Part shown: positions 1 through 64,000 of the stretch, one piece after another
How positions within the stretch are numbered: position 1 is the first letter of the stretch
Layout of the letters: each line of letters opens with the position of its first letter
Origin: Flavobacterium palustre
GTDB lineage: Bacteria > Bacteroidota > Bacteroidia > Flavobacteriales > Flavobacteriaceae
Assembly (NCBI RefSeq): GCF_014639535.1
Contig: NZ_BMGA01000003.1
Span: 186,001-250,000 of the forward strand
Direction of reading: 5' to 3'
Length of the DNA: 64,000 bases
Program-made: the position numbers and the translations under genes
Notes under the pieces: generated by a model
What the model saw: the letters and a program-made list of their open reading frames with translations, nothing else
What the model was told of the DNA's origin: nothing
Databases searched by the model: none

Positions 1-2409
1 AGTTTTGAATTGGATAAAAAAATACTCAAAGGCAATTATCTGATTAGAGCTTATACGCAATGGAATCAGAACTTTGATAATACTTTTGTTTTTGAAGAAT
101 ACATTCAGGTATTTCCAACTGAAACTCTAAATACAGTGATCGAAAATGTTAAACTTGTCAAAGATGAAGCTATTGGCGATCATCTGGAAGTATTTTTCAA
201 CCCGCAAGTTATTGACTCTCTGCAAAAAAACAAACTCAATGTATATGTCACAATTGATGATAAAAAAGACAGCTTACTTATCAAAAAAGGGAAAAATGAC
301 AAATACATTCTGGATTATACCGTTGAAAAAGAAAGCCAATTTGCTACGATTAAAATAGAAACCGAAAACCAGAAAAATTACACGAAAACATTTGTTTTAA
401 ACAAAGATTATCTGGACTTACAATTTTTTCCTGAAAGCGGAGAACTGGTTCACGGACTCAGTAGCAAAGTAGGATTTAAAGCTTTGGACGCTAATGGGAA
501 AGGGAAATATATTGAGGGCGAAATAATTGATGAGCAAGAAAACAGTATCGCTTCATTTAAAAGTAATTCGTTGGGAATGGGAAGTTTTTTTATTGCCAAT
601 GCCGATCATTCTAAAAAATATTATGCCCGATTAAAAGTCCCTTTTTTAAACAAAAATTCAATACGCTATCCGCTACCTAATGTTGCAGCTACCGGAAATA
701 CTTTGGCAGTCAACAAACAGGATGATAAAGTACTTCTTAAAGTTTCATCCAACTACATGAAAAACGATAGTATCATTGTACAAATTTCATTTAGAGGAAT
801 TGATGTATATGAAAAAAAAGTCGCGCTAAATCAGGGTTTTTACCAATCATTACTTGCTACCGATCAAATTCCGGAAGGAATTATTGCTTTTAGCATTTTG
901 GATAATTCCAAAAATCCCATTGCCAGAAGACTTTATTTTAATGAAAAACCACAAAGCCGATTAAAAATTAATCTTTCAGTTGATAAACAAAACTACAGTA
1001 AACGTGAACTAACTCATTTGGATATCCAAACCTCAACTTTTGATGAAAAACCGGTAAAATCCAGTACTTCCCTATTGGTTATCAACAAAGAAGAATTAGG
1101 AACAATGCAAAGCTTACGTCAAAACATATTGTCTTATTTTTTAATAAACTCCGAATTAAAAGGAAACATAGAGAATCCGGGTTATTATTTCAAAGACAAC
1201 AACAGCAACTTTTCTGATTTAGATGTGCTGTTACTCACACAAGGATGGAGTAAATACAATTATTCCAAACCCAATCCTTCGCTTGCTGTTAATCCCGAGA
1301 AATCACTAACGCTATCAGGCAGAGTAAACAAGCTCTTTTCTGAAAAAAAAGGCGTAAAAGACATCCAATTAACCCTAATGACTAATGGAAAAAACAAATC
1401 CTTTTATACGCAGGCTACCGACAGTCTGGGGCGCTTTAATTTTAATTTGAATGACGAATATGGAAAGGAAATAGAAGTACTTATTCAAACCAATAAAAAT
1501 TCAGATAGAAAAGTAAGTAATTCGGTTGTTTTTGACCAAAAAAAATCGCCTGCTATTCTTTTTGAACGCAATAAATCCATTGAACCAATAGACAGTATTG
1601 TTGAAAAATTTATCAATAAAAGTAAAAAACAGAAAGAAATAGAAGAAAAATTCAAACTGCAATTTGGCGGAATTCTTTTAGACCAGGTAACAGTTAGTGG
1701 TAAAATGGCACCCAACAAACAAAAAGTAACCGAAAAATACGGCAAACCTAATACCATAATTAGTGGAAAAGAGATTCTCTCCAAAGAAAAAAAATGGTCT
1801 TATGGATTGTACAGTGTTTTGCTGTTTAATTATCCTGATAAAGTTAGAATAGAAAGAATGCCGGATCAAAATTTATATGCCACCGTCAACAATGAAGCGA
1901 CCTTAGTTCTTGTGGATGGTATTGCTGTTCCTTTTTATGATTATGTTCATATCCCTAATATTTCTCCAAGTGAAGTAAAAAGTTTTGAAATTATTGAATA
2001 TGCCAGCGGTTTTTCAACATTATTTTGTGAAGTACATACTGAACTCAATAATTGTGCTTTCATAGCTCCTCCTTGGGGTAATATTATAGCTATTTACACC
2101 CATGCCGGAATAGGTTTGGCAGGCGCACAAAAATCAAAAGGACTAACCAAAACAACTATTCCTGTTTTTGCTACGCCTCAGGAATTTTATGCTCCAAAAT
2201 ATGAAAACATTCAGCCCGACAGTTGGCAACATCCGGATATTAGAACTTTAATACACTGGCAACCGATATTAAACACAGACGATTCAGGTAAAGCAGCTGC
2301 TTCTTTTTACAATGCCGATAACAAAGGAGAAATTATGGTAGTTGTTGAAGCTATTTCAGATACCGGAGAAATGGGTTATCAGGAACTGAATTATGAAATA
2401 AAGGATTAA
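1..2409 (+). CDS. Large surface protein with TonB-receptor plug domain, 5'-truncated by window edge
   Basis: The frame is open from base 1, so this is the C-terminal 802 residues of a longer protein; the TTG at base 10 is only a possible codon, not a credible start. The visible N-terminal part (about residues 1-400) reads like the macroglobulin-type beta-domains of big flavobacterial surface proteins. A short carboxypeptidase-regulatory-like stretch follows at about 430-510. A plug-like domain lies near 560-700 (LLDQVTVSG, then LVLVDGIAVPF, then a GFSTLF segment). No beta-barrel follows, so it is not a complete TonB-dependent receptor. In this family the plug module is thought to work with an outer-membrane partner, possibly in export or surface assembly; that is inference. 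The next gene is 267 bases away behind a terminator. Exact function is unknown. Confidence 0.75.
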   Translation, partial: SFELDKKILKGNYLIRAYTQWNQNFDNTFVFEEYIQVFPTETLNTVIENVKLVKDEAIGDHLEVFFNPQVIDSLQKNKLNVYVTIDDKKDSLLIKKGKNDKYILDYTVEKESQFATIKIETENQKNYTKTFVLNKDYLDLQFFPESGELVHGLSSKVGFKALDANGKGKYIEGEIIDEQENSIASFKSNSLGMGSFFIANADHSKKYYARLKVPFLNKNSIRYPLPNVAATGNTLAVNKQDDKVLLKVSSNYMKNDSIIVQISFRGIDVYEKKVALNQGFYQSLLATDQIPEGIIAFSILDNSKNPIARRLYFNEKPQSRLKINLSVDKQNYSKRELTHLDIQTSTFDEKPVKSSTSLLVINKEELGTMQSLRQNILSYFLINSELKGNIENPGYYFKDNNSNFSDLDVLLLTQGWSKYNYSKPNPSLAVNPEKSLTLSGRVNKLFSEKKGVKDIQLTLMTNGKNKSFYTQATDSLGRFNFNLNDEYGKEIEVLIQTNKNSDRKVSNSVVFDQKKSPAILFERNKSIEPIDSIVEKFINKSKKQKEIEEKFKLQFGGILLDQVTVSGKMAPNKQKVTEKYGKPNTIISGKEILSKEKKWSYGLYSVLLFNYPDKVRIERMPDQNLYATVNNEATLVLVDGIAVPFYDYVHIPNISPSEVKSFEIIEYASGFSTLFCEVHTELNNCAFIAPPWGNIIAIYTHAGIGLAGAQKSKGLTKTTIPVFATPQEFYAPKYENIQPDSWQHPDIRTLIHWQPILNTDDSGKAAASFYNADNKGEIMVVVEAISDTGEMGYQELNYEIKD

Positions 2410-2483
2410 TTCTGTACCAATAAAATTATAGACACTTTTGATAAAGTAATTCATTTATAGATTTCAGAATTTAGATAATATTG

Positions 2484-2514
2484 AATCCGATTGGCAAAAC
2501 CAGTCGGATTTTTT
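2484..2514 (+). terminator. Rho-independent terminator after the plug-domain gene
   Basis: An 11-bp stem (AATCCGATTGG with CCAGTCGGATT, one G-T pair) closes a 5-base loop and is followed by a run of T. It separates the truncated surface-protein gene from the TonB-dependent receptor. Confidence 0.8.
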
Positions 2515-2619
2515 CATGTATCCAACCATCAGAACATGCAATTATTTCACTGACAATCAACAAACTAAAACAAGTAAAAAAACAAGGTTTTTAATTTTAT
2601 TTAGAATAATTAAAAATAA

Positions 2620-2651
2620 TTTGCTTAGGAAAATTTTAGCGTTTACTTTTG
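2620..2651 (+). promoter_or_regulatory. Bacteroidota promoter of the TonB-dependent receptor
   Basis: TTTG at 2620-2623 and TACTTTTG at 2644-2651 are separated by 20 bases. This is a full match to the Bacteroidota -33 (TTTG) and -7 (TAnnTTTG) consensus. The start codon is 26 bases after the last G. It is the best two-box promoter in the window. Confidence 0.75.
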
Positions 2652-2664
2652 TAGAATAATTCTA
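2652..2664. promoter_or_regulatory. Inverted repeat over the transcription start, candidate iron-repressor operator
   Basis: TAGAAT-A-ATTCTA is a perfect 6-1-6 palindrome immediately after the -7 box, so it would cover the start of transcription. The 10-mer TAGAATAATT also occurs at 2602-2611, just upstream of the -33 box. The gene behind it is a siderophore-type receptor, so an iron-responsive repressor of the Fur or DtxR type is the natural candidate. The regulator is inferred; only the repeats are seen. Confidence 0.5.
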
Positions 2665-2676
2665 AATAACGAGTAA

Positions 2677-5094
2677 ATGAAAATAGCTTACGTTCAAAAA
2701 TTCTTTTGTTTATTACTGCTGCTGAGTTCTGTTAGCATTATAGCACAACCAGGAAACGGTAAAATAAATGGTAAAATTTCTCTTAGTGATAATACTCCTG
2801 CCGAAAGTGTAGGGATTGCTTTAAAAGACACAAAATACAGTACCAATGCCAATCATAACGGGCAATATGAAATTAAAAATATCAAACCCGGCAACTATAC
2901 CCTAATCATCAATGGAATAGGAATTAAATCAATTTCAGAAAACATTACAATACAAAGCAATCAAACGATTACTAAAAATTTCAAACTGACTGAAAGCAAA
3001 GAAGAATTGAATGAAGTAATCATCAAAAGAAACAAATACAAACAGGACAAACCTTCCTTATCCCTTCGTTTGAATACTCCTGTTTTAGAAATTCCGCAAA
3101 ACATACAAATTATTAGTGGTCAAACCTTAAAAGACCAACAAATTACCAGCATGAGCGATGGTGTAATCCGAAATGTGAGCGGTGCAGTACGCATTGAGCA
3201 CTGGGGAGACATGTTCAATAATATTTCTATGCGCGGTTCCCGAGTTCAGGCTTTCCGCAATGGATTTAATGTAGTTTCTTCTTATTGGAGTCCGCTTACT
3301 GAAGACATGAGTTTTGTAGATCATATTGAATTTGTAAAAGGTCCGGCAGGTTTCATGCTTTCCAGTGGAGATCCGGCAGGATTGTATAATGTAGTGACTA
3401 AAAAACCAACCGGAATTACTAAAGGAGAAGTCAATATCCTTGGCGGAAGTTATGATTTTTACAGAGCCAGTATAGATCTGGATGGTAAACTGGATAAAAA
3501 AGGGAAATTACTGTACCGTTTCAACGCAATGGGACAAAATAAAGGTTCGCACCGATCATTTGAACACAACGATCGTTATGTAATTGCTCCCGTAATTTCA
3601 TATCAAATTGATGATAAAACAAAAATCACTGCCGAATACAATTACCAACATGCTAATATGACTGAAGTAGGATCATTTTATGTATTTGGTACAGATGGAT
3701 ACGCAACATTACCAAGAAATTTTACAATGACACAACCGGGTTTACCTGATACCAAAATCAATGACCACAGTGCTTATTTACTATTTGAACATAATTTTAA
3801 TCCCAATTGGAAACTTACAGCACAAACCACTTATTTTAAATATTTACAAAAAGGATACAGTTCCTGGCCTAGTGCTATGGGACCTGGTGCAGTAGATTTA
3901 GATTATAATGGAATTCCTGAAGGAACGCTTCAGGCAGGTGAAATAATCAGAGGAGTAAGTATTTGGGATGCCGATAGTAATATGTATTTAGGACAAATGT
4001 TCGTTAACGGAAAATTCAATACAGGAAATGTTTCTCATAAAGTCTTAGGAGGAATCGATTTAGGAAGTAAAGATTATATGGCTGATTGGGGACAATCACA
4101 CAGTATAGATACCGTTGATGATCCTTTTAATGTCAACAATCCTGATTATGGAACTCCGGCAAATGGAATGCCTAATTTCGATCGAAACACACCTCTAAAA
4201 GACAGAGCAGTAGGTTTCTATGGTTCAGAATATGCCGCAGGATATGTACAGGATGAAATGGGCTTTTTAGAAAATAAAATAAGACTTACTCTGGCAGCAC
4301 GTTATACCTGGATTAACCAGACGAGTACTTACAGCGATCCCGCTACTGACAGTCATATCACGCCTCGTATAGGTTTGAGTGTTTCACTTACGCCAAATAC
4401 TGCTGTTTACGGTTTGTACGATCAGGCATTTACTCCACAAGCTGGAATTGTGAGAGAAGGAAGTATAAAACCATTAACAGGTAATAATATCGAATTTGGT
4501 ATCAAACAAGACTGGTTTGACGGTGCATGGAGTACTACACTTTCTGCCTACAGTATTTTAAAGAAAAACGAATTGACTTCGGATCCTACCAATACACCAT
4601 CGCAAAACTATAGTGTGGTTTTAGGTGAAAAAAGAGCCCAAGGAATAGAGTTTGACGCAAGAGGAAAAATAGTAGAAGGATTGAATTTGATTGCCAATTA
4701 TGCTTTTACAGAATCCATAGTAAACCAATCTAACGTAGATGGCATTACTGAAGGTTCTAATGTTCCCGGTTTTTCAAAACACGTTGCTAACGCCTGGTTA
4801 AATTACACGGTAGTAAATGGGAAATTAAAAGGATTAGGTGCTTCTGTTGGAGGAACTTATCTGGCAGGAAGACAAACGGATACGTGGGCAGTAGGACTTC
4901 AAAAACTACCTAACTATTTTAAAATGGAAGGTGGCTTGTCTTACGAAACAGGAAATTTAAAATTTACTGCTAATATGTTTAACATTTTAAACAAATACCT
5001 GTACAGCGGTTCTTACTATGCTTACTCACAGGCTTATTACTGGCAAACAGAACAGCCAAGAAACATGAGACTTGGTGTTACATACAAATTCTAA
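2677..5094 (+). CDS. TonB-dependent siderophore receptor
   Basis: This 805-residue outer-membrane receptor probably imports a ferric siderophore using TonB energy. It has a signal peptide (residues 1-23, ending near SIIAQ), a carboxypeptidase-D regulatory-like domain (about 28-110), a plug (about 130-245, with IPQNIQIISGQTL, ISMRGSR and the FVKGPAGFMLSSGDPAGLYN block typical of FhuE/FpvA-type receptors), and a 22-strand barrel to the terminal aromatic residue (GVTYKF). The length is normal for the family plus the N-terminal extension. It sits alone between two terminators with a strong promoter and a candidate iron-box. The substrate cannot be read from sequence. Confidence 0.93.
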   Translation: MKIAYVQKFFCLLLLLSSVSIIAQPGNGKINGKISLSDNTPAESVGIALKDTKYSTNANHNGQYEIKNIKPGNYTLIINGIGIKSISENITIQSNQTITKNFKLTESKEELNEVIIKRNKYKQDKPSLSLRLNTPVLEIPQNIQIISGQTLKDQQITSMSDGVIRNVSGAVRIEHWGDMFNNISMRGSRVQAFRNGFNVVSSYWSPLTEDMSFVDHIEFVKGPAGFMLSSGDPAGLYNVVTKKPTGITKGEVNILGGSYDFYRASIDLDGKLDKKGKLLYRFNAMGQNKGSHRSFEHNDRYVIAPVISYQIDDKTKITAEYNYQHANMTEVGSFYVFGTDGYATLPRNFTMTQPGLPDTKINDHSAYLLFEHNFNPNWKLTAQTTYFKYLQKGYSSWPSAMGPGAVDLDYNGIPEGTLQAGEIIRGVSIWDADSNMYLGQMFVNGKFNTGNVSHKVLGGIDLGSKDYMADWGQSHSIDTVDDPFNVNNPDYGTPANGMPNFDRNTPLKDRAVGFYGSEYAAGYVQDEMGFLENKIRLTLAARYTWINQTSTYSDPATDSHITPRIGLSVSLTPNTAVYGLYDQAFTPQAGIVREGSIKPLTGNNIEFGIKQDWFDGAWSTTLSAYSILKKNELTSDPTNTPSQNYSVVLGEKRAQGIEFDARGKIVEGLNLIANYAFTESIVNQSNVDGITEGSNVPGFSKHVANAWLNYTVVNGKLKGLGASVGGTYLAGRQTDTWAVGLQKLPNYFKMEGGLSYETGNLKFTANMFNILNKYLYSGSYYAYSQAYYWQTEQPRNMRLGVTYKF

Positions 5095-5113
5095 AACAAT
5101 TCCTTTTATTAGC

Positions 5114-5150
5114 AAAAAAGCCTGTGAATATAAGATTTACAGGCTTTTTT
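5114..5150. terminator. Bidirectional terminator between convergent genes
   Basis: A 12-bp perfect stem (AAAAAAGCCTGT with ACAGGCTTTTTT) around a 13-base loop, with A and T runs on both sides, serves the rightward receptor and the leftward lipoprotein gene. Confidence 0.85.
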
Positions 5151-5165
5151 GTTATTCCAATTTAC

Positions 5166-6047
5166 TTAATTGACAATTAAATTTAAAGTACTCAAATCCA
5201 ATTGATACACAAATCCTCCTATTTTCTTGGTTTTTTCATCAGCAATTAAAAGCGTGGTTTTGTCTATAAAACAAATGGCTTCTTTTTGAGAAAAATGATG
5301 TAATTCGATACTGTTTACAGAAACTGAGAAAAAATTATCCGAAGTAAAATTTTGAAAAATCCATATTTTACTGTGGCTCAATAAAACTACTTTTTTTCCG
5401 TCAGGACTAATGGCGGCACTTGTTATGGCTGCGTTCTGAAAATCGCCTTCGGCTTTAAATTCGCCTAACAATTCCGCCTGATGTGATCCGGCTTTATTGG
5501 GAACTTTATACAACAAAGTAGTGCCATCAAAACCTTTACTCCTGTTTTTTGTAAACAAGTAAAAGTTATTTTTATATTCAACAAAAGCTTCTACATCATA
5601 AAAAAGTTTGGTTTTCTTAGGAGGAAATTCGGTTTGTTCCGGATAAGCAAAACTAATTTTGTACGATGGAATAACCGACTCTTTTTGCAGAGAATCTTTT
5701 GCAATTTTATAAATAGCCAAATCCCTTCTTTCATTATCGTTATTACCAAAATCGCCTATGTATAAATTATCCTGACTGTCTTTAGTAATATCTTCCCAAT
5801 CCGTGTTAGCTGTCTCACTAATGGTTATTGTTTTTATAATAATTCCCTCGCTGTCTAATCCATAAATTTTGTTAGCATTTCCGCTATCTTCAAGAGTCCA
5901 TATTAAACGGGAATTTTCAGTAAAAACTATTCCTGAAACTTCTTTTAATTGCTTCGGTAAATTATAAAGTTCTGTAATAATGGAAGATTCTCTTTGACAA
6001 AACACAAACAAAGACGATAAAAAAAGAATGGGCAGTATTTTTTTCAT
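5166..6047 (-). CDS. Lipoprotein of unknown function, SdiA-regulated/beta-propeller-like
   Basis: The protein has 293 residues if translation starts at the ATG ending at 6047, which gives MKKILPILFLSSLFVFC, a lipoprotein signal with C17 as the lipidated Cys. A longer frame begins inside the upstream gene and would bury that signal, so it was rejected. The body has repeated short beta-strand segments suggestive of a propeller and the motifs NTDWEDI and LYIGDFGNN near residues 95-120. A clear paralogue lies at 48976-49956 with the same two motifs. The gene starts 13 bases after the stop of the upstream unknown gene, so the two are probably one transcript. Its substrate or partner is unknown; the propeller assignment is inference. 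Confidence 0.75.
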   Translation of the reverse strand: MKKILPILFLSSLFVFCQRESSIITELYNLPKQLKEVSGIVFTENSRLIWTLEDSGNANKIYGLDSEGIIIKTITISETANTDWEDITKDSQDNLYIGDFGNNDNERRDLAIYKIAKDSLQKESVIPSYKISFAYPEQTEFPPKKTKLFYDVEAFVEYKNNFYLFTKNRSKGFDGTTLLYKVPNKAGSHQAELLGEFKAEGDFQNAAITSAAISPDGKKVVLLSHSKIWIFQNFTSDNFFSVSVNSIELHHFSQKEAICFIDKTTLLIADEKTKKIGGFVYQLDLSTLNLIVN

Positions 6048-6060
6048 TTTTAAAATTAAA

Positions 6061-7125
6061 TTAAAATCCGGGTTTGAATAGATCAGGATGTTTGAAGTTG
6101 CGGGTAACAAACTTGAAAGCGGCACTCAAAACATAGCCCATAGAAGTAGCGTTTTTAAAATTCATATCATTGGTATAACGATACAATTCTAACTTTAATT
6201 GTTTAATATGCTCCTCGGGAGCAATTGTATCATTAGACATGATTCGCAATATTTTTTGAATTCGGGTTTCGGCCGAAAGAATTCGCTTAGCCAAAGCCGC
6301 TCTTTCTTCATTTTTATATTGTTCAATCGAACTGTCCTGCAATTTTTCTTTTATTAATTGAATCATCGGAAAATTTTCCTTGAAAAATTGCGGACGGTAA
6401 ATTTTAAAATTCCCTTCATAACACTGCTGATCAAAATCGATAGCTCTGATTTTATAAACCACCTGATCAAAATCGTGAATAGGAACAATTACATAATTAT
6501 AAGCCCGCATATCGCCCAGGAGCCGAATCATACAGCGCTCATTGAATTTAACAAACTCTTTGGCTATCTGGGATTTTTCGGTTTCAGAACAACTTTCAAG
6601 CAAAGTCTCCATAAAAACATCGCCTGGAATTCCTATAATATGTTCTTCGATTAAAGTATCCTGATGAACCAAAAAATTGATTTTATCAGGAGACAAAATA
6701 TGCTCTAATTCTAATCCGTAAATACGGGAAGCATCAGCTTTTTTAATGTAAAAATGTACGTAATTATCATTCAGCACATTACGCACTTTAATCCGGAAAG
6801 GTTTAGAATTTCCAAAAGTACAGTAATCGATAGCATCCACATTTAAGAACCTGATGATATCCGAATTTCCATCCGAATGCAGTAAAGAGTAGATTTTCTT
6901 TAAATTCAAATCAATTTCCTTTCTTTCAAATTCGCTGTAAAAAACCCTAACCCATAAAGTATCCTGATCCAATTTATCATACACATTAACAGAACCTGAA
7001 AAACGTAACAAATCATCATAGGAAATAGCCACTTTCGAAACCCGGTCAAAGCGTTCTAAGTAATCCAGAAGAAAATGATTTACAGGATAAGTTGGTTTTT
7101 TAAACAAAGGGGAAATATCGCTCAT
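6061..7125 (-). CDS. Conserved hypothetical protein, cytoplasmic, 354 aa
   Basis: I do not recognise a named family. No signal peptide or membrane segment is seen, and the protein is rich in charged residues. The middle part (about residues 205-245) contains GDMRAYNYVIVPIHDFDQ followed by IRAIDFDQQ. That order of a polar N-x-V strand and an I-D-F-D motif loosely recalls the catalytic and metal-binding loops of kinase-like folds, but no nucleotide-binding loop is visible, so this is only a hint. The C-terminal third is helical. It is the first gene of a two-gene leftward unit with the lipoprotein and has its own promoter at 7143-7171. Confidence 0.7.
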   Translation of the reverse strand: MSDISPLFKKPTYPVNHFLLDYLERFDRVSKVAISYDDLLRFSGSVNVYDKLDQDTLWVRVFYSEFERKEIDLNLKKIYSLLHSDGNSDIIRFLNVDAIDYCTFGNSKPFRIKVRNVLNDNYVHFYIKKADASRIYGLELEHILSPDKINFLVHQDTLIEEHIIGIPGDVFMETLLESCSETEKSQIAKEFVKFNERCMIRLLGDMRAYNYVIVPIHDFDQVVYKIRAIDFDQQCYEGNFKIYRPQFFKENFPMIQLIKEKLQDSSIEQYKNEERAALAKRILSAETRIQKILRIMSNDTIAPEEHIKQLKLELYRYTNDMNFKNATSMGYVLSAAFKFVTRNFKHPDLFKPGF

Positions 7126-7473
7126 GCAACTGTTTATTTATACAAATTTACACTAATTATTTTAAAGCCAATTTTGAAAAGCCTTCTCAAAAAGAACCAA
7201 AGGCAAAAAAATCCTTTAAATCTTAAAAAAACACTTAACAACTGATTACCAAGAGTTAGGAATAAATGATTGAAATACACATAAAAACCGCTTAAAAAAA
7301 AGAATGTTGTTCATCGATTTTATTTGTGTGCTGCTGGTTTGTTAGGTACTTTTATTTTTTTATAATGATTTTCTCATCATTAAAACATTTAAAACAAGCC
7401 TTTAAATACTTACAAATTTGAAATTTTTCCCCTAACATAAAGTCATTTTTTTTGCTTTATTAGAACATTTATA
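7126..7473. other. Divergent intergenic region, 348 bases
   Basis: AT-rich spacer between the leftward unknown gene and the rightward histidine kinase. It holds the leftward promoter listed separately. I see no clear TAnnTTTG box for the kinase and no coding sequence. Confidence 0.5.
7143..7171 (-). promoter_or_regulatory. Promoter of the 354-aa hypothetical gene
   Basis: On the minus strand TAAATTTG (7150-7143) matches TAnnTTTG, with TTG at 7171-7169 and an 18-base spacer. The G lies 18 bases before the start codon. Confidence 0.55.
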
Positions 7474-8967
7474 ATGAATAAACAGGAAATTTACAATAAG
7501 ACAATCGATACTTTTGAAATTGGAATTTGGGATATTAACCTGAAAAATAATTGTATTTCATGGGATGTCAACACTAAATCTTTCTTTGAAGTCTCAGCCG
7601 ATTTTATGCCTGATTTTAAAAATACTTTAGTTTTTTTTAATCGAAAAAATCTAATCCAATTCAAAACACTACTCCAAAAAGCGATTGAAAACACAGTTCC
7701 TGTTTGCGGAAAATTCCAAATTATCACAACTCAAAAAACAATCAAACACCTGGAATGTATTTGCCAGGTAGAATTTATAGCTAATCAACCCCTTCGATTC
7801 TACGGTACTTTTAAAGATATTACTTTAGAACAACAACGAACAAGTGCATTAGAATTAGCCATCCAAAAATTCTCTTCGGTATTTTCCAATGCTAATGATG
7901 CTATTGAAAATCTGGGGCTGTTAGCTCTGGTTGCTGCTGAAACCAAAGACTGCATTATTATTACCGATACCGAAGGTAAAGCCATCTGGGCCAATAAAGC
8001 CTATAGGAGTTTAACCGATTTATCATTAGAAGACATTATTGGTAAAGAACCTGATTATATTTCTATTGGGATTGAAACTAATTTTGAAAGCATAAAAAAA
8101 ATCCGCCAGGCTCTGGAAAAAAAGCAGGAAACTAAGGTGGTTTTTCAAAATTACAACAAGTACAAAGAGAAATACTGGCTCGAATTAAACATTACTCCTG
8201 TATTTGACAGTAAAGGTAATTGCACCAAATTTATCGGCATTGGCAGAGATATTACCGCTACAAAAGAAAAAGAAATTGAACTCAAACACATTCTGGAAGT
8301 CAGTAATCAGCAGAACAACAAACTTTTAAATTTTGCGCATATTGTTTCTCATAATATTCGTTCGCATACCTGCAATTTACAAATGGTTTTAAACGTTATT
8401 GATGAAACCGATGCTATCGATGAAAAATTAAGTTTTATTGAAATGTTCAAAGAAGGTACCGAAAAATTATCCAAAACCATCGAAAATTTAAACGAAGTAA
8501 TTACCATCCAAAAAAACAGTAAAACCAAAAAAACAAAAGTTAATTTAAAATCAGAAATAGAAAAAATTACGGCTGCTTTCAGAGAAAAAATCAGCATTAC
8601 ACAAAGTATTCCTGCTAATGTAAATATCAATGTTATACCTGATTATCTGGAAAACATTGTTTACAATTTATTAACTAATGCCATAAAATACCAATCTCAT
8701 GAAAGATTTCCTGTATTAGATATTAGTTATAAAACAGCCGAAGGATTTCATGTTGTTTCATTTAAGGACAACGGATTAGGAATTAACATTCAAAAAAACA
8801 AACATAAATTATTTGGCATGTACAAAACGTTTCATGAAAATGAAGATGCTAAAGGTATTGGATTATTTATTGCAAAAAACCAAATTGAAGCCATGAAAGG
8901 GAAAATTGAAGTCGAAAGTACAGAAGGATTAGGCAGCACTTTTAAATTGTATTTTAATGAAAAATAA
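7474..8967 (+). CDS. Cytoplasmic PAS-domain sensor histidine kinase
   Basis: This 497-residue kinase has no membrane segment. Two PAS-like regions (about 10-125 and 145-270; the second ends FIGIGRDIT) precede the dimerisation/phosphoacceptor helix with SHNIRSH, placing the phosphorylated His at residue 293. The ATPase domain shows the N box (NLLTNAIKYQ), the G1 box (DNGLGI) and the G2 box (GIGLFIAK), and ends with GLGSTFKLYF. It overlaps the next gene, a lone receiver domain, by 11 bases, so the two are translationally coupled partners. The signal sensed is unknown. A second cassette of the same design is at 17906-20026. Confidence 0.92.
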   Translation: MNKQEIYNKTIDTFEIGIWDINLKNNCISWDVNTKSFFEVSADFMPDFKNTLVFFNRKNLIQFKTLLQKAIENTVPVCGKFQIITTQKTIKHLECICQVEFIANQPLRFYGTFKDITLEQQRTSALELAIQKFSSVFSNANDAIENLGLLALVAAETKDCIIITDTEGKAIWANKAYRSLTDLSLEDIIGKEPDYISIGIETNFESIKKIRQALEKKQETKVVFQNYNKYKEKYWLELNITPVFDSKGNCTKFIGIGRDITATKEKEIELKHILEVSNQQNNKLLNFAHIVSHNIRSHTCNLQMVLNVIDETDAIDEKLSFIEMFKEGTEKLSKTIENLNEVITIQKNSKTKKTKVNLKSEIEKITAAFREKISITQSIPANVNINVIPDYLENIVYNLLTNAIKYQSHERFPVLDISYKTAEGFHVVSFKDNGLGINIQKNKHKLFGMYKTFHENEDAKGIGLFIAKNQIEAMKGKIEVESTEGLGSTFKLYFNEK

Positions 8968-9361
8968 GAGCACTTACCTTATTGATGATGACAAATTATC
9001 CATTAAATTAATGAGTATGCTCATCTCAAAAAATAATTTTTGTGAAGAATTAATTTCATTTCACAATCCGCAAACCGCCTTGAACGAACTTAAAAACAAC
9101 AGTAACAATCCGGCTAAACTACCTGATGTTATTCTGTTAGATTTGAACATGCCGGTACTGGACGGCTGGCAATTTTTAGACGAATTTGTATTAGTCCCAT
9201 TTGCAAAAAAAATAACTGTTTTTATTGTTTCTTCTTCCATTGACCCTTCTGATTTAGAAATGGCAAAAAATTATCCAATAATAAAAGATTATATTATAAA
9301 ACCCCTCAGCTCCGAAAAATTGAAACAGGCTACATTACAAATTGAAAATGACGTTGAATAA
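8957..9361 (+). CDS. Single-domain response regulator (REC only)
   Basis: At 134 residues this is a receiver domain and nothing else. The acidic pocket is D10-D11-D12, the phosphoacceptor is D62 in LLDLNMP, the switch residue lies in FIVSSS and the conserved Lys in IIKP. It resembles the Rcp1-type regulators that accompany PAS-type kinases. With no DNA-binding output domain it must act by protein contact or pass the phosphate on, for example to an HPt protein such as the one at 45344-45688. That relay is speculation. Confidence 0.93.
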   Translation: MKNKSTYLIDDDKLSIKLMSMLISKNNFCEELISFHNPQTALNELKNNSNNPAKLPDVILLDLNMPVLDGWQFLDEFVLVPFAKKITVFIVSSSIDPSDLEMAKNYPIIKDYIIKPLSSEKLKQATLQIENDVE

Positions 9362-9404
9362 ACTACTTTAGGGCAGAGTCTCAGGTGTATTAGTGAAATA
9401 ATCG

Positions 9405-9445
9405 CCACTAATTCACTAATTTCTTTTTCATTCGTGAATTAGTGG
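9405..9445. repeat. 12-bp perfect inverted repeat in intergenic DNA
   Basis: CCACTAATTCAC (9405-9416) and GTGAATTAGTGG (9434-9445) are perfect complements around a 17-base loop. There is no T run on either side, so it is a poor terminator. Similar (no)tcgtgaattagtgg-like stretches are, from memory, scattered in Flavobacterium intergenic DNA. Confidence 0.6.
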
Positions 9446-9540
9446 TAAAAACCCAAGCAGAGCTTCAAAGAAGTAAACCTAAAGAGATTAAACTAAAAAG
9501 CTAATCCGAAAATCAGGCTACTAAAAAGAGAGAATTGTAG

Positions 9541-9548
9541 TAACTTTG
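9541..9548 (+). promoter_or_regulatory. -7 box directly before the choice-of-anchor protein gene
   Basis: TAACTTTG matches TAnnTTTG. It ends one base before a first ATG (9550) and seven bases before an in-frame second ATG (9556). Transcription would begin at about 9552, so the second ATG is the usable start. No good -33 box is present. Confidence 0.5.
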
Positions 9549-9555
9549 TATGACT

Positions 9556-11406
9556 ATGAAAGTCCTGCAAACCATTTTAATCAGTTTATCTCTCTGTTGC
9601 TTCTGTATAAAATTGCAGGCGCAATCTATTGTTGTTGATGACACTAAAAATGCTTTAGAACTGGTAAATCTGCTAACTAACAACAATCAATGCTTACAAA
9701 TTAGTAATACAAATGTTGCCGGAGATTCGTTTGTTCCGGGAAAAAACAGCTATGGCGGATTTACAAACAGCTCCGCTAATTTCCCCTTTCAATCCGGTAT
9801 TGTTTTAAGTACCTGGAGCAGCACCGAATCCGAAGGTCCTTTTATACGTAATCTTGGAGGAGGAAGTAATTCCTGGTTAGGCGACCCCGATTTAGACCAG
9901 ATCTTAAACATCAAATCAATTAATGCTACTTATCTTGAATTTGATTTTATTCCGTTAACCAATATCATAAGTTTTAATTATTTATTTGCCTCCAATGAAT
10001 ATCAGGACGATTTCCCTTGCAGGTATTCTGATGGTTTTGCTTTTCTGATAAAAGAAAAAGGAAGTACGGCAGCCTACCAGAACTTAGCTGTCATTCCCAA
10101 TACAACCATTCCTATTTCCTCAACAAATATTCATCCGGCTATTAATTTTGTTGATGTTAATGGAACATTGAAATCATGTGCGGCAAGCAATGAAACTTAT
10201 TTTGGACAATTCAACACCAGCCCTACTAATACCAGTCCCATTAATTATGCAGGACAAACTAAAGTTTTTAACGCCACCACTAATGTTATTCCCGGAAAGA
10301 CTTACCATATTAAATTAGTGATTGGCGATGATGCAGTTAATTATTTTGATTCGGCTATTTTTATCGAAGCCGCCAGTTTTAGTTCCACTATCAATTTAGG
10401 GACTGACAAATTATTGTCCACAAACAATGCTATTTGTTTTGGCGAAGACTACATTATTGACACTAAATTATCTTCTAATTATACCTACAAATGGTACAAA
10501 GACAATGTACTCTTAGCTGTCGAAACTAGCCCTTCTTATAACGTAAAAACTCCGGGAATATATAAAGTTGAAGTTACTCTAAGTCCATCCGCTTGTACCG
10601 TTTCGAACCAAATTAAAATTGAATACACTCCTGAAACTTTTTTAAAAAACACTGCTTTAATCCAATGTGATATTGATGAAGACGGAAAAGCTGTTTTTGA
10701 TTTAACAACCGCTGATAGCGAAATTAAAAATAACAATACTAATTTAGGTCAAATAACTTATTATGAAAGTTTAGCTGACGCCAAAGCGAATCTAAACCCA
10801 ATTCTTAACAGCACTAATTATATAAATAAATCGCTTAACCAATTACTGATTGCTAAAGCAAATAACTCTTACAATTGCCCTGTTTATGCCGAATTAAACC
10901 TGAAAATTTCTAACGAAACTATTCCCGACCGCTTAGCAACAATAACCGGAGTTAAGACAACCAATTTTGCAGGAAATAAAAATTCAGTAATTATAGAATA
11001 TACCGGTACCAGTAATTATGAATTCTCAATAGACGGAAACTACTATCAGGAAAGCCCTGAATTTTCAAACATTGCCGCAGGAAACTATTTTGCCTATGCC
11101 CGTGATAAAAATGGATGTGGTATTTCGATTCCTTTTTCATTTTATGTTTTAGATTATCCGCATTATTTTACACCTAACGGAGATGGTTTTAACGATTTTT
11201 GGACAATCAAAAACTTATCACAATTGCCTCCGGCTACAATAACTATTTTTAACCGTTACGGAAAATTATTAAAACAATTCAATTCCTCCAATTTGATTTG
11301 GAATGGTACTTTAAACAATTTCTTACTTCCTGCGGACGATTATTGGTTCAATCTAATCTTTGAAGATGGCAGTAACATAAAAGGGCATTTTTCATTAAAA
11401 AGATAA
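9556..11406 (+). CDS. T9SS type B sorted protein with choice-of-anchor L domain
   Basis: A 616-residue secreted protein with a signal peptide ending near LQAQS. The first about 250 residues form a choice-of-anchor L domain: SGIVLSTW, then an FDFIPL strand, then LFASNEYQDDFPC and ending HIKLVIGD. Ig-like segments follow, including a KWYKDN module near 320. The last about 90 residues are a T9SS type B (gliding-motility-associated) sorting domain, YFTPNGDGFNDFW to the terminal GHFSLKR. It is therefore exported by the type IX system and held at, or released from, the cell surface. The next gene begins 23 bases downstream and shares an extended C-terminal module, so both are probably cotranscribed. 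The start at 9556 rather than 9550 follows from the promoter position. Confidence 0.9.
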   Translation: MKVLQTILISLSLCCFCIKLQAQSIVVDDTKNALELVNLLTNNNQCLQISNTNVAGDSFVPGKNSYGGFTNSSANFPFQSGIVLSTWSSTESEGPFIRNLGGGSNSWLGDPDLDQILNIKSINATYLEFDFIPLTNIISFNYLFASNEYQDDFPCRYSDGFAFLIKEKGSTAAYQNLAVIPNTTIPISSTNIHPAINFVDVNGTLKSCAASNETYFGQFNTSPTNTSPINYAGQTKVFNATTNVIPGKTYHIKLVIGDDAVNYFDSAIFIEAASFSSTINLGTDKLLSTNNAICFGEDYIIDTKLSSNYTYKWYKDNVLLAVETSPSYNVKTPGIYKVEVTLSPSACTVSNQIKIEYTPETFLKNTALIQCDIDEDGKAVFDLTTADSEIKNNNTNLGQITYYESLADAKANLNPILNSTNYINKSLNQLLIAKANNSYNCPVYAELNLKISNETIPDRLATITGVKTTNFAGNKNSVIIEYTGTSNYEFSIDGNYYQESPEFSNIAAGNYFAYARDKNGCGISIPFSFYVLDYPHYFTPNGDGFNDFWTIKNLSQLPPATITIFNRYGKLLKQFNSSNLIWNGTLNNFLLPADDYWFNLIFEDGSNIKGHFSLKR

Positions 11407-11429
11407 AAATTATTTGATATTTTTATCAA

Positions 11430-14400
11430 ATGAGAAAATTAATCTTAATATTATTAACTTTAACAGCAGTAAACTCTTTTGCTCAATTTAGCAAAACACA
11501 TTACATTCCACCATTAACTAGTCAGGAAACACTGGCAGGTGACCATTATCTATATATCTCTACACCAAGTACAAAAAATGTTACTTTTAAAATAATCAAC
11601 ATTGGGGGATCGATTATTAATGCCGTAGTCAACAATAGTAATCCATATATACATGAAATTGGATACGGAAACAACACCCAACTATTTGTTCCAAAAGCAG
11701 CTACCGGAAAAATAGCAAACAAAGGATACATTATTGAAGCGGATGATTTAATTTACTGCAGTGTAAGAGTTAATGGTGGTTTCAATCCAAACAACCAAGT
11801 ATTCAACCATGCAGGCGGATTAGTTTCTAAAGGAAACAGTGCACTTGGAACAACTTTTAGACTGGGCGCCATGCTTAATCCTCTATTTGACAGATCATTG
11901 CTTAATTTTACTTCTATACTTGCAACCGAAAACAATACAACAATTACCGTCAATCTCCCGGTTGGAACAATATTAGCCAATAATTCTGTGGTAAACGCCC
12001 CTATTCTAATCAATTTAAATAAAAACGAAAGTTATGTAATTGCACTGGAAAACATCGAAAACACAGTATCCTCAAATAGTGCTAAAATAATTGGTTCATT
12101 GGTTCAGTCAGACAAAGCAGTTGTAGTCAACTCCGGATCTTTTGGCGGAAGCAACAGCACTGAAAACGGAAGAGATATAGGATTTGACCAAATTGTTTCT
12201 TTTGAAAAAACCGGAAAAGAATACATTTTTGTAAAAGGAATAGGTACTAATGATGTAGAACGCGTTTTACTAATTGCTCATAATCCAAACACAATAGTAT
12301 ATTTAAATGGCAATTCAAATCCTTACACGACCCTTATTAATACCGGGGATTATATAACTATTGACGGAAACCAGTTTATTAATGGCAATTTATACGTTAG
12401 TACTTCTGAAAAAACATTTGCTTATCAAAGTATTGGCGGATCAGCTCCTGTCTATGACACTAAAACTAACGAACTCATCAACATGCCTCCTGCTAATCAA
12501 AATATGTTTTTTGTTCCTCCATTAAATTGTGCAACCCCTAATATTGTTGATAATATTCCTTATATCGAATTAATAGGTGATATAACATTTAATGGCGGAC
12601 TAAATATTATAACAGAAAAAGGAGCCAGCGTTTTAATCAATAATAACCCTGTCAACTCCGCAGCTGTTGACATCACAGGAAATCCTAACTATGTACGCTA
12701 CACCATTAATAATCTGAGTGGAAATATTAGTATAAAATCAACCAAGCAAGTCTATGTTTCTTATTTTGGAACAAATGGAGCTGCAACTTATGGTGGTTAC
12801 TATTCCGGTTTTGACACAAAACCCGAAATTACTTCAGATGCACTCATTACAGGAAATTCATCTTGTATCCCTAATCTTAACCTGACTGTAAATAGTGTTT
12901 TAAATTACGATACTTTTGAATGGTACTTCAACAACACACTAATCAGCAACTCTAATTCAAATACCTATACTCCAACCCAACCCGGATTTTATCAGGTAAA
13001 AGGAAAAATATCAAATTGTAATACATCTATTTTATCTGATATTATTCCGGTGAGCAATTGCCCTTCTGATATCGACAATGATACTGTAAATGACAATATA
13101 GATCTTGATAATGACAACGATGGTATTGCAAATTGCACCGAATCCTACGGAGATCAAAACATCAATATCTCCAATTTAAGTTCGGGAAATATCATTATTG
13201 GCAACTATTCGAATAGTTTTAACGGAGTTTTAAGCACTTCTGCCCTGGCCAGTGGAACGCCTTTTGCTGGAAGTACTAATGGGAATTTTGTTTCTGAAAT
13301 TCCAGCTGGAAAAGGAAATTTCGTTAAATACACCTTAACATTCGCTAAACCAATAAGTACCGGAATAGAATATATAACAAATGCAAATGCAAATGATTTA
13401 CTCAATGCTAATGCCGAATATATTGTATCAACGGACACCGATAAAACCGTTACTGTTCTCAACCCGAACAACCAATTATTAATAGACACTAATTATGACG
13501 GAATTTACGAAAGCGGTGTAACCGAATACTCTTCATTTGAAATCCGATTCCAATTAAACGGAATTACTCCATTAACTGCCGGAACGGGTACGTTTAAATT
13601 TTTGACTTATTTAACTAACTCAATTAGTTTTACCCATAAAAACCTCTCAGATACTTATACCAATAAAAGTTCACTACGTTTTTTTGCCGTTTGCATTCCA
13701 AAAGATTCCGACGGCGATGGAATTACTGACCATTTAGACACTGATAGTGACAACGACGAAATCCCTGATTTAACAGAAGCTCATGAAAACAACTTTGTGT
13801 TAAATACCACAGATACAAACCGAAATGGTTTATTTGACATTTTCGAAACCAAAACCATTACAGATACTGACAATGACGGTATTGCTGATTATTTAGATTC
13901 AGACAGCGATAATGACGGAATTGATGATAAAACCGAAACAGGCAGCTCCAACACGGATACCGATAATGACGGAATAAAAAACTATAGAGACCCTGACAGT
14001 GATAATGATTTATGTTATGATGTTATCGAAGCTGGTTTTACAGATTCAAATGCTGATGGAATACTGGGAGGAATTACGCCTCCTACAGTAAATTCCAACG
14101 GAATAGTTACAAACGAAACCGCTTACACAACTCCTCATCCTGATTACATCACAACGGCTCTTATTACAATAAACACACAACCTCTTGCTTCTCCTACTTG
14201 CAATTTACAAAACACATCCATTTTGATTTCAGCAAATGCCGACACTTACCAATGGCAGTTTTCTGCCGATGGAACAAACTGGAACAACCTTAACAACAAC
14301 AGTACTTATACCGGAACTTCCACCGCTACTTTGAATATCAATTCGGTCAGTACAGGAATAAATGGCTACAAATACCGTGTAATTCTGAACAAAACAGGAA

Positions 14401-15809
14401 ATTCCTGTGGCTTAATTTCAAATGAAACCTCTTTAACTGTTTTAAATTTACCAGTTGTTAACCCAATAACCATTAGCCAATGCGATACTAATTCAGACAC
14501 CAAAACCAGCTTTAACCTAACGGTTAAAAACAATGAAATTTCAACTAATTATCAAAACGAAAGCTTCAGCTATTTTACAACATTGACGGCTGCAAACACC
14601 AACGATGCATCTAAAAAAATAAACAATCCGTTAACTTATATGGCTAACAACGGAACAACTATTTGGTCCCGAATTGAAAACAGCAATAACTGTTTTTCGG
14701 TAGTGCCGATTAATTTGGTAATTTCAACAACTCAAATTCCGGTAACTTTTAATCCTGTTTTTGAAAGTTGTGATGATTTTATTGATGCTACAAATGATGA
14801 TTATGACGGGATTAGTTCATTTGATTTCAGCAGTGCCCAAAACAGTATTTTAGCACTACTCCCATCGATTGGTAGCAACTACACTGTAAAATATTACGAA
14901 AACGAAACAGATGCTTTATCAGAAACAAACGAAATAACCAATACGACTGCTTACAGAAATACGATATCTCCTAACGAACAAAAAATATGGGTTAGAATTG
15001 ATAATAATTCAGACAATAGTTGTTTCGGAATAGGACCAAACATTACACTCAAAGTAAATCCAAAACCAAATATTGACATTAATAGCAGTCGGATGTCGGA
15101 TGTTTATGTTTGCCAAAATTTACCCAATTTCTTTGTAACACTAACTGCCGGAATCTTAGATAACAGCCCAACAAACAACTATACTTATATCTGGACAAAA
15201 GACAATCAAGTAGTAATCAATGAAACAAATCCGACTTTAGATGTCAATACTGCCGGATTCTACAGTGTTACTGTTACCTCACAATCCGGTTGCAGCAGAA
15301 CAAGAACTATTACGGTAACTTCATCAAACATTGCCCATATCAGCACTATTGAAATCAACGAGTTAAGTGACAATAACTCTGTTTTAATTTTAGTAAACGG
15401 TGAAGGAAACTACGAATACAGTCTGGATGACAGTAACAACTTCTATCAGGATGCTAATCTTTTCGAAAATGTCCCTGCCGGAATTCATGAAGTTTACATC
15501 AGAGACAAAAATGGTTGTGGTATTACTAATGAAACAATAGCTGTTTTGGGAGTTCCGAGATTTTTCACCCCAAACAACGATGGCTTTAACGATTACTGGA
15601 ATATTAAAGGAATCAATACCGAATTTAATTCAAAAACTATCATTCATATTTTTGATCGCTTTGGAAAACTCATCAAAAACATGAATCCTCAAAGTCAGGG
15701 CTGGGACGGCACTTTTAACGGACTACCGCTGCCCGCTGATGATTATTGGTACACCGCCAAACTTGAAAATGGCAAAGAAATAAAAGGACATTTCAGTTTG
15801 AAGAGATAA
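11430..15809 (+). CDS. Giant T9SS type B sorted adhesin-like protein with IgGFc-binding-like domain and calcium repeats
   Basis: This 1459-residue protein has a signal peptide (about 1-18, ending SFAQ). An N-terminal region of about 450 residues resembles the IgGFc-binding domain family (FVPPLNC near 365, repeated IIGSLVQSDKAVVVNSGSF-type strands). Thrombospondin type-3 calcium repeats follow at about 545-570, 760-785 and 810-865 (DxDNDGI and DSDNDGI units). Ig-like modules lie near 920-1010 and 1230-1290. The T9SS type B domain runs from RFFTPNNDGFNDYW to the terminal GHFSLKR. The architecture suggests a calcium-stabilised cell-surface adhesin; binding to immunoglobulin is not implied. It follows the choice-of-anchor gene by 23 bases and is closed by a terminator. 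Confidence 0.88.
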   Translation: MRKLILILLTLTAVNSFAQFSKTHYIPPLTSQETLAGDHYLYISTPSTKNVTFKIINIGGSIINAVVNNSNPYIHEIGYGNNTQLFVPKAATGKIANKGYIIEADDLIYCSVRVNGGFNPNNQVFNHAGGLVSKGNSALGTTFRLGAMLNPLFDRSLLNFTSILATENNTTITVNLPVGTILANNSVVNAPILINLNKNESYVIALENIENTVSSNSAKIIGSLVQSDKAVVVNSGSFGGSNSTENGRDIGFDQIVSFEKTGKEYIFVKGIGTNDVERVLLIAHNPNTIVYLNGNSNPYTTLINTGDYITIDGNQFINGNLYVSTSEKTFAYQSIGGSAPVYDTKTNELINMPPANQNMFFVPPLNCATPNIVDNIPYIELIGDITFNGGLNIITEKGASVLINNNPVNSAAVDITGNPNYVRYTINNLSGNISIKSTKQVYVSYFGTNGAATYGGYYSGFDTKPEITSDALITGNSSCIPNLNLTVNSVLNYDTFEWYFNNTLISNSNSNTYTPTQPGFYQVKGKISNCNTSILSDIIPVSNCPSDIDNDTVNDNIDLDNDNDGIANCTESYGDQNINISNLSSGNIIIGNYSNSFNGVLSTSALASGTPFAGSTNGNFVSEIPAGKGNFVKYTLTFAKPISTGIEYITNANANDLLNANAEYIVSTDTDKTVTVLNPNNQLLIDTNYDGIYESGVTEYSSFEIRFQLNGITPLTAGTGTFKFLTYLTNSISFTHKNLSDTYTNKSSLRFFAVCIPKDSDGDGITDHLDTDSDNDEIPDLTEAHENNFVLNTTDTNRNGLFDIFETKTITDTDNDGIADYLDSDSDNDGIDDKTETGSSNTDTDNDGIKNYRDPDSDNDLCYDVIEAGFTDSNADGILGGITPPTVNSNGIVTNETAYTTPHPDYITTALITINTQPLASPTCNLQNTSILISANADTYQWQFSADGTNWNNLNNNSTYTGTSTATLNINSVSTGINGYKYRVILNKTGNSCGLISNETSLTVLNLPVVNPITISQCDTNSDTKTSFNLTVKNNEISTNYQNESFSYFTTLTAANTNDASKKINNPLTYMANNGTTIWSRIENSNNCFSVVPINLVISTTQIPVTFNPVFESCDDFIDATNDDYDGISSFDFSSAQNSILALLPSIGSNYTVKYYENETDALSETNEITNTTAYRNTISPNEQKIWVRIDNNSDNSCFGIGPNITLKVNPKPNIDINSSRMSDVYVCQNLPNFFVTLTAGILDNSPTNNYTYIWTKDNQVVINETNPTLDVNTAGFYSVTVTSQSGCSRTRTITVTSSNIAHISTIEINELSDNNSVLILVNGEGNYEYSLDDSNNFYQDANLFENVPAGIHEVYIRDKNGCGITNETIAVLGVPRFFTPNNDGFNDYWNIKGINTEFNSKTIIHIFDRFGKLIKNMNPQSQGWDGTFNGLPLPADDYWYTAKLENGKEIKGHFSLKR
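13063..14040 (+). repeat. Thrombospondin type-3 Asp-rich coding repeats
   Basis: Clusters of gatAatgaC-like codons encode D-x-D-x-D-G calcium-binding units at about 13063-13140, 13707-13780 and 13864-14020. They are coding repeats inside the giant T9SS protein, not a mobile or CRISPR array. Confidence 0.7.
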
Positions 15810-15868
15810 CTTTCTAAAAAAATCAATTACTAAATTCTAAATTCCAATTAAAAATAGTCCTAAAAAAG

Positions 15869-15904
15869 AATCCCAAACTCCATCAATTGGAATTTGGGAT
15901 TTTT
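15869..15904 (+). terminator. Terminator after the T9SS protein pair
   Basis: AATCCCAAA (15869-15877) pairs with TTTGGGATT (15893-15901), with a second short CC/GG pairing inside the loop and a T run after it. Confidence 0.75.
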
Positions 15905-15924
15905 ATCCCGATAGCTATCGGGAT
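15905..15924. repeat. 20-bp perfect palindrome
   Basis: ATCCCGATAGCTATCGGGAT is its own reverse complement and abuts the preceding terminator, on the 3' side of typA. From memory this palindrome is frequent between genes in Flavobacterium. A related TCCCGA/TCGGGA hairpin is at 25249-25264. Confidence 0.65.
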
Positions 15925-15942
15925 TGGAATTTAAAACCTTAA

Positions 15943-17739
15943 TTAGATTTTATATCTTTTTCTATCAGTTTCAGATAAGTAAATTTTTCTTAAACGAAGT
16001 GATTTTGGAGTAACCTCAACATACTCATCTTTTTGAATATACTCTAATGCTTCCTCCAAAGAGAATTTGATAGCAGGAATAATTCTTGCTTTATCATCAG
16101 CTCCGGAAGAACGAACGTTAGACAATTTTTTCGTTTTAGTTACATTCACAGTCATATCATCACTACGAGTGTTTTCACCAATTACTTGTCCTTCGTAAAT
16201 ATCTTCGTTAGGATCAACAAAGAATTTACCACGATCTTGTAATTTATCAATAGAATAAGGAATTGCTTTTCCATTTTCCATAGAAATCAACGAACCGTTA
16301 TTACGTCCGGGAATTTCTCCTTTGAATGGTTCGTATCCAATGAAACGATGAGACATAATAGCTTCACCAGCTGTAGCAGTAAGCAATTGATTTCTCAATC
16401 CAATAATCCCACGAGATGGAATGTTGAATTTCACAATCATACGCTCTCCTTTTCCTTCCATAGAAAGCATTTCTCCTTTACGGATAGAAACAAATTCTAC
16501 AGCTCTACCTGAAAGATTCTCCGGTAAATCGATAGTTAATTCCTCAATTGGCTCACATTTTACACCATCAATTTCTTTGATAATAACTTGTGGCTGACCA
16601 ATTTGTAATTCGTAACCTTCTCTTCTCATGGTTTCGATAAGTACCGATAAGTGTAATACACCACGGCCAAAAACCATAAATTTATCAGCAGAATCAGTTT
16701 CAGCAACACGCATTGCTAAGTTTTTCTCTAACTCTTTAGTTAATCTTTCACGAATATGTCTTGAAGTTACAAATTTACCTTCTTTACCAAAGAAAGGCGA
16801 ATCGTTAATTGTAAACAACATACTCATTGTTGGCTCATCAATAGCGATAGTTTGTAAAGCTTCCGGGTTTTCAAAATCAGCAATTGTATCACCAATTTCA
16901 AAACCTTCAACACCTACAACCGCACAGATATCACCAGCTATAACTTCTTCTACTTTTTTACGTCCAAGACCTTCAAAAGTATGTAATTCTTTAATTCTTG
17001 ATTTGATGATTTTACCATCTCTTTTTACCAAAGAAATTGGCATACCTTCTTTTAAAACACCTCTTTCTAAACGACCGATAGCAATACGACCTGTAAAAGA
17101 AGAGAAATCTAAAGAAGTAATCAACATCTGCGGAGTTCCTTCAGAAACCTTAGGAGCAGGTACATTTGCAATAACCATATCCAATAGTGGTTCGATATTT
17201 TCTGTTTGAACTTTCCAGTCTTCAGACATCCAGTTATTTTTGGCTGAACCGTAAACAGCAGGGAAATCCAATTGTTCTTCAGTAGCACCTAATTCAAACA
17301 TTAAGTCAAAAACTTTTTCGTGAACTTCTTCCGGAGTACAGTTTTCTTTATCTACTTTATTGATAACCACACAAGGTTTCAATCCTAAATCAATTGCTTT
17401 TTGTAATACAAAACGCGTTTGTGGCATTGGACCTTCAAAAGCATCAACCAAAAGACACACTCCGTCAGCCATGTTCAAAACACGCTCTACCTCTCCACCA
17501 AAATCGGCGTGACCAGGAGTATCAATAATATTAATTTTTGTTCCTTTATAAGAAACAGATACGTTTTTAGAAGTAATGGTAATCCCTCTCTCTCGCTCTA
17601 AGTCGTTGTTATCAAGGATCAAATCTCCAGTATTTTCGTTGTCACGAAATAACTGACAATGATACATAATTTTATCAACCAAAGTGGTTTTACCGTGATC
17701 GACGTGGGCAATAATTGCAATGTTTCTAATAGCTTCCAT
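15943..17739 (-). CDS. typA: Ribosome-associated GTPase TypA/BipA
   Basis: TypA is a translational GTPase of the EF-G superfamily that binds the 70S ribosome and supports ribosome assembly and stress growth. The 598-residue length is standard. The G1 loop [10 protein letters not shown] is at about residues 9-18, followed by RGITI (switch I), [10 protein letters not shown] (G3), NKVDK (G4) and the C-terminal TypA-specific domain (GRNNGSL, then the [12 protein letters not shown] basic segment). It is a single gene between convergent and divergent neighbours, with a promoter 20 bases upstream of the start. Confidence 0.98.
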
Positions 17740-17758
17740 CTGTGATTTTTAATGGCTG

Positions 17759-17766
17759 CAAAGGTA
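17759..17766 (-). promoter_or_regulatory. -7 box of typA
   Basis: The minus strand reads TACCTTTG, matching TAnnTTTG, with its G 20 bases before the ATG. No -33 box at the usual spacing was found. Confidence 0.5.
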
Positions 17767-17871
17767 CACTTTATTTTGATATAAAAAATATTTCTCAAAC
17801 ACTTTACAATTTACTTACATTTAACACCATTGTTCAAACATTTTCCAATAAAAATAAGTTTTCACAGATAT

Positions 17872-17901
17872 TTTGCTATTAACAATTATTAATTATATTT
17901 G
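17872..17901 (+). promoter_or_regulatory. Promoter abutting the membrane histidine kinase start
   Basis: TTTG at 17872-17875 and TATATTTG at 17894-17901 are 18 bases apart. The ATG at 17906 is five bases after the box, so the mRNA would be leaderless or nearly so. Confidence 0.55.
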
Positions 17902-17905
17902 ATTA

Positions 17906-19618
17906 ATGAAAAATAAAACCACCCAAATAACAACAATTTACATCCTTATTGCCTCAATTTTGGCGGTTTTTCTTTATAAAATTACCTCTTTATACTTTAA
18001 ACAAGAAGATCAACTCATTTTCAACCTTTTTAAAGATTTCATTTTAATCCTTTTAACCGGATTTGCATTCAGATACATATTATCTAAAAACGAACGCAGA
18101 AACAAAACAATTTTTGAACGATTAGAAAACACCAATAATGAAATAAAAGAGTCGAATCAAAAATATGACATCGTATCTAAAGCAACCAGTGATACTATTT
18201 GGGATTGGAAAATCCAGGAAGACAAAATGATTTGGAGCAAAGGAATCAAAGCCGTTTTTGGATATGAAGAAGATCAGGTAGGCGACAGTTCGAGTTGGTG
18301 GTTTGGAAATATCCACCCCGAGGACAGCATAAAAATGTCTATAAAACTCTATTCTTTTATCGAACAAAAAACCGAAAAATGGCAAGACGAATACCGTTTT
18401 AAATGCGCTGACAACACCTATAAATATGTATTAGACCGTGGCTTCCTTTTAAAGGACGAAAACGGAAAAGCTGTTAGAATGATTGGAGCACTCCAAGATG
18501 TCACAAAACAAAAAGAAGAAGAACTAAGATTAAAATTACTGGAAACAGTGATTTTACAAACCAAAGAATCCATCGTAATTACCGAAGCTACTTTCAACAA
18601 AAAGCTTTTACCTAAAATAATCTACACCAATCCTGCATTTACCCAAATGACCGGATACCAAGCGAATGAAATCATCAACAATTCTCTTGACATATTAAAA
18701 GGACCCAATACCGAACTAAATGTCATTAAGAAAATCATTCAAATCATCCAAAACAAAGAAGAAGGTTTACTGGAAATCAGATGCTACAAAAAGGATAAAA
18801 CCGAATTCTGGCTACGTTTTACAATGATTCCTATTTACAATTCCGAAAACGAATTATCACACTGGGTTTCTATTCAAAGAGACGTAACCGAAGAAAAAAA
18901 TCAGGAAAAAGAAAAAGAACAACTGATTAAGGAACTTACACAAAACAATAAAGACTTAAAACAATTTTCTTACATAACCTCTCACAACCTGAGAGCCCCA
19001 ATGTCTAACTTAACCGGATTACTTAATCTAATTGAAGACATTGAGATTGACGACCCTGAGCTGAACGAAATCATCAATGGTTTTAGCAAATCAACACATT
19101 TACTAAACGAAACTATCGAAGACTTAACAAAAGTCATGATAATCAAAGACAATACCTCTATTGAAAAAGAAGACATTTCACTAAAAGAGGTTTTCGAAAA
19201 TGTTTTCAGCCAACTGTCCAATCAAATCGAAATAATCAAACCATACCTAAAATTAGACATTGAAAATGTAAGTGTACTCAACAGCAACAAAGCATATATG
19301 GAAAGTATTTTGCTGAACCTGCTAACAAACTCTCTAAAATACAGATCCACCGACAGAACTTTAAAAATCACCATAATCGCCAACCAAAACGGAAACACCG
19401 TAGAACTCATCTTCAAAGACAATGGTATAGGAATTGATTTGAAAAGAAATAAGGATAAAATTTTTGGATTATACCAAAGATTCCATGACTACCCTGATAG
19501 TAAAGGATTAGGATTATACCTTGTAAAATCACAAGTTGAAGCAATGAAAGGAACAATAAACATAGAGAGCCAAGTAAACAAAGGAACTACATTTACATTA
19601 ACATTTAAAAGCAAATAA
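17906..19618 (+). CDS. Membrane-anchored PAS sensor histidine kinase
   Basis: At 570 residues it is a larger relative of the kinase at 7474-8967. Two membrane segments (about 10-30 and 42-60) are joined by a short loop, so there is little or no periplasmic sensor. PAS domains follow at about 85-200 (PAS fold 3-type, DTIWDWKI to IGALQDVT) and 210-330 (IIYTNPAFTQMTGY to SIQRDVT). The phosphoacceptor is H360 in SHNLRAPMSNL. The ATPase domain shows NLLTNSLKYR, DNGIGIDL and GLGLYLVK. The matching receiver gene starts three bases after its stop. The ligand or redox signal of the PAS domains is unknown. Confidence 0.93.
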   Translation: MKNKTTQITTIYILIASILAVFLYKITSLYFKQEDQLIFNLFKDFILILLTGFAFRYILSKNERRNKTIFERLENTNNEIKESNQKYDIVSKATSDTIWDWKIQEDKMIWSKGIKAVFGYEEDQVGDSSSWWFGNIHPEDSIKMSIKLYSFIEQKTEKWQDEYRFKCADNTYKYVLDRGFLLKDENGKAVRMIGALQDVTKQKEEELRLKLLETVILQTKESIVITEATFNKKLLPKIIYTNPAFTQMTGYQANEIINNSLDILKGPNTELNVIKKIIQIIQNKEEGLLEIRCYKKDKTEFWLRFTMIPIYNSENELSHWVSIQRDVTEEKNQEKEKEQLIKELTQNNKDLKQFSYITSHNLRAPMSNLTGLLNLIEDIEIDDPELNEIINGFSKSTHLLNETIEDLTKVMIIKDNTSIEKEDISLKEVFENVFSQLSNQIEIIKPYLKLDIENVSVLNSNKAYMESILLNLLTNSLKYRSTDRTLKITIIANQNGNTVELIFKDNGIGIDLKRNKDKIFGLYQRFHDYPDSKGLGLYLVKSQVEAMKGTINIESQVNKGTTFTLTFKSK

Positions 19619-19621
19619 AAC

Positions 19622-20026
19622 ATGTTAGATTTAATTCTATGTGTCGATGACGACCCAATAACACTTATGTTATGTAAAAAGGTAATTAGCAAAGCCTCTT
19701 TTTCAAATACCATTATCACCGCTAAAAACGGCGAAGAAGCACTAGAATACTTCGACTCAATTATCAACAAAGGAGCCACAAAAGAACTCCCTCAATTAAT
19801 ATTTTTAGACCTGAATATGCCTGTTATGGACGGATGGGAATTTCTGGATAATTTCAACACCGATAAATACTCCGAAGTAAACTCAACTAAGATTGTGGTT
19901 TTATCCTCTACAATAGACCCCGAGGATCACGAAAAATCTAAAAAATACCCAATGGTAATCGATTTTCTTTCAAAACCAATCACTTCAAATATGCTAACCT
20001 ATTTAGAATCCAAACTACAACTCTAA
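19622..20026 (+). CDS. Single-domain response regulator (REC only)
   Basis: A 134-residue receiver domain, the same length as its counterpart at 8957-9361. The acidic residues are D9-D10-D11, the phosphoacceptor is D63 in FLDLNMP, with VVLSST and LSKP as the switch and Lys motifs. It has no output domain. The three-base gap to the kinase gene shows the pair is an operon. It is the obvious phosphoacceptor for that kinase. Confidence 0.93.
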   Translation: MLDLILCVDDDPITLMLCKKVISKASFSNTIITAKNGEEALEYFDSIINKGATKELPQLIFLDLNMPVMDGWEFLDNFNTDKYSEVNSTKIVVLSSTIDPEDHEKSKKYPMVIDFLSKPITSNMLTYLESKLQL

Positions 20027-20046
20027 AATAAGAAAAATTACTCCAT

Positions 20047-20080
20047 AAAAAAACCTCGAATTTCTTCGAGGCTTTTTTTT
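20047..20080. terminator. Bidirectional terminator between the response regulator and rpsT
   Basis: CCTCGAA and TTCGAGG form a 7-bp stem with a TTTC loop, flanked by A7 on the left and T8 on the right. Confidence 0.85.
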
Positions 20081-20099
20081 ATATCTTAAAATCGTATGA

Positions 20100-20351
20100 T
20101 TACAATTTACTAACAAATTTAGTTAATTTAGATTTCAAGTTAGAAGCTTTGTTATCATGAATAACATTCTTTTTAGCTAACTTATCAATCATTGAAATAA
20201 CACCTGATAATTTTGAAGCAGCATCTGCTTTATCAGTAGCTAAACGCAAAGCTTTAATAGCGTTACGTGTAGTTTTATGTTGGTATCTGTTTAATACTCT
20301 TTTTTTCTCGTTGCTTCTAATTCTTTTTAAAGCTGACTTATGATTTGCCAT
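20100..20351 (-). CDS. rpsT: 30S ribosomal protein S20
   Basis: At 83 residues it has the usual S20 size. It starts MANHKSALKRIR and is Lys/Arg/Ala-rich and helical throughout; it binds 16S rRNA early in 30S assembly. It lies downstream of the three tRNA-Glu genes on the same strand, with about 160 AT-rich bases between. Confidence 0.97.
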   Translation of the reverse strand: MANHKSALKRIRSNEKKRVLNRYQHKTTRNAIKALRLATDKADAASKLSGVISMIDKLAKKNVIHDNKASNLKSKLTKFVSKL

Positions 20352-20514
20352 TTTGACTTTTTTTTAATTGTAATAATTATTTTAACTATTAGCTAAAAAA
20401 GAAAAACCTCCCACAACTACAGTAAATATTGCAGTCACTTTGGTTTTAACTAATAAAACAAACATCAGAGACACTTGACATTTATTTCATAAAACTATTT
20501 AACAACTAATTTTG

Positions 20515-20586
20515 TAGTCCGTAGGGGAATCGAACCCCTGTTACCAGGATGAAAACCTGGCGTCCTAACCCCTAGACGAACGGACC
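20515..20586 (-). tRNA. tRNA-Glu (TTC), variant copy
   Basis: A 72-base cloverleaf read on the minus strand. The acceptor stem is GGTCCGT/ACGGACT, the anticodon loop is TTTTCAT giving TTC, and the T-arm is AGGGG-TTCGATT-CCCCT. CCA is not encoded. It differs from its two neighbours in the D-arm (CTAGGGG against TATCGG) and in the outer T-stem pair. Confidence 0.93.
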
Positions 20587-20636
20587 AATTATTCCTCTAA
20601 GTTAGTTAAGCATTCTATCTTCTATAGATTAACTTG

Positions 20637-20708
20637 TAGTCCGTGGGGGAATCGAACCCCCCTTACCAGGATGAAAACCTGGCGTCCTAACCGATAGACG
20701 AACGGACC
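20637..20708 (-). tRNA. tRNA-Glu (TTC)
   Basis: A 72-base cloverleaf, minus strand, with anticodon TTC in a TTTTCAT loop and T-arm GGGGG-TTCGATT-CCCCC. The sequence is the same as the copy at 20751-20822. No encoded CCA. Confidence 0.94.
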
Positions 20709-20750
20709 AATATTCCTCAATTTGAGTCGGAACTGTATTTTATTTTTTCG

Positions 20751-20822
20751 TAGTCCGTGGGGGAATCGAACCCCCCTTACCAGGATGAAAACCTGGCGTC
20801 CTAACCGATAGACGAACGGACC
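20751..20822 (-). tRNA. tRNA-Glu (TTC), promoter-proximal copy
   Basis: The first of three tandem genes on the minus strand; it matches the middle copy. The spacers between copies are 42 and 50 bases, so all three are likely cut from one precursor. Confidence 0.94.
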
Positions 20823-20861
20823 GTGCTTTACATTGCGTTGTGCATTTCTGTATTGCGGTTG

Positions 20862-20891
20862 CAAAGATACAACTGTTTTTTAATTGCACAA
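20862..20891 (-). promoter_or_regulatory. Promoter of the tRNA-Glu array
   Basis: The minus strand has TATCTTTG (20869-20862) with TTG at 20891-20889, a 19-base spacer. Transcription would start about 36 bases before the first tRNA. Confidence 0.6.
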
Positions 20892-20918
20892 TAGCTAACA
20901 CAAAAAAAATATATTTTT

Positions 20919-22397
20919 TTAATACGCCTTTGCAAAATACACTCTTCTGCCTGACGGATTCCCAGTAAACACACAGCTTCCCGACTCTTCTACTCCATCC
21001 AGAGGAATACATCTGATAGTTGCTTTAGTCAACTCTTTTATTTTTTCTTCTGTAGCCGCAGTTCCATCCCAATGTGCTGATACAAAACCTCCTTTGTTCT
21101 CTAAGACCTCTTTAAACTCTTCAAAACTATTTACTTCAGTAATATGAGTCTCTCTGTAATTTAATGCCTTATTAAATAAATCTGCCTGGATTTGATCTAA
21201 TAAATCGCTTATAAAAGTCGCAATTCCTTCTTTCGATTTTACTTCTTTAGTCAAAGTATCTCTTCTTGCTACCTCATAAGTTCCATTTTCAAGATCTTTT
21301 GGACCAACAGCAATTCGCACAGGAACCCCTTTCAATTCCCATTCTGCAAATTTAAATCCTGGTTTTTGCGTAGTTCTATCATCAAATTTAACCGAAATAC
21401 GAAGTTTTCTTAAATCAGCAATCAACTTCTCTACTTCTTGCGTTATTTGCACTAATTGTTCATCTGTTTTATATATAGGAACAATCACCACTTGTATTGG
21501 AGCCAAATTAGGAGGTAACACCAATCCCTGATCATCCGAATGCGTCATTACCAAGGCCCCCATCAATCGGGTAGAAACCCCCCAGGAAGTCCCCCACACA
21601 TATTCCTGCTTTCCTTCGGCATTAGCAAACTTCACATCAAAGGCTTCAGCGAAATTTTGCCCCAAAAAATGAGACGTTCCTGCCTGAAGCGCTTTTCCAT
21701 CCTGCATCAAAGCCTCAATACAATAAGTTTCTTCAGCTCCGGCAAAACGTTCAGTTTCTGTTTTCAACCCCTTAACAACAGGAATCGCCATGAAATTTTG
21801 AACAAAATCAGCATATACATTCATCATTTTCTCTGATTCCTCGATAGCTTCTTTTCTCGTTGCATGAGCCGTATGACCTTCCTGCCATAAAAACTCAGCT
21901 GTTCTTAAAAACAAACGCGTACGCATTTCCCATCGAACCACATTAGCCCATTGATTAATTAACAAAGGTAAATCTCTGTAAGATTGTACCCAGCCTTTAT
22001 ATGTTGACCAAATAATCGCTTCACTTGTAGGACGAACTATAAGCTCTTCCTCTAACTTAGCATTTGGATCCACAATTAATTTTCCTGGTTTATCAGGATC
22101 GTTTTTTAATCTGTAATGCGTCACTACAGCACATTCTTTCGCAAAACCTTCGGCATTTTTTTCCTCGGCTTCAAACATACTTTTAGGAACAAATAAAGGA
22201 AAATAAGCATTTTGATGTCCTGTTTCTTTAAACATCCTATCTAACTCTGCCTGCATTTTTTCCCAAATAGCATAACCGTAAGGTTTAATAACCATACAGC
22301 CTCTAACTCCTGAATTTTCGGCTAAATCAGCCTTTACAACCAGCTCATTATACCATTTTGAATAATCTTCTGATCGTGTAGTAAGGTTCTTACTCAT
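20919..22397 (-). CDS. proS: Proline--tRNA ligase
   Basis: This class II synthetase charges tRNA-Pro. At 492 residues it is the short, eukaryote/archaea-like form without the bacterial editing insertion. Motif 2 appears as [21 protein letters not shown] at about 158-178, preceded by the VRPTSEAII block at about 121-129; motif 3 follows in the [17 protein letters not shown] stretch. An anticodon-binding domain (VVIVPIY) and the type-specific C-terminal domain ending RRVYFAKAY complete it. It is a single gene with the tRNA-Glu array on its 3' side. Confidence 0.97.
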
Positions 22398-22460
22398 ATT
22401 GAATAGTTTGGCACAAATTTTGTTTTGTTTTATTTAACTAAATAGTTCAGCAAAACTAAC

Positions 22461-22468
22461 TATTTTTG
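22461..22468 (+). promoter_or_regulatory. -7 box of the repeat-rich lipoprotein gene
   Basis: TATTTTTG matches TAnnTTTG, 31 bases before the ATG. No -33 box is evident. Confidence 0.45.
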
Positions 22469-22498
22469 TAATGTGCAACAATAAAAAACCTAACAGAT

Positions 22499-23500
22499 AT
22501 GAAAACTAATATTTTTTCATCCAAAGAAGCGCAAAATTATCTCTACATTGGATTACTCAGTCTTTTTATGGTTTCTTGTGGCTCTTATCAAAACAGTTCC
22601 TATTATGAAACTGACGGTATATATGGCGCTACAAACAATAGCAATACAGAAATAAATTCCGCCTCAGGCAATTATTATAAAGATTATTTCAGTTCACTAC
22701 AAACCGAAAGTGAAACCCCTGAAGTTTTTACCGATATTGACCAATACAGTGATTTTGATTCATCCGACAACAATCTCCCTTCAAGCTACGCCGGCTGGGG
22801 CAACAACCAAACAGGAACCATAATTAATGTTTACCCTGACTACTGGGGTATGAATTATGGTTTTGGATGGAACAATTGGGGATGGAATAACTGGGGATGG
22901 AATAACTGGGGATGGAACAACTGGGGCATGAATTACGGTTTCGGCTGGAACAATTGGGGTTGGAATAACTGGGGATGGAATTACGGATTTGGCTGGAATA
23001 ATTGGGGAATGAACTATGGTTTAGGCTGGAACAACTGGGGTTGGGATACTTACTACTATTACAATCGTCCTAACAACACCAGATACTATTCAAGCACTGT
23101 AAGCAGAAGAGGTACACCAACTGCAAACTCATCCTATTCTTCAAGAAACTATTCTACAGACAGAAGAAGCTACAGCACAAATAGAAACTATTCAACTAAC
23201 AGAAGCTACTCTACAAGCAGAATAGGAACAAACAGAAACGCTACATTTACAAATTCCAGAAACTACAACAGCAACACACCTCAAACAACTACCAATAGAA
23301 GAAGTTCAACTCAATACCAAAACAATAATAATTCACAACAAAGCAGAACCTATTCCAGAAGCGAAAGCTACACCCCTTCAAGATCCTACAGCAGCCCCTC
23401 TTACGGCGGCGAGAGTAGCGGCCGATCTTATGGAGGCGGCGGCAGTAGTAGTGGCGGTGGCGGTGGTAGCTCAAGATCATCAGGAGGAAGCAGAAGATAA
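22499..23500 (+). CDS. Low-complexity surface lipoprotein with GWNNWG repeats
   Basis: A 333-residue protein with a lipoprotein signal ending FMVSC (C27). After a Ser/Asn/Tyr-rich linker, residues about 116-187 are made of the hexamer GWNNWG broken by MNYGFG units. The rest is Ser/Arg/Asn/Tyr-rich and ends in a Gly/Ser tract. I recognise no enzymatic domain. Similar proteins next to proS in Flavobacterium have, from memory, carried unhelpful names taken from chance matches. Trp/Asn/Gly repeats of this kind could form a beta-structured or carbohydrate-contacting surface, which is inference. The FadL-like gene starts 24 bases downstream. Confidence 0.75.
   Translation: MKTNIFSSKEAQNYLYIGLLSLFMVSCGSYQNSSYYETDGIYGATNNSNTEINSASGNYYKDYFSSLQTESETPEVFTDIDQYSDFDSSDNNLPSSYAGWGNNQTGTIINVYPDYWGMNYGFGWNNWGWNNWGWNNWGWNNWGMNYGFGWNNWGWNNWGWNYGFGWNNWGMNYGLGWNNWGWDTYYYYNRPNNTRYYSSTVSRRGTPTANSSYSSRNYSTDRRSYSTNRNYSTNRSYSTSRIGTNRNATFTNSRNYNSNTPQTTTNRRSSTQYQNNNNSQQSRTYSRSESYTPSRSYSSPSYGGESSGRSYGGGGSSSGGGGGSSRSSGGSRR
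22850..23046 (+). repeat. Short in-frame tandem repeats (GWNNWG units)
   Basis: An 18-base unit of the form ggatggaataactgggg is repeated at least nine times with silent changes, interrupted by atgaattatggtttt-type units. Such tracts expand and contract by slippage or recombination. Confidence 0.8.
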
Positions 23501-23523
23501 TCAATCGTTTTAAAAAAATTACA

Positions 23524-25062
23524 ATGAAAAAATATCTATTTTTAATATTATCCGGACTAGCTCTTAACTCTGTACAAGCGCAAGAAATCACAAGCGGTTT
23601 GAGGTTTGCTCAGGACAACACCACCGGAACAGCACGATACAGAGCTATGAGTGGTGCTTTTGGAGCTTTGGGTGGCGATTTATCTTCTTTAAATTCAAAC
23701 CCTGCCGGTAGTGCCGTTTTTATCAACAACCAACTCGGTTTTTCATTAAGTAATTCTGATACTAACAACAAATCTAATTATTTCGGGAATCGCACTTCCG
23801 AAAAGGACAGTTCATTCGATTTAAATCAGGCAGGTGCCGTATTTGTATTTAACAATCATAATCCAAATAATAATTGGACTAAAATTGCTTTAGCATTAAA
23901 CTACGAAAGAACAAATAACTTCAATAACTCCGTATTTTCAGCAGGTACCAACCTTAACAACTCTGTGGGTGATTATTTTTTAAGTTATGCCAATGCAAAT
24001 CTTAGCAGAGGTCAGGCTGGTATCCCGTTAGGCACTATAACTGATTTTGATTACTACCAATTAAACTACGCCGACCAACAAGCGTTTTTAGGCTACGAAG
24101 GTTACTTAATCAATCCTGAAGAATACAACGACGACAACACTAAATATACTTCTAATGTACCTGCCGGTGGAAATTACTATCATGAAAACACAATAACAGC
24201 GGAAGGTTACAACGGAAAACTATCTTTTAATGCTGCTACAGCTTATAAAGACAAACTTTATCTTGGACTAACACTTAACTCTCATTTTACTGATTTCAGA
24301 CAAAACACTTACTTTTACGAAGTAAACGATAATGCAAATGACAACATTGTAGATTTACTGGACACTTCTTTCGAAAACGAGATCTACACCTATGGCTCCG
24401 GATTTTCATTTCAACTTGGACTTATTGGTAAATTAAATGAACAGGTTCGTCTAGGACTATCTTATCAATCTCCAACTTGGAATAAATTAAACGATGAATT
24501 AAGACAAAATTTAGTTTCGACTATTCAGGATTACACCGAGAATGATAACCCTCCTATAACTTTTACCAATATAGACTCTAACAATACTGTTATTTACCAA
24601 ACCTACAAACTAAGAACTCCGGGAAAAATAACAGGAAGTTTTGCTTATGTATTTGACAAAAAAGGATTAATCAGCTTTGATTACGGCTATAAAGACTATG
24701 GCAATATCAAATATTCGATTGAACAAGACAGCAGAAACGAATTAATCAATTCTGACATTTCCAATGCCTTAAAAGGAGTTTCTGAAATAAGAATAGGTGG
24801 CGAATACAAAATTGAAAGATTAAGCCTTAGAGCAGGATACCATTACGAAGACAGTCCATACAAAGACAAGAAAACGGTTGGTAATCTAAACAGCTATTCA
24901 ACAGGTATCGGCTATAATTTCGGCGGAACAAGAGCTGACATTTCTTACGCTTACGCTAAGAGAAATTCGCAACAAGGTTTCTTTAGCCAGGGTTTTACAG
25001 ATGGTGCAAAAATCAATTCCATCAACAACACCGTTTCTTTATCACTATTATTCGAATTGTAA
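23524..25062 (+). CDS. OmpP1/FadL-family outer-membrane transporter
   Basis: A 512-residue beta-barrel with a signal peptide ending SVQAQ. The N-terminal segment carries the family pattern RYRAMSGAFGALGGDLSSL followed by NPAGSAVF, the hatch and first strand of FadL/TodX proteins, which pass hydrophobic compounds across the outer membrane. Alternating aromatic strands continue to the end (SLSLLFEL). Related Bacteroidota proteins are often called hemin receptors, without clear basis here. It may share a transcript with the lipoprotein gene just upstream. A terminator follows. Confidence 0.88.
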   Translation: MKKYLFLILSGLALNSVQAQEITSGLRFAQDNTTGTARYRAMSGAFGALGGDLSSLNSNPAGSAVFINNQLGFSLSNSDTNNKSNYFGNRTSEKDSSFDLNQAGAVFVFNNHNPNNNWTKIALALNYERTNNFNNSVFSAGTNLNNSVGDYFLSYANANLSRGQAGIPLGTITDFDYYQLNYADQQAFLGYEGYLINPEEYNDDNTKYTSNVPAGGNYYHENTITAEGYNGKLSFNAATAYKDKLYLGLTLNSHFTDFRQNTYFYEVNDNANDNIVDLLDTSFENEIYTYGSGFSFQLGLIGKLNEQVRLGLSYQSPTWNKLNDELRQNLVSTIQDYTENDNPPITFTNIDSNNTVIYQTYKLRTPGKITGSFAYVFDKKGLISFDYGYKDYGNIKYSIEQDSRNELINSDISNALKGVSEIRIGGEYKIERLSLRAGYHYEDSPYKDKKTVGNLNSYSTGIGYNFGGTRADISYAYAKRNSQQGFFSQGFTDGAKINSINNTVSLSLLFEL

Positions 25063-25084
25063 TTATCCCAAAACACCCTAATTA

Positions 25085-25118
25085 CGTCTTGCTTTTATCA
25101 CAACAAGGCGTTTTTTTT
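25085..25118 (+). terminator. Terminator after the FadL-like gene
   Basis: CGTCTTG pairs with CAAGGCG (one G-T pair) and is followed by eight T. An outer ATTACGTC/GACGTAAT repeat brackets the hairpin. Confidence 0.7.
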
Positions 25119-25234
25119 GACGTAATAAAAACGTAATCCTGTCCCGAAGCCTCATAATCAGAAAACAGCTCGGATTGACTTTTGAAAACCACACTAAAAC
25201 AGATACAAAATAATGTTCTTTGAATAAAAAAACG

Positions 25235-25242
25235 TAATTTTG
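25235..25242 (+). promoter_or_regulatory. -7 box of rimO
   Basis: TAATTTTG matches TAnnTTTG and lies 32 bases before the ATG. The short leader is taken up almost entirely by the hairpin at 25249-25264. Confidence 0.5.
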
Positions 25243-25248
25243 CACTCC

Positions 25249-25264
25249 TCCCGAACAATCGGGA
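25249..25264 (+). promoter_or_regulatory. Hairpin in the rimO leader
   Basis: TCCCGA-ACAA-TCGGGA forms a 6-bp stem with a 4-base loop, starting about three bases after the predicted transcription start and ending nine bases before the ATG. It shares its stem with the palindrome at 15905-15924. It could affect translation or mRNA stability; no function is shown. Confidence 0.5.
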
Positions 25265-25273
25265 CACAATAAT

Positions 25274-26587
25274 ATGAGAACCAAGTCTTTAAAAAAGAAT
25301 AAAATAAACGTAATTACCTTAGGGTGTTCAAAAAACATATACGATAGTGAGGTATTAATGGGTCAACTTCGTGCCAACGGAAAAGAAGTGGAACACGAAG
25401 CTCCTGTTGACAGAGAAGGAAATATTATCGTAATTAATACCTGCGGATTTATTGACAATGCCAAAGCAGAATCTGTAAATATGATTTTGGAATATGCTGA
25501 CAAGAAAGAAAAAGGCTTGGTTGACAAAGTTTTTGTTACCGGCTGTTTATCCGAGAGATACCGTCCTGATTTAGAAAAAGAAATCCCTAATGTAGACCAG
25601 TTTTTTGGAACTACCGAATTACCTCAATTATTAAAAGCCTTAGGTGCCGATTACAAACATGAATTATTAGGTGAAAGACTTACTACAACACCTAAAAATT
25701 ATGCTTATTTAAAAATTGCCGAAGGCTGTGACAGACCTTGTAGTTTTTGTGCTATCCCGCTCATGCGAGGCGCTCACGTTTCGCAACCTATCGAAAAATT
25801 AGTAAAAGAAGCCGAAGGTTTAGCTCGTGACGGCGTAAAAGAATTAATTTTAATCGCTCAGGACTTAACTTACTACGGTCTTGATATTTATAAAAAACGT
25901 AACCTTGCTGAATTATTGGAAGCTTTGGCTAAAGTAGAAGGAATCGAATGGATTCGTTTGCATTATGCCTTCCCTACCGGTTTCCCTATGGATGTTTTGG
26001 AATTAATGAAACGCGAACCTAAAATTTGCAACTATATCGACATTCCTTTGCAACACATTTCAGATTCTATTTTAAAATCGATGCGTCGCGGAACAACACA
26101 GGCCAAAACAACTCAACTGTTAAAAGATTTCAGAGCAGCAGTTCCGGGAATGGCTATTCGTACAACATTAATAGTTGGTTATCCGGGAGAAACCCAGGAA
26201 GATTTCGAAATTTTGAAGAATTTTGTTCAGGAAATGAAATTTGACCGAATGGGATGTTTTGCTTATTCTCACGAAGAAAATACCCATGCGTATCTATTAG
26301 AAGATGATGTTCCGGACGAAATCAAGCAAGATCGCGCCAATGAAATCATGGAATTGCAATCGCAAATTTCATGGGATCTGAATCAGGAAAAAATCGGACA
26401 AACATTCAAATGTATTATCGACAGAAAAGAAGGTGGTCATTTTGTAGGCCGTACCGAATTTGATAGTCCGGATGTTGATAACGAAGTACTGATTGATGCT
26501 TCAAAGTACTATTTAAAAACAGGCGACTTTGCAATGATTAAAATTACAGATGCAACAGAATTCGACCTTTATGGCGAGCCTGCATAA
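25274..26587 (+). CDS. rimO: Ribosomal protein S12 methylthiotransferase RimO
   Basis: A 437-residue radical SAM enzyme that adds a methylthio group to Asp of ribosomal protein S12. The N-terminal cluster-binding domain carries C18, C57 and C91 (TLGCSKN, NTCGF, VTGCL). The radical SAM cluster is C152-x3-C156-x2-C159 (CDRPCSFC). A TRAM domain closes the protein (GQTFKCIIDRKEGG onward). It is followed 31 bases later by an unrelated small exported protein. Confidence 0.97.
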   Translation: MRTKSLKKNKINVITLGCSKNIYDSEVLMGQLRANGKEVEHEAPVDREGNIIVINTCGFIDNAKAESVNMILEYADKKEKGLVDKVFVTGCLSERYRPDLEKEIPNVDQFFGTTELPQLLKALGADYKHELLGERLTTTPKNYAYLKIAEGCDRPCSFCAIPLMRGAHVSQPIEKLVKEAEGLARDGVKELILIAQDLTYYGLDIYKKRNLAELLEALAKVEGIEWIRLHYAFPTGFPMDVLELMKREPKICNYIDIPLQHISDSILKSMRRGTTQAKTTQLLKDFRAAVPGMAIRTTLIVGYPGETQEDFEILKNFVQEMKFDRMGCFAYSHEENTHAYLLEDDVPDEIKQDRANEIMELQSQISWDLNQEKIGQTFKCIIDRKEGGHFVGRTEFDSPDVDNEVLIDASKYYLKTGDFAMIKITDATEFDLYGEPA

Positions 26588-26617
26588 TAATAATTTTAGC
26601 TTTATAAAAAAACAACT

Positions 26618-27097
26618 ATGAACAAGACACAATTTTTCTTTGTATTAGCGTTTATAACTATAAGCTTTAATACCGTTTTTGCACAATATGGTTACGGAAA
26701 CGGATACGGTAACGGCTATGGCGGTTACGGAATGGGCAGAAACAGTATGAGCCAAATGAACCAAACCGATATGAAACCAAAAGAAATTCCGGTTGAAGTG
26801 ACTGTTGCTAAAATAATGGAAAAACTAAAACCGCAATTAAATCTTGACGAATTACAAACTATTGCTATCGGTAATGTTTATACCGACATTATAAAATCGC
26901 AAACAGCAATAATGAAAGATGAAAAACTGAGTCAACAGGAAAAGTCTAACGAAATAAAAGCTCTTTTTGAAATTAACGAAAGAAAAGTTAACGAATACCT
27001 AAGCGAAGAGCAAAGACAAAAATACAAAGCTCTAAAAGAAGAAGGCGGAAATAACAAAAAAGAGAAAAAGAAAAAATCAAAAAAGGAAGACGAATAG
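26618..27097 (+). CDS. Small exported protein, Gly/Tyr-rich start, Lys-rich end
   Basis: A 159-residue protein with a signal peptide ending TVFAQ. A short tract of GYGNGY repeats (about 24-40) leads into a helical domain with ELQTIAIGNVYTDII and YLSEEQRQKYKAL. The latter vaguely recalls the L-T-x-x-Q helices of Spy/CpxP-type periplasmic chaperones, but the match is weak. The last 20 residues are almost all Lys and Glu. It sits between rimO and the amidase with short gaps. Function unknown. Confidence 0.7.
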   Translation: MNKTQFFFVLAFITISFNTVFAQYGYGNGYGNGYGGYGMGRNSMSQMNQTDMKPKEIPVEVTVAKIMEKLKPQLNLDELQTIAIGNVYTDIIKSQTAIMKDEKLSQQEKSNEIKALFEINERKVNEYLSEEQRQKYKALKEEGGNNKKEKKKKSKKEDE

Positions 27098-27127
27098 TTT
27101 TCCTTTTTTAATAAAAATAGATTCAAA

Positions 27128-28030
27128 ATGAACAAACATCTTAGCTATTTAATTTCTGCATTAATCATTGCGTCATGCTCGACTAATCCTTATAAAAAAA
27201 GCGAGAAAGAATACGATACAAAACTAAAATCTTTCAAAGATCAAATTTCTGCCAAAGAGCCCGAACCCCTACCTATTGTTAACAAAACAATTATAACTAT
27301 CGACAGCGTTTACAGCAAACAATTGTACACTTTTAAAGATAGTATTTTTAAAGTTGGCCCAACACAATTAAACGATAACATTTACACTGAATGGATTAGC
27401 ACTGTAAACTTCAATCTTCGAAAACCCAACTTTATTATTATTCATCACACCGCTCAGGATTCGCTTCAGCAAACAATCAAAACCTTTACAAAAACAAGCA
27501 CTCAGGTAAGTGCTCATTATGTAATTGCCGACAACGGACATGTAGTACACATGCTAAACGATTATTTACGCGCCTGGCATGCAGGAGTAAGTTCTTGGGG
27601 AAAAAATACCGATATTAATTCCTGCTCCATAGGAATTGAATTAGACAACAATGGTAGCGAACCTTTTTCCGAACCTCAAATCACCAGCCTGATGGCTCTT
27701 TTGAGCAAACTAAAAAGAGATTATAATATTCCGGCTCAAAATATCATTGGTCATTCGGATATTGCTCCAAGTCGAAAAAGAGATCCAAGCAGCTTATTTC
27801 CATGGAAAACCTTAGCAGAAAATGGTTTTGGAGTATGGAAAGACGACGAACTTCCCTTAGCTCCTTTTGATTTTAATGCCGAGTTAGCACTGCAAATTAT
27901 TGGCTATAACACCAAAAATTTAAGCGCAGCCATTACAGCTTTCAAACTGCATTATATGCCTGAAGAAGCTAATGCAATTTTAGATCAAAACACCATCAAT
28001 ACTATTTATTCTATTTATTTAAAACAATAA
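27128..28030 (+). CDS. N-acetylmuramoyl-L-alanine amidase, lipoprotein
   Basis: A 300-residue lipoprotein (lipobox IIASC, C17) with an Amidase_2 domain at about 98-235. It would cut the amide bond between MurNAc and the peptide in peptidoglycan turnover, like AmiD. Zinc-site residues are visible: IIIHHT (H106 or H107), and GHSDIAP followed by RKRDP. The C-terminal about 60 residues form a short helical repeat region (ALQIIGYNTKNLSAAITAFKLHY), similar to a peptidoglycan-binding helical domain. A strong terminator follows. Confidence 0.92.
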   Translation: MNKHLSYLISALIIASCSTNPYKKSEKEYDTKLKSFKDQISAKEPEPLPIVNKTIITIDSVYSKQLYTFKDSIFKVGPTQLNDNIYTEWISTVNFNLRKPNFIIIHHTAQDSLQQTIKTFTKTSTQVSAHYVIADNGHVVHMLNDYLRAWHAGVSSWGKNTDINSCSIGIELDNNGSEPFSEPQITSLMALLSKLKRDYNIPAQNIIGHSDIAPSRKRDPSSLFPWKTLAENGFGVWKDDELPLAPFDFNAELALQIIGYNTKNLSAAITAFKLHYMPEEANAILDQNTINTIYSIYLKQ

Positions 28031-28049
28031 AAGAAACTTTATCACAACA

Positions 28050-28088
28050 AAAAAAGTTCTTTGAGGTAAATACTCAAAGAACTTTTTT
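28050..28088. terminator. Strong terminator after the amidase
   Basis: A perfect 16-bp stem (AAAAAAGTTCTTTGAG with CTCAAAGAACTTTTTT) around a 7-base GTAAATA loop. Confidence 0.9.
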
Positions 28089-28230
28089 GTTATAGAAATG
28101 TCCGCCAAACGAACTAAATACATAATCGGTATTATACTTAAAAATTTCAGACTCTTTAAAATAGTAATCAGTATAAAAAAAGGGGTACAATACCGATAGA
28201 TTCTGTGTTGTTTTCAATAATTGGTACAAT

Positions 28231-28268
28231 AAAAAAACTGCCAAGATTCATTAAACGAACCTTGGCAG
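28231..28268 (-). terminator. Terminator of the porin gene
   Basis: CTGCCAAG and CTTGGCAG form an 8-bp stem. On the minus strand it is followed by seven T (A run at 28231-28237), just after the porin stop codon. Confidence 0.8.
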
Positions 28269-28311
28269 CAAAAAAAATTATCATTTATTGTATTTCGAAT
28301 TTTGAAAATTC

Positions 28312-29355
28312 TTAGAATCCATAAACTAATGCTATTGAAGCTTGAGTTGCAGATTTTGTATCAAAAGTTAAACTATCAACTGAATCATAAAAATTATCAT
28401 CTTTAGCAGAATCTAATCTGAATTCAGGAATAATTGTTAACCCTCCTACTTTATAATTAGCAGACAATGTAAAGGCAGTTACTGAATTATCAGCTGTTAA
28501 ACCAAACATAGCACTATTTTCTTTTGCTTTAAAATATTCAGCACGTAATCCTAAGCCAAAGTTATCATTTACCGCTACAGAAGGGTACAAAGCAACACCT
28601 GTATAACCAAAATCACTATCCCCAGGAGCAGACCAATCAGCTGCATTTAAACCTAACTTGAATTTTTCAGACAATTGGAAAGTAGCTGTTAAATCAACAA
28701 TAGTACCACTTTCTGAACCATCCATAAAGTTTAGGTAAGCGCTCACACCTTCTGTTGGAGTTAAAGACAATTGAGCACCAATCGCGTTTAATCCTTTCAT
28801 TGGGTCAGATGAATAAAAATTCCAAGAACTGTTAAAACCACCTACCATCAAACCTACTTTATCTGAGATTGCATAATTTGCTTTAATCCCTGCATTTTGG
28901 AATGGTCCGTTAGTAAACAAATAAGAAGTTGAATAATGGAAGTTTGCTAAAGGAGAAATTACTTCATACCCAATAAATGTTCCCATATAACCCGCTGTAA
29001 AACTTAATTTATCCGTTGCTGCATAAGTAACATATAAATTTTGGATATGGAATGAATTTGATTCATTAGACGGATTCATATCTCCATTAAGAATCGATTG
29101 GTATTGTCCTCTTGGTCCAAAAGCAACTTCACCCACGAAAGAAGTTTTACCAGTTGTTTTTTTCAAAGCAATGTCGATCATCCCCAAAGACACTGAATTC
29201 TGATCTGATGCAAAACTAGTTCCTATGTTAGACGTTTTTGCAAAATCATACTTGTAGTAAACATCAGCAGAACCTGAAATTTCCAATGGGGTGTCTTGTG
29301 CAAATGTCATGCTTCCTGTCAGCGCTAAAGCTAAAATAAAAATTACTTTTTTCAT
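28312..29355 (-). CDS. OmpL-like outer-membrane porin
   Basis: A 347-residue beta-barrel with a signal peptide ending GSMTFAQ. The pattern of GSADVYYKYDF near the N-terminus, GQYQSILNGDMNPSN, FHIQNLYVTYA and a final strand ending LVYGF matches the beta-barrel porin-2 (OmpL-like) family of Bacteroidota, general diffusion channels of uncertain specificity. It is monocistronic with a long AT-rich upstream region. Confidence 0.85.
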   Translation of the reverse strand: MKKVIFILALALTGSMTFAQDTPLEISGSADVYYKYDFAKTSNIGTSFASDQNSVSLGMIDIALKKTTGKTSFVGEVAFGPRGQYQSILNGDMNPSNESNSFHIQNLYVTYAATDKLSFTAGYMGTFIGYEVISPLANFHYSTSYLFTNGPFQNAGIKANYAISDKVGLMVGGFNSSWNFYSSDPMKGLNAIGAQLSLTPTEGVSAYLNFMDGSESGTIVDLTATFQLSEKFKLGLNAADWSAPGDSDFGYTGVALYPSVAVNDNFGLGLRAEYFKAKENSAMFGLTADNSVTAFTLSANYKVGGLTIIPEFRLDSAKDDNFYDSVDSLTFDTKSATQASIALVYGF

Positions 29356-29454
29356 GTTTTAATTTGTTTTGGTTATTTAAATTATTTTTACTCAAAAAGG
29401 AATATTAACATATTATCCTCAATATTTAACACGTTTTATTCCTTTTTGTTGAAG

Positions 29455-29462
29455 CAAATTTA
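29455..29462 (-). promoter_or_regulatory. Candidate -7 box of the porin gene
   Basis: The minus strand reads TAAATTTG, 100 bases before the ATG, implying a leader of about 95 bases. A TTTG at 29482-29479 is only 16 bases upstream, shorter than usual. Confidence 0.4.
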
Positions 29463-29779
29463 TCAACTTTTAGTTTCACAAAAATAAAATAATATAACTT
29501 TTTACCGTTTTTAGCGTCGAATTATCAAAAATCAGGATTCAAATAAAAAAAAATACATTTTCCTTATTTTTCAATAGCAAAAAAATGATTATTCTCATGA
29601 TAAAAAACAAACATACCCACAAAAAACACACTTAAAAACAAAAAACAATCGAAAAAACATCAAAAATTCAATATAAAACAAAACAAAAACAACAATACCC
29701 CCTAAAAAAACAGGGGTCTTAAATTTTTAAACAAAAAAACACCTATTGATAATTCAGCAATAAAAACTCTAAAAAACAA

Positions 29780-29804
29780 CAAAACCTCCCAAAAGGAGGT
29801 TTTG
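29780..29804 (-). terminator. Terminator of the radical SAM gene
   Basis: CAAAACCTCC and GGAGGTTTTG form a 10-bp stem with a 5-base loop, followed on the minus strand by a T-rich stretch. Confidence 0.75.
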
Positions 29805-29834
29805 CATTATAAAAAGCCTGTAACGCCTAATCCA

Positions 29835-32021
29835 TCACAAAATTAAAAGCCCAAATTCCCGCAGTGAATTAACAGCTTTAGAATACCAGAACAATTCAAA
29901 ATCCTCTAAATCGGATTCAAAATCAGCCTTTACTTCCTGAAAAGTATAAGTTTTAGTATTTGAAACTGCAATCTTTTGTAGTATTACCACCAGCCACTCC
30001 CCTTCTTCTTTAGCAGTTTGAATCGTAAAACTTTCCTTTTTATCGTGAAAAGTCAAACTCATCATTTCCCAGGAACGACCTTTCTTTGTTTTAGTAAAAC
30101 TTTCAAATGAAGGTTTTCCTCCTATCCAAACTACTTTTGCATTAGGTTTTGTATTAAAATCAACATCTGACTCTATGGCATTAAAAATAAAATCGGGATG
30201 AATTTTTGTTTTCGGAATTTTAAAATCAAACCATTCCTGCAAATCAAAATCAAAACAGATTCCGTGCATGTAATTAAAGAGTGATTTTTTCAACCCAAAA
30301 CTGAATTTATCATGATTAATCCCAGTTGAATCTTTATAATTAATATCATTATTAGCAAATGTCCCAACAACTTCGGTTTCTTTTACAGCTCCAAATTTTT
30401 CGGGATACATCCCCACAGGACTGTGAGCCGTCATCGCAAACTGATGCCAAAATCCCGATTGCAGAATTCCGGCTTCAAACAACTGACGCACCATTTCGAG
30501 ACTATCCACCGTTTCCTGCACGGTTTGCGTTGGATAACCATACATTAAATAAGCATGTACCATGATTCCGGCCTGGGTAAAATTGCGCGTTACCCTTGCC
30601 ACCTGCTCTACCGTTACGCCTTTATCGATTAATTTTAACAATCTGTCCGAAGCTACTTCAAGACCTCCTGAAACAGCAATACATCCTGAAGCTTTCAATA
30701 ATAAAGCTAAATCCTGAGTAAAACTTTTTTCGAATCGAATATTCGTCCACCAGGTTACCGATAATTTTCTGCGAAGAATTTCGAGTGCCAACGCCCGCAT
30801 TAAAGCCGGCGGAGCTGCTTCATCAACAAAGTGAAAACCATTTTGTCCTGTTTGCGCAATCAATTCTTCTATTCGATCGCAAAGCAAACCAGCAGCTACA
30901 GGTTCGTATACCTTTATATAATCTAATGAAATATCACAAAAAGTACATTTTCCCCAATAACAACCATGAGCCATAGTGAGCTTATTCCAGCGCCCGTCAC
31001 TCCACATACGGTGCATGGGATTTACAATTTCGATAACCGAAATGTATTTATCCAAAGGCAAATCGGAATAATCCGGAGTCCCTACCTGCGATTGTTTGTA
31101 ATCTAACTTTGTGGAATTGTTTTTATAAACTACTGATCCATTTCCTAAAATAAAAGTTCTTTTAAATAAATTGTAATCAGGATTTTCTACATTCGAAATC
31201 AATTCTTCAATAGGAACTTCACCATCATCCAAAGTAATAAAATCGAAAAACTCAAAAACACGAGCATCCGAAAGCGAACGCAATTCTGTATTAGGAAAAC
31301 CACCACCCATTGAAATCTTAATTTCAGGATAATGTTGTTTTACCCATTGCGCACATCGAAAAGCCGAATATAAATTTCCCGGAAAAGGAACAGAAATCAG
31401 AAAAAATGTAGGTTGAATCGTTTCAATCCTTTCTTTTAAAATCGAAAAAAGAATATTATCAATATAAGTTGGTTGCTGTTGCAAAGCCTCATATAATTCA
31501 TCAAAAGAATTAGCACTTCGCCCCAAACGTTCGGCGTAACGACTAAAACCAAAATTCGCATCAACACATTCCACAATAAAATCGGAGATGTCTTCAAGAT
31601 ATAAAGTTGCTAAATGTTTCGCCTTATCCTGAGTTCCCATAGTACCAAAAGCCCAATCCAATTCTTCCAACTGTGCAAAACGGGATGCTTCCGGCAAATA
31701 ATCTTCCTGACAAATTTGGAGTGCCAACGTTGGATTTTTCCCCTGCAAAAAAGCGATTACCGAATCAATTGTTTTAATATACTCGTCCTGCAAAGCAAAG
31801 ATTCGTTTGCAATTATCCGATGTCGGTTGATGAGTACCTGCCTGAAAAAGATCTGTTAATGCTTCTTTCGAAAACAATTTCAAAATCACCTCAATCCCTA
31901 AATCTGCCTGTACTGATTCTACATTTATGGTATTCAGAAAACCTTTGATATAAGCAGTTGCCGGATACGGTGTATTCAGTTGGGTAAAAGGCGGAGTAAC
32001 CAGAAAGAGTTTTGTTTTCAA
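29835..32021 (-). CDS. B12-binding-type radical SAM protein
   Basis: A 728-residue protein. Its N-terminus (LFLVTPPFTQLNTPYPATAYIKGFL) is that of cobalamin-binding-domain radical SAM proteins. A KISMGGGFPNTELR loop near 240 and FDFITLDDGEVPIEEL follow. The cluster motif is HGCYWGKCTFC (about residues 356-366), a C-x4-C-x2-C spacing where most radical SAM enzymes have C-x3-C-x2-C. A TIM-barrel part continues with GGLEVASDRLL and YLMYGYPTQT. The reaction and substrate are not deducible; methylation or rearrangement is usual for the family. It is a single gene with a promoter 18 bases before its start. Confidence 0.85.
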   Translation of the reverse strand: MKTKLFLVTPPFTQLNTPYPATAYIKGFLNTINVESVQADLGIEVILKLFSKEALTDLFQAGTHQPTSDNCKRIFALQDEYIKTIDSVIAFLQGKNPTLALQICQEDYLPEASRFAQLEELDWAFGTMGTQDKAKHLATLYLEDISDFIVECVDANFGFSRYAERLGRSANSFDELYEALQQQPTYIDNILFSILKERIETIQPTFFLISVPFPGNLYSAFRCAQWVKQHYPEIKISMGGGFPNTELRSLSDARVFEFFDFITLDDGEVPIEELISNVENPDYNLFKRTFILGNGSVVYKNNSTKLDYKQSQVGTPDYSDLPLDKYISVIEIVNPMHRMWSDGRWNKLTMAHGCYWGKCTFCDISLDYIKVYEPVAAGLLCDRIEELIAQTGQNGFHFVDEAAPPALMRALALEILRRKLSVTWWTNIRFEKSFTQDLALLLKASGCIAVSGGLEVASDRLLKLIDKGVTVEQVARVTRNFTQAGIMVHAYLMYGYPTQTVQETVDSLEMVRQLFEAGILQSGFWHQFAMTAHSPVGMYPEKFGAVKETEVVGTFANNDINYKDSTGINHDKFSFGLKKSLFNYMHGICFDFDLQEWFDFKIPKTKIHPDFIFNAIESDVDFNTKPNAKVVWIGGKPSFESFTKTKKGRSWEMMSLTFHDKKESFTIQTAKEEGEWLVVILQKIAVSNTKTYTFQEVKADFESDLEDFELFWYSKAVNSLREFGLLIL

Positions 32022-32038
32022 AAGGAAATTATTTTGTG

Positions 32039-32046
32039 CAAAAATA
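32039..32046 (-). promoter_or_regulatory. -7 box of the radical SAM gene
   Basis: The minus strand reads TATTTTTG with the G 18 bases before the ATG; a TTTG at 32072-32069 is 22 bases upstream. Confidence 0.5.
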
Positions 32047-32155
32047 AGGCTTATTTAGATAGTTTATACAAAATGAATTCGAGCTTTTATTTACTCAAGT
32101 TATTTTTAATACTTATTTTAAACAATTTCAAACTTACCTTTTGTAGAAAATAAAT

Positions 32156-32163
32156 TACATTTG
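32156..32163 (+). promoter_or_regulatory. -7 box of the SBBP-repeat T9SS gene
   Basis: TACATTTG matches TAnnTTTG, 20 bases before the ATG. Confidence 0.5.
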
Positions 32164-32182
32164 TACTCATAAAATTCATCAA

Positions 32183-35100
32183 ATGAAACACATTTTACTT
32201 TTGCTTTTATTATTTACTATTACTTCATTTGGACAACAAAAAAATGGGTCAATAGGTTTTATTGAAAACAAAGGACAAATTATGGATCAAAACGGAAAAC
32301 CAAATCCAACGGTCCAATTTTTATTAAACACCAACGGATTAAATGTTCAGATAAAAAAAACTGGTTTCTCTTATGATATTTATGAAACTAAAAAAATCCC
32401 TTTAAAACAGCGTATCATTGATAAAAGTACTCTCTCTTCTCTAGAGAGTAATAAAAAAGTTCCCGATTATACTTTAGAATACGTTTTTCACAGAATCGAT
32501 ATTGACTTTGTTAATGCAAATCCTAATGTTCAATTCGTTTCAGAAGAAAAATCAACTGATTACGACAATTACTACAATATCCCTAATAAACCTGAAGGTG
32601 TGTTACTGGTACACAAATTCAAGCAAATAACATATAAAAATATTTATCCTAATATTGATATTGTTTTCTCTATTCCTAAAGACACTTTAAAAGCTGTTGA
32701 ATATAATTTTGTGATACATCCAAACGGAAAAATTTCAGATATACAGCTAAAATTCAACGGTGCTAAAACAGAATTGCTCGATAATAAAATCAAAATGAAT
32801 GTTCGTTTTGGTCAAATGGAAGAAATCCTACCTGCCAGCTGGACGGAAGATGGAATGAAAAAAAATTCAATTACTGTTAATTACAAAAAAATTAAAAACA
32901 ATGTTTACGGTTTTAATACTCGGAATGCTGTAAATGGAAAAACCGTGATTATTGATCCTGTGCCAACACGGCTTTGGGGGACTTTTTATGGAGATGAAAG
33001 AAATATACATTATACAATTGGCAATCCTAGTATTACAGTTGACTCTTATGGAAATTCATATATGACTGGTACTACAACCGCTTCAAATTCATCCTATGCA
33101 ACTACAGGATCACATCAAACTTCAATCCCTAGTTATACCTATCTAAGCTCAAATGGAATAATCGTAAAATTTGCCCCGAATGGAAATCGTTTGTGGGGAA
33201 CTTATTATGGAGGTCAAGGTCTTAATACAATAAACGATATAAAAATAGATTCTCAAAACAATCTTTTAATAACAGGAAACTCTCCTTCCATATCAAACAT
33301 AAGTACTCCTGGCTCATACAAACCTAATCTTTCTGGTGGTAGCGATGCTTTCTTAGTCAAGTTTAATGATTCAGGAATCAGACTTTGGGGAACTTATTTT
33401 GGAGGTGAAAATGATGATATAGCCTACGCGATGGATATAGATCAAACCAACAATATATACATTGTAGGCCGTACTTTAAGTAATACAGGTATTGCTGTCA
33501 ATAGTAATTTCCAAACACAATTAAATGATGGTTTTTATAAAATTGATGGTTTTTTAGCAAAATTTAAGTTTGATGGTAATTTATTCTGGAGCACGTATGT
33601 AGGAGGTGAAGGGACAGATGAATTAAAAGCAATTACAGTTAAAAATAATTATCTAATTACGGCAGGAAGTACAAATAGTTTTAATAATGTTGCGACGCCT
33701 GGAGTTTTTCAAGAAAATCATGATCTTAATACGCACACAGATGGCGTGGTCTATAAATTTTCTCTAGATGGACATAGAATTTGGGCAACTTATTATGGAG
33801 GAGAACAAGTTGACTATGTATATAGTGTTGAAGCGGATGATGAAGATAATGTATATCTAGGAGGAGAATCAGCAAGTACTACAAATATCTCAACATCAAA
33901 TAAGTTTGATGGTTCAAATCAATATTTGTATAAAGGATTTTTTTCTAAATTAAACAGTAATGGACAAAGAATATCGGGATTTTATTTAGGTGCGACAAAA
34001 GTTTATTCACTTTTATTTAAAAATAATTCTATTTATGTAGGAGCAACCAATTCTGGGTTTTCTGATCCCAAAATAACTACTCCATGTTCGTATAGACCTA
34101 CTGGAGTCTTTACAGGATATATTGGTAAATTTTCTAAACAAGCAGATTTAATTTGGGGTACGTATGTAGGCAATAATAGTTCTAGCTCAAGTACAAGAAT
34201 AGTATTAGATAATAATAATTCAATATTTGTATGTGGACTTTCTTCTCAAAACAATGGTATTGCAGACAATACTTCTTATCAACCAACAGTTTTAGGTACT
34301 TTTAATAATTATTTTTTAATGAAATTTTTAGAAGATAATACTAATGTAACCGCTACAAACAACTCTCCAATCTGTATTGGAAACAATTTAGAACTTAAAG
34401 CATCCGGAGGCACCAATTATTTATGGATTGGTCCAAATGGATTTTCTTCTACAGAACAAAATCCAATAATTTTAAATGCAACAGCTTTAAATAGCGGTCA
34501 ATATAGCTGTACAATTACAGGAACAGGTGGTTGTGATGGTACGAAAAAAACAGATGTAGTTGTCGGAGATTTTATTGCGCCAGTTCCTGACCTTACAGCT
34601 CTTTCCACAATAATAGGAGATTGTAACACAACTATAACTACAGTCCCAACGGCTACTGATGCTTGTGCTGGTACAATTATAGCCACAACTACAAGTTCAT
34701 TAACCTATAATTTACCCGGAACTTACACTATAGTTTGGAATTACAATGATGGAAATGGAAACTCTTTTAATCAAAATCAAACAGTTACTATAACTAGTCA
34801 ACCACGTCCATCAATCACAACTCCCCAAACCTTCTGTTTCAAACAAAACGCAGCAATCAATAACATTGCCATTACAGGTCAAAACATTAAATGGTACGAT
34901 GCTCTAACAAATGGAAACCTTTTACCAAACACAACAACAGTTCAAAACGGAACAACTTATTATGCTTCGCAAACAATCAATGGTTGCGAAAGTGACAGAA
35001 CTGCAGTTTTAGTAACTATTCAAAATACTTTGCTTCCAACGGCCAACACCAATCAGTCATTTTGTACCGGCACAAATCCTAGTATTGCAAACATTCAAAT

Positions 35101-36229
35101 AACAGGAAATCAAATTAAATGGTATGACGCTCAAAACAATGGTGCTTTATTAGCAGAAACTACAACTCTAGTTAACGGTGTAACTTATTATGCTTCGCAA
35201 ACTATAAATAATTGCGAAAGCGAAAGATTAGGGGTTCATGTTTCTATTGTAAACACACCTACGGCTCCAACAGCAAATGCAACGCAATCATTCTGTAAAA
35301 ATGAAAATGCAACTTTAGGGGATATTCAAATCACAGGACAAAATACAAAATGGTACGATACCAATTTTTCTGCAGCCAGTTTAGCAAACACAACTCTATT
35401 AGAAGATAATAAAACCTATTACGCTTCACAAACCATCGGCTGTGAAAGTGACAGAACTCCTGTTTTGATTCGGGTTTATAATACTCCTTTACCAATAGCA
35501 AATAAAAATCAACAATTTTGTATTGATGAAAATGCGACTATAGCCAATATTAGTATTTCGGGTTCCAATATTACATGGTATGATGAACCTGCCAATGGAA
35601 ACATTTTATCAGAAACAACTTTACTACAGGATGGTAAAACCTATTATGCTACACAAACTCTTAATAATTGTGAAAGTAACAGATTAGCTATTACTGTGAA
35701 AATTCAGGATACGCAAAGTCCAATTGCCAATTCACCACAAACTTTCTGTATTCAAAAAAATGCGAAAATTAGCGATATTGTCATTTCGGGACAAAATATC
35801 AACTGGTACGAAAGCGCCTCATCTTCCATACCTTTATCGGATTTCACCTTACTTGAAAACGGAATTACTTATTATGCAACGCAAACCATAAACAATTGCG
35901 AAAGTGAACGAATTCCTGTTGCAATAATAATTCAGGAAGCGACTACTGAAGATTGTATCAATTTTGTAGATGAACTTCCATATCCAAAATTTTTCACACC
36001 AAATAATGATGGATACAATGATACCTGGACCATTGATTTTGCTTATTTAAAACCCAATACCGGAATTCAAATCTTTGACCGATACGGAAAATTATTAAAA
36101 GTACTACTACCCGATGCTGCCTGGAACGGTCAATTCAACAATCTGGTACTCCCTGCAACCGATTATTGGTTCATAGTCACCAGAGCAAATGGTCAGGAAT
36201 ATAAAGGTCATTTTAGTTTAAAAAGATAA
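32183..36229 (+). CDS. T9SS type B sorted protein with SBBP propeller and five Ig-like repeats
   Basis: A 1348-residue secreted protein with a signal peptide ending TSFGQ. Residues about 22-260 match the domain found ahead of SBBP repeats (GFIENKGQIMDQNGK). SBBP beta-propeller repeats follow at about 265-710, each with a RLWGTYYGG-like core. An Ig/PKD-like domain (about 735-785) and a HYR-like domain (about 790-870) come next. Five tandem Ig-like repeats of 75-77 residues begin at about 882, 958, 1035, 1110 and 1186 (each starts Q-x-F-C, has a W-Y-D/E turn and T-Y-Y-A-S/T-Q). The sorting domain runs FFTPNNDGYNDTW to the terminal GHFSLKR. It is likely a long surface stalk or adhesin. Single gene with its own promoter and terminator. 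Confidence 0.9.
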   Translation: MKHILLLLLLFTITSFGQQKNGSIGFIENKGQIMDQNGKPNPTVQFLLNTNGLNVQIKKTGFSYDIYETKKIPLKQRIIDKSTLSSLESNKKVPDYTLEYVFHRIDIDFVNANPNVQFVSEEKSTDYDNYYNIPNKPEGVLLVHKFKQITYKNIYPNIDIVFSIPKDTLKAVEYNFVIHPNGKISDIQLKFNGAKTELLDNKIKMNVRFGQMEEILPASWTEDGMKKNSITVNYKKIKNNVYGFNTRNAVNGKTVIIDPVPTRLWGTFYGDERNIHYTIGNPSITVDSYGNSYMTGTTTASNSSYATTGSHQTSIPSYTYLSSNGIIVKFAPNGNRLWGTYYGGQGLNTINDIKIDSQNNLLITGNSPSISNISTPGSYKPNLSGGSDAFLVKFNDSGIRLWGTYFGGENDDIAYAMDIDQTNNIYIVGRTLSNTGIAVNSNFQTQLNDGFYKIDGFLAKFKFDGNLFWSTYVGGEGTDELKAITVKNNYLITAGSTNSFNNVATPGVFQENHDLNTHTDGVVYKFSLDGHRIWATYYGGEQVDYVYSVEADDEDNVYLGGESASTTNISTSNKFDGSNQYLYKGFFSKLNSNGQRISGFYLGATKVYSLLFKNNSIYVGATNSGFSDPKITTPCSYRPTGVFTGYIGKFSKQADLIWGTYVGNNSSSSSTRIVLDNNNSIFVCGLSSQNNGIADNTSYQPTVLGTFNNYFLMKFLEDNTNVTATNNSPICIGNNLELKASGGTNYLWIGPNGFSSTEQNPIILNATALNSGQYSCTITGTGGCDGTKKTDVVVGDFIAPVPDLTALSTIIGDCNTTITTVPTATDACAGTIIATTTSSLTYNLPGTYTIVWNYNDGNGNSFNQNQTVTITSQPRPSITTPQTFCFKQNAAINNIAITGQNIKWYDALTNGNLLPNTTTVQNGTTYYASQTINGCESDRTAVLVTIQNTLLPTANTNQSFCTGTNPSIANIQITGNQIKWYDAQNNGALLAETTTLVNGVTYYASQTINNCESERLGVHVSIVNTPTAPTANATQSFCKNENATLGDIQITGQNTKWYDTNFSAASLANTTLLEDNKTYYASQTIGCESDRTPVLIRVYNTPLPIANKNQQFCIDENATIANISISGSNITWYDEPANGNILSETTLLQDGKTYYATQTLNNCESNRLAITVKIQDTQSPIANSPQTFCIQKNAKISDIVISGQNINWYESASSSIPLSDFTLLENGITYYATQTINNCESERIPVAIIIQEATTEDCINFVDELPYPKFFTPNNDGYNDTWTIDFAYLKPNTGIQIFDRYGKLLKVLLPDAAWNGQFNNLVLPATDYWFIVTRANGQEYKGHFSLKR
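34826..35940 (+). repeat. Five tandem Ig-like coding repeats (about 228 bases each)
   Basis: Repeat starts are at about 34826, 35054, 35285, 35510 and 35738. Conserved DNA blocks (tggtacga, acttattatgc, caaacaat) persist, but units have diverged, so the array is not recent. Confidence 0.8.
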
Positions 36230-36234
36230 ATTAA

Positions 36235-36274
36235 AAACAAAGGGCACAAAGTTTAAACTCTGTGCCCTTTGTTT
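36235..36274. terminator. Bidirectional terminator between the T9SS gene and the MFS gene
   Basis: AAACAAAGGGCACA pairs perfectly with TGTGCCCTTTGTTT (14 bp) around a 12-base loop that itself contains GTTTAAAC. Confidence 0.85.
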
Positions 36275-36299
36275 ATCGAAAATTTGCTGTTAAGAAATT

Positions 36300-37583
36300 T
36301 TAAAACTTATGTTCCTCTTTACTAATCACCAATAAGGATACTAAAGAAATACATGCTGCAACAGTAAGATACATTCCTACCGATGCTATGCCATAGAGAT
36401 CCGACAACTTAATTGCAACCATTGGCGCAAAAGCAGCTCCTAAAATCCCTGCCATATTAAAAGTCAGCGAAGCTCCTGTATAACGAACGGTCGTCGGGAA
36501 TAATTCAGACAAAAAAGTACCTAACGGCCCATAAATGAATCCCATTAATGACATCCCTAAACACACAAAAACAGTTACTAATACTATATTATTTGTCGTT
36601 AAAAACGATGAAAAGAAAAAACCAAAAACAGCTATCGCAATAGTGGTGTAAATCAACATTTTTCTCCTTCCAATTTTATCGGCTGCCAAGGCTGAAATCG
36701 GAATAAAGATAGCAAAGAATAACACTGAGAACAATTGAATCAAAAGCGCATCTCTATTAGAAAATCCTAAACCTTTAGTATTCCAGTTCAACATAAAAAC
36801 GGTCATCAAATAAAACACTAAGAAAGTAGTAATTGCCGCCAAAGTACCAAAAATCAGCTGATTTTTATACGATTTAAAAACAGTTACAAAAGGAACTTTT
36901 ACTTCTTTTTGCTCTTCTTTTGAATTCTCAAAAGCCGGAGTTTCTGAAATTTTCAAACGAATATAGAATCCAACAAGTACTAAAAGCGAACTCGCAATAA
37001 AAGGAATACGCCAACCATAATCCATAAAATCTTCGCTAGACATAGAATCTGTTAAAAGCAAAAATGTTCCTCCCGAAAGTAACAAACCTATTGGCGCTCC
37101 TAATTGCGGGAACATTCCGTACCAGGCACGTTTGTGTGGCGGCGCATTTTCGATAGCCAATAAAACAGCTCCACCCCATTCGCCACCTAAACCAACACCC
37201 TGTCCAAATCGGCAAAGCATTAATAATATGGGAGCTAAAACACCAATACTGGCATAACTGGGTAAAAACCCAATACTTACTGTAGAAATTCCCATAGTCA
37301 ATAAAGCAACTACCAGAGTTACTTTTCGTCCAATTTTATCGCCATAATGACCAAAAACTGCCGAACCTAGGGGCCTGGCAAGAAAAGCAATTGAAAAAGT
37401 GGCCAAAGATTCTAAAGTCGAAGTCGTACTATCGGCTCCCGGGAAAAACAATTGTGGAAATACCAATACCGCTGCATTGGCATAAATATAAAAATCAAAA
37501 AACTCAATCGTAGTTCCAATTAAACTGCCAAAAAGTACATGTTTTAAAGAATTTATTTTTGTTGACTCTGCTTTCATTTTCAA
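36300..37583 (-). CDS. MFS transporter, metabolite:H+ symporter family
   Basis: A 427-residue inner-membrane protein with about 12 membrane segments. The start FGSLIGTTIEFFDFYIYANAA and GQGVGLGGEWGGAVLL are hallmarks of the MHS family (ProP, ShiA, KgtP relatives). The two G-D/x-K-I-G-R motifs (GDKIGRK near 82, ADKIGRRK near 287) mark the duplicated halves. Substrates in the family range from dicarboxylates to osmolytes; none can be assigned. It starts MKMKAEST, so an ATG six bases further in is also possible. It is divergent from bshC. Confidence 0.92.
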   Translation of the reverse strand: MKMKAESTKINSLKHVLFGSLIGTTIEFFDFYIYANAAVLVFPQLFFPGADSTTSTLESLATFSIAFLARPLGSAVFGHYGDKIGRKVTLVVALLTMGISTVSIGFLPSYASIGVLAPILLMLCRFGQGVGLGGEWGGAVLLAIENAPPHKRAWYGMFPQLGAPIGLLLSGGTFLLLTDSMSSEDFMDYGWRIPFIASSLLVLVGFYIRLKISETPAFENSKEEQKEVKVPFVTVFKSYKNQLIFGTLAAITTFLVFYLMTVFMLNWNTKGLGFSNRDALLIQLFSVLFFAIFIPISALAADKIGRRKMLIYTTIAIAVFGFFFSSFLTTNNIVLVTVFVCLGMSLMGFIYGPLGTFLSELFPTTVRYTGASLTFNMAGILGAAFAPMVAIKLSDLYGIASVGMYLTVAACISLVSLLVISKEEHKF

Positions 37584-37686
37584 AAATTTCAGATTTAAAA
37601 TCCTGCAAAAGTCTTCCTTATTTTCGAAAGCAACAAATATTTAGTTCCAATATTTTTTGGTAATTTTACTCAAAACAAATTCAAAC

Positions 37687-39276
37687 ATGCCTAACGACTG
37701 TATCAGCTATCAAAAATCAGGATATTTCTCTCCTTTGATGAATGATTATTTAGACCAAAATTCAAAACTACATTCTTTATATAATCGGTTTCCAACTATT
37801 GAAAATTTCGAAGCCCAAATAATCGAAAAACTAAGTAATTTCAATAACAATCATAGAAACAGTCTGGTTGCTGTTTTGCAAAAGCAATACGCCGGAATTG
37901 AAATTTCGCATTTAACCGAGCAAAATATCGAGTCTTTAAAAGTCAACAATACTTTTACAGTAACCACGGGGCACCAATTAAATCTATTTTCCGGTCCTTT
38001 ATATTTTCTATACAAAATTATCTCAACCATTAATTTAACGACCGAATTAAAGGTAAAATATCCGGCTTATAATTTTGTACCCGTTTATTGGATGGCAACC
38101 GAAGACCATGATTTTGAAGAAATCAATTACTTTAATTTCAAAGGACGAAAATTCCGTTGGAACGCAGCAAGTTCAGGACCTGTTGGCAGACTTTCAACTG
38201 ATGGTTTAGCTGATTTTTTCGAAATATTCGAACAGGAATTAGGTCACAGCACTAATGCCGAAACACTAAAAAAAATGTTTCAGGATGCTTATTTAAAACA
38301 TGACAATCTTGCCGATGCCACTCGTTATTTGGCTAATGCATTATTTGGTTCTCAGGGATTAGTTATTATTGATGCCGATGATGCCAATTTAAAAAGAAAC
38401 TTCATTCCTTATATAAAAGAAGAATTATTGCAGCAAACTGCTCATAAAAAAGTGCTGGAAACGACGCAAAAACTAAAGGAATACGATGTTCAGGTAAATC
38501 CACGCGAAATCAATTTATTTTATATCGAAAACAACTTACGAGAGCGTATTATTTTTGAAAACGATAAATTCAAAGTAAACAATACTAAAATTGAATTTTC
38601 TGAAAGCGAGATTCTGACATTACTCGACAGCAATCCCGAAAAATTCAGCCCTAATGTAATTATGCGTCCGCTATATCAGGAAGTAATCCTGCCTAATCTT
38701 TGCTACATTGGCGGAGGTGGTGAAATTGCTTATTGGTTAGAGTTAAAATCCTTTTTCGACGCGGTAAAAGTTAGCTTTCCAATACTTTTAGTTCGTAATT
38801 CAGTTCTTTTGGCTACCGAAAAACAAATTAAAAAAGCGGATAAATTAAGTCTAAACTGGAATGACTTATTCTCAAAACAAAGTGAGCTAATCAATGAAAA
38901 AACAAAGATTTTATCGGAATTTGATATTGACTTGACTTTGTTAAAAGAACAATTGCAGAAGCAATTCAGCATCCTGAACGAAATCACCACAAAAACAGAT
39001 CCTTCATTTGCCGGAGCAGTAAAAGCGCAGGAAGTCAAACAAATCAAAGGTCTTGAAAATCTGGAAAAACGTTTGCTTAAAGCCGAAAAAATAAAACTAA
39101 AAGACACTTTAAATCGCATCACGGATTTGCAAAACGAATTATTTCCTAATCAGAGTTTACAGGAACGTCAAGCCAATTTTTCTGAATTCTACCTGGAAAG
39201 TGGTGACCATTTGATTAACAAACTAATCGAACGTCTTAATCCTCTGGATCAGCAATTTGACATCATTGAATTCTAA
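37687..39276 (+). CDS. bshC: Bacillithiol biosynthesis cysteine-adding enzyme BshC
   Basis: BshC joins cysteine to glucosaminyl-malate to make the thiol bacillithiol. The 529-residue length is standard. Recognisable parts are TTGHQLNLFSGPLYFLYKI (about 93-111), YWMATEDHDFEEIN (about 134-147) and NVIMRPLYQEVILPNLCYIGGGGE (about 320-343), followed by a long coiled coil (about 390-470). Translation is placed at the ATG of MPNDCISY; the longer frame begins with TTG in the upstream AT-rich spacer and adds ten residues not typical of the family. It indicates a bacillithiol-based redox system. Confidence 0.95.
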   Translation: MPNDCISYQKSGYFSPLMNDYLDQNSKLHSLYNRFPTIENFEAQIIEKLSNFNNNHRNSLVAVLQKQYAGIEISHLTEQNIESLKVNNTFTVTTGHQLNLFSGPLYFLYKIISTINLTTELKVKYPAYNFVPVYWMATEDHDFEEINYFNFKGRKFRWNAASSGPVGRLSTDGLADFFEIFEQELGHSTNAETLKKMFQDAYLKHDNLADATRYLANALFGSQGLVIIDADDANLKRNFIPYIKEELLQQTAHKKVLETTQKLKEYDVQVNPREINLFYIENNLRERIIFENDKFKVNNTKIEFSESEILTLLDSNPEKFSPNVIMRPLYQEVILPNLCYIGGGGEIAYWLELKSFFDAVKVSFPILLVRNSVLLATEKQIKKADKLSLNWNDLFSKQSELINEKTKILSEFDIDLTLLKEQLQKQFSILNEITTKTDPSFAGAVKAQEVKQIKGLENLEKRLLKAEKIKLKDTLNRITDLQNELFPNQSLQERQANFSEFYLESGDHLINKLIERLNPLDQQFDIIEF

Positions 39277-39373
39277 AATTTAACAAAAGAAGCCGGATTT
39301 ATGACGCATTTATTAAGAAATCAAAGTGCTAACCATTTTAAAAAAGCTACTTTTATAAAAAAGAAATTATAAA

Positions 39374-39793
39374 ATGACAACCAACAGAACTTTTACCATG
39401 ATTAAACCCGATGCTGTCGCTAATGGACACATTGGAAACATACTTGCCATGATTACTAATGCAGGTTTTAAAATTGTATCACTAAAATTAACCCAACTTA
39501 CAGTAGCCGATGCAAAAGCTTTTTATGCCGTTCACGCAGAAAGACCTTTCTACGGAGAATTAGTTGAATTTATGTCCAGCGGACCGATTGTTGCAGCCAT
39601 ATTAGAAAAAGAAAATGCCGTTTTAGATTTCAGAACACTCATAGGTGCTACCAATCCGGCTGATGCTGCCGAAGGAACCATCCGTAAATTATATGCAACT
39701 TCAATGGGAGAAAATGCCGTTCACGGTTCTGACAGCGATGAAAATGCTGCTATAGAAAGTGCTTTTCACTTTTCAGGAAGAGAGCAGTTCTAG
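39374..39793 (+). CDS. ndk: Nucleoside diphosphate kinase
   Basis: A 139-residue enzyme that transfers the terminal phosphate between nucleoside triphosphates and diphosphates. It starts with [17 protein letters not shown], and the phosphorylated histidine is H117 in NAVHGSDS. The length is normal. It stands between bshC and a very strong terminator. Confidence 0.98.
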
Positions 39794-39810
39794 TATTCAG
39801 AACACAGATA

Positions 39811-39926
39811 TCAGAATGCAGAAAGCAGATAAAAATCTATAAAAAGAAAATCCAGTCTCGTTTTTTAGAACGAGACTGGATTTTCTTTTTTATTCTAAAT
39901 TCTGAGGTCTGAGGTCTGCATTCTGA
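39811..39926. repeat. Nested inverted repeats around the ndk terminator
   Basis: TCAGAATGCAGA (39811-39822) and TCTGCATTCTGA (39915-39926) are perfect complements and enclose the terminator at 39846-39885, giving a possible cruciform of about 116 bases. Related cagaacacagatat and ctgaggtctgaggt half-repeats lie alongside. Confidence 0.7.
39846..39885. terminator. Very strong bidirectional terminator
   Basis: A perfect 17-bp stem (GAAAATCCAGTCTCGTT with its complement) and a 6-base loop, ending in a T-rich run. It separates ndk from the leftward DUF721 gene. Confidence 0.92.
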
Positions 39927-39928
39927 AA

Positions 39929-40225
39929 TCATCTCAAAACCACATCTTTCACCACATCTCTACGCAGTTCTTCATTAATCATCTTTATAATCTTAGATTT
40001 TCCGTGGCTGAGTTCCTCTCTTAATACTGATGATGTTAATTCTACATACAACGTACTGCCCTTTAAAACCACATTTCGGGTATAGCTGTTTACTCCGTTA
40101 CCCATTAAATTTTGCCAGGCCTCTTTGACATTAATTCCATCCATTCCTGACTGCAATTTATTTGCCTGAATAATTTGCTTCAAAACATCACCTACGGTAC
40201 TTTCATTATTTAGTCTTTTCGCCAT
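39929..40225 (-). CDS. DUF721/DciA-like protein
   Basis: A 98-residue protein of the DUF721 family, whose better studied members (DciA) help load the replicative helicase in bacteria that lack DnaC. Seen: an N-terminal helix (VGDVLKQII), then ALSW-like KEAWQNLMG, and the beta core VVLKGSTLYVELTSSVLREELSHGK. Its first 20 bases overlap the end of the upstream lipoprotein gene, so the two are coupled. A DciA role here is inference from family. Confidence 0.85.
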   Translation of the reverse strand: MAKRLNNESTVGDVLKQIIQANKLQSGMDGINVKEAWQNLMGNGVNSYTRNVVLKGSTLYVELTSSVLREELSHGKSKIIKMINEELRRDVVKDVVLR

Positions 40226-40646
40226 CTTCCAGTAAATTTATTGGTCCTGCTTTTTTATATTGGTATTCTTTATTCTGATCATTTTTAATCAGCATCTCAT
40301 CATCCGAAATACTCACTAATTCCTCAGTCCATTTAGCATAAGGAGTCGAATAATCAAGATAAACATGATCTTCTGTAAATCGTACTTTTACTTTTTCATA
40401 ATCGTCATTAAACAAAAAAGTCCCGTTAAATTGTGGGCGTACCTTTCTTCGGATACCTTCATTTTGAGCAATTTTAAAATAATCAAAATTCTCATTCATT
40501 TTGTATTCCTTGTCATCGCCTTCTTTAAAACTCACCTTCTCAATTTCCCAATAACCATTCAATTTATTAATATCCTCAGGAGTAATTTTTTGTTGACAGG
40601 AAGCCAAAAACAAACAAACAAAAAGAATTTTTAAAGCATTTTTCAT
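40206..40646 (-). CDS. Small lipoprotein, lipocalin-like
   Basis: If translation begins at MKNALKILFVCLFLASC the product has 146 residues, with C17 as the lipidated residue. A longer frame reaches upstream into the structured element at 40665-40745 and was rejected; a second ATG three bases earlier is an equal alternative. The body (LNGYWEIEKVSF to DEMLIKNDQNKEYQYKK) resembles the short lipocalin-like lipoproteins common in Flavobacteria: a GxW start followed by antiparallel strands. Ligand unknown. The gene is joined to the DUF721 gene by a 20-base overlap. Confidence 0.8.
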   Translation of the reverse strand: MKNALKILFVCLFLASCQQKITPEDINKLNGYWEIEKVSFKEGDDKEYKMNENFDYFKIAQNEGIRRKVRPQFNGTFLFNDDYEKVKVRFTEDHVYLDYSTPYAKWTEELVSISDDEMLIKNDQNKEYQYKKAGPINLLEDGEKTK

Positions 40647-40664
40647 CATAAATAGTATTATTTG

Positions 40665-40745
40665 GAGCATTTTCCTGCTATCCGCTATATCTGTCGTGCC
40701 AAACCCTGGCACAACAGGATTCCGCTACCATCAGGACTAGGAATT
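40665..40745. ncRNA. Structured intergenic element, possible conserved RNA motif
   Basis: A central hairpin (GTCGTGCCA with TGGCACAAC, one mismatch, loop AACCC) is flanked by two purposeful-looking arms: TCCTGCTATCCGCTATATCT on the left and AGGATTCCGCTACCATCAGG on the right. From memory, elements with these arms and a variable central hairpin recur between genes in many Flavobacterium genomes. It may correspond to a published flavobacterial RNA motif (Flavo-1 is the one to test); I cannot confirm this. It lies just upstream of the leftward lipoprotein gene. Strand is undecided. Confidence 0.5.
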
Positions 40746-40836
40746 GGTAACAAAAATACATTTTGTTTCTCAAACAAAGTTAGCTTTATTAAACTTTAAA
40801 TTAGCGAAATTTAAAACCGACTTAAACTATTTTATA

Positions 40837-40844
40837 TATTTTTG
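40837..40844 (+). promoter_or_regulatory. -7 box of the serine hydrolase gene
   Basis: TATTTTTG matches TAnnTTTG, 35 bases before the ATG. Confidence 0.4.
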
Positions 40845-40878
40845 GTCTTAAAGCAGTTATAACTTCAACCGCCAAATC

Positions 40879-41952
40879 ATGTCTAAAATCTTCCTTAGTT
40901 TCCTTTGTCTTTATCTATTTGTCAATTGCAGTTCGGAGTCTGATTCTGACTCAACAACTTCGGAAAATATGTATTTCCCTCCTGTAAGCGGAACTAATTG
41001 GGAAACAAAATCCATCAATGATTTAGGATGGAAACAGGAAGCTGTCCAACCTTTATTGGATTATCTAGAACTCAAACATTCTAAATCGTTCATGATTCTA
41101 GTGAATGGAAAAATCGTAATGGAAAATTATTTCAATGGACATTCAGCCACTACTAATTGGTATTGGGCAAGTGCCGGAAAAACCCTGACTGCTACACTAA
41201 CAGGAATTGCGGAGCAGGAAGGTTTTATTAATACCAACAATAAAGTTTCTGACTACATTGGTACAGCATGGACATCTGAAACCTTAGCCCAAGAAAACCT
41301 AATTACTTGCAAACATTTACTCACCATGACATCAGGAATTGAAGACATTGCTAATGGCGACGATGTTTCACCTTCAAAACTAACTTATAAAGCTGATGCC
41401 GGAACACGCTGGGCGTACCACAATGTGTATGTAAAATTACAGGATGTCATTGCTCAAGCTACAGGGCAAAGCTGGAGTAATTATTTTAATGCCAAATTAA
41501 GAGACAAAATAGGGATGAATGGAGTCTGGCTTCCTTTGGACAACAACATTGTTTATTACAGCACCACCCGAAGTATGGCGCGTTTTGGTTTACTAATGCT
41601 CAACAAAGGAAAATGGGAGAATACAACTATTTTAAACGAAGCCTTTTTCAATTCGGCAACTACAACTTCTCAAAATATTAATCTGGGATACGGCTATTTA
41701 TGGTGGTTAAACGGCAAAAGCAGTTATCATTTACCACAAAGCCAACTCCAATTTTCGGGAAGTATCATTCCAAACGGACCGAATGATATGTTCATGGCTT
41801 TAGGCAAAAATGACCAGAAAATCTACGTTATTCCAAGCAAAAAAATGGTTGTTATCCGAATGGGAGAGGCTGCCAATACAGACAATCCTTCTTTTGCTTT
41901 ATCCGGATTTGATAATGAACTATGGCAAAAAATCAGTGCTTTGTATCAATAA
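40879..41952 (+). CDS. Serine hydrolase of the class C beta-lactamase family, lipoprotein
   Basis: A 357-residue lipoprotein (lipobox FVNC, C17) followed by a Ser/Asp-rich linker. The hydrolase domain has the S-x-x-K motif S98-A-G-K101 (WYWASAGKT), a Y-H-N motif near 180 in place of Y-x-N, and a C-terminal segment ending in amphipathic LWQKISAL. Family members include esterases, D-aminopeptidases and penicillin-binding proteins; true beta-lactamase activity is not implied. The third K/H-x-G motif is not obvious. Its stop codon is immediately next to the stop of the convergent small gene. Confidence 0.88.
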   Translation: MSKIFLSFLCLYLFVNCSSESDSDSTTSENMYFPPVSGTNWETKSINDLGWKQEAVQPLLDYLELKHSKSFMILVNGKIVMENYFNGHSATTNWYWASAGKTLTATLTGIAEQEGFINTNNKVSDYIGTAWTSETLAQENLITCKHLLTMTSGIEDIANGDDVSPSKLTYKADAGTRWAYHNVYVKLQDVIAQATGQSWSNYFNAKLRDKIGMNGVWLPLDNNIVYYSTTRSMARFGLLMLNKGKWENTTILNEAFFNSATTTSQNINLGYGYLWWLNGKSSYHLPQSQLQFSGSIIPNGPNDMFMALGKNDQKIYVIPSKKMVVIRMGEAANTDNPSFALSGFDNELWQKISALYQ

Positions 41953-42117
41953 TTATCGTTTAGTACGGATTCTTTTTATCATTCCAATAAAAAAGAATAC
42001 CAGACCCAAAACCAATAAAATATAATAAAAAGACAAACTTTTATCTTTTAAAACATTGGCTAAAACAAAACTGACAACGCTTGCAAAATAGAAAGCAACA
42101 GGGCTCATATTTTTCAT
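41953..42117 (-). CDS. 54-residue membrane protein downstream of ftsY
   Basis: This frame is short but looks real. It starts with ATG 12 bases after the ftsY stop codon and reads MKNMSPVAFYFASVVSFVLA, then a second hydrophobic stretch (FYYILLVLGLVFFFIGMI), and ends in a basic tail (KRIRTKR). It has two predicted membrane helices with the positive-inside pattern. It fills the space exactly up to the convergent hydrolase gene, with no bases between the two stop codons. Function is unknown. The position suggests cotranscription with ftsY, the membrane-targeting GTPase. Confidence 0.75.
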   Translation of the reverse strand: MKNMSPVAFYFASVVSFVLANVLKDKSLSFYYILLVLGLVFFFIGMIKRIRTKR

Positions 42118-42128
42118 TGACAAACTTT

Positions 42129-43109
42129 TTATTTAAAGAAAGAATCTACAAATTCATATTTATTAAAGACTTGTAAATCTTCAATACCTTCTCCTACTCC
42201 AATGTATTTTACCGGAATCTGGAATTGATCTGAAATACCAATAACAACACCACCTTTGGCAGTTCCGTCTAATTTAGTTACCGCTAATGAAGTCACTTCA
42301 GTTGCAGCTGTAAATTGTTTAGCCTGTTCGAAAGCATTCTGACCGGTAGAACCATCAAGAACTAATAAAACATCATGTGGTGCATCGGCAACCACTTTTT
42401 GCATTACCCTTTTCACTTTAGATAATTCATTCATTAAGTTCACTTTATTATGCAAACGTCCTGCAGTATCAATAATTACAATATCAGCATCCTGAGCCAC
42501 CGCTGATTGTAAGGTATCAAAAGCCACTGAAGCAGGATCTGAACCCATATTTTGTCTTACAATTGGCACATCAACCCTATCGGCCCAAATTTGTAATTGG
42601 TCAATAGCCGCTGCTCTAAAAGTATCGGCAGCACCAAGAACCACTTTGTAACCCTGCTTTTTAAATTGGTAGGCTAATTTTCCAATGGTAGTTGTTTTCC
42701 CCACTCCGTTAACACCCACAACCATTAAAACATAAGGTTTTGTATTAACCGGAATTATAAATTCAGTAGCTTCACCGGTATTGGTTTCTGATAACAATGA
42801 AGCAATTTCTTCCTGAAGAATTTGGTTCAATTCAGAAGTACCCAAATATTTATCTTCAGAAACACGTTTTTCTATACGAGTTATAATTTTCAAAGTAGTA
42901 TCGACACCTACATCAGAAGAAACCAGAATTTCTTCCAAATTATCCAAAACATCATCATCAACTTTAGATTTACCTACAATTGCCTTACTTAACTTCGAAA
43001 AAAAAGTAGTTTTTGTTTTTTCGAGACCTTTATCTAAGGTTTGCTTCGCCTGTTCGCTTATGCTCGGGTCTTTTTTCTCTGAAGAAAATATTCTTTTAAA
43101 AAAACTCAT
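42129..43109 (-). CDS. ftsY: Signal recognition particle receptor FtsY
   Basis: A 326-residue SRP GTPase that docks SRP-bound ribosomes at the inner membrane. An N-terminal basic helix (FFKRIFSSEKK) is followed by the NG domain: G1 GVNGVGKTTTIGKLA (about 131-145), DTFRAAA, G3 DTAGRLHN, G4 TKLDG and the closing GVGEGIEDL. The acidic A domain of E. coli FtsY is absent, as usual in Bacteroidota. It is in the rpmB-rpmG-DUF4295-ftsY cluster, though a small terminator at 43186-43217 lies before it. Confidence 0.97.
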   Translation of the reverse strand: MSFFKRIFSSEKKDPSISEQAKQTLDKGLEKTKTTFFSKLSKAIVGKSKVDDDVLDNLEEILVSSDVGVDTTLKIITRIEKRVSEDKYLGTSELNQILQEEIASLLSETNTGEATEFIIPVNTKPYVLMVVGVNGVGKTTTIGKLAYQFKKQGYKVVLGAADTFRAAAIDQLQIWADRVDVPIVRQNMGSDPASVAFDTLQSAVAQDADIVIIDTAGRLHNKVNLMNELSKVKRVMQKVVADAPHDVLLVLDGSTGQNAFEQAKQFTAATEVTSLAVTKLDGTAKGGVVIGISDQFQIPVKYIGVGEGIEDLQVFNKYEFVDSFFK

Positions 43110-43185
43110 CGTATATACAGTATTAAAAAACAGAGGATTAGCAACAAAACACCAATACCTCTTTCAAAGGGTAAATATAGAAAAT

Positions 43186-43217
43186 AAAAAAGCTACTTCC
43201 TGAAGAAAGTAGCTTTT
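43186..43217 (-). terminator. Terminator between the DUF4295 gene and ftsY
   Basis: AAAAGCTACTT and AAGTAGCTTTT form an 11-bp stem with an 8-base loop; the minus strand continues into T. Confidence 0.75.
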
Positions 43218-43236
43218 CTATATATTCTTTTATGAA

Positions 43237-43389
43237 TTATTTCTTTTTCAAGAATTCATCAACTAATTCAGGAGCAACAATCGTTTCTACGAAAGTATAA
43301 GCGCCAGTTTTTGGAGATTTAACCATTTTAATGGCTTTTGATAATCTCTTTGAAGAAGTTTGTAACGATGCTACGGTTTTCTTTGCCAT
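43237..43389 (-). CDS. DUF4295 family protein, 50 aa
   Basis: The product reads MAKKTVASLQTSSKRLSKAI, then MVKSPKTGAYTFVETIV and a C-terminal DEFLKKK. This tiny basic protein is encoded next to rpmG in Bacteroidota generally, which points to a ribosome-associated role, not yet defined as far as I know. It starts 71 bases after the rpmG stop. The length is normal for the family. Confidence 0.92.
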   Translation of the reverse strand: MAKKTVASLQTSSKRLSKAIKMVKSPKTGAYTFVETIVAPELVDEFLKKK

Positions 43390-43460
43390 GATTGAAATGT
43401 TATTTTAATTTTAATAAATCCCTATAAAATTAATTGAGATTCTATCAAAATTTCTAATTA

Positions 43461-43643
43461 TTACTTAATTTCTTTGTGAACAGTTACTCTCTTCAATACA
43501 GGGTTGAATTTTTTAATTTCCAATCTGTCCGGAGTATTTTTTTTGTTCTTAGTTGTTATGTATCTTGAAGTACCAGCAACACCTGAAGCTTTGTGCTCAG
43601 TACATTCTAAAATTACCTGGATTCTATTACCTTTCTTTGCCAT
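43461..43643 (-). CDS. rpmG: 50S ribosomal protein L33
   Basis: A 60-residue protein starting [18 protein letters not shown] and containing [19 protein letters not shown], the standard L33 pattern. Of the zinc-ribbon cysteines only C14 is present, so this is the zinc-free (C-minus) form. It lies 30 bases after rpmB. Confidence 0.97.
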
Positions 43644-43673
43644 CTTGCTATATATTTATTTAGGAAATAAAGA

Positions 43674-43910
43674 TTATTTAATAAATCCTTCTGACTGCGC
43701 TTTTTTCAAAACAGCAGAAATTCCATTTTTATTAATTGTTTTTATCGTAGATGCTGCTACTCTAAGAGTAATCCATCTATCTTCTTCTGGAAGATAAAAA
43801 CGCTTTTTAACTAAGTTTACAGAAAACTTTCTCTTAGTTTTGTTCATAGCGTGAGAAACGTTATTTCCTACCATCGCTCTTTTACCTGTAAGGTCACAAA
43901 CTCTTGACAT
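43674..43910 (-). CDS. rpmB: 50S ribosomal protein L28
   Basis: A 78-residue protein beginning [20 protein letters not shown], followed by [13 protein letters not shown] and a C-terminal [12 protein letters not shown]. Only one cysteine is found in the N-terminal motif, again a zinc-free variant. It heads the rpmB-rpmG-DUF4295 run downstream of cinA. Confidence 0.97.
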
Positions 43911-43984
43911 TATACTTATCTTTTATATCGTTATTCAAAATCAGGGTGCAAAGAAAAGAAAAATAAACGGTTCAAACAAAAAAA

Positions 43985-45238
43985 TTACAAGACATTTTTA
44001 AAAATTTCTTTCTTCAGCATTTCTAAACTTTTAATCAACGCTCTATCTATCACTTTTTCACGGGGTTGACCAAAATTAAACTCTTCCACAATTACCTCAT
44101 TTGGCGTAGCCAAAGCTATAAAAACACTTCCTAATTCGGCTTTTTCATCTCCTTTTGTGGGCCCTGCATTTCCGGTTGTCGCAAGAGCATAATCGGTATT
44201 CATTAGCTTCTTCACATTTACTGCCATTGCCTTAGCTACCTCAGCACTTACCACAGCATGTTCTTTAATCAAATCTGCAGGAATTCCTAATACAGCTATC
44301 TTGGTTTCAGTTGCATAGGAAACCACACTTCCTTTAAAATAACTAGAAGCTCCCGCCACCGAAGACAAACTTGCAGCGATTTGACCACCGGTACAACTTT
44401 CGGCAGTTGCAATGGTTTTTTGTTGTTCTTTCAACATTTTACCTACCAAAACCTCAATAGTTTCATCTTCTTCAAAACCTACAATAATATCATTGATAAT
44501 GGCACTTAAAGATGTCACATAAGAATCAATTGATTTTCCCAATGCTTCTTTATCTTTCCCTCTGGCCGAAAGACGCAAACGTACTCTTCCCGGAGCAGGC
44601 AAATAAGCCAGCTTAATAAATTCCGGCAGACTATTTTCCCAGTCTTCAATTCGTTCCGCCACCATACTCTCTCCTTGTCCATAGGTAAGTATCGTTTTAT
44701 GAATAATATAAGGACGATCGTATTCTTTAACCACTTTTGGAATAATCTCATTTTCAACCAAATATTTCATTTCAAATGGCACTCCCGGCAGCGAAACAAA
44801 CACCGTATTTTCTTTCTTCATCCACATCCCCGGAGCCGTCCCCACCTGATTGTGCAACACCGTACAACGCGAAGGAACCAATGCCTGATCTTTATTGATT
44901 TGAGTAATGGTACGTTTATAAAAACCTTCTATTAACTGTGTCACATGCGCTAAAACCGCCTGATCGACAACCAATTCATCTTCAAAATAATCACAAAATG
45001 TTTTTTTGGTAACATCATCTTTCGTTGGTCCTAGTCCACCCGTGATGATTACTAAATCTACTTTGTTTTGCAATTTTTCAAAAGTATCCAGAATATGTTG
45101 TTTATCATCACTAATAGAAATCATTTCATTGATTTCTACTCCTATTTTATCAAGGGATTTTGCAATAAAACCCGAATTGGTATCTATAATCTGACCTATT
45201 AAAATTTCATCTCCAATGGTAACAATGGTTGCTTTCAT
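43985..45238 (-). CDS. cinA: CinA family protein (nicotinamide nucleotide recycling)
   Basis: A 417-residue two-domain protein. The N-terminal molybdopterin-binding-like COG1058 domain ([21 protein letters not shown] to [11 protein letters not shown], about 5-75) is an ADP-ribose pyrophosphatase in characterised members. The C-terminal PncC domain ([19 protein letters not shown] at about 278-296) deamidates NMN. It therefore likely repairs or recycles pyridine nucleotides; the competence link in the name is historical. It lies upstream of rpmB on the same strand with a 74-base gap. Confidence 0.95.
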
Positions 45239-45275
45239 TTAGTAATCTGATAATTTGAGTTGCTTTATAAAATAA

Positions 45276-45305
45276 AATCAACATCCAAAAAATTGAATGT
45301 TGATT
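45276..45305 (-). terminator. Terminator between the HPt gene and cinA
   Basis: AATCAACAT and ATGTTGATT form a perfect 9-bp stem; the minus-strand side is T-rich. Confidence 0.65.
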
Positions 45306-45343
45306 CTTATGTGTTTTTTTTTCGAATAAAAATTAAGACTTAT

Positions 45344-45688
45344 TTACAAATCGAAGTCTTTCTTAATCTCTTTAATTGCTTCTTTAACCTGCGATTTTAT
45401 ACTATCAAAAGTATGCTCAATATCTTTTCTTTTCCCTTCTTCTTTTGTCCAGGCTTCTACCTGAAGAATTTCCTCAAAAGCTACCGTCATACCCAACAAA
45501 TCTAATGTTGGCTTAATTTTATGCGCATAAGCATACGCATGTTTGTGATCTTTTTTCTTTATCCCTTCTTTTATTTGAGCCAAATCTTCCGGCACATCAT
45601 TTACAAACAAGGTTAGAATTTCGTTTACAAACTCCTGATCATTATCTGAGATTGCATATACTTTTGCTAAGTTATAGTTTAAAGCCAT
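45344..45688 (-). CDS. HPt-domain phosphotransfer protein
   Basis: A 114-residue helical protein containing the HPt signature AYAHKIKPTLDLLG, with phosphorylatable H56 and the conserved K59. HPt proteins shuttle phosphate between receiver domains. No kinase is adjacent: its ATG overlaps the stop of the FAH-family gene by one base (TAATG), so the two are translationally coupled. The two lone receivers at 8957-9361 and 19622-20026 are possible partners, which is speculation. Confidence 0.9.
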   Translation of the reverse strand: MALNYNLAKVYAISDNDQEFVNEILTLFVNDVPEDLAQIKEGIKKKDHKHAYAYAHKIKPTLDLLGMTVAFEEILQVEAWTKEEGKRKDIEHTFDSIKSQVKEAIKEIKKDFDL

Positions 45689-46299
45689 TATTTTATTTGT
45701 ATTCTAAATAGTTTTTGTCCTTCTAAATATCCTTCCAAAACGTCGTTCGGATTTACTTTTGCAACTCCTTTAGGTGTTCCTGTAAAAATAATATCACCTA
45801 TTTTCAAAGTAAAATATTGCGAAACATAAGCAATCAGCTCATCTATTTTCCACAACATCCTGTTTACATTACCTTCCTGAACGGTCTGATTATTATTTTT
45901 CAATTCAAAAGTAAGATTTTCTAATGAACTAAATTGTGATTTAGGTAAAAAATCACCAATTACCGCCGAACCATCAAAAGCTTTTGCTTTTTCCCAAGGC
46001 AAACCTTTCTCTTTTAACTTAGTTTGCAAATCACGAGCTGTAAAATCAATCCCTACACTTATTTCGTCATAATATTTATGAGCAAATTTAGGTTCGATAT
46101 ATTTCCCTACTTTATTAATCTTAACAATCACCTCAACTTCATGTTGAATATCCTCTGAAAATTCAGGAATCACGAAAGGATGTTGTTTTAACAATATCGA
46201 AGAATCCGGTTTTATAAAAATTACCGGTTCTGCAGGGCGTTCATTTTGCAATTCTTCTATATGGTCAACATAATTGCGACCAATACAAATTATCTTCAT
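45688..46299 (-). CDS. Fumarylacetoacetate hydrolase family protein
   Basis: A 203-residue single FAH domain, near the minimal length. It begins MKIICIGRNYVDHIEELQNE. Metal-ligand acids appear in HEVEVIVKI (about 69-77) and GIDFTARDLQ (about 97-106), and the closing motif is IIFTGTPKGV. Relatives include acylpyruvate hydrolases and oxaloacetate decarboxylases/tautomerases; the exact substrate is open. It is coupled to the HPt gene downstream and separated from the exonuclease gene by the inverted repeat at 46311-46381. Confidence 0.92.
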   Translation of the reverse strand: MKIICIGRNYVDHIEELQNERPAEPVIFIKPDSSILLKQHPFVIPEFSEDIQHEVEVIVKINKVGKYIEPKFAHKYYDEISVGIDFTARDLQTKLKEKGLPWEKAKAFDGSAVIGDFLPKSQFSSLENLTFELKNNNQTVQEGNVNRMLWKIDELIAYVSQYFTLKIGDIIFTGTPKGVAKVNPNDVLEGYLEGQKLFRIQIK

Positions 46300-46310
46300 T
46301 CTTTTTTATG

Positions 46311-46381
46311 GTTGGGAGTTAGGAGTTGGGAGCTGGAAATTAGAACAAACTTCTTCTAACTTCCAACTCCAAGCTTCCAAC
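46311..46381. repeat. Imperfect inverted repeat between exonuclease and FAH genes
   Basis: The left arm (GTTGGGAGTTAGGAGTTGGG, then AGCTGGAAATTAGAA) and the right arm (TTCTAACTTCCAACTCCAAG, then CTTCCAAC) are complementary with a few mismatches around a short loop, and each arm is itself built of GTTGGGAG-like units. This resembles dispersed repeats I recall from Flavobacterium; it is not coding. Confidence 0.65.
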
Positions 46382-47152
46382 TTATTTCGTATTTAACTTT
46401 CTTAATTTTATTCCCGTTAATACCTTTTTAGTATATAATGGAAAATCGGCATTTTGAACCCAACTAAAATAACCCGGCTCTTTTTCCAAAACAACATCTA
46501 CTTTTATTCCTTTATGCTTTCCAAAAGTAAAAATCTCATCTCCATCCTTATCAAAAGCAATCATACCGGCAAAATCAGCTATTTTTTTACGGGTTGTAAA
46601 CTCCGACAAGAACTTCATATCGTTTTCCAAATCAGGGTAACGCTCTAATTGTGCTTTCAAGATTTCGTAAGTGGCCATCGTATCTGCCTCAGCCGAATGC
46701 GCATTGTCTAAACTTTGTCCGCAATAAAATTTTAAAGCCGCACTCAAAGTACGTTCTTCTTTTTTATGAAAAATAGTCTGAATATCTACCGAAACTCTGT
46801 TTTTCATATCAAAATCCACTCCTGCACGAAGCAATTCTTCAGCCAAAAGCGGAATATCAAATCGATCCGAATTAAATCCGGCCAAATCGCTGTCTTTTAT
46901 CATATTGTAAACCTGATTAGCCAGTTCACTAAAAGTAGGTTCATTAGCTACTTTTTCATCGGTAATTCCGTGAACAGCGGTAGTTTGAGGAGGAATTGGA
47001 ATGGTAGGATTCACCAGCCAGGTTTTGCTTTCTTTATTTCCGTTTGGAAAAACTTTAAAAATTGAGATTTCCACAATTCTGTCTTTTCCAATATCAATTC
47101 CTGTTGTTTCAAGATCAAAAAAACAGATAGGTCTGTTGAGTTTTAATTCCAT
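46382..47152 (-). CDS. DEDDh 3'-5' exonuclease (DnaQ-like)
   Basis: A 256-residue protein. The exonuclease domain (about 8-170) shows Exo I D13-x-E15 (FFDLETTG), Exo II FNSDRFDIPLL (about 104-114) and Exo III HSAEADTMAT (H and D). The last about 60 residues (FTFGKHKGIKVDVVL, then PGYFSWVQNADF) match the small DUF3820-like tail seen on many Bacteroidota DnaQ homologues. It may proofread or trim DNA or RNA; whether it acts with Pol III is unknown. Confidence 0.93.
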   Translation of the reverse strand: MELKLNRPICFFDLETTGIDIGKDRIVEISIFKVFPNGNKESKTWLVNPTIPIPPQTTAVHGITDEKVANEPTFSELANQVYNMIKDSDLAGFNSDRFDIPLLAEELLRAGVDFDMKNRVSVDIQTIFHKKEERTLSAALKFYCGQSLDNAHSAEADTMATYEILKAQLERYPDLENDMKFLSEFTTRKKIADFAGMIAFDKDGDEIFTFGKHKGIKVDVVLEKEPGYFSWVQNADFPLYTKKVLTGIKLRKLNTK

Positions 47153-47170
47153 TTTAATAATATATAGCTA

Positions 47171-47178
47171 CAAATATA
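47171..47178 (-). promoter_or_regulatory. -7 box of the exonuclease gene
   Basis: The minus strand reads TATATTTG, with the G 19 bases before the ATG. Confidence 0.5.
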
Positions 47179-47216
47179 AAGTTTTGAGTTTGATTTAAAC
47201 AAGAGTTTAAAAAAGA

Positions 47217-47248
47217 AAACCCGACAGCTTTTAAAAACTATCGGGTTT
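47217..47248 (-). terminator. Terminator of the E2 gene
   Basis: AAACCCGACAG and CTATCGGGTTT pair with one mismatch; the minus strand continues TTTTCTTTT. Confidence 0.75.
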
Positions 47249-47267
47249 ATTAATATAAATTTCAAGA

Positions 47268-48563
47268 CTAAATCGTTCTTGTAACATCAAAATTCTCTAA
47301 ATATTCGGTCACTCTTTTAACAAACATTCCACCTAAAGCGCCATCAATAATACGATGATCATAACCATGAGTTAAAAACATTTTTTGACGAATACCTATA
47401 AAATCACCTTCCGGAGTTTCAATGACCGCAGGAACTTTTCGAATAGCACCCAAGGCCAAAATCCCCACTTCCGGCTGATTCAAAATAGGCGTTCCAAAAA
47501 CACTTCCAAAAGATCCCACATTCGTTACCGTATATGTTCCTCCTTTAGTTTCATCCGGTTTTAGTTTTCCTAATTTAGCACGATTTCCTAAATCATTTAC
47601 AGCTTTTGCCATACCCACTAAATTCAGCTGATCGGCATTTTTAATTACAGGAACAATCAAATTACCATTTGGTAAAGCAGCTGCCATTCCTAAATTGATA
47701 TTTTTCTTTTTAACGATATAATCGCCATCAATTGAAATATTCATTCCCGGAAAATCCTTCAATGCCTTAGCAACAGCCTCCATAAAAATAGGAGTAAAAG
47801 TCAGCTTTTCACCTTCTCTTTTCTCAAATTCATTTTTATGTTTCTCACGCCATTTTACCATATTGGTAACATCCACTTCTATAAAAGAATAAACATGAGC
47901 TGATGTCTGTTGAGAAGAAACCATATAACCCGCAATCAACTTGCGCATTCTGTCCATTTCAACTATTTCGTCTCCGCCGCTTATCGAAACCGGAGCAGCC
48001 GATTTTGCCAGAACAGCCTCTACAACTTCTTGTACCGCTTCAGTCTGAGGCTGATTGGTTCTGTTTTTTAAGTATTCTAAAATATCATTCTTAGTCACTC
48101 TGCCTTCACTTCCCGTTCCCGGAATTCGTTCTAATTCTTCGATTCCAATTCCTTCGGCAGCAGCAATATTTTTTACTAATGGAGAAAAGAATTTTTCAGA
48201 ACTGCTACTTTTTATACTTTCAGAAACACTTAATATCTCTTTTGCTGTCTCAATATTTTTAGTAACCTCTTCAATAATTTCAGGAGCTATTGTCTCTTCA
48301 ATTTCCACCTCTGAATCTTCACCTTCCGTTTCAATGATGGCAATAGTTTGCCCCACCTCAACCAAATCATCTTTTGAGAACAATTGCTCAATCAAAACAC
48401 CCGAAACTTCACTTGGTACTTCACTATCCACTTTGTCGGTAGCAACTTCCAGCACTGCTTCGTCGGCTTCAATTTTATCGCCTACTTGTTTCAACCAATT
48501 GGTAATGGTTGCTTCTGCGACACTTTCTCCCATTCTTGGAAGCTTTAATTCGAATCTTGCCAT
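47268..48563 (-). CDS. 2-oxo-acid dehydrogenase E2 (dihydrolipoyl acyltransferase)
   Basis: A 431-residue acyltransferase core of a 2-oxo-acid dehydrogenase complex. The lipoyl domain (about 1-78) has its lipoylated Lys at 44 (ATDKVDSEVPS). An acidic linker leads to the E3-binding domain (about 125-165; FSPLVKNIAAAEGIGIEEL). The catalytic domain (about 200-431) ends with H403-x3-D407-G in HGYDHRIIDG. Its single lipoyl domain and sequence style suit the branched-chain complex, but pyruvate or 2-oxoglutarate cannot be excluded. E1 genes are not next to it. Confidence 0.93.
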   Translation of the reverse strand: MARFELKLPRMGESVAEATITNWLKQVGDKIEADEAVLEVATDKVDSEVPSEVSGVLIEQLFSKDDLVEVGQTIAIIETEGEDSEVEIEETIAPEIIEEVTKNIETAKEILSVSESIKSSSSEKFFSPLVKNIAAAEGIGIEELERIPGTGSEGRVTKNDILEYLKNRTNQPQTEAVQEVVEAVLAKSAAPVSISGGDEIVEMDRMRKLIAGYMVSSQQTSAHVYSFIEVDVTNMVKWREKHKNEFEKREGEKLTFTPIFMEAVAKALKDFPGMNISIDGDYIVKKKNINLGMAAALPNGNLIVPVIKNADQLNLVGMAKAVNDLGNRAKLGKLKPDETKGGTYTVTNVGSFGSVFGTPILNQPEVGILALGAIRKVPAVIETPEGDFIGIRQKMFLTHGYDHRIIDGALGGMFVKRVTEYLENFDVTRTI

Positions 48564-48975
48564 ATTGTTAACCTAAAAGGTAGTTTTTTAATTTCTGCTT
48601 GCGAAATTACTAAATTCCTAAAACATAAGTTATATTAAATGTAGCTTTCCTATATTAATTATAACAAGCAACTCATTTTCATAATAATAATCTGCTTATT
48701 AATAAAAATCAAATGACAAATCGATTGTTTTTTTACCAATTCGACAAAAAAACGAGATCTCTAACGGAGTATTTTTTTACAATAAATTAACTTTACTTAA
48801 CATAACAGCCTTCACAAAAGTGTTATTTTTAATTTTTTCACTTCTAAAAATAGTCATTTTTTCAAACATATAAAAACACCCTTAAGATCATTCTTAATCC
48901 AAACAAACACCAAAACCATAAAATCTTTTACTTTTGAATAACAACAAAGAACTCTCTCTAAACTATTGCCTCACA
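48564..48975. other. AT-rich divergent intergenic region
   Basis: About 410 bases between the E2 gene and the secreted propeller-like gene. It holds the rightward -7 box at 48929. A minus-strand TAATTTCG near 48605 is one base off the consensus and could serve E2. No coding sequence or strong hairpin was found. Confidence 0.5.
48929..48936 (+). promoter_or_regulatory. -7 box of the secreted propeller-like gene
   Basis: TACTTTTG matches TAnnTTTG. Its last three bases are the TTG that opens the longest reading frame, which therefore cannot be the start codon. Confidence 0.55.
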
Positions 48976-49956
48976 TTGAAAAAAATATTCTTATTAGTAT
49001 TCCTATTTGCAATTAGCCCAATTCAATCACAAATTTCAGGTTGTACCGATCCATTATCTAAAAACTACAACCCAATGGCAACTATTAAGGACGGAAGCTG
49101 TCTTTATTCTAATATCAAAATCAAACCGGAATCTACCCAAAAACTGAGCGACAGCTTAATAGAAACTTCCGGACTGATTGCTTTCGACAATTTATTGTGG
49201 ACACACAACGATGATACCGATACAACAATTTACGGACTGGATAACAATGGAAAAATTCAAAAGAAAATCAAACTCGAAAAAGTAAGCAACACCGATTGGG
49301 AGGAGATTTCACAGGACAGCAGTTACCTCTACATTGGCGATTTTGGGAACAACTATCAGGGCAATCGAACCGATTTGCATATTCTGAGAATTGAAAAAAA
49401 CTCTTTTTTAGCAAATCAGCCTATAATTGACACCATCTCTTTTTCTTATTCCGACCAAAAGGACTTTACTATTCAAAAACCGAATAGTACCAATTTTGAT
49501 TGTGAGGCTTTTATTGTTTCCAAAGACAGTATTTATTTGTTCAGCAAACAATGGAAATCAAACAAAACCGGCATTTATTCATTACCAAAAGAACCTGGAA
49601 ATCATATTGTTCAATTAAAACAAACTATTGACACTAAAGGCCTGGTTACTGGCGCGACTTACTTAGAATCTAAAAAACTAATTACACTTTGCGGCTATTC
49701 TAAGCTCGGAAAGTCGTTTTTATATTTATTGTATGATTTTAAAAACAATGATTTTCTGTCAGGAAATAAACGAAGAATCAATCTCCAATTTTCTTTTCAT
49801 CAAATAGAAGGAATCACCACAACCGACGGACTTCATTATTACTTAACAAACGAATCCCTGATTCAGAAACCGATTTTAAATGTTCCTCAGCAAATTCATT
49901 ACTTTGATTTGAGCATGTATTTATCACCTTATCTTAATAAATTCAAAACGGATTAA
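48976..49956 (+). CDS. Secreted protein of unknown function, paralogue of the 5-kb lipoprotein
   Basis: A TTG start at 48976 gives MKKIFLLVFLFAISPIQSQ, a clean signal peptide, and a 326-residue product. The longer frame starts inside the promoter. The mature N-terminus has SGCTDPLSKNYNP followed by DGSC, a Cys-paired motif of the C-T-D-x-x-A-x-N-Y type found in many Bacteroidota secreted proteins. The rest parallels the lipoprotein at 5166-6047: NTDWEEI and LYIGDFGNN near 105-130, then short propeller-like strands. It differs in having no lipobox. It lies 58 bases ahead of the ABC-F gene, which has its own promoter. Confidence 0.78.
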   Translation: MKKIFLLVFLFAISPIQSQISGCTDPLSKNYNPMATIKDGSCLYSNIKIKPESTQKLSDSLIETSGLIAFDNLLWTHNDDTDTTIYGLDNNGKIQKKIKLEKVSNTDWEEISQDSSYLYIGDFGNNYQGNRTDLHILRIEKNSFLANQPIIDTISFSYSDQKDFTIQKPNSTNFDCEAFIVSKDSIYLFSKQWKSNKTGIYSLPKEPGNHIVQLKQTIDTKGLVTGATYLESKKLITLCGYSKLGKSFLYLLYDFKNNDFLSGNKRRINLQFSFHQIEGITTTDGLHYYLTNESLIQKPILNVPQQIHYFDLSMYLSPYLNKFKTD

Positions 49957-49989
49957 AACCAACAATTCGCAATTAGTCATTTAATAGCT

Positions 49990-49997
49990 TACTTTTG
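49990..49997 (+). promoter_or_regulatory. -7 box of the ABC-F gene
   Basis: TACTTTTG matches TAnnTTTG, 18 bases before the GTG start. Confidence 0.5.
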
Positions 49998-50014
49998 CAA
50001 AAAAAATTACAGCT

Positions 50015-51877
50015 GTGAATTACTTATCCGTTGAAAATATCTCAAAATCTTTTGGAGAGAAAACCCTTTTTGAAAACATTTCTTTTGGAATTAACAAAGA
50101 CCAAAAAATTGCCTTTATAGCCAAAAACGGCTCCGGAAAAACGACCATTATGAGCATTATTAATGGTTTGGATGAACCTGATACAGGACAAGTCGTTTTA
50201 AGAAAAGGCATCCGAATGGCTTTTTTATCTCAGGATAATAATTTACAGGACGAACTGACTATTGAAGAAAGTATTTTCGCTTCGGATAATGAGATTTTAA
50301 AAGTAATCGAACAATACGAAAAAGCATTAGAAAATCCGGAAGACGAAGAAGCTTATCAAAAAGCTTTTGATGCGATGGATCAGCACAATGCCTGGGATTT
50401 TGAAACCCAATACAAACAGATTTTATTCAAATTAAAGTTGGAAGACTTTAAATTGAAAGTAAAAAATCTATCAGGAGGACAAAAAAAGCGTCTTTCTTTA
50501 GCGATTATTCTAATCAATCGCCCTGATTTATTGATTCTTGACGAACCTACCAACCACTTGGATTTAGAGATGATTGAATGGTTAGAATCCTATTTTGCCA
50601 AAGAAAACATTACGTTATTTATGGTAACGCATGACCGTTTCTTTTTGGAACGTGTGTGTAATGAAATTTTAGAATTAGACAACGGAAAACTATATCCTTA
50701 CAAAGGAAATTACTCTTATTATTTAGAGAAAAAAGAAGAACGAATTGCTTCTGAAAACGCCAGTATCGATAAAGCTCAAAACCTTTTTGTAAAAGAATTA
50801 GAATGGATGCGTCGTCAGCCAAAAGCTAGAACAACCAAATCCAAATCACGTCAGGATGATTTTTACATCATCAAAGAAAAAGCGCAAAGTCGCCGTAAGG
50901 AGAATAAAGTGGAGCTGGAAATCAACATGGAACGCATGGGAAGCAAGATTATTGAGCTTCACAAAATTTCGAAAAAATTCAAAGACCGTGTGATTCTGGA
51001 TAATTTCAGTTTTGATTTCCAACGTGGGGAACGCATTGGAATCATTGGTAAAAACGGAACCGGAAAATCTACTTTCCTGAATTTATTGACAGGAACTTTA
51101 CCTCTTGATTCTGGAAGAGTTGTAAAAGGCGACACTATAAAAATAGGTTATTACACCCAAAGCGGAATCAACCCAAAACCGGGACAACGTGTCATTGACG
51201 TTATCAAAGAATTTGGAGAATTTATTCCGTTGATGAAAGGAAAAATCATTTCGGCTTCGCAATTATTGGAGCGTTTCCTTTTTGATGCTAAAAAACAATA
51301 CGATTTTGTAGATAAATTAAGTGGTGGTGAATTGAAACGTTTGTATTTGTGTACCGTTTTGATTCAAAATCCAAACTTCCTGATTCTGGATGAACCTACG
51401 AACGATTTGGATATTGTTACTCTGAACGTTTTAGAAAGTTTCCTTCTGGATTATCCTGGATGCTTGCTGGTAGTTTCGCACGACCGTTATTTTATGGACA
51501 AAATTGTAGATCATTTATTTGTCTTTAGAGGTCAGGGTGTAATTGAAAATTTCCCGGGAAACTACTCTGATTTCCGAGCTTATGAAGACAGTGCCGATGT
51601 AGCGCAAAAAGAGGAAAACAAAGCCGAAAAGAAAGATTGGAAACAAAAAAATCCAACCGGAAATCTGACTTTCAACGAGCAAAAGGAATATCAAAAAATC
51701 GAACGCGAAATCAAAGATTTAGAGATAGACAAAGCTAAAATTGAAAAACTCTTTTCTGACGGCAAAGTTGCCGACGCCGACATCGAGAAAAAAGCCAAAG
51801 AACTGGAAAACATCATTGCTAAAATTGAAACTAAAGAAGAAAGATGGTTTGAACTTTCGGCAAAAATGGAAGGATAA
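50015..51877 (+). CDS. ABC-F family ATPase, Uup-like
   Basis: A 620-residue soluble protein with two ABC domains and no membrane segment, hence a translation or DNA-repair type ABC-F factor and not a transporter. Domain 1: Walker A AKNGSGKTT (about 33-41), signature LSGGQKKR, Walker B LLILDEPTNHLDL. Linker: a charged helix pair (about 225-310). Domain 2: GKNGTGKST, LSGGELKR, FLILDEPTNDLDI. The C-terminal coiled coil (about 560-618) is as in Uup. The GTG start fits the promoter distance. ABC-F proteins often bind the ribosomal E site; an antibiotic resistance role is not supported. Confidence 0.93.
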   Translation: MNYLSVENISKSFGEKTLFENISFGINKDQKIAFIAKNGSGKTTIMSIINGLDEPDTGQVVLRKGIRMAFLSQDNNLQDELTIEESIFASDNEILKVIEQYEKALENPEDEEAYQKAFDAMDQHNAWDFETQYKQILFKLKLEDFKLKVKNLSGGQKKRLSLAIILINRPDLLILDEPTNHLDLEMIEWLESYFAKENITLFMVTHDRFFLERVCNEILELDNGKLYPYKGNYSYYLEKKEERIASENASIDKAQNLFVKELEWMRRQPKARTTKSKSRQDDFYIIKEKAQSRRKENKVELEINMERMGSKIIELHKISKKFKDRVILDNFSFDFQRGERIGIIGKNGTGKSTFLNLLTGTLPLDSGRVVKGDTIKIGYYTQSGINPKPGQRVIDVIKEFGEFIPLMKGKIISASQLLERFLFDAKKQYDFVDKLSGGELKRLYLCTVLIQNPNFLILDEPTNDLDIVTLNVLESFLLDYPGCLLVVSHDRYFMDKIVDHLFVFRGQGVIENFPGNYSDFRAYEDSADVAQKEENKAEKKDWKQKNPTGNLTFNEQKEYQKIEREIKDLEIDKAKIEKLFSDGKVADADIEKKAKELENIIAKIETKEERWFELSAKMEG

Positions 51878-51897
51878 AATTCTTTATCAAACAGATA

Positions 51898-51934
51898 CAA
51901 AAAAGCTGCATTATTTAGTAAATGCAGCTTTTTT
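51898..51934. terminator. Bidirectional terminator
   Basis: AAAAAAGCTGCAT and ATGCAGCTTTTTTT form a long stem with a short AT loop between the ABC-F gene and the leftward CDGSH gene. Confidence 0.85.
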
Positions 51935-51948
51935 TATAATCTAAAATC

Positions 51949-52173
51949 CTACTTTTTCATTGGTGGCAAATCAAATGCCTTTGGCTCGTGTTCAAAATTA
52001 TTACGGTGAGAACCATCACAAAAAGGTTTATTAGACGATAATCCACAACGACAAAGCCCTAAAGCTGTTCTACCTTCTAATCCGTAAACTTTCCCATCAC
52101 AGTCCATAATTTCGAAATCACCTTCAATTTTTATTGAACCATTATTATTGATTATTAACTTTGTCTTACTCAT
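51949..52173 (-). CDS. CDGSH iron-sulfur domain protein
   Basis: A 74-residue protein with the 2Fe-2S ligands C41-x-C43, C52 and H56 in CRCGLSSNKPFCDGSH, the exact CDGSH pattern. The N-terminal half (LIINNNGSIKIEGDFEIMD) forms the small beta unit seen in bacterial members. It probably carries electrons or a labile cluster; partner unknown. It is monocistronic. Confidence 0.95.
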   Translation of the reverse strand: MSKTKLIINNNGSIKIEGDFEIMDCDGKVYGLEGRTALGLCRCGLSSNKPFCDGSHRNNFEHEPKAFDLPPMKK

Positions 52174-52364
52174 ATAGCTTTTTTTGAGTCCAAAGATTGC
52201 AAAATATATCCTGAAAGCTCCTAATATAATCCAGTTTTTAGAATCCTAAAAGCTAATTTATACCGATTATATTTTAATCCAATTGTAATTGTTGGTTAAC
52301 AGGAATGTTTATACTTTTTTTGTGAGATTATAAAAAGCAATTTTTTTAGATTAGATTTAGATAC

Positions 52365-52372
52365 TATCTTTG
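52365..52372 (+). promoter_or_regulatory. -7 box of the carbonic anhydrase gene
   Basis: TATCTTTG matches TAnnTTTG, 18 bases before the ATG. Confidence 0.5.
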
Positions 52373-52389
52373 AAATAAAAACTAAAAAT

Positions 52390-53016
52390 ATGGATATCAA
52401 ACAAATTTTTGAAAACAACAAAAAGTGGATTGCTAAACAACTACAAGCTGATGAAACTTATTTTGATAAGTTAGGTGCCGGACAAGCTCCTGAAATTCTT
52501 TACATTGGTTGTTCTGATAGTCGTGTAACTGCCGAAGAAGTAATGGGTTTACAACCGGGTGAAGTTTTTGTTCACAGAAACATCGCTAATATGGTCCCTA
52601 ATACCGACTTGAATTCGATGTCAGTTATTAATTATGCTGTTGGGAGTTTAAAAGTAAACCATATTGTAGTTTGTGGTCATTATGGTTGTGGTGGTGTTCT
52701 GGCTGCTATGCAACAATCTGATTTAGGAATTTTAAATCCTTGGTTAAGAAACATCAGAGATGTGTATAGAATTCACAGAGAAGAATTGGATGCTATTACC
52801 AATGAAAATGAAAAATACAAAAGACTGGTTGAATTGAACGTTCAGGAACAATGCATCAATGTGATTAAAACTGCCGAAGTTCAAAAAGCAAATAGCGAAA
52901 GAAATCTAAAAGTATACGGTTGGGTTTTTGATATTCATTCCGGTGAATTGATTGACTTGAAAATCGATTTTGATGAAATCTTAAAAGATATCACTAAAAT
53001 TTACAAAATCGTATAA
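52390..53016 (+). CDS. can: Beta-class carbonic anhydrase
   Basis: A 208-residue zinc enzyme interconverting CO2 and bicarbonate. The zinc ligands are C41 (CSDSR, with D43 and R45 as the catalytic dyad), H97 and C100 (HYGCGG). The HRNIAN block and length are typical. It supplies bicarbonate for carboxylations. Single gene with promoter and downstream terminator. Confidence 0.97.
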   Translation: MDIKQIFENNKKWIAKQLQADETYFDKLGAGQAPEILYIGCSDSRVTAEEVMGLQPGEVFVHRNIANMVPNTDLNSMSVINYAVGSLKVNHIVVCGHYGCGGVLAAMQQSDLGILNPWLRNIRDVYRIHREELDAITNENEKYKRLVELNVQEQCINVIKTAEVQKANSERNLKVYGWVFDIHSGELIDLKIDFDEILKDITKIYKIV

Positions 53017-53057
53017 GAGCTTATTTAAATTTTCCATTTAGTACTAATTCAGAAATA

Positions 53058-53147
53058 GCCCACGGATGTAACGGACTGAACAGATAAAAAACGGATTTTT
53101 TAATTTAAGAATCTGTGTTAATCCGTAAAATTAGTTTAATCTGTGGC
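53058..53147. repeat. Imperfect palindrome with GCCCACGGAT / ATCTGTGGCC ends
   Basis: The outer arms (53058-53067 and 53139-53147) and inner segments (aacggactgaa against ttaatccgt) are complementary with mismatches. From memory, elements whose ends read gccacggatt and aatctgtggc are dispersed in Flavobacterium. Not coding. Confidence 0.6.
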
Positions 53148-53165
53148 CCATTTTACAGATAAATA

Positions 53166-53203
53166 AAATCCCGTCCCGAAATACATCGGAACGGGATTTT
53201 TCA
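53166..53203. terminator. Terminator after the carbonic anhydrase gene
   Basis: AAATCCCGT pairs perfectly with ACGGGATTT around a 16-base loop that can pair further (CCCG with CGGA), followed by a T run. Confidence 0.8.
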
Positions 53204-53270
53204 ATTTTAAACTACTTAAGTAATAGGAAATATTTAATATCATACTGTAAACAACCATCTATAATATAAA

Positions 53271-53358
53271 CATATAAGTCATGTAAGAATTAAATATTCA
53301 ATGCGCTTATTTGTTACTTAGAGTTATATAAGTAAAAAAAACTTAAATGACTTATATG
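53271..53358. repeat. 17-bp inverted repeat, 16 of 17 matching
   Basis: CATATAAGTCATGTAAG (53271-53287) and CTTAAATGACTTATATG (53342-53358) face each other 54 bases apart; further ttatataagt and cttatatt pieces surround them. It lies downstream of katG. With the two preceding elements it fills the 381-base space between the carbonic anhydrase and katG genes, which otherwise holds nothing. Confidence 0.65.
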
Positions 53359-53397
53359 GTTGAAAAATGCGACATTATTTTGTTCTTACAACTTATA

Positions 53398-55957
<2,560 letters not shown>

Positions 55958-57736
55958 ATGACCTCAATCACCCGAATTTTTGATTTTCCGTACCATCAAC
56001 AAGATGAGTTTACTTCAATTCCAGATGCTTTAGCTTCAAAGCAAAATGGCGTTTGGGTAAAAATAAGCACCGAAGAATATATTGCCAAAGCCAATAGCAT
56101 TTCAAGGGCGCTATTGCGAATGGGAATACAAAAAGATGATAAAATAGCCATTATTTCATCAAACAACAGACCCGAATGGCACATTGTAGATATTGGCGTA
56201 TTACAAACCGGAGCGCAAACCGTTCCTATCTACCCTACTATTTCCGAACAGGATTACGAATACATTCTGAATCATTGTGAAGCCAGCTATTGTTTCGTTT
56301 CTGACGAAGAGCTCTTCAAAAAAATTAACGCTATCAAAAGTAGATTACCGCATCTTAAAGAAATTTACAGTTTTAATCCTATTGGTAATTGCAAAAACTG
56401 GAATGAATTACTAGTTCTGGGCGAAGATGAAAGTAATCAGGAAGAAGTAGAATCCCGAAAAAACAGCATCAAGACTGAAGATTTAGCAACCATCATTTAT
56501 ACTTCGGGCACAACAGGAAATCCAAAAGGTGTGATGCTTTCGCACAAAAATATTGTTTCGAATGTATTGGGCAGTGCGTCACGAATTCCTTTTAAAGCAG
56601 GTGCTAGTCGCGCATTGAGTTTCTTGCCTATTTGTCATATTTTCGAAAGAATGGTTTTGTATTTATACCAATATTATGGCGTTTCGATTTATTTTGGAGA
56701 ATCCATAGAGAAAATTGGAGAGAACATTAAAGAAGTACAGCCCACAGTAATTACAGCTGTTCCAAGATTAATCGAAAAAGTATATGATAAAATTTATGCT
56801 AAAGGTGCCGAACTAAGCGGAATCAAAAAAGCACTATTCTTCTGGGCAATCAACTTAGGATTACGTTACGAACCTTATGGAGCCAATGGATTTTGGTATG
56901 AATTCCAACTTAAAATTGCCAGAAAACTTATTTTCAGCAAATGGAAAGAAGGTTTGGGTGGTAAACTAGAAGTAATGGTTTCCGGTAGTGCCGCATTACA
57001 AACCCGTTTGTCCCGAATTTTTGCCGCTGCCGAAATTCCCGTTATGGAAGGTTATGGTTTGACCGAAACTTCGCCCGTAATTGCCGTAAACGACATGAGA
57101 AATTACGGTTTCCGCATTGGAACTGTTGGTAAAGTGATCGATAATGTAGAAGTAAAAATTGCCGAAGACGGAGAAATTCTGTGCAAAGGTCCAAACGTAA
57201 TGGTAGGTTATTATAAAAATGAAACGCTAACAAGCGAAGTAATCACTGACGGTTATTTCCATACCGGCGACATTGGTAATCTTGATAAAGATGGATTTCT
57301 AAAAATTACCGATCGTAAAAAAGAAATGTTTAAAACCTCAGGCGGAAAATACATTGCACCTCAATTGATTGAAAACACCATGAAACAATCCCGCTTTATC
57401 GAACAAATCATGGTAATAGGCGAAGGTCAAAAAATGCCGGCCGCATTTATTCAACCTAATTTTGATTTTATAAAAGAATGGGCTAACAAAAACAAAACCG
57501 ACATTGGGAAAAACAATCAGGAAATCGTGACCAACGAAAAAGTGATTGCCCGAATCCAACAGGAAATTGACAGTATTAATAGTAAATTTGGACACTGGGA
57601 ACAAATTAAAAAATTCGAACTCACTCCTACCGTTTGGTCTATTGATGGTGGCGAAATGACTCCCACACTCAAATTAAAGCGTAAAAATATACTGGAGAAA
57701 TATCAGGATTTGTACCAAAAAATATATAGTTTTTAG
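55958..57736 (+). CDS. Long-chain acyl-CoA synthetase (AMP-forming)
   Basis: A 592-residue adenylate-forming enzyme that activates fatty acids to acyl-CoA. The AMP-binding signature is TIIYTSGTTGNPKGVMLSHKN (about 177-197). The MEGYGLTETSP motif (about 361-371), GYFHTGDIG and the hinge DRKKEMFKTSGGKYIAP follow. The family type is FadD/FAA1-like. It feeds the beta-oxidation operon downstream but is separated from it by a terminator, so it is a separate transcript. Confidence 0.95.
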   Translation: MTSITRIFDFPYHQQDEFTSIPDALASKQNGVWVKISTEEYIAKANSISRALLRMGIQKDDKIAIISSNNRPEWHIVDIGVLQTGAQTVPIYPTISEQDYEYILNHCEASYCFVSDEELFKKINAIKSRLPHLKEIYSFNPIGNCKNWNELLVLGEDESNQEEVESRKNSIKTEDLATIIYTSGTTGNPKGVMLSHKNIVSNVLGSASRIPFKAGASRALSFLPICHIFERMVLYLYQYYGVSIYFGESIEKIGENIKEVQPTVITAVPRLIEKVYDKIYAKGAELSGIKKALFFWAINLGLRYEPYGANGFWYEFQLKIARKLIFSKWKEGLGGKLEVMVSGSAALQTRLSRIFAAAEIPVMEGYGLTETSPVIAVNDMRNYGFRIGTVGKVIDNVEVKIAEDGEILCKGPNVMVGYYKNETLTSEVITDGYFHTGDIGNLDKDGFLKITDRKKEMFKTSGGKYIAPQLIENTMKQSRFIEQIMVIGEGQKMPAAFIQPNFDFIKEWANKNKTDIGKNNQEIVTNEKVIARIQQEIDSINSKFGHWEQIKKFELTPTVWSIDGGEMTPTLKLKRKNILEKYQDLYQKIYSF

Positions 57737-57762
57737 AAGAATCCAAATTACTACTTCAATAC

Positions 57763-57808
57763 AAAAAAAAGAGCTTGTTTCAAATCGATGAAGCAAGCTC
57801 TTTTTTTT
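57763..57808. terminator. Terminator after the acyl-CoA synthetase gene
   Basis: GAGCTTG and CAAGCTC (extended by TTC/GAA with one mismatch) flanked by A8 and T8. Confidence 0.88.
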
Positions 57809-57848
57809 TACCTCAATTTTTTTTAACAAAAAAACAACTGTTTTTTAT

Positions 57849-57860
57849 TATGCATGCATA
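57849..57860. promoter_or_regulatory. 12-bp palindrome at the marR promoter, candidate operator
   Basis: TATGCATGCATA is a perfect palindrome located where the -33 element of the marR promoter should be (12-23 bases before the -7 box). It could be the site for the MarR protein encoded next to it. This is inference from position and symmetry. Confidence 0.45.
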
Positions 57861-57871
57861 CTATTTTTTCT

Positions 57872-57879
57872 TATATTTG
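57872..57879 (+). promoter_or_regulatory. -7 box of the marR-fad operon
   Basis: TATATTTG matches TAnnTTTG; the ATG is 101 bases further on, so the operon would have a leader of nearly 100 bases. Confidence 0.5.
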
Positions 57880-57979
57880 AAATAACAGATATGCTAATAT
57901 CATAATTTTTAATTCAAATTAAAAAGATTATGATAAAAAATAGATTTTCTTTTTGAGAGAAACTTAATAAGCTTGCCAC

Positions 57980-58447
57980 ATGAAAAACAAAACAATAGAT
58001 TACATCTTAAGAGCGACCTGGCAGGCTGTTTCCAGAATGTACAACGAAGAAGCCACCAAATATGGCGCTACGATGGCAACCGGATTTGCATTGTTAAGTA
58101 TCGATAAAGAAAAAGGAACGCCATCGACGGCTTTAGGCCCTAAAATGGGAATGGAAGCTACAAGCCTGACCCGCACCCTGAAATCGATGGAAGAAAAAGG
58201 ATTAATCATTAAAAAGAAAAATCCCAATGATGGTCGTGGGGTATTGATTTACCTGACGGATTATGGCAAAGAAAAAAGAGCCTTGTCTAAAAGTACCGTC
58301 ATTCAGTTTAATGAAAGTATTAAAAAACATATTTCGGACGAAAAATGGGAACATTTTATAGAAGTTGCCGAAACCATCAACAAATTAATACACGATAAAA
58401 AAATATTTAATCAATCTGAAAATACAGAAGATGAAACGTACCATTAA
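57980..58447 (+). CDS. MarR-family transcriptional regulator of the fad operon
   Basis: A 155-residue winged-helix repressor. The DNA-binding part (about 45-105) contains PSTALGPKMGMEATSLTRTL, EEKGLI and the wing NPNDGRGVLIYLT. The end of the gene overlaps fadN by 17 bases, so regulator and enzymes are one transcript. MarR proteins usually respond to small aromatic or acyl ligands; acyl-CoA is a natural candidate given the operon, but this is inference. Confidence 0.93.
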   Translation: MKNKTIDYILRATWQAVSRMYNEEATKYGATMATGFALLSIDKEKGTPSTALGPKMGMEATSLTRTLKSMEEKGLIIKKKNPNDGRGVLIYLTDYGKEKRALSKSTVIQFNESIKKHISDEKWEHFIEVAETINKLIHDKKIFNQSENTEDETYH

Positions 58448-60821
58448 AAAAGTTGCCGTAGTAGGTTCAGGAATCATGGGTTCGGGCATTGCTTGTCATT
58501 TTGCCAACATCGGTGTGGAAGTCTTACTTTTGGATATTATCCCAAAGGAACTTAACGAAGCTGAAAGTAAAAAAGGACTCACTCTGGAAAGTAAAGTGGT
58601 TAGAAACCGAATTGTAAATGAACATTTGGCTAATTCATTAAAATCCAAACCTTCCCCTATTTACAGCGCAAAGTTCGCTAGTAGAATCAGCACCGGAAAC
58701 ACTACGGATGATATGGCAAAAATTGCCGGTGTAGATTGGATTATTGAAGTAGTGGTGGAACGTTTGGATATTAAGAAATTAGTTTTCGAACAAATTGACC
58801 AATACAGAACTCCTGGAACTTTAGTGACTTCGAATACTTCCGGAATTCCGATTCATTTTATGAGTGAAGGTCGTTCGGAAGATTTCCAGAAACATTTTTG
58901 CGGAACACACTTTTTTAATCCGGCGCGTTACTTAAAATTATTCGAAATTATTCCGGGACCAAAAACCTCATCTGAAGTATTGGATTTCTTGAAAAATTAC
59001 GGAGAACAGTTCTTAGGAAAAACTTCGGTTGTTGCAAAAGATACTCCGGCATTTATTGGAAACAGAATTGGCGTTTTCGGGATTCAGAGTTTGTTTCATT
59101 TGGTAAAAGAAATGGGATTAACCATCGAGGAGGTAGATAAATTAACAGGACCTGTAATTGGTCGTCCAAAATCGGCTACTTTTAGAACGGTAGATGTAGT
59201 TGGTTTAGACACTTTGGTGCATGTTGCCAATGGAATCTATGAAAATTGTCCAGAAGACGAAGCTCATGAGTTATTACAACTTCCGGAATTCATCAAAAAA
59301 ATGGTGGAAAACAAATGGTTCGGAAGCAAAACTGCACAGGGATTTTACAAAAAAGTGGATAAAGATATTCTTTCCTTAGATTTAGATACGCTAGAATATC
59401 GTCCAGCTAAAAAAGCTTCTTTTGCGACTTTAGAACTCACCAAAACCATCGAAAAACCTATCGATCGTTTTAAAGTTTTAATCAAAGGACAGGACAAAGC
59501 GGGTGAATTTTACAGAAAAAGCTTCGCTGCATTATTTACTTATGTTTCGAATAGAGTTCCTGAAATCTCAGACGAATTATACAAAATTGACGATGCCATG
59601 AAAGCCGGTTTTGGCTGGGAAAACGGACCATTCGAAATTTGGGATTCGATAGGAGTTTTAAAAGGATTCGAACTGATAAAATCCGAAGGACACACTGCCG
59701 CTCCTTGGATCAATGAAATGTTGGCTTCAGGAAACAATAGCTTTTACACTGTCAAAGAAGGAGCTACTTATTTTTATGATATTTCCAAAAAATCGCAGGA
59801 AAAAGTGCCTGGACAAGATGCTTTTATTATTCTGAATAACATTCGCGAAAGCAAAAAAATATGGGGTAACAGTGGTGCTATCATCGAAGATTTGGGCGAC
59901 GGAATTTTAAATATCGAATTCAAATCGAAAATGAATACTATTGGTGGCGATGTTTTACAAGCTATCAATAAAGGAATTGATTTAGCCGAAAAAGAATATT
60001 CAGGATTGGTTATTGGAAATCAGGCAGCTAATTTCTCTGTTGGTGCCAATATCGGAATGATATTCATGATGGCAGTCGAACAGGAATACGAAGAACTAAA
60101 TTTAGCTATCAAAATGTTTCAGGACACGATGATGCGCGTGCGTTATTCTTCAATTCCTGTAGTAGTTGCGCCTCACGGAATGACTTTTGGCGGCGGATGC
60201 GAAATGAGCTTACACGCCGATAAAGTGGTTGCTACCGCAGAAACCTATATGGGATTGGTGGAATTTGGCGTTGGAGTGATTCCCGGTGGTGGCGGTTCGA
60301 AAGAGATGACTTTGCGTGCGGCTGATTTATTCCGTAAAAATGATGTGGAATTGAACACCTTACAGGAATATTTCTTAACTATTGCAATGGCTAAAGTCTC
60401 AACTTCCGGATATGAAGCTTTTGATACCGGTCTATTACAACACGGGAAAGACATTATTGTGGTGAACAAAGACCGCCAAATTGCTGAAGCCAAAAAACAC
60501 GCATTGTTAATGGCAGAAGCGGGTTACACCCAGCCTATCAGAAGAAATGACATCAAAGTTTTAGGAAAACAGGCTTTAGGGATGTTCTTAGTAGGAACCG
60601 ACCAAATGGTTGCCGGAAGGTACATCTCTGAACACGATAAAAAAATCGCTAATAAACTGGCTTATGTGATGGCCGGAGGCGATTTATCCGAACCGACATT
60701 GGTTTCTGAACAATATTTACTCGATTTAGAAAGAGAAGCGTTCTTATCACTTTGTACCGAAAGAAAAACATTGGAACGCATTCAATATATGTTGAAAGCG
60801 GGGAAACCGTTGAGAAATTAA
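58431..60821 (+). CDS. fadN: 3-hydroxyacyl-CoA dehydrogenase / enoyl-CoA hydratase, FadN-type
   Basis: A 796-residue bifunctional beta-oxidation enzyme. Order: NAD-binding domain (VAVVGSGIMGSGIACHF, about 8-24), hydroxyacyl-CoA dehydrogenase C-terminal domains (HFFNPARYLKLFEII near 160; DVVGLDTLVHVANGIY near 260), then a crotonase domain at about 480-700 (GANIGMIF, then PHGMTFGGGCEMSLHAD, then GVIPGGGGSKEM). This dehydrogenase-first order and length match Bacillus FadN, the reverse of E. coli FadB. The next catabolic gene would be fadA, but a RAYT unit lies between. The stop codon is two bases from the first repeat hairpin. Confidence 0.94.
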   Translation: MKRTIKKVAVVGSGIMGSGIACHFANIGVEVLLLDIIPKELNEAESKKGLTLESKVVRNRIVNEHLANSLKSKPSPIYSAKFASRISTGNTTDDMAKIAGVDWIIEVVVERLDIKKLVFEQIDQYRTPGTLVTSNTSGIPIHFMSEGRSEDFQKHFCGTHFFNPARYLKLFEIIPGPKTSSEVLDFLKNYGEQFLGKTSVVAKDTPAFIGNRIGVFGIQSLFHLVKEMGLTIEEVDKLTGPVIGRPKSATFRTVDVVGLDTLVHVANGIYENCPEDEAHELLQLPEFIKKMVENKWFGSKTAQGFYKKVDKDILSLDLDTLEYRPAKKASFATLELTKTIEKPIDRFKVLIKGQDKAGEFYRKSFAALFTYVSNRVPEISDELYKIDDAMKAGFGWENGPFEIWDSIGVLKGFELIKSEGHTAAPWINEMLASGNNSFYTVKEGATYFYDISKKSQEKVPGQDAFIILNNIRESKKIWGNSGAIIEDLGDGILNIEFKSKMNTIGGDVLQAINKGIDLAEKEYSGLVIGNQAANFSVGANIGMIFMMAVEQEYEELNLAIKMFQDTMMRVRYSSIPVVVAPHGMTFGGGCEMSLHADKVVATAETYMGLVEFGVGVIPGGGGSKEMTLRAADLFRKNDVELNTLQEYFLTIAMAKVSTSGYEAFDTGLLQHGKDIIVVNKDRQIAEAKKHALLMAEAGYTQPIRRNDIKVLGKQALGMFLVGTDQMVAGRYISEHDKKIANKLAYVMAGGDLSEPTLVSEQYLLDLEREAFLSLCTERKTLERIQYMLKAGKPLRN

Positions 60822-60823
60822 AA

Positions 60824-60844
60824 GCTCCGTAGGAGCAAACTGTT
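60824..60844 (+). repeat. REP hairpin 1
   Basis: Stem-loop GCTCC-GTA-GGAGC followed by the tail AAACTGTT, then GATAGAAAAA. Begins two bases after the fadN stop codon. Confidence 0.85.
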
Positions 60845-60870
60845 GATAGAAAAAGCGTTGCAATATTAAT

Positions 60871-60893
60871 AAGCTCCGTAGGAGCGACCTGTT
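60871..60893 (+). repeat. REP hairpin 2, left end of the RAYT unit
   Basis: GCTCC-GTA-GGAGC with tail GACCTGTT. The 23 bases are an exact inverted copy of 61369-61391 on the other side of the transposase gene. Confidence 0.92.
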
Positions 60894-60904
60894 AATCGAT
60901 TATT

Positions 60905-61366
60905 ATGGCAAATACCTATTCACAAATTTATATTCAAATTGTTTTTGCTGTTAAAGGAAGACAAAATCTCATTATAAAAGAAAACCGTGAAGAATTACAT
61001 AAATTTATTACAGGTATTGTTTCAAATAGAGAACAAAAGTTATTAGCCATTTTTGCTATGCCGGATCACGTTCACATATTAGTTGGAATGAAACCAAATA
61101 TTTCAATTTCAGATTTAGTTAGAGATATAAAAGCAGCTTCATCTAAATTTATTAATGATAGCAAATGGATTAATGGAAAATTTAATTGGCAGGAAGGTTA
61201 TGGAGCATTTTCATACTCCAAAAGCCAGTTGGATAATGTAATAAAATACATTTTAAATCAAGAAAAACATCATAAAAAACAAACGTTTAAAGAAGAATAT
61301 CACTCCTTTTTAGAAAAATTTGAAATAAAATATGATGAAAAATATTTGTTTGAATGGATTGAATAA
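60905..61366 (+). CDS. Y1/HUH transposase, REP-associated (IS200/IS605 TnpA-like)
   Basis: A 153-residue single-strand DNA nuclease of the HUH type. The metal-binding motif is H55-V-H57 (MPDHVHILV). The catalytic tyrosine is Y115 in the Y-x3-Q signature (YILNQ). The N-terminus IYIQIVFAVKGRQNLI is typical of the Bacteroidota branch. All key residues are intact and no frameshift is seen, so the protein should be active. It would nick and rejoin next to the flanking hairpins. There is no tnpB gene. Base composition is like the neighbours, so entry is not recent or came from a relative. Inference: it maintains or spreads the surrounding REP hairpins. Confidence 0.9.
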   Translation: MANTYSQIYIQIVFAVKGRQNLIIKENREELHKFITGIVSNREQKLLAIFAMPDHVHILVGMKPNISISDLVRDIKAASSKFINDSKWINGKFNWQEGYGAFSYSKSQLDNVIKYILNQEKHHKKQTFKEEYHSFLEKFEIKYDEKYLFEWIE

Positions 61367-61368
61367 TA

Positions 61369-61391
61369 AACAGGTCGCTCCTACGGAGCTT
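61369..61391 (-). repeat. REP hairpin 3, right end of the RAYT unit
   Basis: Reverse complement of hairpin 2 over all 23 bases; on the minus strand GCTCC-GTA-GGAGC then GACCTGTT. Confidence 0.92.
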
Positions 61392-61412
61392 CCTAACAAA
61401 TACGCAATTTAA

Positions 61413-61440
61413 TGCTACAAACAGTAAGCCTCTAAGAGGC
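61413..61440 (-). repeat. REP hairpin 4
   Basis: On the minus strand GCCTC-TTA-GAGGC followed by TTACTGTTTGTAG. The stem sequence differs from hairpins 1-3 but still pairs fully, and the CTGTT tail is kept. Confidence 0.8.
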
Positions 61441-61485
61441 AAATAGCAGAGGTAAAATAACATCATAATTTATATTTACTGAAAT

Positions 61486-61512
61486 GACCTCGTAGAGGTC
61501 AACTGTTTGTAG
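61486..61512 (+). repeat. REP hairpin 5
   Basis: GACCTC-GTA-GAGGTC (6-bp stem) followed by AACTGTTTGTAG, the same tail as hairpin 4. Confidence 0.82.
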
Positions 61513-61537
61513 AAAAAATAATTTGAATTTCAATTTA

Positions 61538-61558
61538 GCTCCCTAGGAGCAATCTGTA
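61538..61558 (+). repeat. REP hairpin 6
   Basis: GCTCC-CTA-GGAGC followed by AATCTGTAAA. It is 22 bases before the fadA start codon, so it sits in the translation-initiation region of fadA. Confidence 0.78.
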
Positions 61559-61579
61559 AAACATCAAAATAATAAAACA

Positions 61580-62767
61580 ATGAAAAACACGACCGCATAT
61601 ATCGTTTCTGCCTATCGCACTGCCGTGGGAAAAGCTCCTAAAGGACTGTTCCGATTTAAAAGACCGGATGAATTGGCAGCAGAAACCATCCAACACATGA
61701 TGAATGAATTACCGGATTTTGACAAAAAACGTATTGATGATGTTATGGTGGGCAACGCCATGCCTGAAGCTGAACAAGGTTTGAATTTTGGTCGTCTAAT
61801 CTCGTTAATGGGATTGGAAATCAATGATGTTCCCGGAGTTACGGTCAATCGTTATTGCGCCTCGGGACTGGAAACTATCGGGATGGCAACAGCCCGAATC
61901 CAATCGGGAATGGCCGATTGTATTATTGCAGGTGGTGCCGAAAGCATGAGTTTTATTCCAATGGGAGGTTACAAACCCACTCCTGATTATGCTCTTGCCA
62001 AAGCAGGACATGAAGATTATTACTGGGGAATGGGACTGACAGCCGAAGCCGTTGCAAAACAGTTTAATATTTCCAGAGAAGATCAGGATTTATTTGCCTA
62101 TAATTCACATCAAAAAGCATTAAAAGCGCAAGCAGAAGACAAATTTGACTCACAAATTGTTCCCATTACTGTTGAACAAACTTTTATTAATGCAAAAGGT
62201 AAAAAAGAAACCACATCTTACACTGTCAATAAAGACGAAGGTCCCAGAGCAGATACATCGCTGGAAGCATTAGCCAAATTAAGACCCGTTTTTGCAGCCG
62301 ACGGAAGCGTTACTGCCGGAACTTCATCGCAAATGAGTGATGGCGCCGCATTTGTTCTAATTATGAGCGAAGAATTGGTCAAAGAACTAAACTTAAAGCC
62401 TATAGCCCGATTAGTAAATTATGCTTCGGCTGGAGTTGAACCAAGAATCATGGGAATAGGCCCTGTAAAAGCCATTCCAAAAGCATTAAAACAAGCCGGA
62501 TTACATTTAAAAGACATTGATTTGATTGAATTAAACGAAGCCTTTGCCTCACAATCCTTAGCCGTAATCAGAGAATTAGGATTGAATCCGGATATTGTAA
62601 ATGTAAACGGAGGCGCTATTGCTTTAGGACATCCATTAGGCTGCACAGGAGCCAAATTATCTGTTCAGCTATTCGATGAAATGAAACGACGCGGCAATAA
62701 ATACGGAATGGTTACAATGTGTGTGGGAACAGGACAAGGAGCTGCGGGGATTTTCGAACTTTTGTAA
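61580..62767 (+). CDS. fadA: Acetyl-CoA C-acyltransferase (3-ketoacyl-CoA thiolase)
   Basis: A 395-residue thiolase that splits 3-ketoacyl-CoA with CoA in the last step of beta-oxidation. The nucleophile is C93 (NRYCASGLE), with H351 (ALGHPLGCTGAK) and C381 (MCVGTGQG) completing the active site. The length is normal. In the fadN-fadA-fadE order it is the second enzyme gene, here pushed 758 bases from fadN by the RAYT unit and its hairpins. Confidence 0.97.
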   Translation: MKNTTAYIVSAYRTAVGKAPKGLFRFKRPDELAAETIQHMMNELPDFDKKRIDDVMVGNAMPEAEQGLNFGRLISLMGLEINDVPGVTVNRYCASGLETIGMATARIQSGMADCIIAGGAESMSFIPMGGYKPTPDYALAKAGHEDYYWGMGLTAEAVAKQFNISREDQDLFAYNSHQKALKAQAEDKFDSQIVPITVEQTFINAKGKKETTSYTVNKDEGPRADTSLEALAKLRPVFAADGSVTAGTSSQMSDGAAFVLIMSEELVKELNLKPIARLVNYASAGVEPRIMGIGPVKAIPKALKQAGLHLKDIDLIELNEAFASQSLAVIRELGLNPDIVNVNGGAIALGHPLGCTGAKLSVQLFDEMKRRGNKYGMVTMCVGTGQGAAGIFELL

Positions 62768-62773
62768 ATATTC

Positions 62774-62854
62774 ATTCTTCTTTTGTTACTGCTACGAAAG
62801 AAGAATCCAAAAAATAAAAACCATCATGAGATTCCTCCTTCGTCGGAATGACAA
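62774..62854. repeat. Intergenic hairpin plus dispersed-repeat fragment between fadA and fadE
   Basis: ATTCTTCTTT (62774-62783) and AAAGAAGAAT (62797-62806) form a 10-bp stem just after fadA. A second block at 62826-62854 contains ATTCC-TCCTTCGTC-GGAAT. From memory the text around CCTTCGTCGGAATGAC recurs widely between genes in Bacteroidota. Not coding. It could attenuate transcription into fadE. Confidence 0.6.
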
Positions 62855-62893
62855 GTTGGCTACCTCAATTAAGAAACTAAAAAAATCTGCAAA

Positions 62894-64000
62894 ATGGACA
62901 ACAAAACAAGAGGGGGACAATTCCTCGTAAAAGAAACAAAATGCGAAGACATTTTTATTCCTGAAGATTTCTCTGAAGAACAAAAAATGATGCGCGATAT
63001 GGTCAAAGAATTCGTTGATAAAGAACTTTGGCCTAACAAAGATCGTTTTGAAAAAAGAGACTTTGGGTTCACCGTTGAATGTATGCACAAAGCAGCCGAA
63101 CTGGGACTTTTGAGCGTTTCTGTTCCTGAGGCTTACGGCGGAATGGGAATGGGATTTGTGGATACCGTTTTGGTTTGTGATTATATTTCGGGAGCTACCG
63201 GTTCGTTTTCGAGTGCTTTTGGTGCGCACACCGGAATTGGAACATTACCAATCACTTTATACGGAACAGAAGAACAAAAACAAAAATATGTTCCCAAACT
63301 GGCTTCCGGTGAATGGTTTGGAGCATACTGCCTTACCGAACCCGGAGCAGGTAGTGATGCTAATTCCGGAAAAACTAAAGCCGTTTTGTCTGAAGATGGT
63401 ACACATTATAAAATTACAGGACAAAAAATGTGGATTACCAATGCCGGATTTTGCTCTTTGTTCATCGTTTTTGCCCGAATTGAAGATGATAAAAATATCA
63501 CCGGTTTCATTGTAGAAAACAATCCTGAAAACGGAATTTCTACGAACGAAGAAGAACATAAATTAGGAATTCGTGCTTCGTCAACAAGACAGGTTTTCTT
63601 TAACGAAACTAAAGTTCCTGTAGAAAATATGCTTTCCGAAAGAGGAAATGGTTTTAAAATTGCCATGAATGCCTTAAATGTAGGTCGTATCAAATTGGCT
63701 GCAGCCTGTCTGGATTCACAACGAAGAATCATTTCGGGTGCTGCCAAATATTCGAATGAAAGAATCCAGTTTAATGTTCCCATATCTAAATTTGGTGCCA
63801 TCAGATACAAACTGGCCGAAATGGCTACCAGCTGTTATGCCGGAGAAAGTGCCGTTTACAGAGCTGCAAAAAGTATTGAAGAACGAATTGCTATTCGCGA
63901 AAGCGAAGGCGCTACACATCAGGAAGCCGAATTGAAAGGTGTTGAAGAATTTGCCATTGAATGTGCTATTCTAAAAGTAGCCGTTTCAGAAGATATTCAG
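62894..64000 (+). CDS. fadE: Acyl-CoA dehydrogenase FadE, 3'-truncated by window edge
   Basis: The frame starts at MDNKTRGGQFLVKE and is open to the last base (369 codons), so about the first 60 percent of a roughly 600-residue protein is seen. It catalyses the FAD-dependent first oxidation of acyl-CoA. Seen: the N-terminal helical domain (DFSEEQKMMRDMVKEFVDKE), GLLSVSVPEAYGGMGMG (about 67-83), the FAD-binding strand AYCLTEPGAGSDA (about 142-154) and MWITNAGF (about 178-185). The two flanking shorter frames on the other strand are shadows. It is the third enzyme gene of the fad operon. Confidence 0.95.
   Translation, partial: MDNKTRGGQFLVKETKCEDIFIPEDFSEEQKMMRDMVKEFVDKELWPNKDRFEKRDFGFTVECMHKAAELGLLSVSVPEAYGGMGMGFVDTVLVCDYISGATGSFSSAFGAHTGIGTLPITLYGTEEQKQKYVPKLASGEWFGAYCLTEPGAGSDANSGKTKAVLSEDGTHYKITGQKMWITNAGFCSLFIVFARIEDDKNITGFIVENNPENGISTNEEEHKLGIRASSTRQVFFNETKVPVENMLSERGNGFKIAMNALNVGRIKLAAACLDSQRRIISGAAKYSNERIQFNVPISKFGAIRYKLAEMATSCYAGESAVYRAAKSIEERIAIRESEGATHQEAELKGVEEFAIECAILKVAVSEDIQ

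What the first reader, a model, noticed from the sequence alone, without database searches (positions are those of the whole stretch)
60824..61558. A REP/RAYT unit with six covarying hairpins splits the beta-oxidation operon
Seen: six short stem-loops surround an intact Y1 transposase gene. All have a three-base NTA loop (GTA four times, TTA and CTA once each) and a CTGT tail. The stems differ (GCTCC, GCCTC, GACCTC) but each pairs perfectly, the mark of selection on structure. Two of the hairpins form an exact 23-bp inverted repeat whose inner ends lie 11 bases and two bases from the transposase start and stop. Tails of hairpins 4 and 5 share CTGTTTGTAG. Known: REP-associated tyrosine transposases (RAYTs) bind hairpins of this kind. 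Inference: this is a Bacteroidota REPtron whose hairpin-tail rule (NTA loop, CTGT tail) can be read from one locus.
Basis: partly seen in the sequence, partly recalled or inferred. Interest (0 to 1): 0.78.

Follow-up and report, generated by a model that had tools for sequence, protein, structure and literature searches.

The report
Transposase gene with matching DNA-hairpin family
A small transposase gene in a Flavobacterium-type genome is surrounded by paired DNA hairpins that carry a short matching tail, and clusters of the same tailed hairpins without the gene lie elsewhere in this genome and in most relatives examined, which suggests that such transposases feed their own families of mini-repeats.

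Summary
In detail: six perfect NTA-loop hairpins with a CTGT tail surround an intact Y1 transposase gene; no other such hairpin lies in the 64 kb. By published motifs the protein is a TnpAY1 'subclass 1.2' enzyme (DHVH, WQ, YxxxQxxHH), IS200-like and not a canonical RAYT; the defining paper lists 'no' REPs for it. Here 191 of 200 related Y1 loci have two or more hairpins within 250 bp. Another clade, next to hemF, has core ATATTTATAG. In 30 chosen genomes, copies away from the gene's own ends (two or more) occur in 4 of 7 with a fad-clade gene and 0 of 23 without; for the other core, ten or more in 6 of 10 and 2 of 20. That coupling is real but not tight. The fadN-fadA position recurs in 69 of 80 named relatives, so no recent splitting. 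Best reading: a REPIN-like system with a clade-specific 3' tail. Binding, cleavage and movement are inferred.

The parts
60824..60849 (+). H1, outer hairpin GCTCC-GTA-GGAGC (60824-60836), 3 nt, full core CTGTTGATAG (60840-60849)
   Evidence: R1 37.1 bits
60873..60898 (+). H2, inner hairpin GCTCC-GTA-GGAGC with half core CTGTTAATCG (no TAG)
   Evidence: R1 38.7 bits
60905..61366 (+). tnpA, 153-aa Y1 (HUH) transposase, TnpAY1 subclass 1.2 by motif (DHVH, WQ, YILNQEKHH)
   Evidence: Pfam PF01797 94.6 bits; NCBIfam IS200 74.4 bits; AlphaFold model pLDDT 80.9 matches IS200-type TnpA chains
61364..61389 (-). H3, inner hairpin in inverted orientation (61377-61389) with half core CTGTTTATTA that overlaps the tnpA stop codon
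   Evidence: R1 36.9 bits
61415..61440 (-). H4, outer hairpin in inverted orientation, GCCTC-TTA-GAGGC, full core CTGTTTGTAG
   Evidence: R1 35.8 bits
61485..61512 (+). H5, outer hairpin of an extra half unit, TGACCTC-GTA-GAGGTCA, full core CTGTTTGTAG (61503-61512)
   Evidence: R1 39.5 bits
61538..61563 (+). H6, inner hairpin of the extra half unit, GCTCC-CTA-GGAGC, degenerate half core CTGTAAAACA
   Evidence: partial R1 match, 15.9 bits
60871..60893 (+). left arm of exact 23-bp inverted repeat made by H2 and H3
   Evidence: part of I1
61369..61391 (-). right arm of the same inverted repeat
   Evidence: part of I1
58431..60821 (+). upstream neighbour: 3-hydroxyacyl-CoA dehydrogenase / enoyl-CoA hydratase (fadN-like)
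61580..62767 (+). downstream neighbour: acetyl-CoA C-acyltransferase (fadA-like)

Best explanation
The unit is a REPIN-like mobile-repeat system driven by a TnpAY1 'subclass 1.2' transposase. Grammar: O> I> tnpA <I <O, where an outer hairpin (5+ bp stem, 3-nt loop, mostly GTA) is followed after 3 nt by a 10-nt core CTGTTNRTAG and an inner hairpin keeps only about CTGTT. Inferred mechanism: when the strand with the GTA loop is single-stranded (as on the lagging-strand template), the hairpin folds, TnpA binds it, reads the core and cuts or joins near the hairpin-core boundary through Tyr115, so that O-I blocks are copied or moved in trans. Gene-less minis O> I> <I <O are the non-autonomous passengers. 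The core is the cognate tag: different TnpA clades go with different cores at their own ends. Shown: anatomy, fixed spacing, dispersed copies, clade-specific core at the gene's ends, a moderate tie between dispersed copies and the matching gene, purifying selection. Inferred: binding, cleavage, strand, movement.
For: Anchor test: 99 of 125 full tails within 600 bp of fad-site genes have a perfect 5-bp hairpin exactly 3 nt upstream, one hit in all 16 other offsets together; no such tail in 188 kb of outer flank; hemF clade 45 of 60, none at other offsets. 191 of 200 loci have two or more hairpins within 250 bp; 7.0-10.3 per kb near versus 0.25-0.92 per kb 1 kb away. Own genome: R1 finds the unit plus ten other places; all ten were fetched and each holds several tailed hairpins by eye, some with 4-nt loops or a mismatch. 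30 chosen genus genomes, hits more than 1 kb from the gene: R1 two or more in 4 of 7 with a fad-clade tnpA and 0 of 23 without (Fisher 0.001), one or more in 5 of 7 and 4 of 23 (0.014); R2 (ATATTTATAG) ten or more in 6 of 10 with a hemF-clade tnpA and 2 of 20 without (0.007). The window genome carries both clades and has 11 R1 hits away from the fad unit but no R2 hit at E 0.001 away from the hemF copy. In 15 of 20 stretches picked from mini-rich genomes two outer hairpins face each other, 6 of them with all four hairpins at about 50/40/50 bp. fad-site genes are intact in 74 of 75 loci; dN/dS median 0.08 in 66 pairs from 27 of the 75.
Against: The tie between gene and copies is loose: counting the gene's own ends would give 7 of 7 versus 0 of 23 and 10 of 10 versus 3 of 20, but those ends trained the models; without them G353 and G393 have no R1 copy, and G000, G273 and G295 no R2 copy. 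36 of the 38 R1 hits of G270 lie within about 13 kb of its gene, a local array. Five genomes without a hemF-clade gene have R2 hits (G254 18, G252 13, G265 5, G253 2, G257 1): relics, or another driver. Genomes are related, so Fisher values overstate independence. No clean empty site fixed the ends of a mini: G254 and G310 lack only O> I>, foot to foot, which replication slippage would also give. Five minis of the window genome are framed by an extra terminal repeat (around TTTAAACTTTTT), so another mover could carry them. The rows of the covariation counts were picked for perfect pairing. No biochemical evidence.
Confidence: 0.66

Rival explanations
1. Ordinary low-activity IS200/IS605 insertion: the hairpins are simply the IS ends, duplicated by slippage, and the scattered copies are MITE-like decayed ends.
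For: NCBIfam IS200 equivalog over cut-off; Foldseek's first 29 PDB matches are IS200-type transposase chains (ISDra2, IS608, 2fyx, 2f4f, 2ec2), E. coli TnpAREP only rank 30; YxxxQ motif; in several genomes only the gene's own ends are found.
Against: Ends are inverted and doubled; the window genome has two copies of this type, 67% identical; the neighbours are fadN and fadA, no second IS gene lies between; in six genomes 37-87 R2 hits far exceed the genes; mostly intact and under purifying selection.
Confidence: 0.2
2. Domesticated TnpA with hairpins used by the host (for example RNA processing or termination between fadN and fadA) and not for movement.
For: The fadN-tnpA-fadA order is kept in 69 of 80 named relatives, themselves the best 80 of 366; dN/dS about 0.08; inside the Chryseobacterium group tnpA identity follows fadA and fadN (Spearman 0.74 and 0.76).
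Against: Only 6 of 139 genus genomes with fadA have tnpA there (joined by coordinates); of 53 junctions without it 39 are 0-122 bp and none of the 53 has a CTGTT-type tail; minis at many unrelated sites.
Confidence: 0.1
3. On the address alone (compatible with the best explanation): the fadN-fadA junction is just a tolerant hotspot, and its repeated use says nothing about targeting by TnpA.
For: Other cargo occurs in the same junction: palindromes, inserts of about 420 bp with an ORF (117 aa in L133), longer inserts in L195 and L180; a single clade of all fad-site genes is not rejected (AU p 0.21).
Against: Between genera tnpA is more alike than the flanking genes (Flavobacterium-Chryseobacterium 0.78 versus fadN 0.67 and fadA 0.73) although inside the Chryseobacterium group it diverges faster (0.89 versus 0.96 and 0.97), which suggests more than one entry into the same place; a second clade sits behind hemF (15 loci).
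Confidence: 0.5

Closest known systems
TnpAY1 subclass 1.2 (Quentin et al. 2018, PMC6006769; abstract, section 12, first part of section 15 and passages read)
   Same: HuH motif DH[IV]H, W motif WQ, Y motif Y---Q--HH, about 150 aa with a C-terminal extension, Bacteroidetes, low copy number with diverged copies.
   Different: [quoted passage not shown] here 191 of 200 related loci have flanking hairpins and many genomes have dispersed copies.
REPtron / RAYT (TnpAREP) with REPs and REPINs (PMC6006769 sections; PMC8266576 passages; PMC3733652 abstract and one passage; PMC3116915 search listing only)
   Same: Y1 gene flanked by inverted hairpins; a conserved tag beside the hairpin; non-autonomous inverted copies in the genome; different gene types with different repeats.
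   Different: Protein is class 1 (YxxxQ), the tag is 3' of the hairpin at a 3-nt spacing and 10 nt long, no 5' GT[AG]G foot was seen, and the mini has four hairpins, not two.
IS200/IS605 TnpA elements (ISDra2, IS608; solved structures)
   Same: Protein family, fold, catalytic tyrosine and HUH motif.
   Different: IS608-type ends have one hairpin each on the same strand (recalled); here ends are inverted pairs of two hairpins, and copy number is low.
'RayT' genes beside abeS in Chryseobacterium (PMC11194056, passages)
   Same: Same bacterial group, Y1 transposases called RayT.
   Different: That paper names the genes only; no hairpins or REPs are described in the passages seen (whole word REP: 0 occurrences). 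Whether they are this subclass was not tested.

Membership tests
RAYT / TnpAREP (class 2) | Y motif Y---NP | tested here: not met
   YILNQEKHH; Y115 and Q119 invariant in 30 of 30 aligned relatives; definition from PMC6006769
RAYT / TnpAREP (class 2) | score over NCBIfam REP_Tyr_transpos cut-off | tested here: not met
   38.7 bits against cut-off 80
RAYT / TnpAREP (class 2) | 5' GT[AG]G at the foot of the hairpin | tested here: not met
   position counts over the 10 nt 5' of 86 outer, 111 inner and 49 hemF-type hairpins give no GT[AG]G consensus; only A at -1 is strong
RAYT / TnpAREP (class 2) | cognate palindromes flank the gene and are dispersed in the genome | tested here: met
   own genome; in other genomes copies beyond the gene's ends in 5 of 7 and 12 of 15
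IS200/IS605 (subclass 1.1) | TnpA of the IS200 family | tested here: met
   74.4 bits against cut-off 55
IS200/IS605 (subclass 1.1) | several near-identical copies per genome | tested here: not met
   two copies of this type, 67% identical, in the own genome
TnpAY1 subclass 1.2 | DH[IV]H, WQ, Y---Q--HH, about 148 aa | tested here: met
   window ORF read by eye; D54 H55 H57, W95 Q96, Y115, Q119, H123 invariant in 30 of 30, H122 less so. The paper's own HMM was not available
TnpAY1 subclass 1.2 | no associated REP (published) | tested here: not met
   191 of 200 related loci with two or more hairpins within 250 bp; 26 of the 200 are under 45% identical and may belong to other subclasses
REPIN (two inverted REPs) | two REPs in inverted orientation as one mobile unit | tested here: inconclusive
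   four hairpins O> I> <I <O instead of two in the best cases; mobility inferred from dispersal
any of the above | sequence-specific cleavage and strand transfer by the protein | not testable with these tools
   needs biochemistry

The most novel reading that the evidence does not exclude
Subclass 1.2 TnpAs of Bacteroidota form a separate class of REP system with a readable two-part code: a generic hairpin plus a 3' ten-base tail that is the specificity word of each transposase clade, with whole four-hairpin minis as passengers; and some clades enter a preferred address (after fadN, after hemF) again and again, perhaps because the end of the host gene imitates the tail (fadN ends CCGTTGAGAAATTAA, tail CTGTTGATAGAAA; this last idea was not tested).
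Probability: 0.18. Interest if true: 0.8.

Novelty: new variant of a known kind. Interest (0 to 1): 0.6.

Why it matters
REP/RAYT systems are described mostly from Proteobacteria with a 5' GTAG tag (PMC3733652 abstract), and how the protein picks its own repeat is only partly solved. Here a protein class published as having no REPs carries tailed hairpins at nearly every locus collected, with at least two clear tail words that go with two transposase clades. That gives natural pairs (CTGTTNRTAG and ATATTTATAG, shared stems, proteins about 67% identical, both in the window genome) for swapping residues and tails and reading specificity directly. It also offers a simple annotation rule for a repeat family of Flavobacterium and Chryseobacterium genomes.

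Tried and rejected
Canonical RAYT: rejected on motif, NCBIfam cut-off and lack of a 5' GTAG consensus. Recent insertion that splits the operon: rejected, since 69 of 80 named relatives have the gene there. Clean proof of several independent arrivals at fadN-fadA: not reached, AU p 0.21 for one clade; the argument rests on the identity comparison, and saturation of tnpA at about 78% is not excluded. Exact ends of a mini: not reached. Vehicles: no phage record matches at 1e-15, two plasmid records do (Bernardetia 65%, Persicobacter 40%). Print: searches of the held open-access library listed no paper on hairpins of subclass 1.2; most subscription papers are not held and supplements were not available. 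The C-GTA-G loop as an extra-stable DNA triloop is recalled; one search gave a listing only. Covariation counts are weak evidence because the rows were chosen for perfect pairing.

Counts to read with care: the 75 fad-site loci hold five species twice (L148-L152 repeat L010, L011, L017, L021, L025 by identical protein), so 70 are distinct, and duplicate rows entered the dN/dS pairs; G253 and G406 give the same places and are the same genome. The 80 named loci are the best 80 of 366. The 58 junctions are best hits of two searches, so close relatives are over-represented. The 30 genomes were chosen by me for their tnpA content, and the listing was cut, so for the six R2-rich genomes only the total hits are exact. 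The 20 stretches were mostly picked for facing pairs of hits. Clade membership of genomes is read from the tree (quick search, 31 of 190 inner branches starred).

Full report
What was checked. They are the only six places in 64 kb where a perfect 5-bp stem with an NTA loop is followed after 3 nt by CTGT; shuffles of the stretch give 0.002 per trial.

The gene. ORF 60905-61366 is a Y1 transposase (PF01797). It passes the NCBIfam IS200 cut-off and fails that for REP-associated transposases. Its motifs (DHVH, WQ, YILNQEKHH), length and phylum match subclass 1.2 of Quentin et al. 2018, whose table gives 'no' under REP. An AlphaFold model (mean pLDDT 80.9; the five models range from 80.9 to 40.3, 30 similar sequences in the alignment) finds IS200-type TnpA chains at ranks 1-29 and E. 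coli TnpAREP at rank 30 of the PDB.

Relatives. Of 80 named loci (the best 80 of 366), 69 have the gene between fadN and fadA, in Flavobacterium, Paenimyroides, Chryseobacterium, Kaistella and Epilithonimonas. In a sample of 150 genomes of the genus, 60 have a tnpA match at 1e-20 and 139 have fadA, but only 6 have the gene at that junction; these are exactly the hits of 84% identity or more. A second clade lies behind coproporphyrinogen oxidase (hemF; 15 of 200 loci; Pfam 390 bits in L005), and the own genome has one such copy, 67% identical (L005). Inside the Chryseobacterium group tnpA diverges faster than fadN and fadA (mean identity 0.89, 0.96, 0.97), yet between genera it is more alike than they are (Flavobacterium-Chryseobacterium 0.78, 0.67, 0.73; Paenimyroides-Chryseobacterium 0.85, 0.66, 0.72). 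This points to repeated horizontal entry at one address, but a single clade of the 70 distinct fad-site genes is not rejected (AU p 0.21), and the junction also takes other cargo: of 58 junctions read, 5 hold tnpA, 39 of the other 53 are 0-122 bp, 14 are longer.

The hairpin grammar. Near 200 tnpA loci (five species twice, 26 loci under 45% identity) 191 have at least two hairpins within 250 bp, 7.0-10.3 per kb against 0.25-0.92 per kb a kilobase away, in every identity class. Starting from the tail alone, 99 of 125 CTGTT[AT][AG]TAG tails near fad-site genes have a perfect hairpin exactly 3 nt upstream, and no such tail occurs in 188 kb of outer flank; hemF clade, AT[AG]TTTATAG: 45 of 60, with 4 tails (3 with a hairpin) in 23.5 kb of outer flank. 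Outer hairpins were sorted by the TAG end and inner ones by its lack; inner ones are uniform in other columns (A at -1 in 111 of 111, G after the stem in 109 of 111). In the window: H1 outer, H2 inner, gene, H3 inner inverted, H4 outer inverted, then an extra half unit H5 outer, H6 inner; outer-inner steps are 49, 51 and 51 bp. Other clades show further cores (for example ATTATTATAG at L158; tallies), less well sampled.

Dispersal. Model R1 (30 fad-type hairpins) finds 42 hits at E up to 10 in the own genome: the unit, the hemF copy weakly, and ten further places; at E 0.01 16 hits, 5 of them in the unit. The ten places and one R2-only place were fetched: five are alike four-hairpin minis by eye (L269 with no perfect 3-nt-loop stem), five are other arrays with tails of CTGTT or similar kind, and the R2-only place (L276) shows a single hairpin. 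R2 (24 hemF-type hairpins) finds at E 0.001 only the ends of the hemF copy. In 30 chosen genus genomes, leaving out hits within 1 kb of the gene: R1 copies in G000 11, G253 12, G338 6, G273 1, G270 38 (36 of them within about 13 kb of its gene), G353 0, G393 0; among the 23 without a fad-clade gene four have one hit and 19 none. R2: G338, G263, G335, G290, G356, G383 have 37-87 hits in all (list cut; at least 16 away from the gene counted for G263), G299 3 away from the gene, G000, G273 and G295 none; of the 20 without a hemF-clade gene G254 18, G252 13, G265 5, G253 2, G257 1 and 15 none. All 15 named genomes tried, chosen because they carry the gene, have 3-39 R1 hits; 12 have some away from the gene, G398, G403 and G407 none (counted by hand). 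Of twenty stretches read from other genomes 15 have two outer hairpins facing each other, 6 with all four hairpins at about 50/40/50 bp; L290, L291, L293, L295 and L296 do not fit.

One site with and without. A mini of G356 (L277) aligns over nearly its full length in seven other genomes of 26 searched; G254 and G310 lack the outer and inner hairpin of one side, with the break at the feet of the hairpins, and G301, G355 and G326 lack it altogether but with changed flanks.

Mechanism. From TnpAREP work (PMC8266576, passages) single-stranded hairpins are bound on one strand only and cut at a nearby dinucleotide, picked in one system by a tetranucleotide guide. By analogy the 10-nt core here would hold guide, cut site or both; which one is unknown. 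The GTA loop closed by C-G suggests that the GTA strand is the folded one (recalled chemistry). Everything past anatomy, dispersal and clade-specific cores is inference.

Verdict. Observation confirmed; interpretation partly right; a new variant of the REP/REPtron kind with a protein class thought to lack it. The tie of dispersed copies to the matching gene is positive but moderate.

Noticed in passing
L006 (G000:C1:1041300-1042800) and L007 (G000:C8:119800-121300): Two more Y1 ORFs of the genome have hairpins near them with another 3' tail: CGGATT-TGC-AATCCG (on both sides, inverted) and CAAGCG-TCG-CGCTTG (one seen), both followed by TGCCCGCAA; perhaps a further hairpin-tail class.
   Followed up: partly
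fadN-fadA junctions, e.g. L121, L133, L142, L198, L190, L195, L180: The junction is an insertion hotspot in the family: palindromic repeats, inserts of about 420 bp with an ORF (L133: 117 aa, MHRFKELNIWKKAMD..., four-helix-bundle / S23-like by recall), and longer inserts.
   Followed up: partly
L201 (G395), fadN-fadA junction, 79 bp: A gene-less outer-inner hairpin pair with a different tail (CATCCGGGTAG) sits alone between fadN and fadA.
   Followed up: no
L266, L267, L269, L270, L273: Five alike minis of the window genome are framed by an extra terminal repeat around TTTAAACTTTTT, beyond the hairpins.
   Followed up: no
L015 downstream of tnpA: A tandem array of hairpins at 53-bp steps with tail CTGTTTGTAG or CCGTTTGTAG.
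   Followed up: no
G270:C1:1031827-1048922 and G410 (genome of L058), C30:11734-12369: Dense local runs of R1 hits, many at steps of about 50 bp: tandem outer-inner arrays, in G270 around its tnpA.
   Followed up: no
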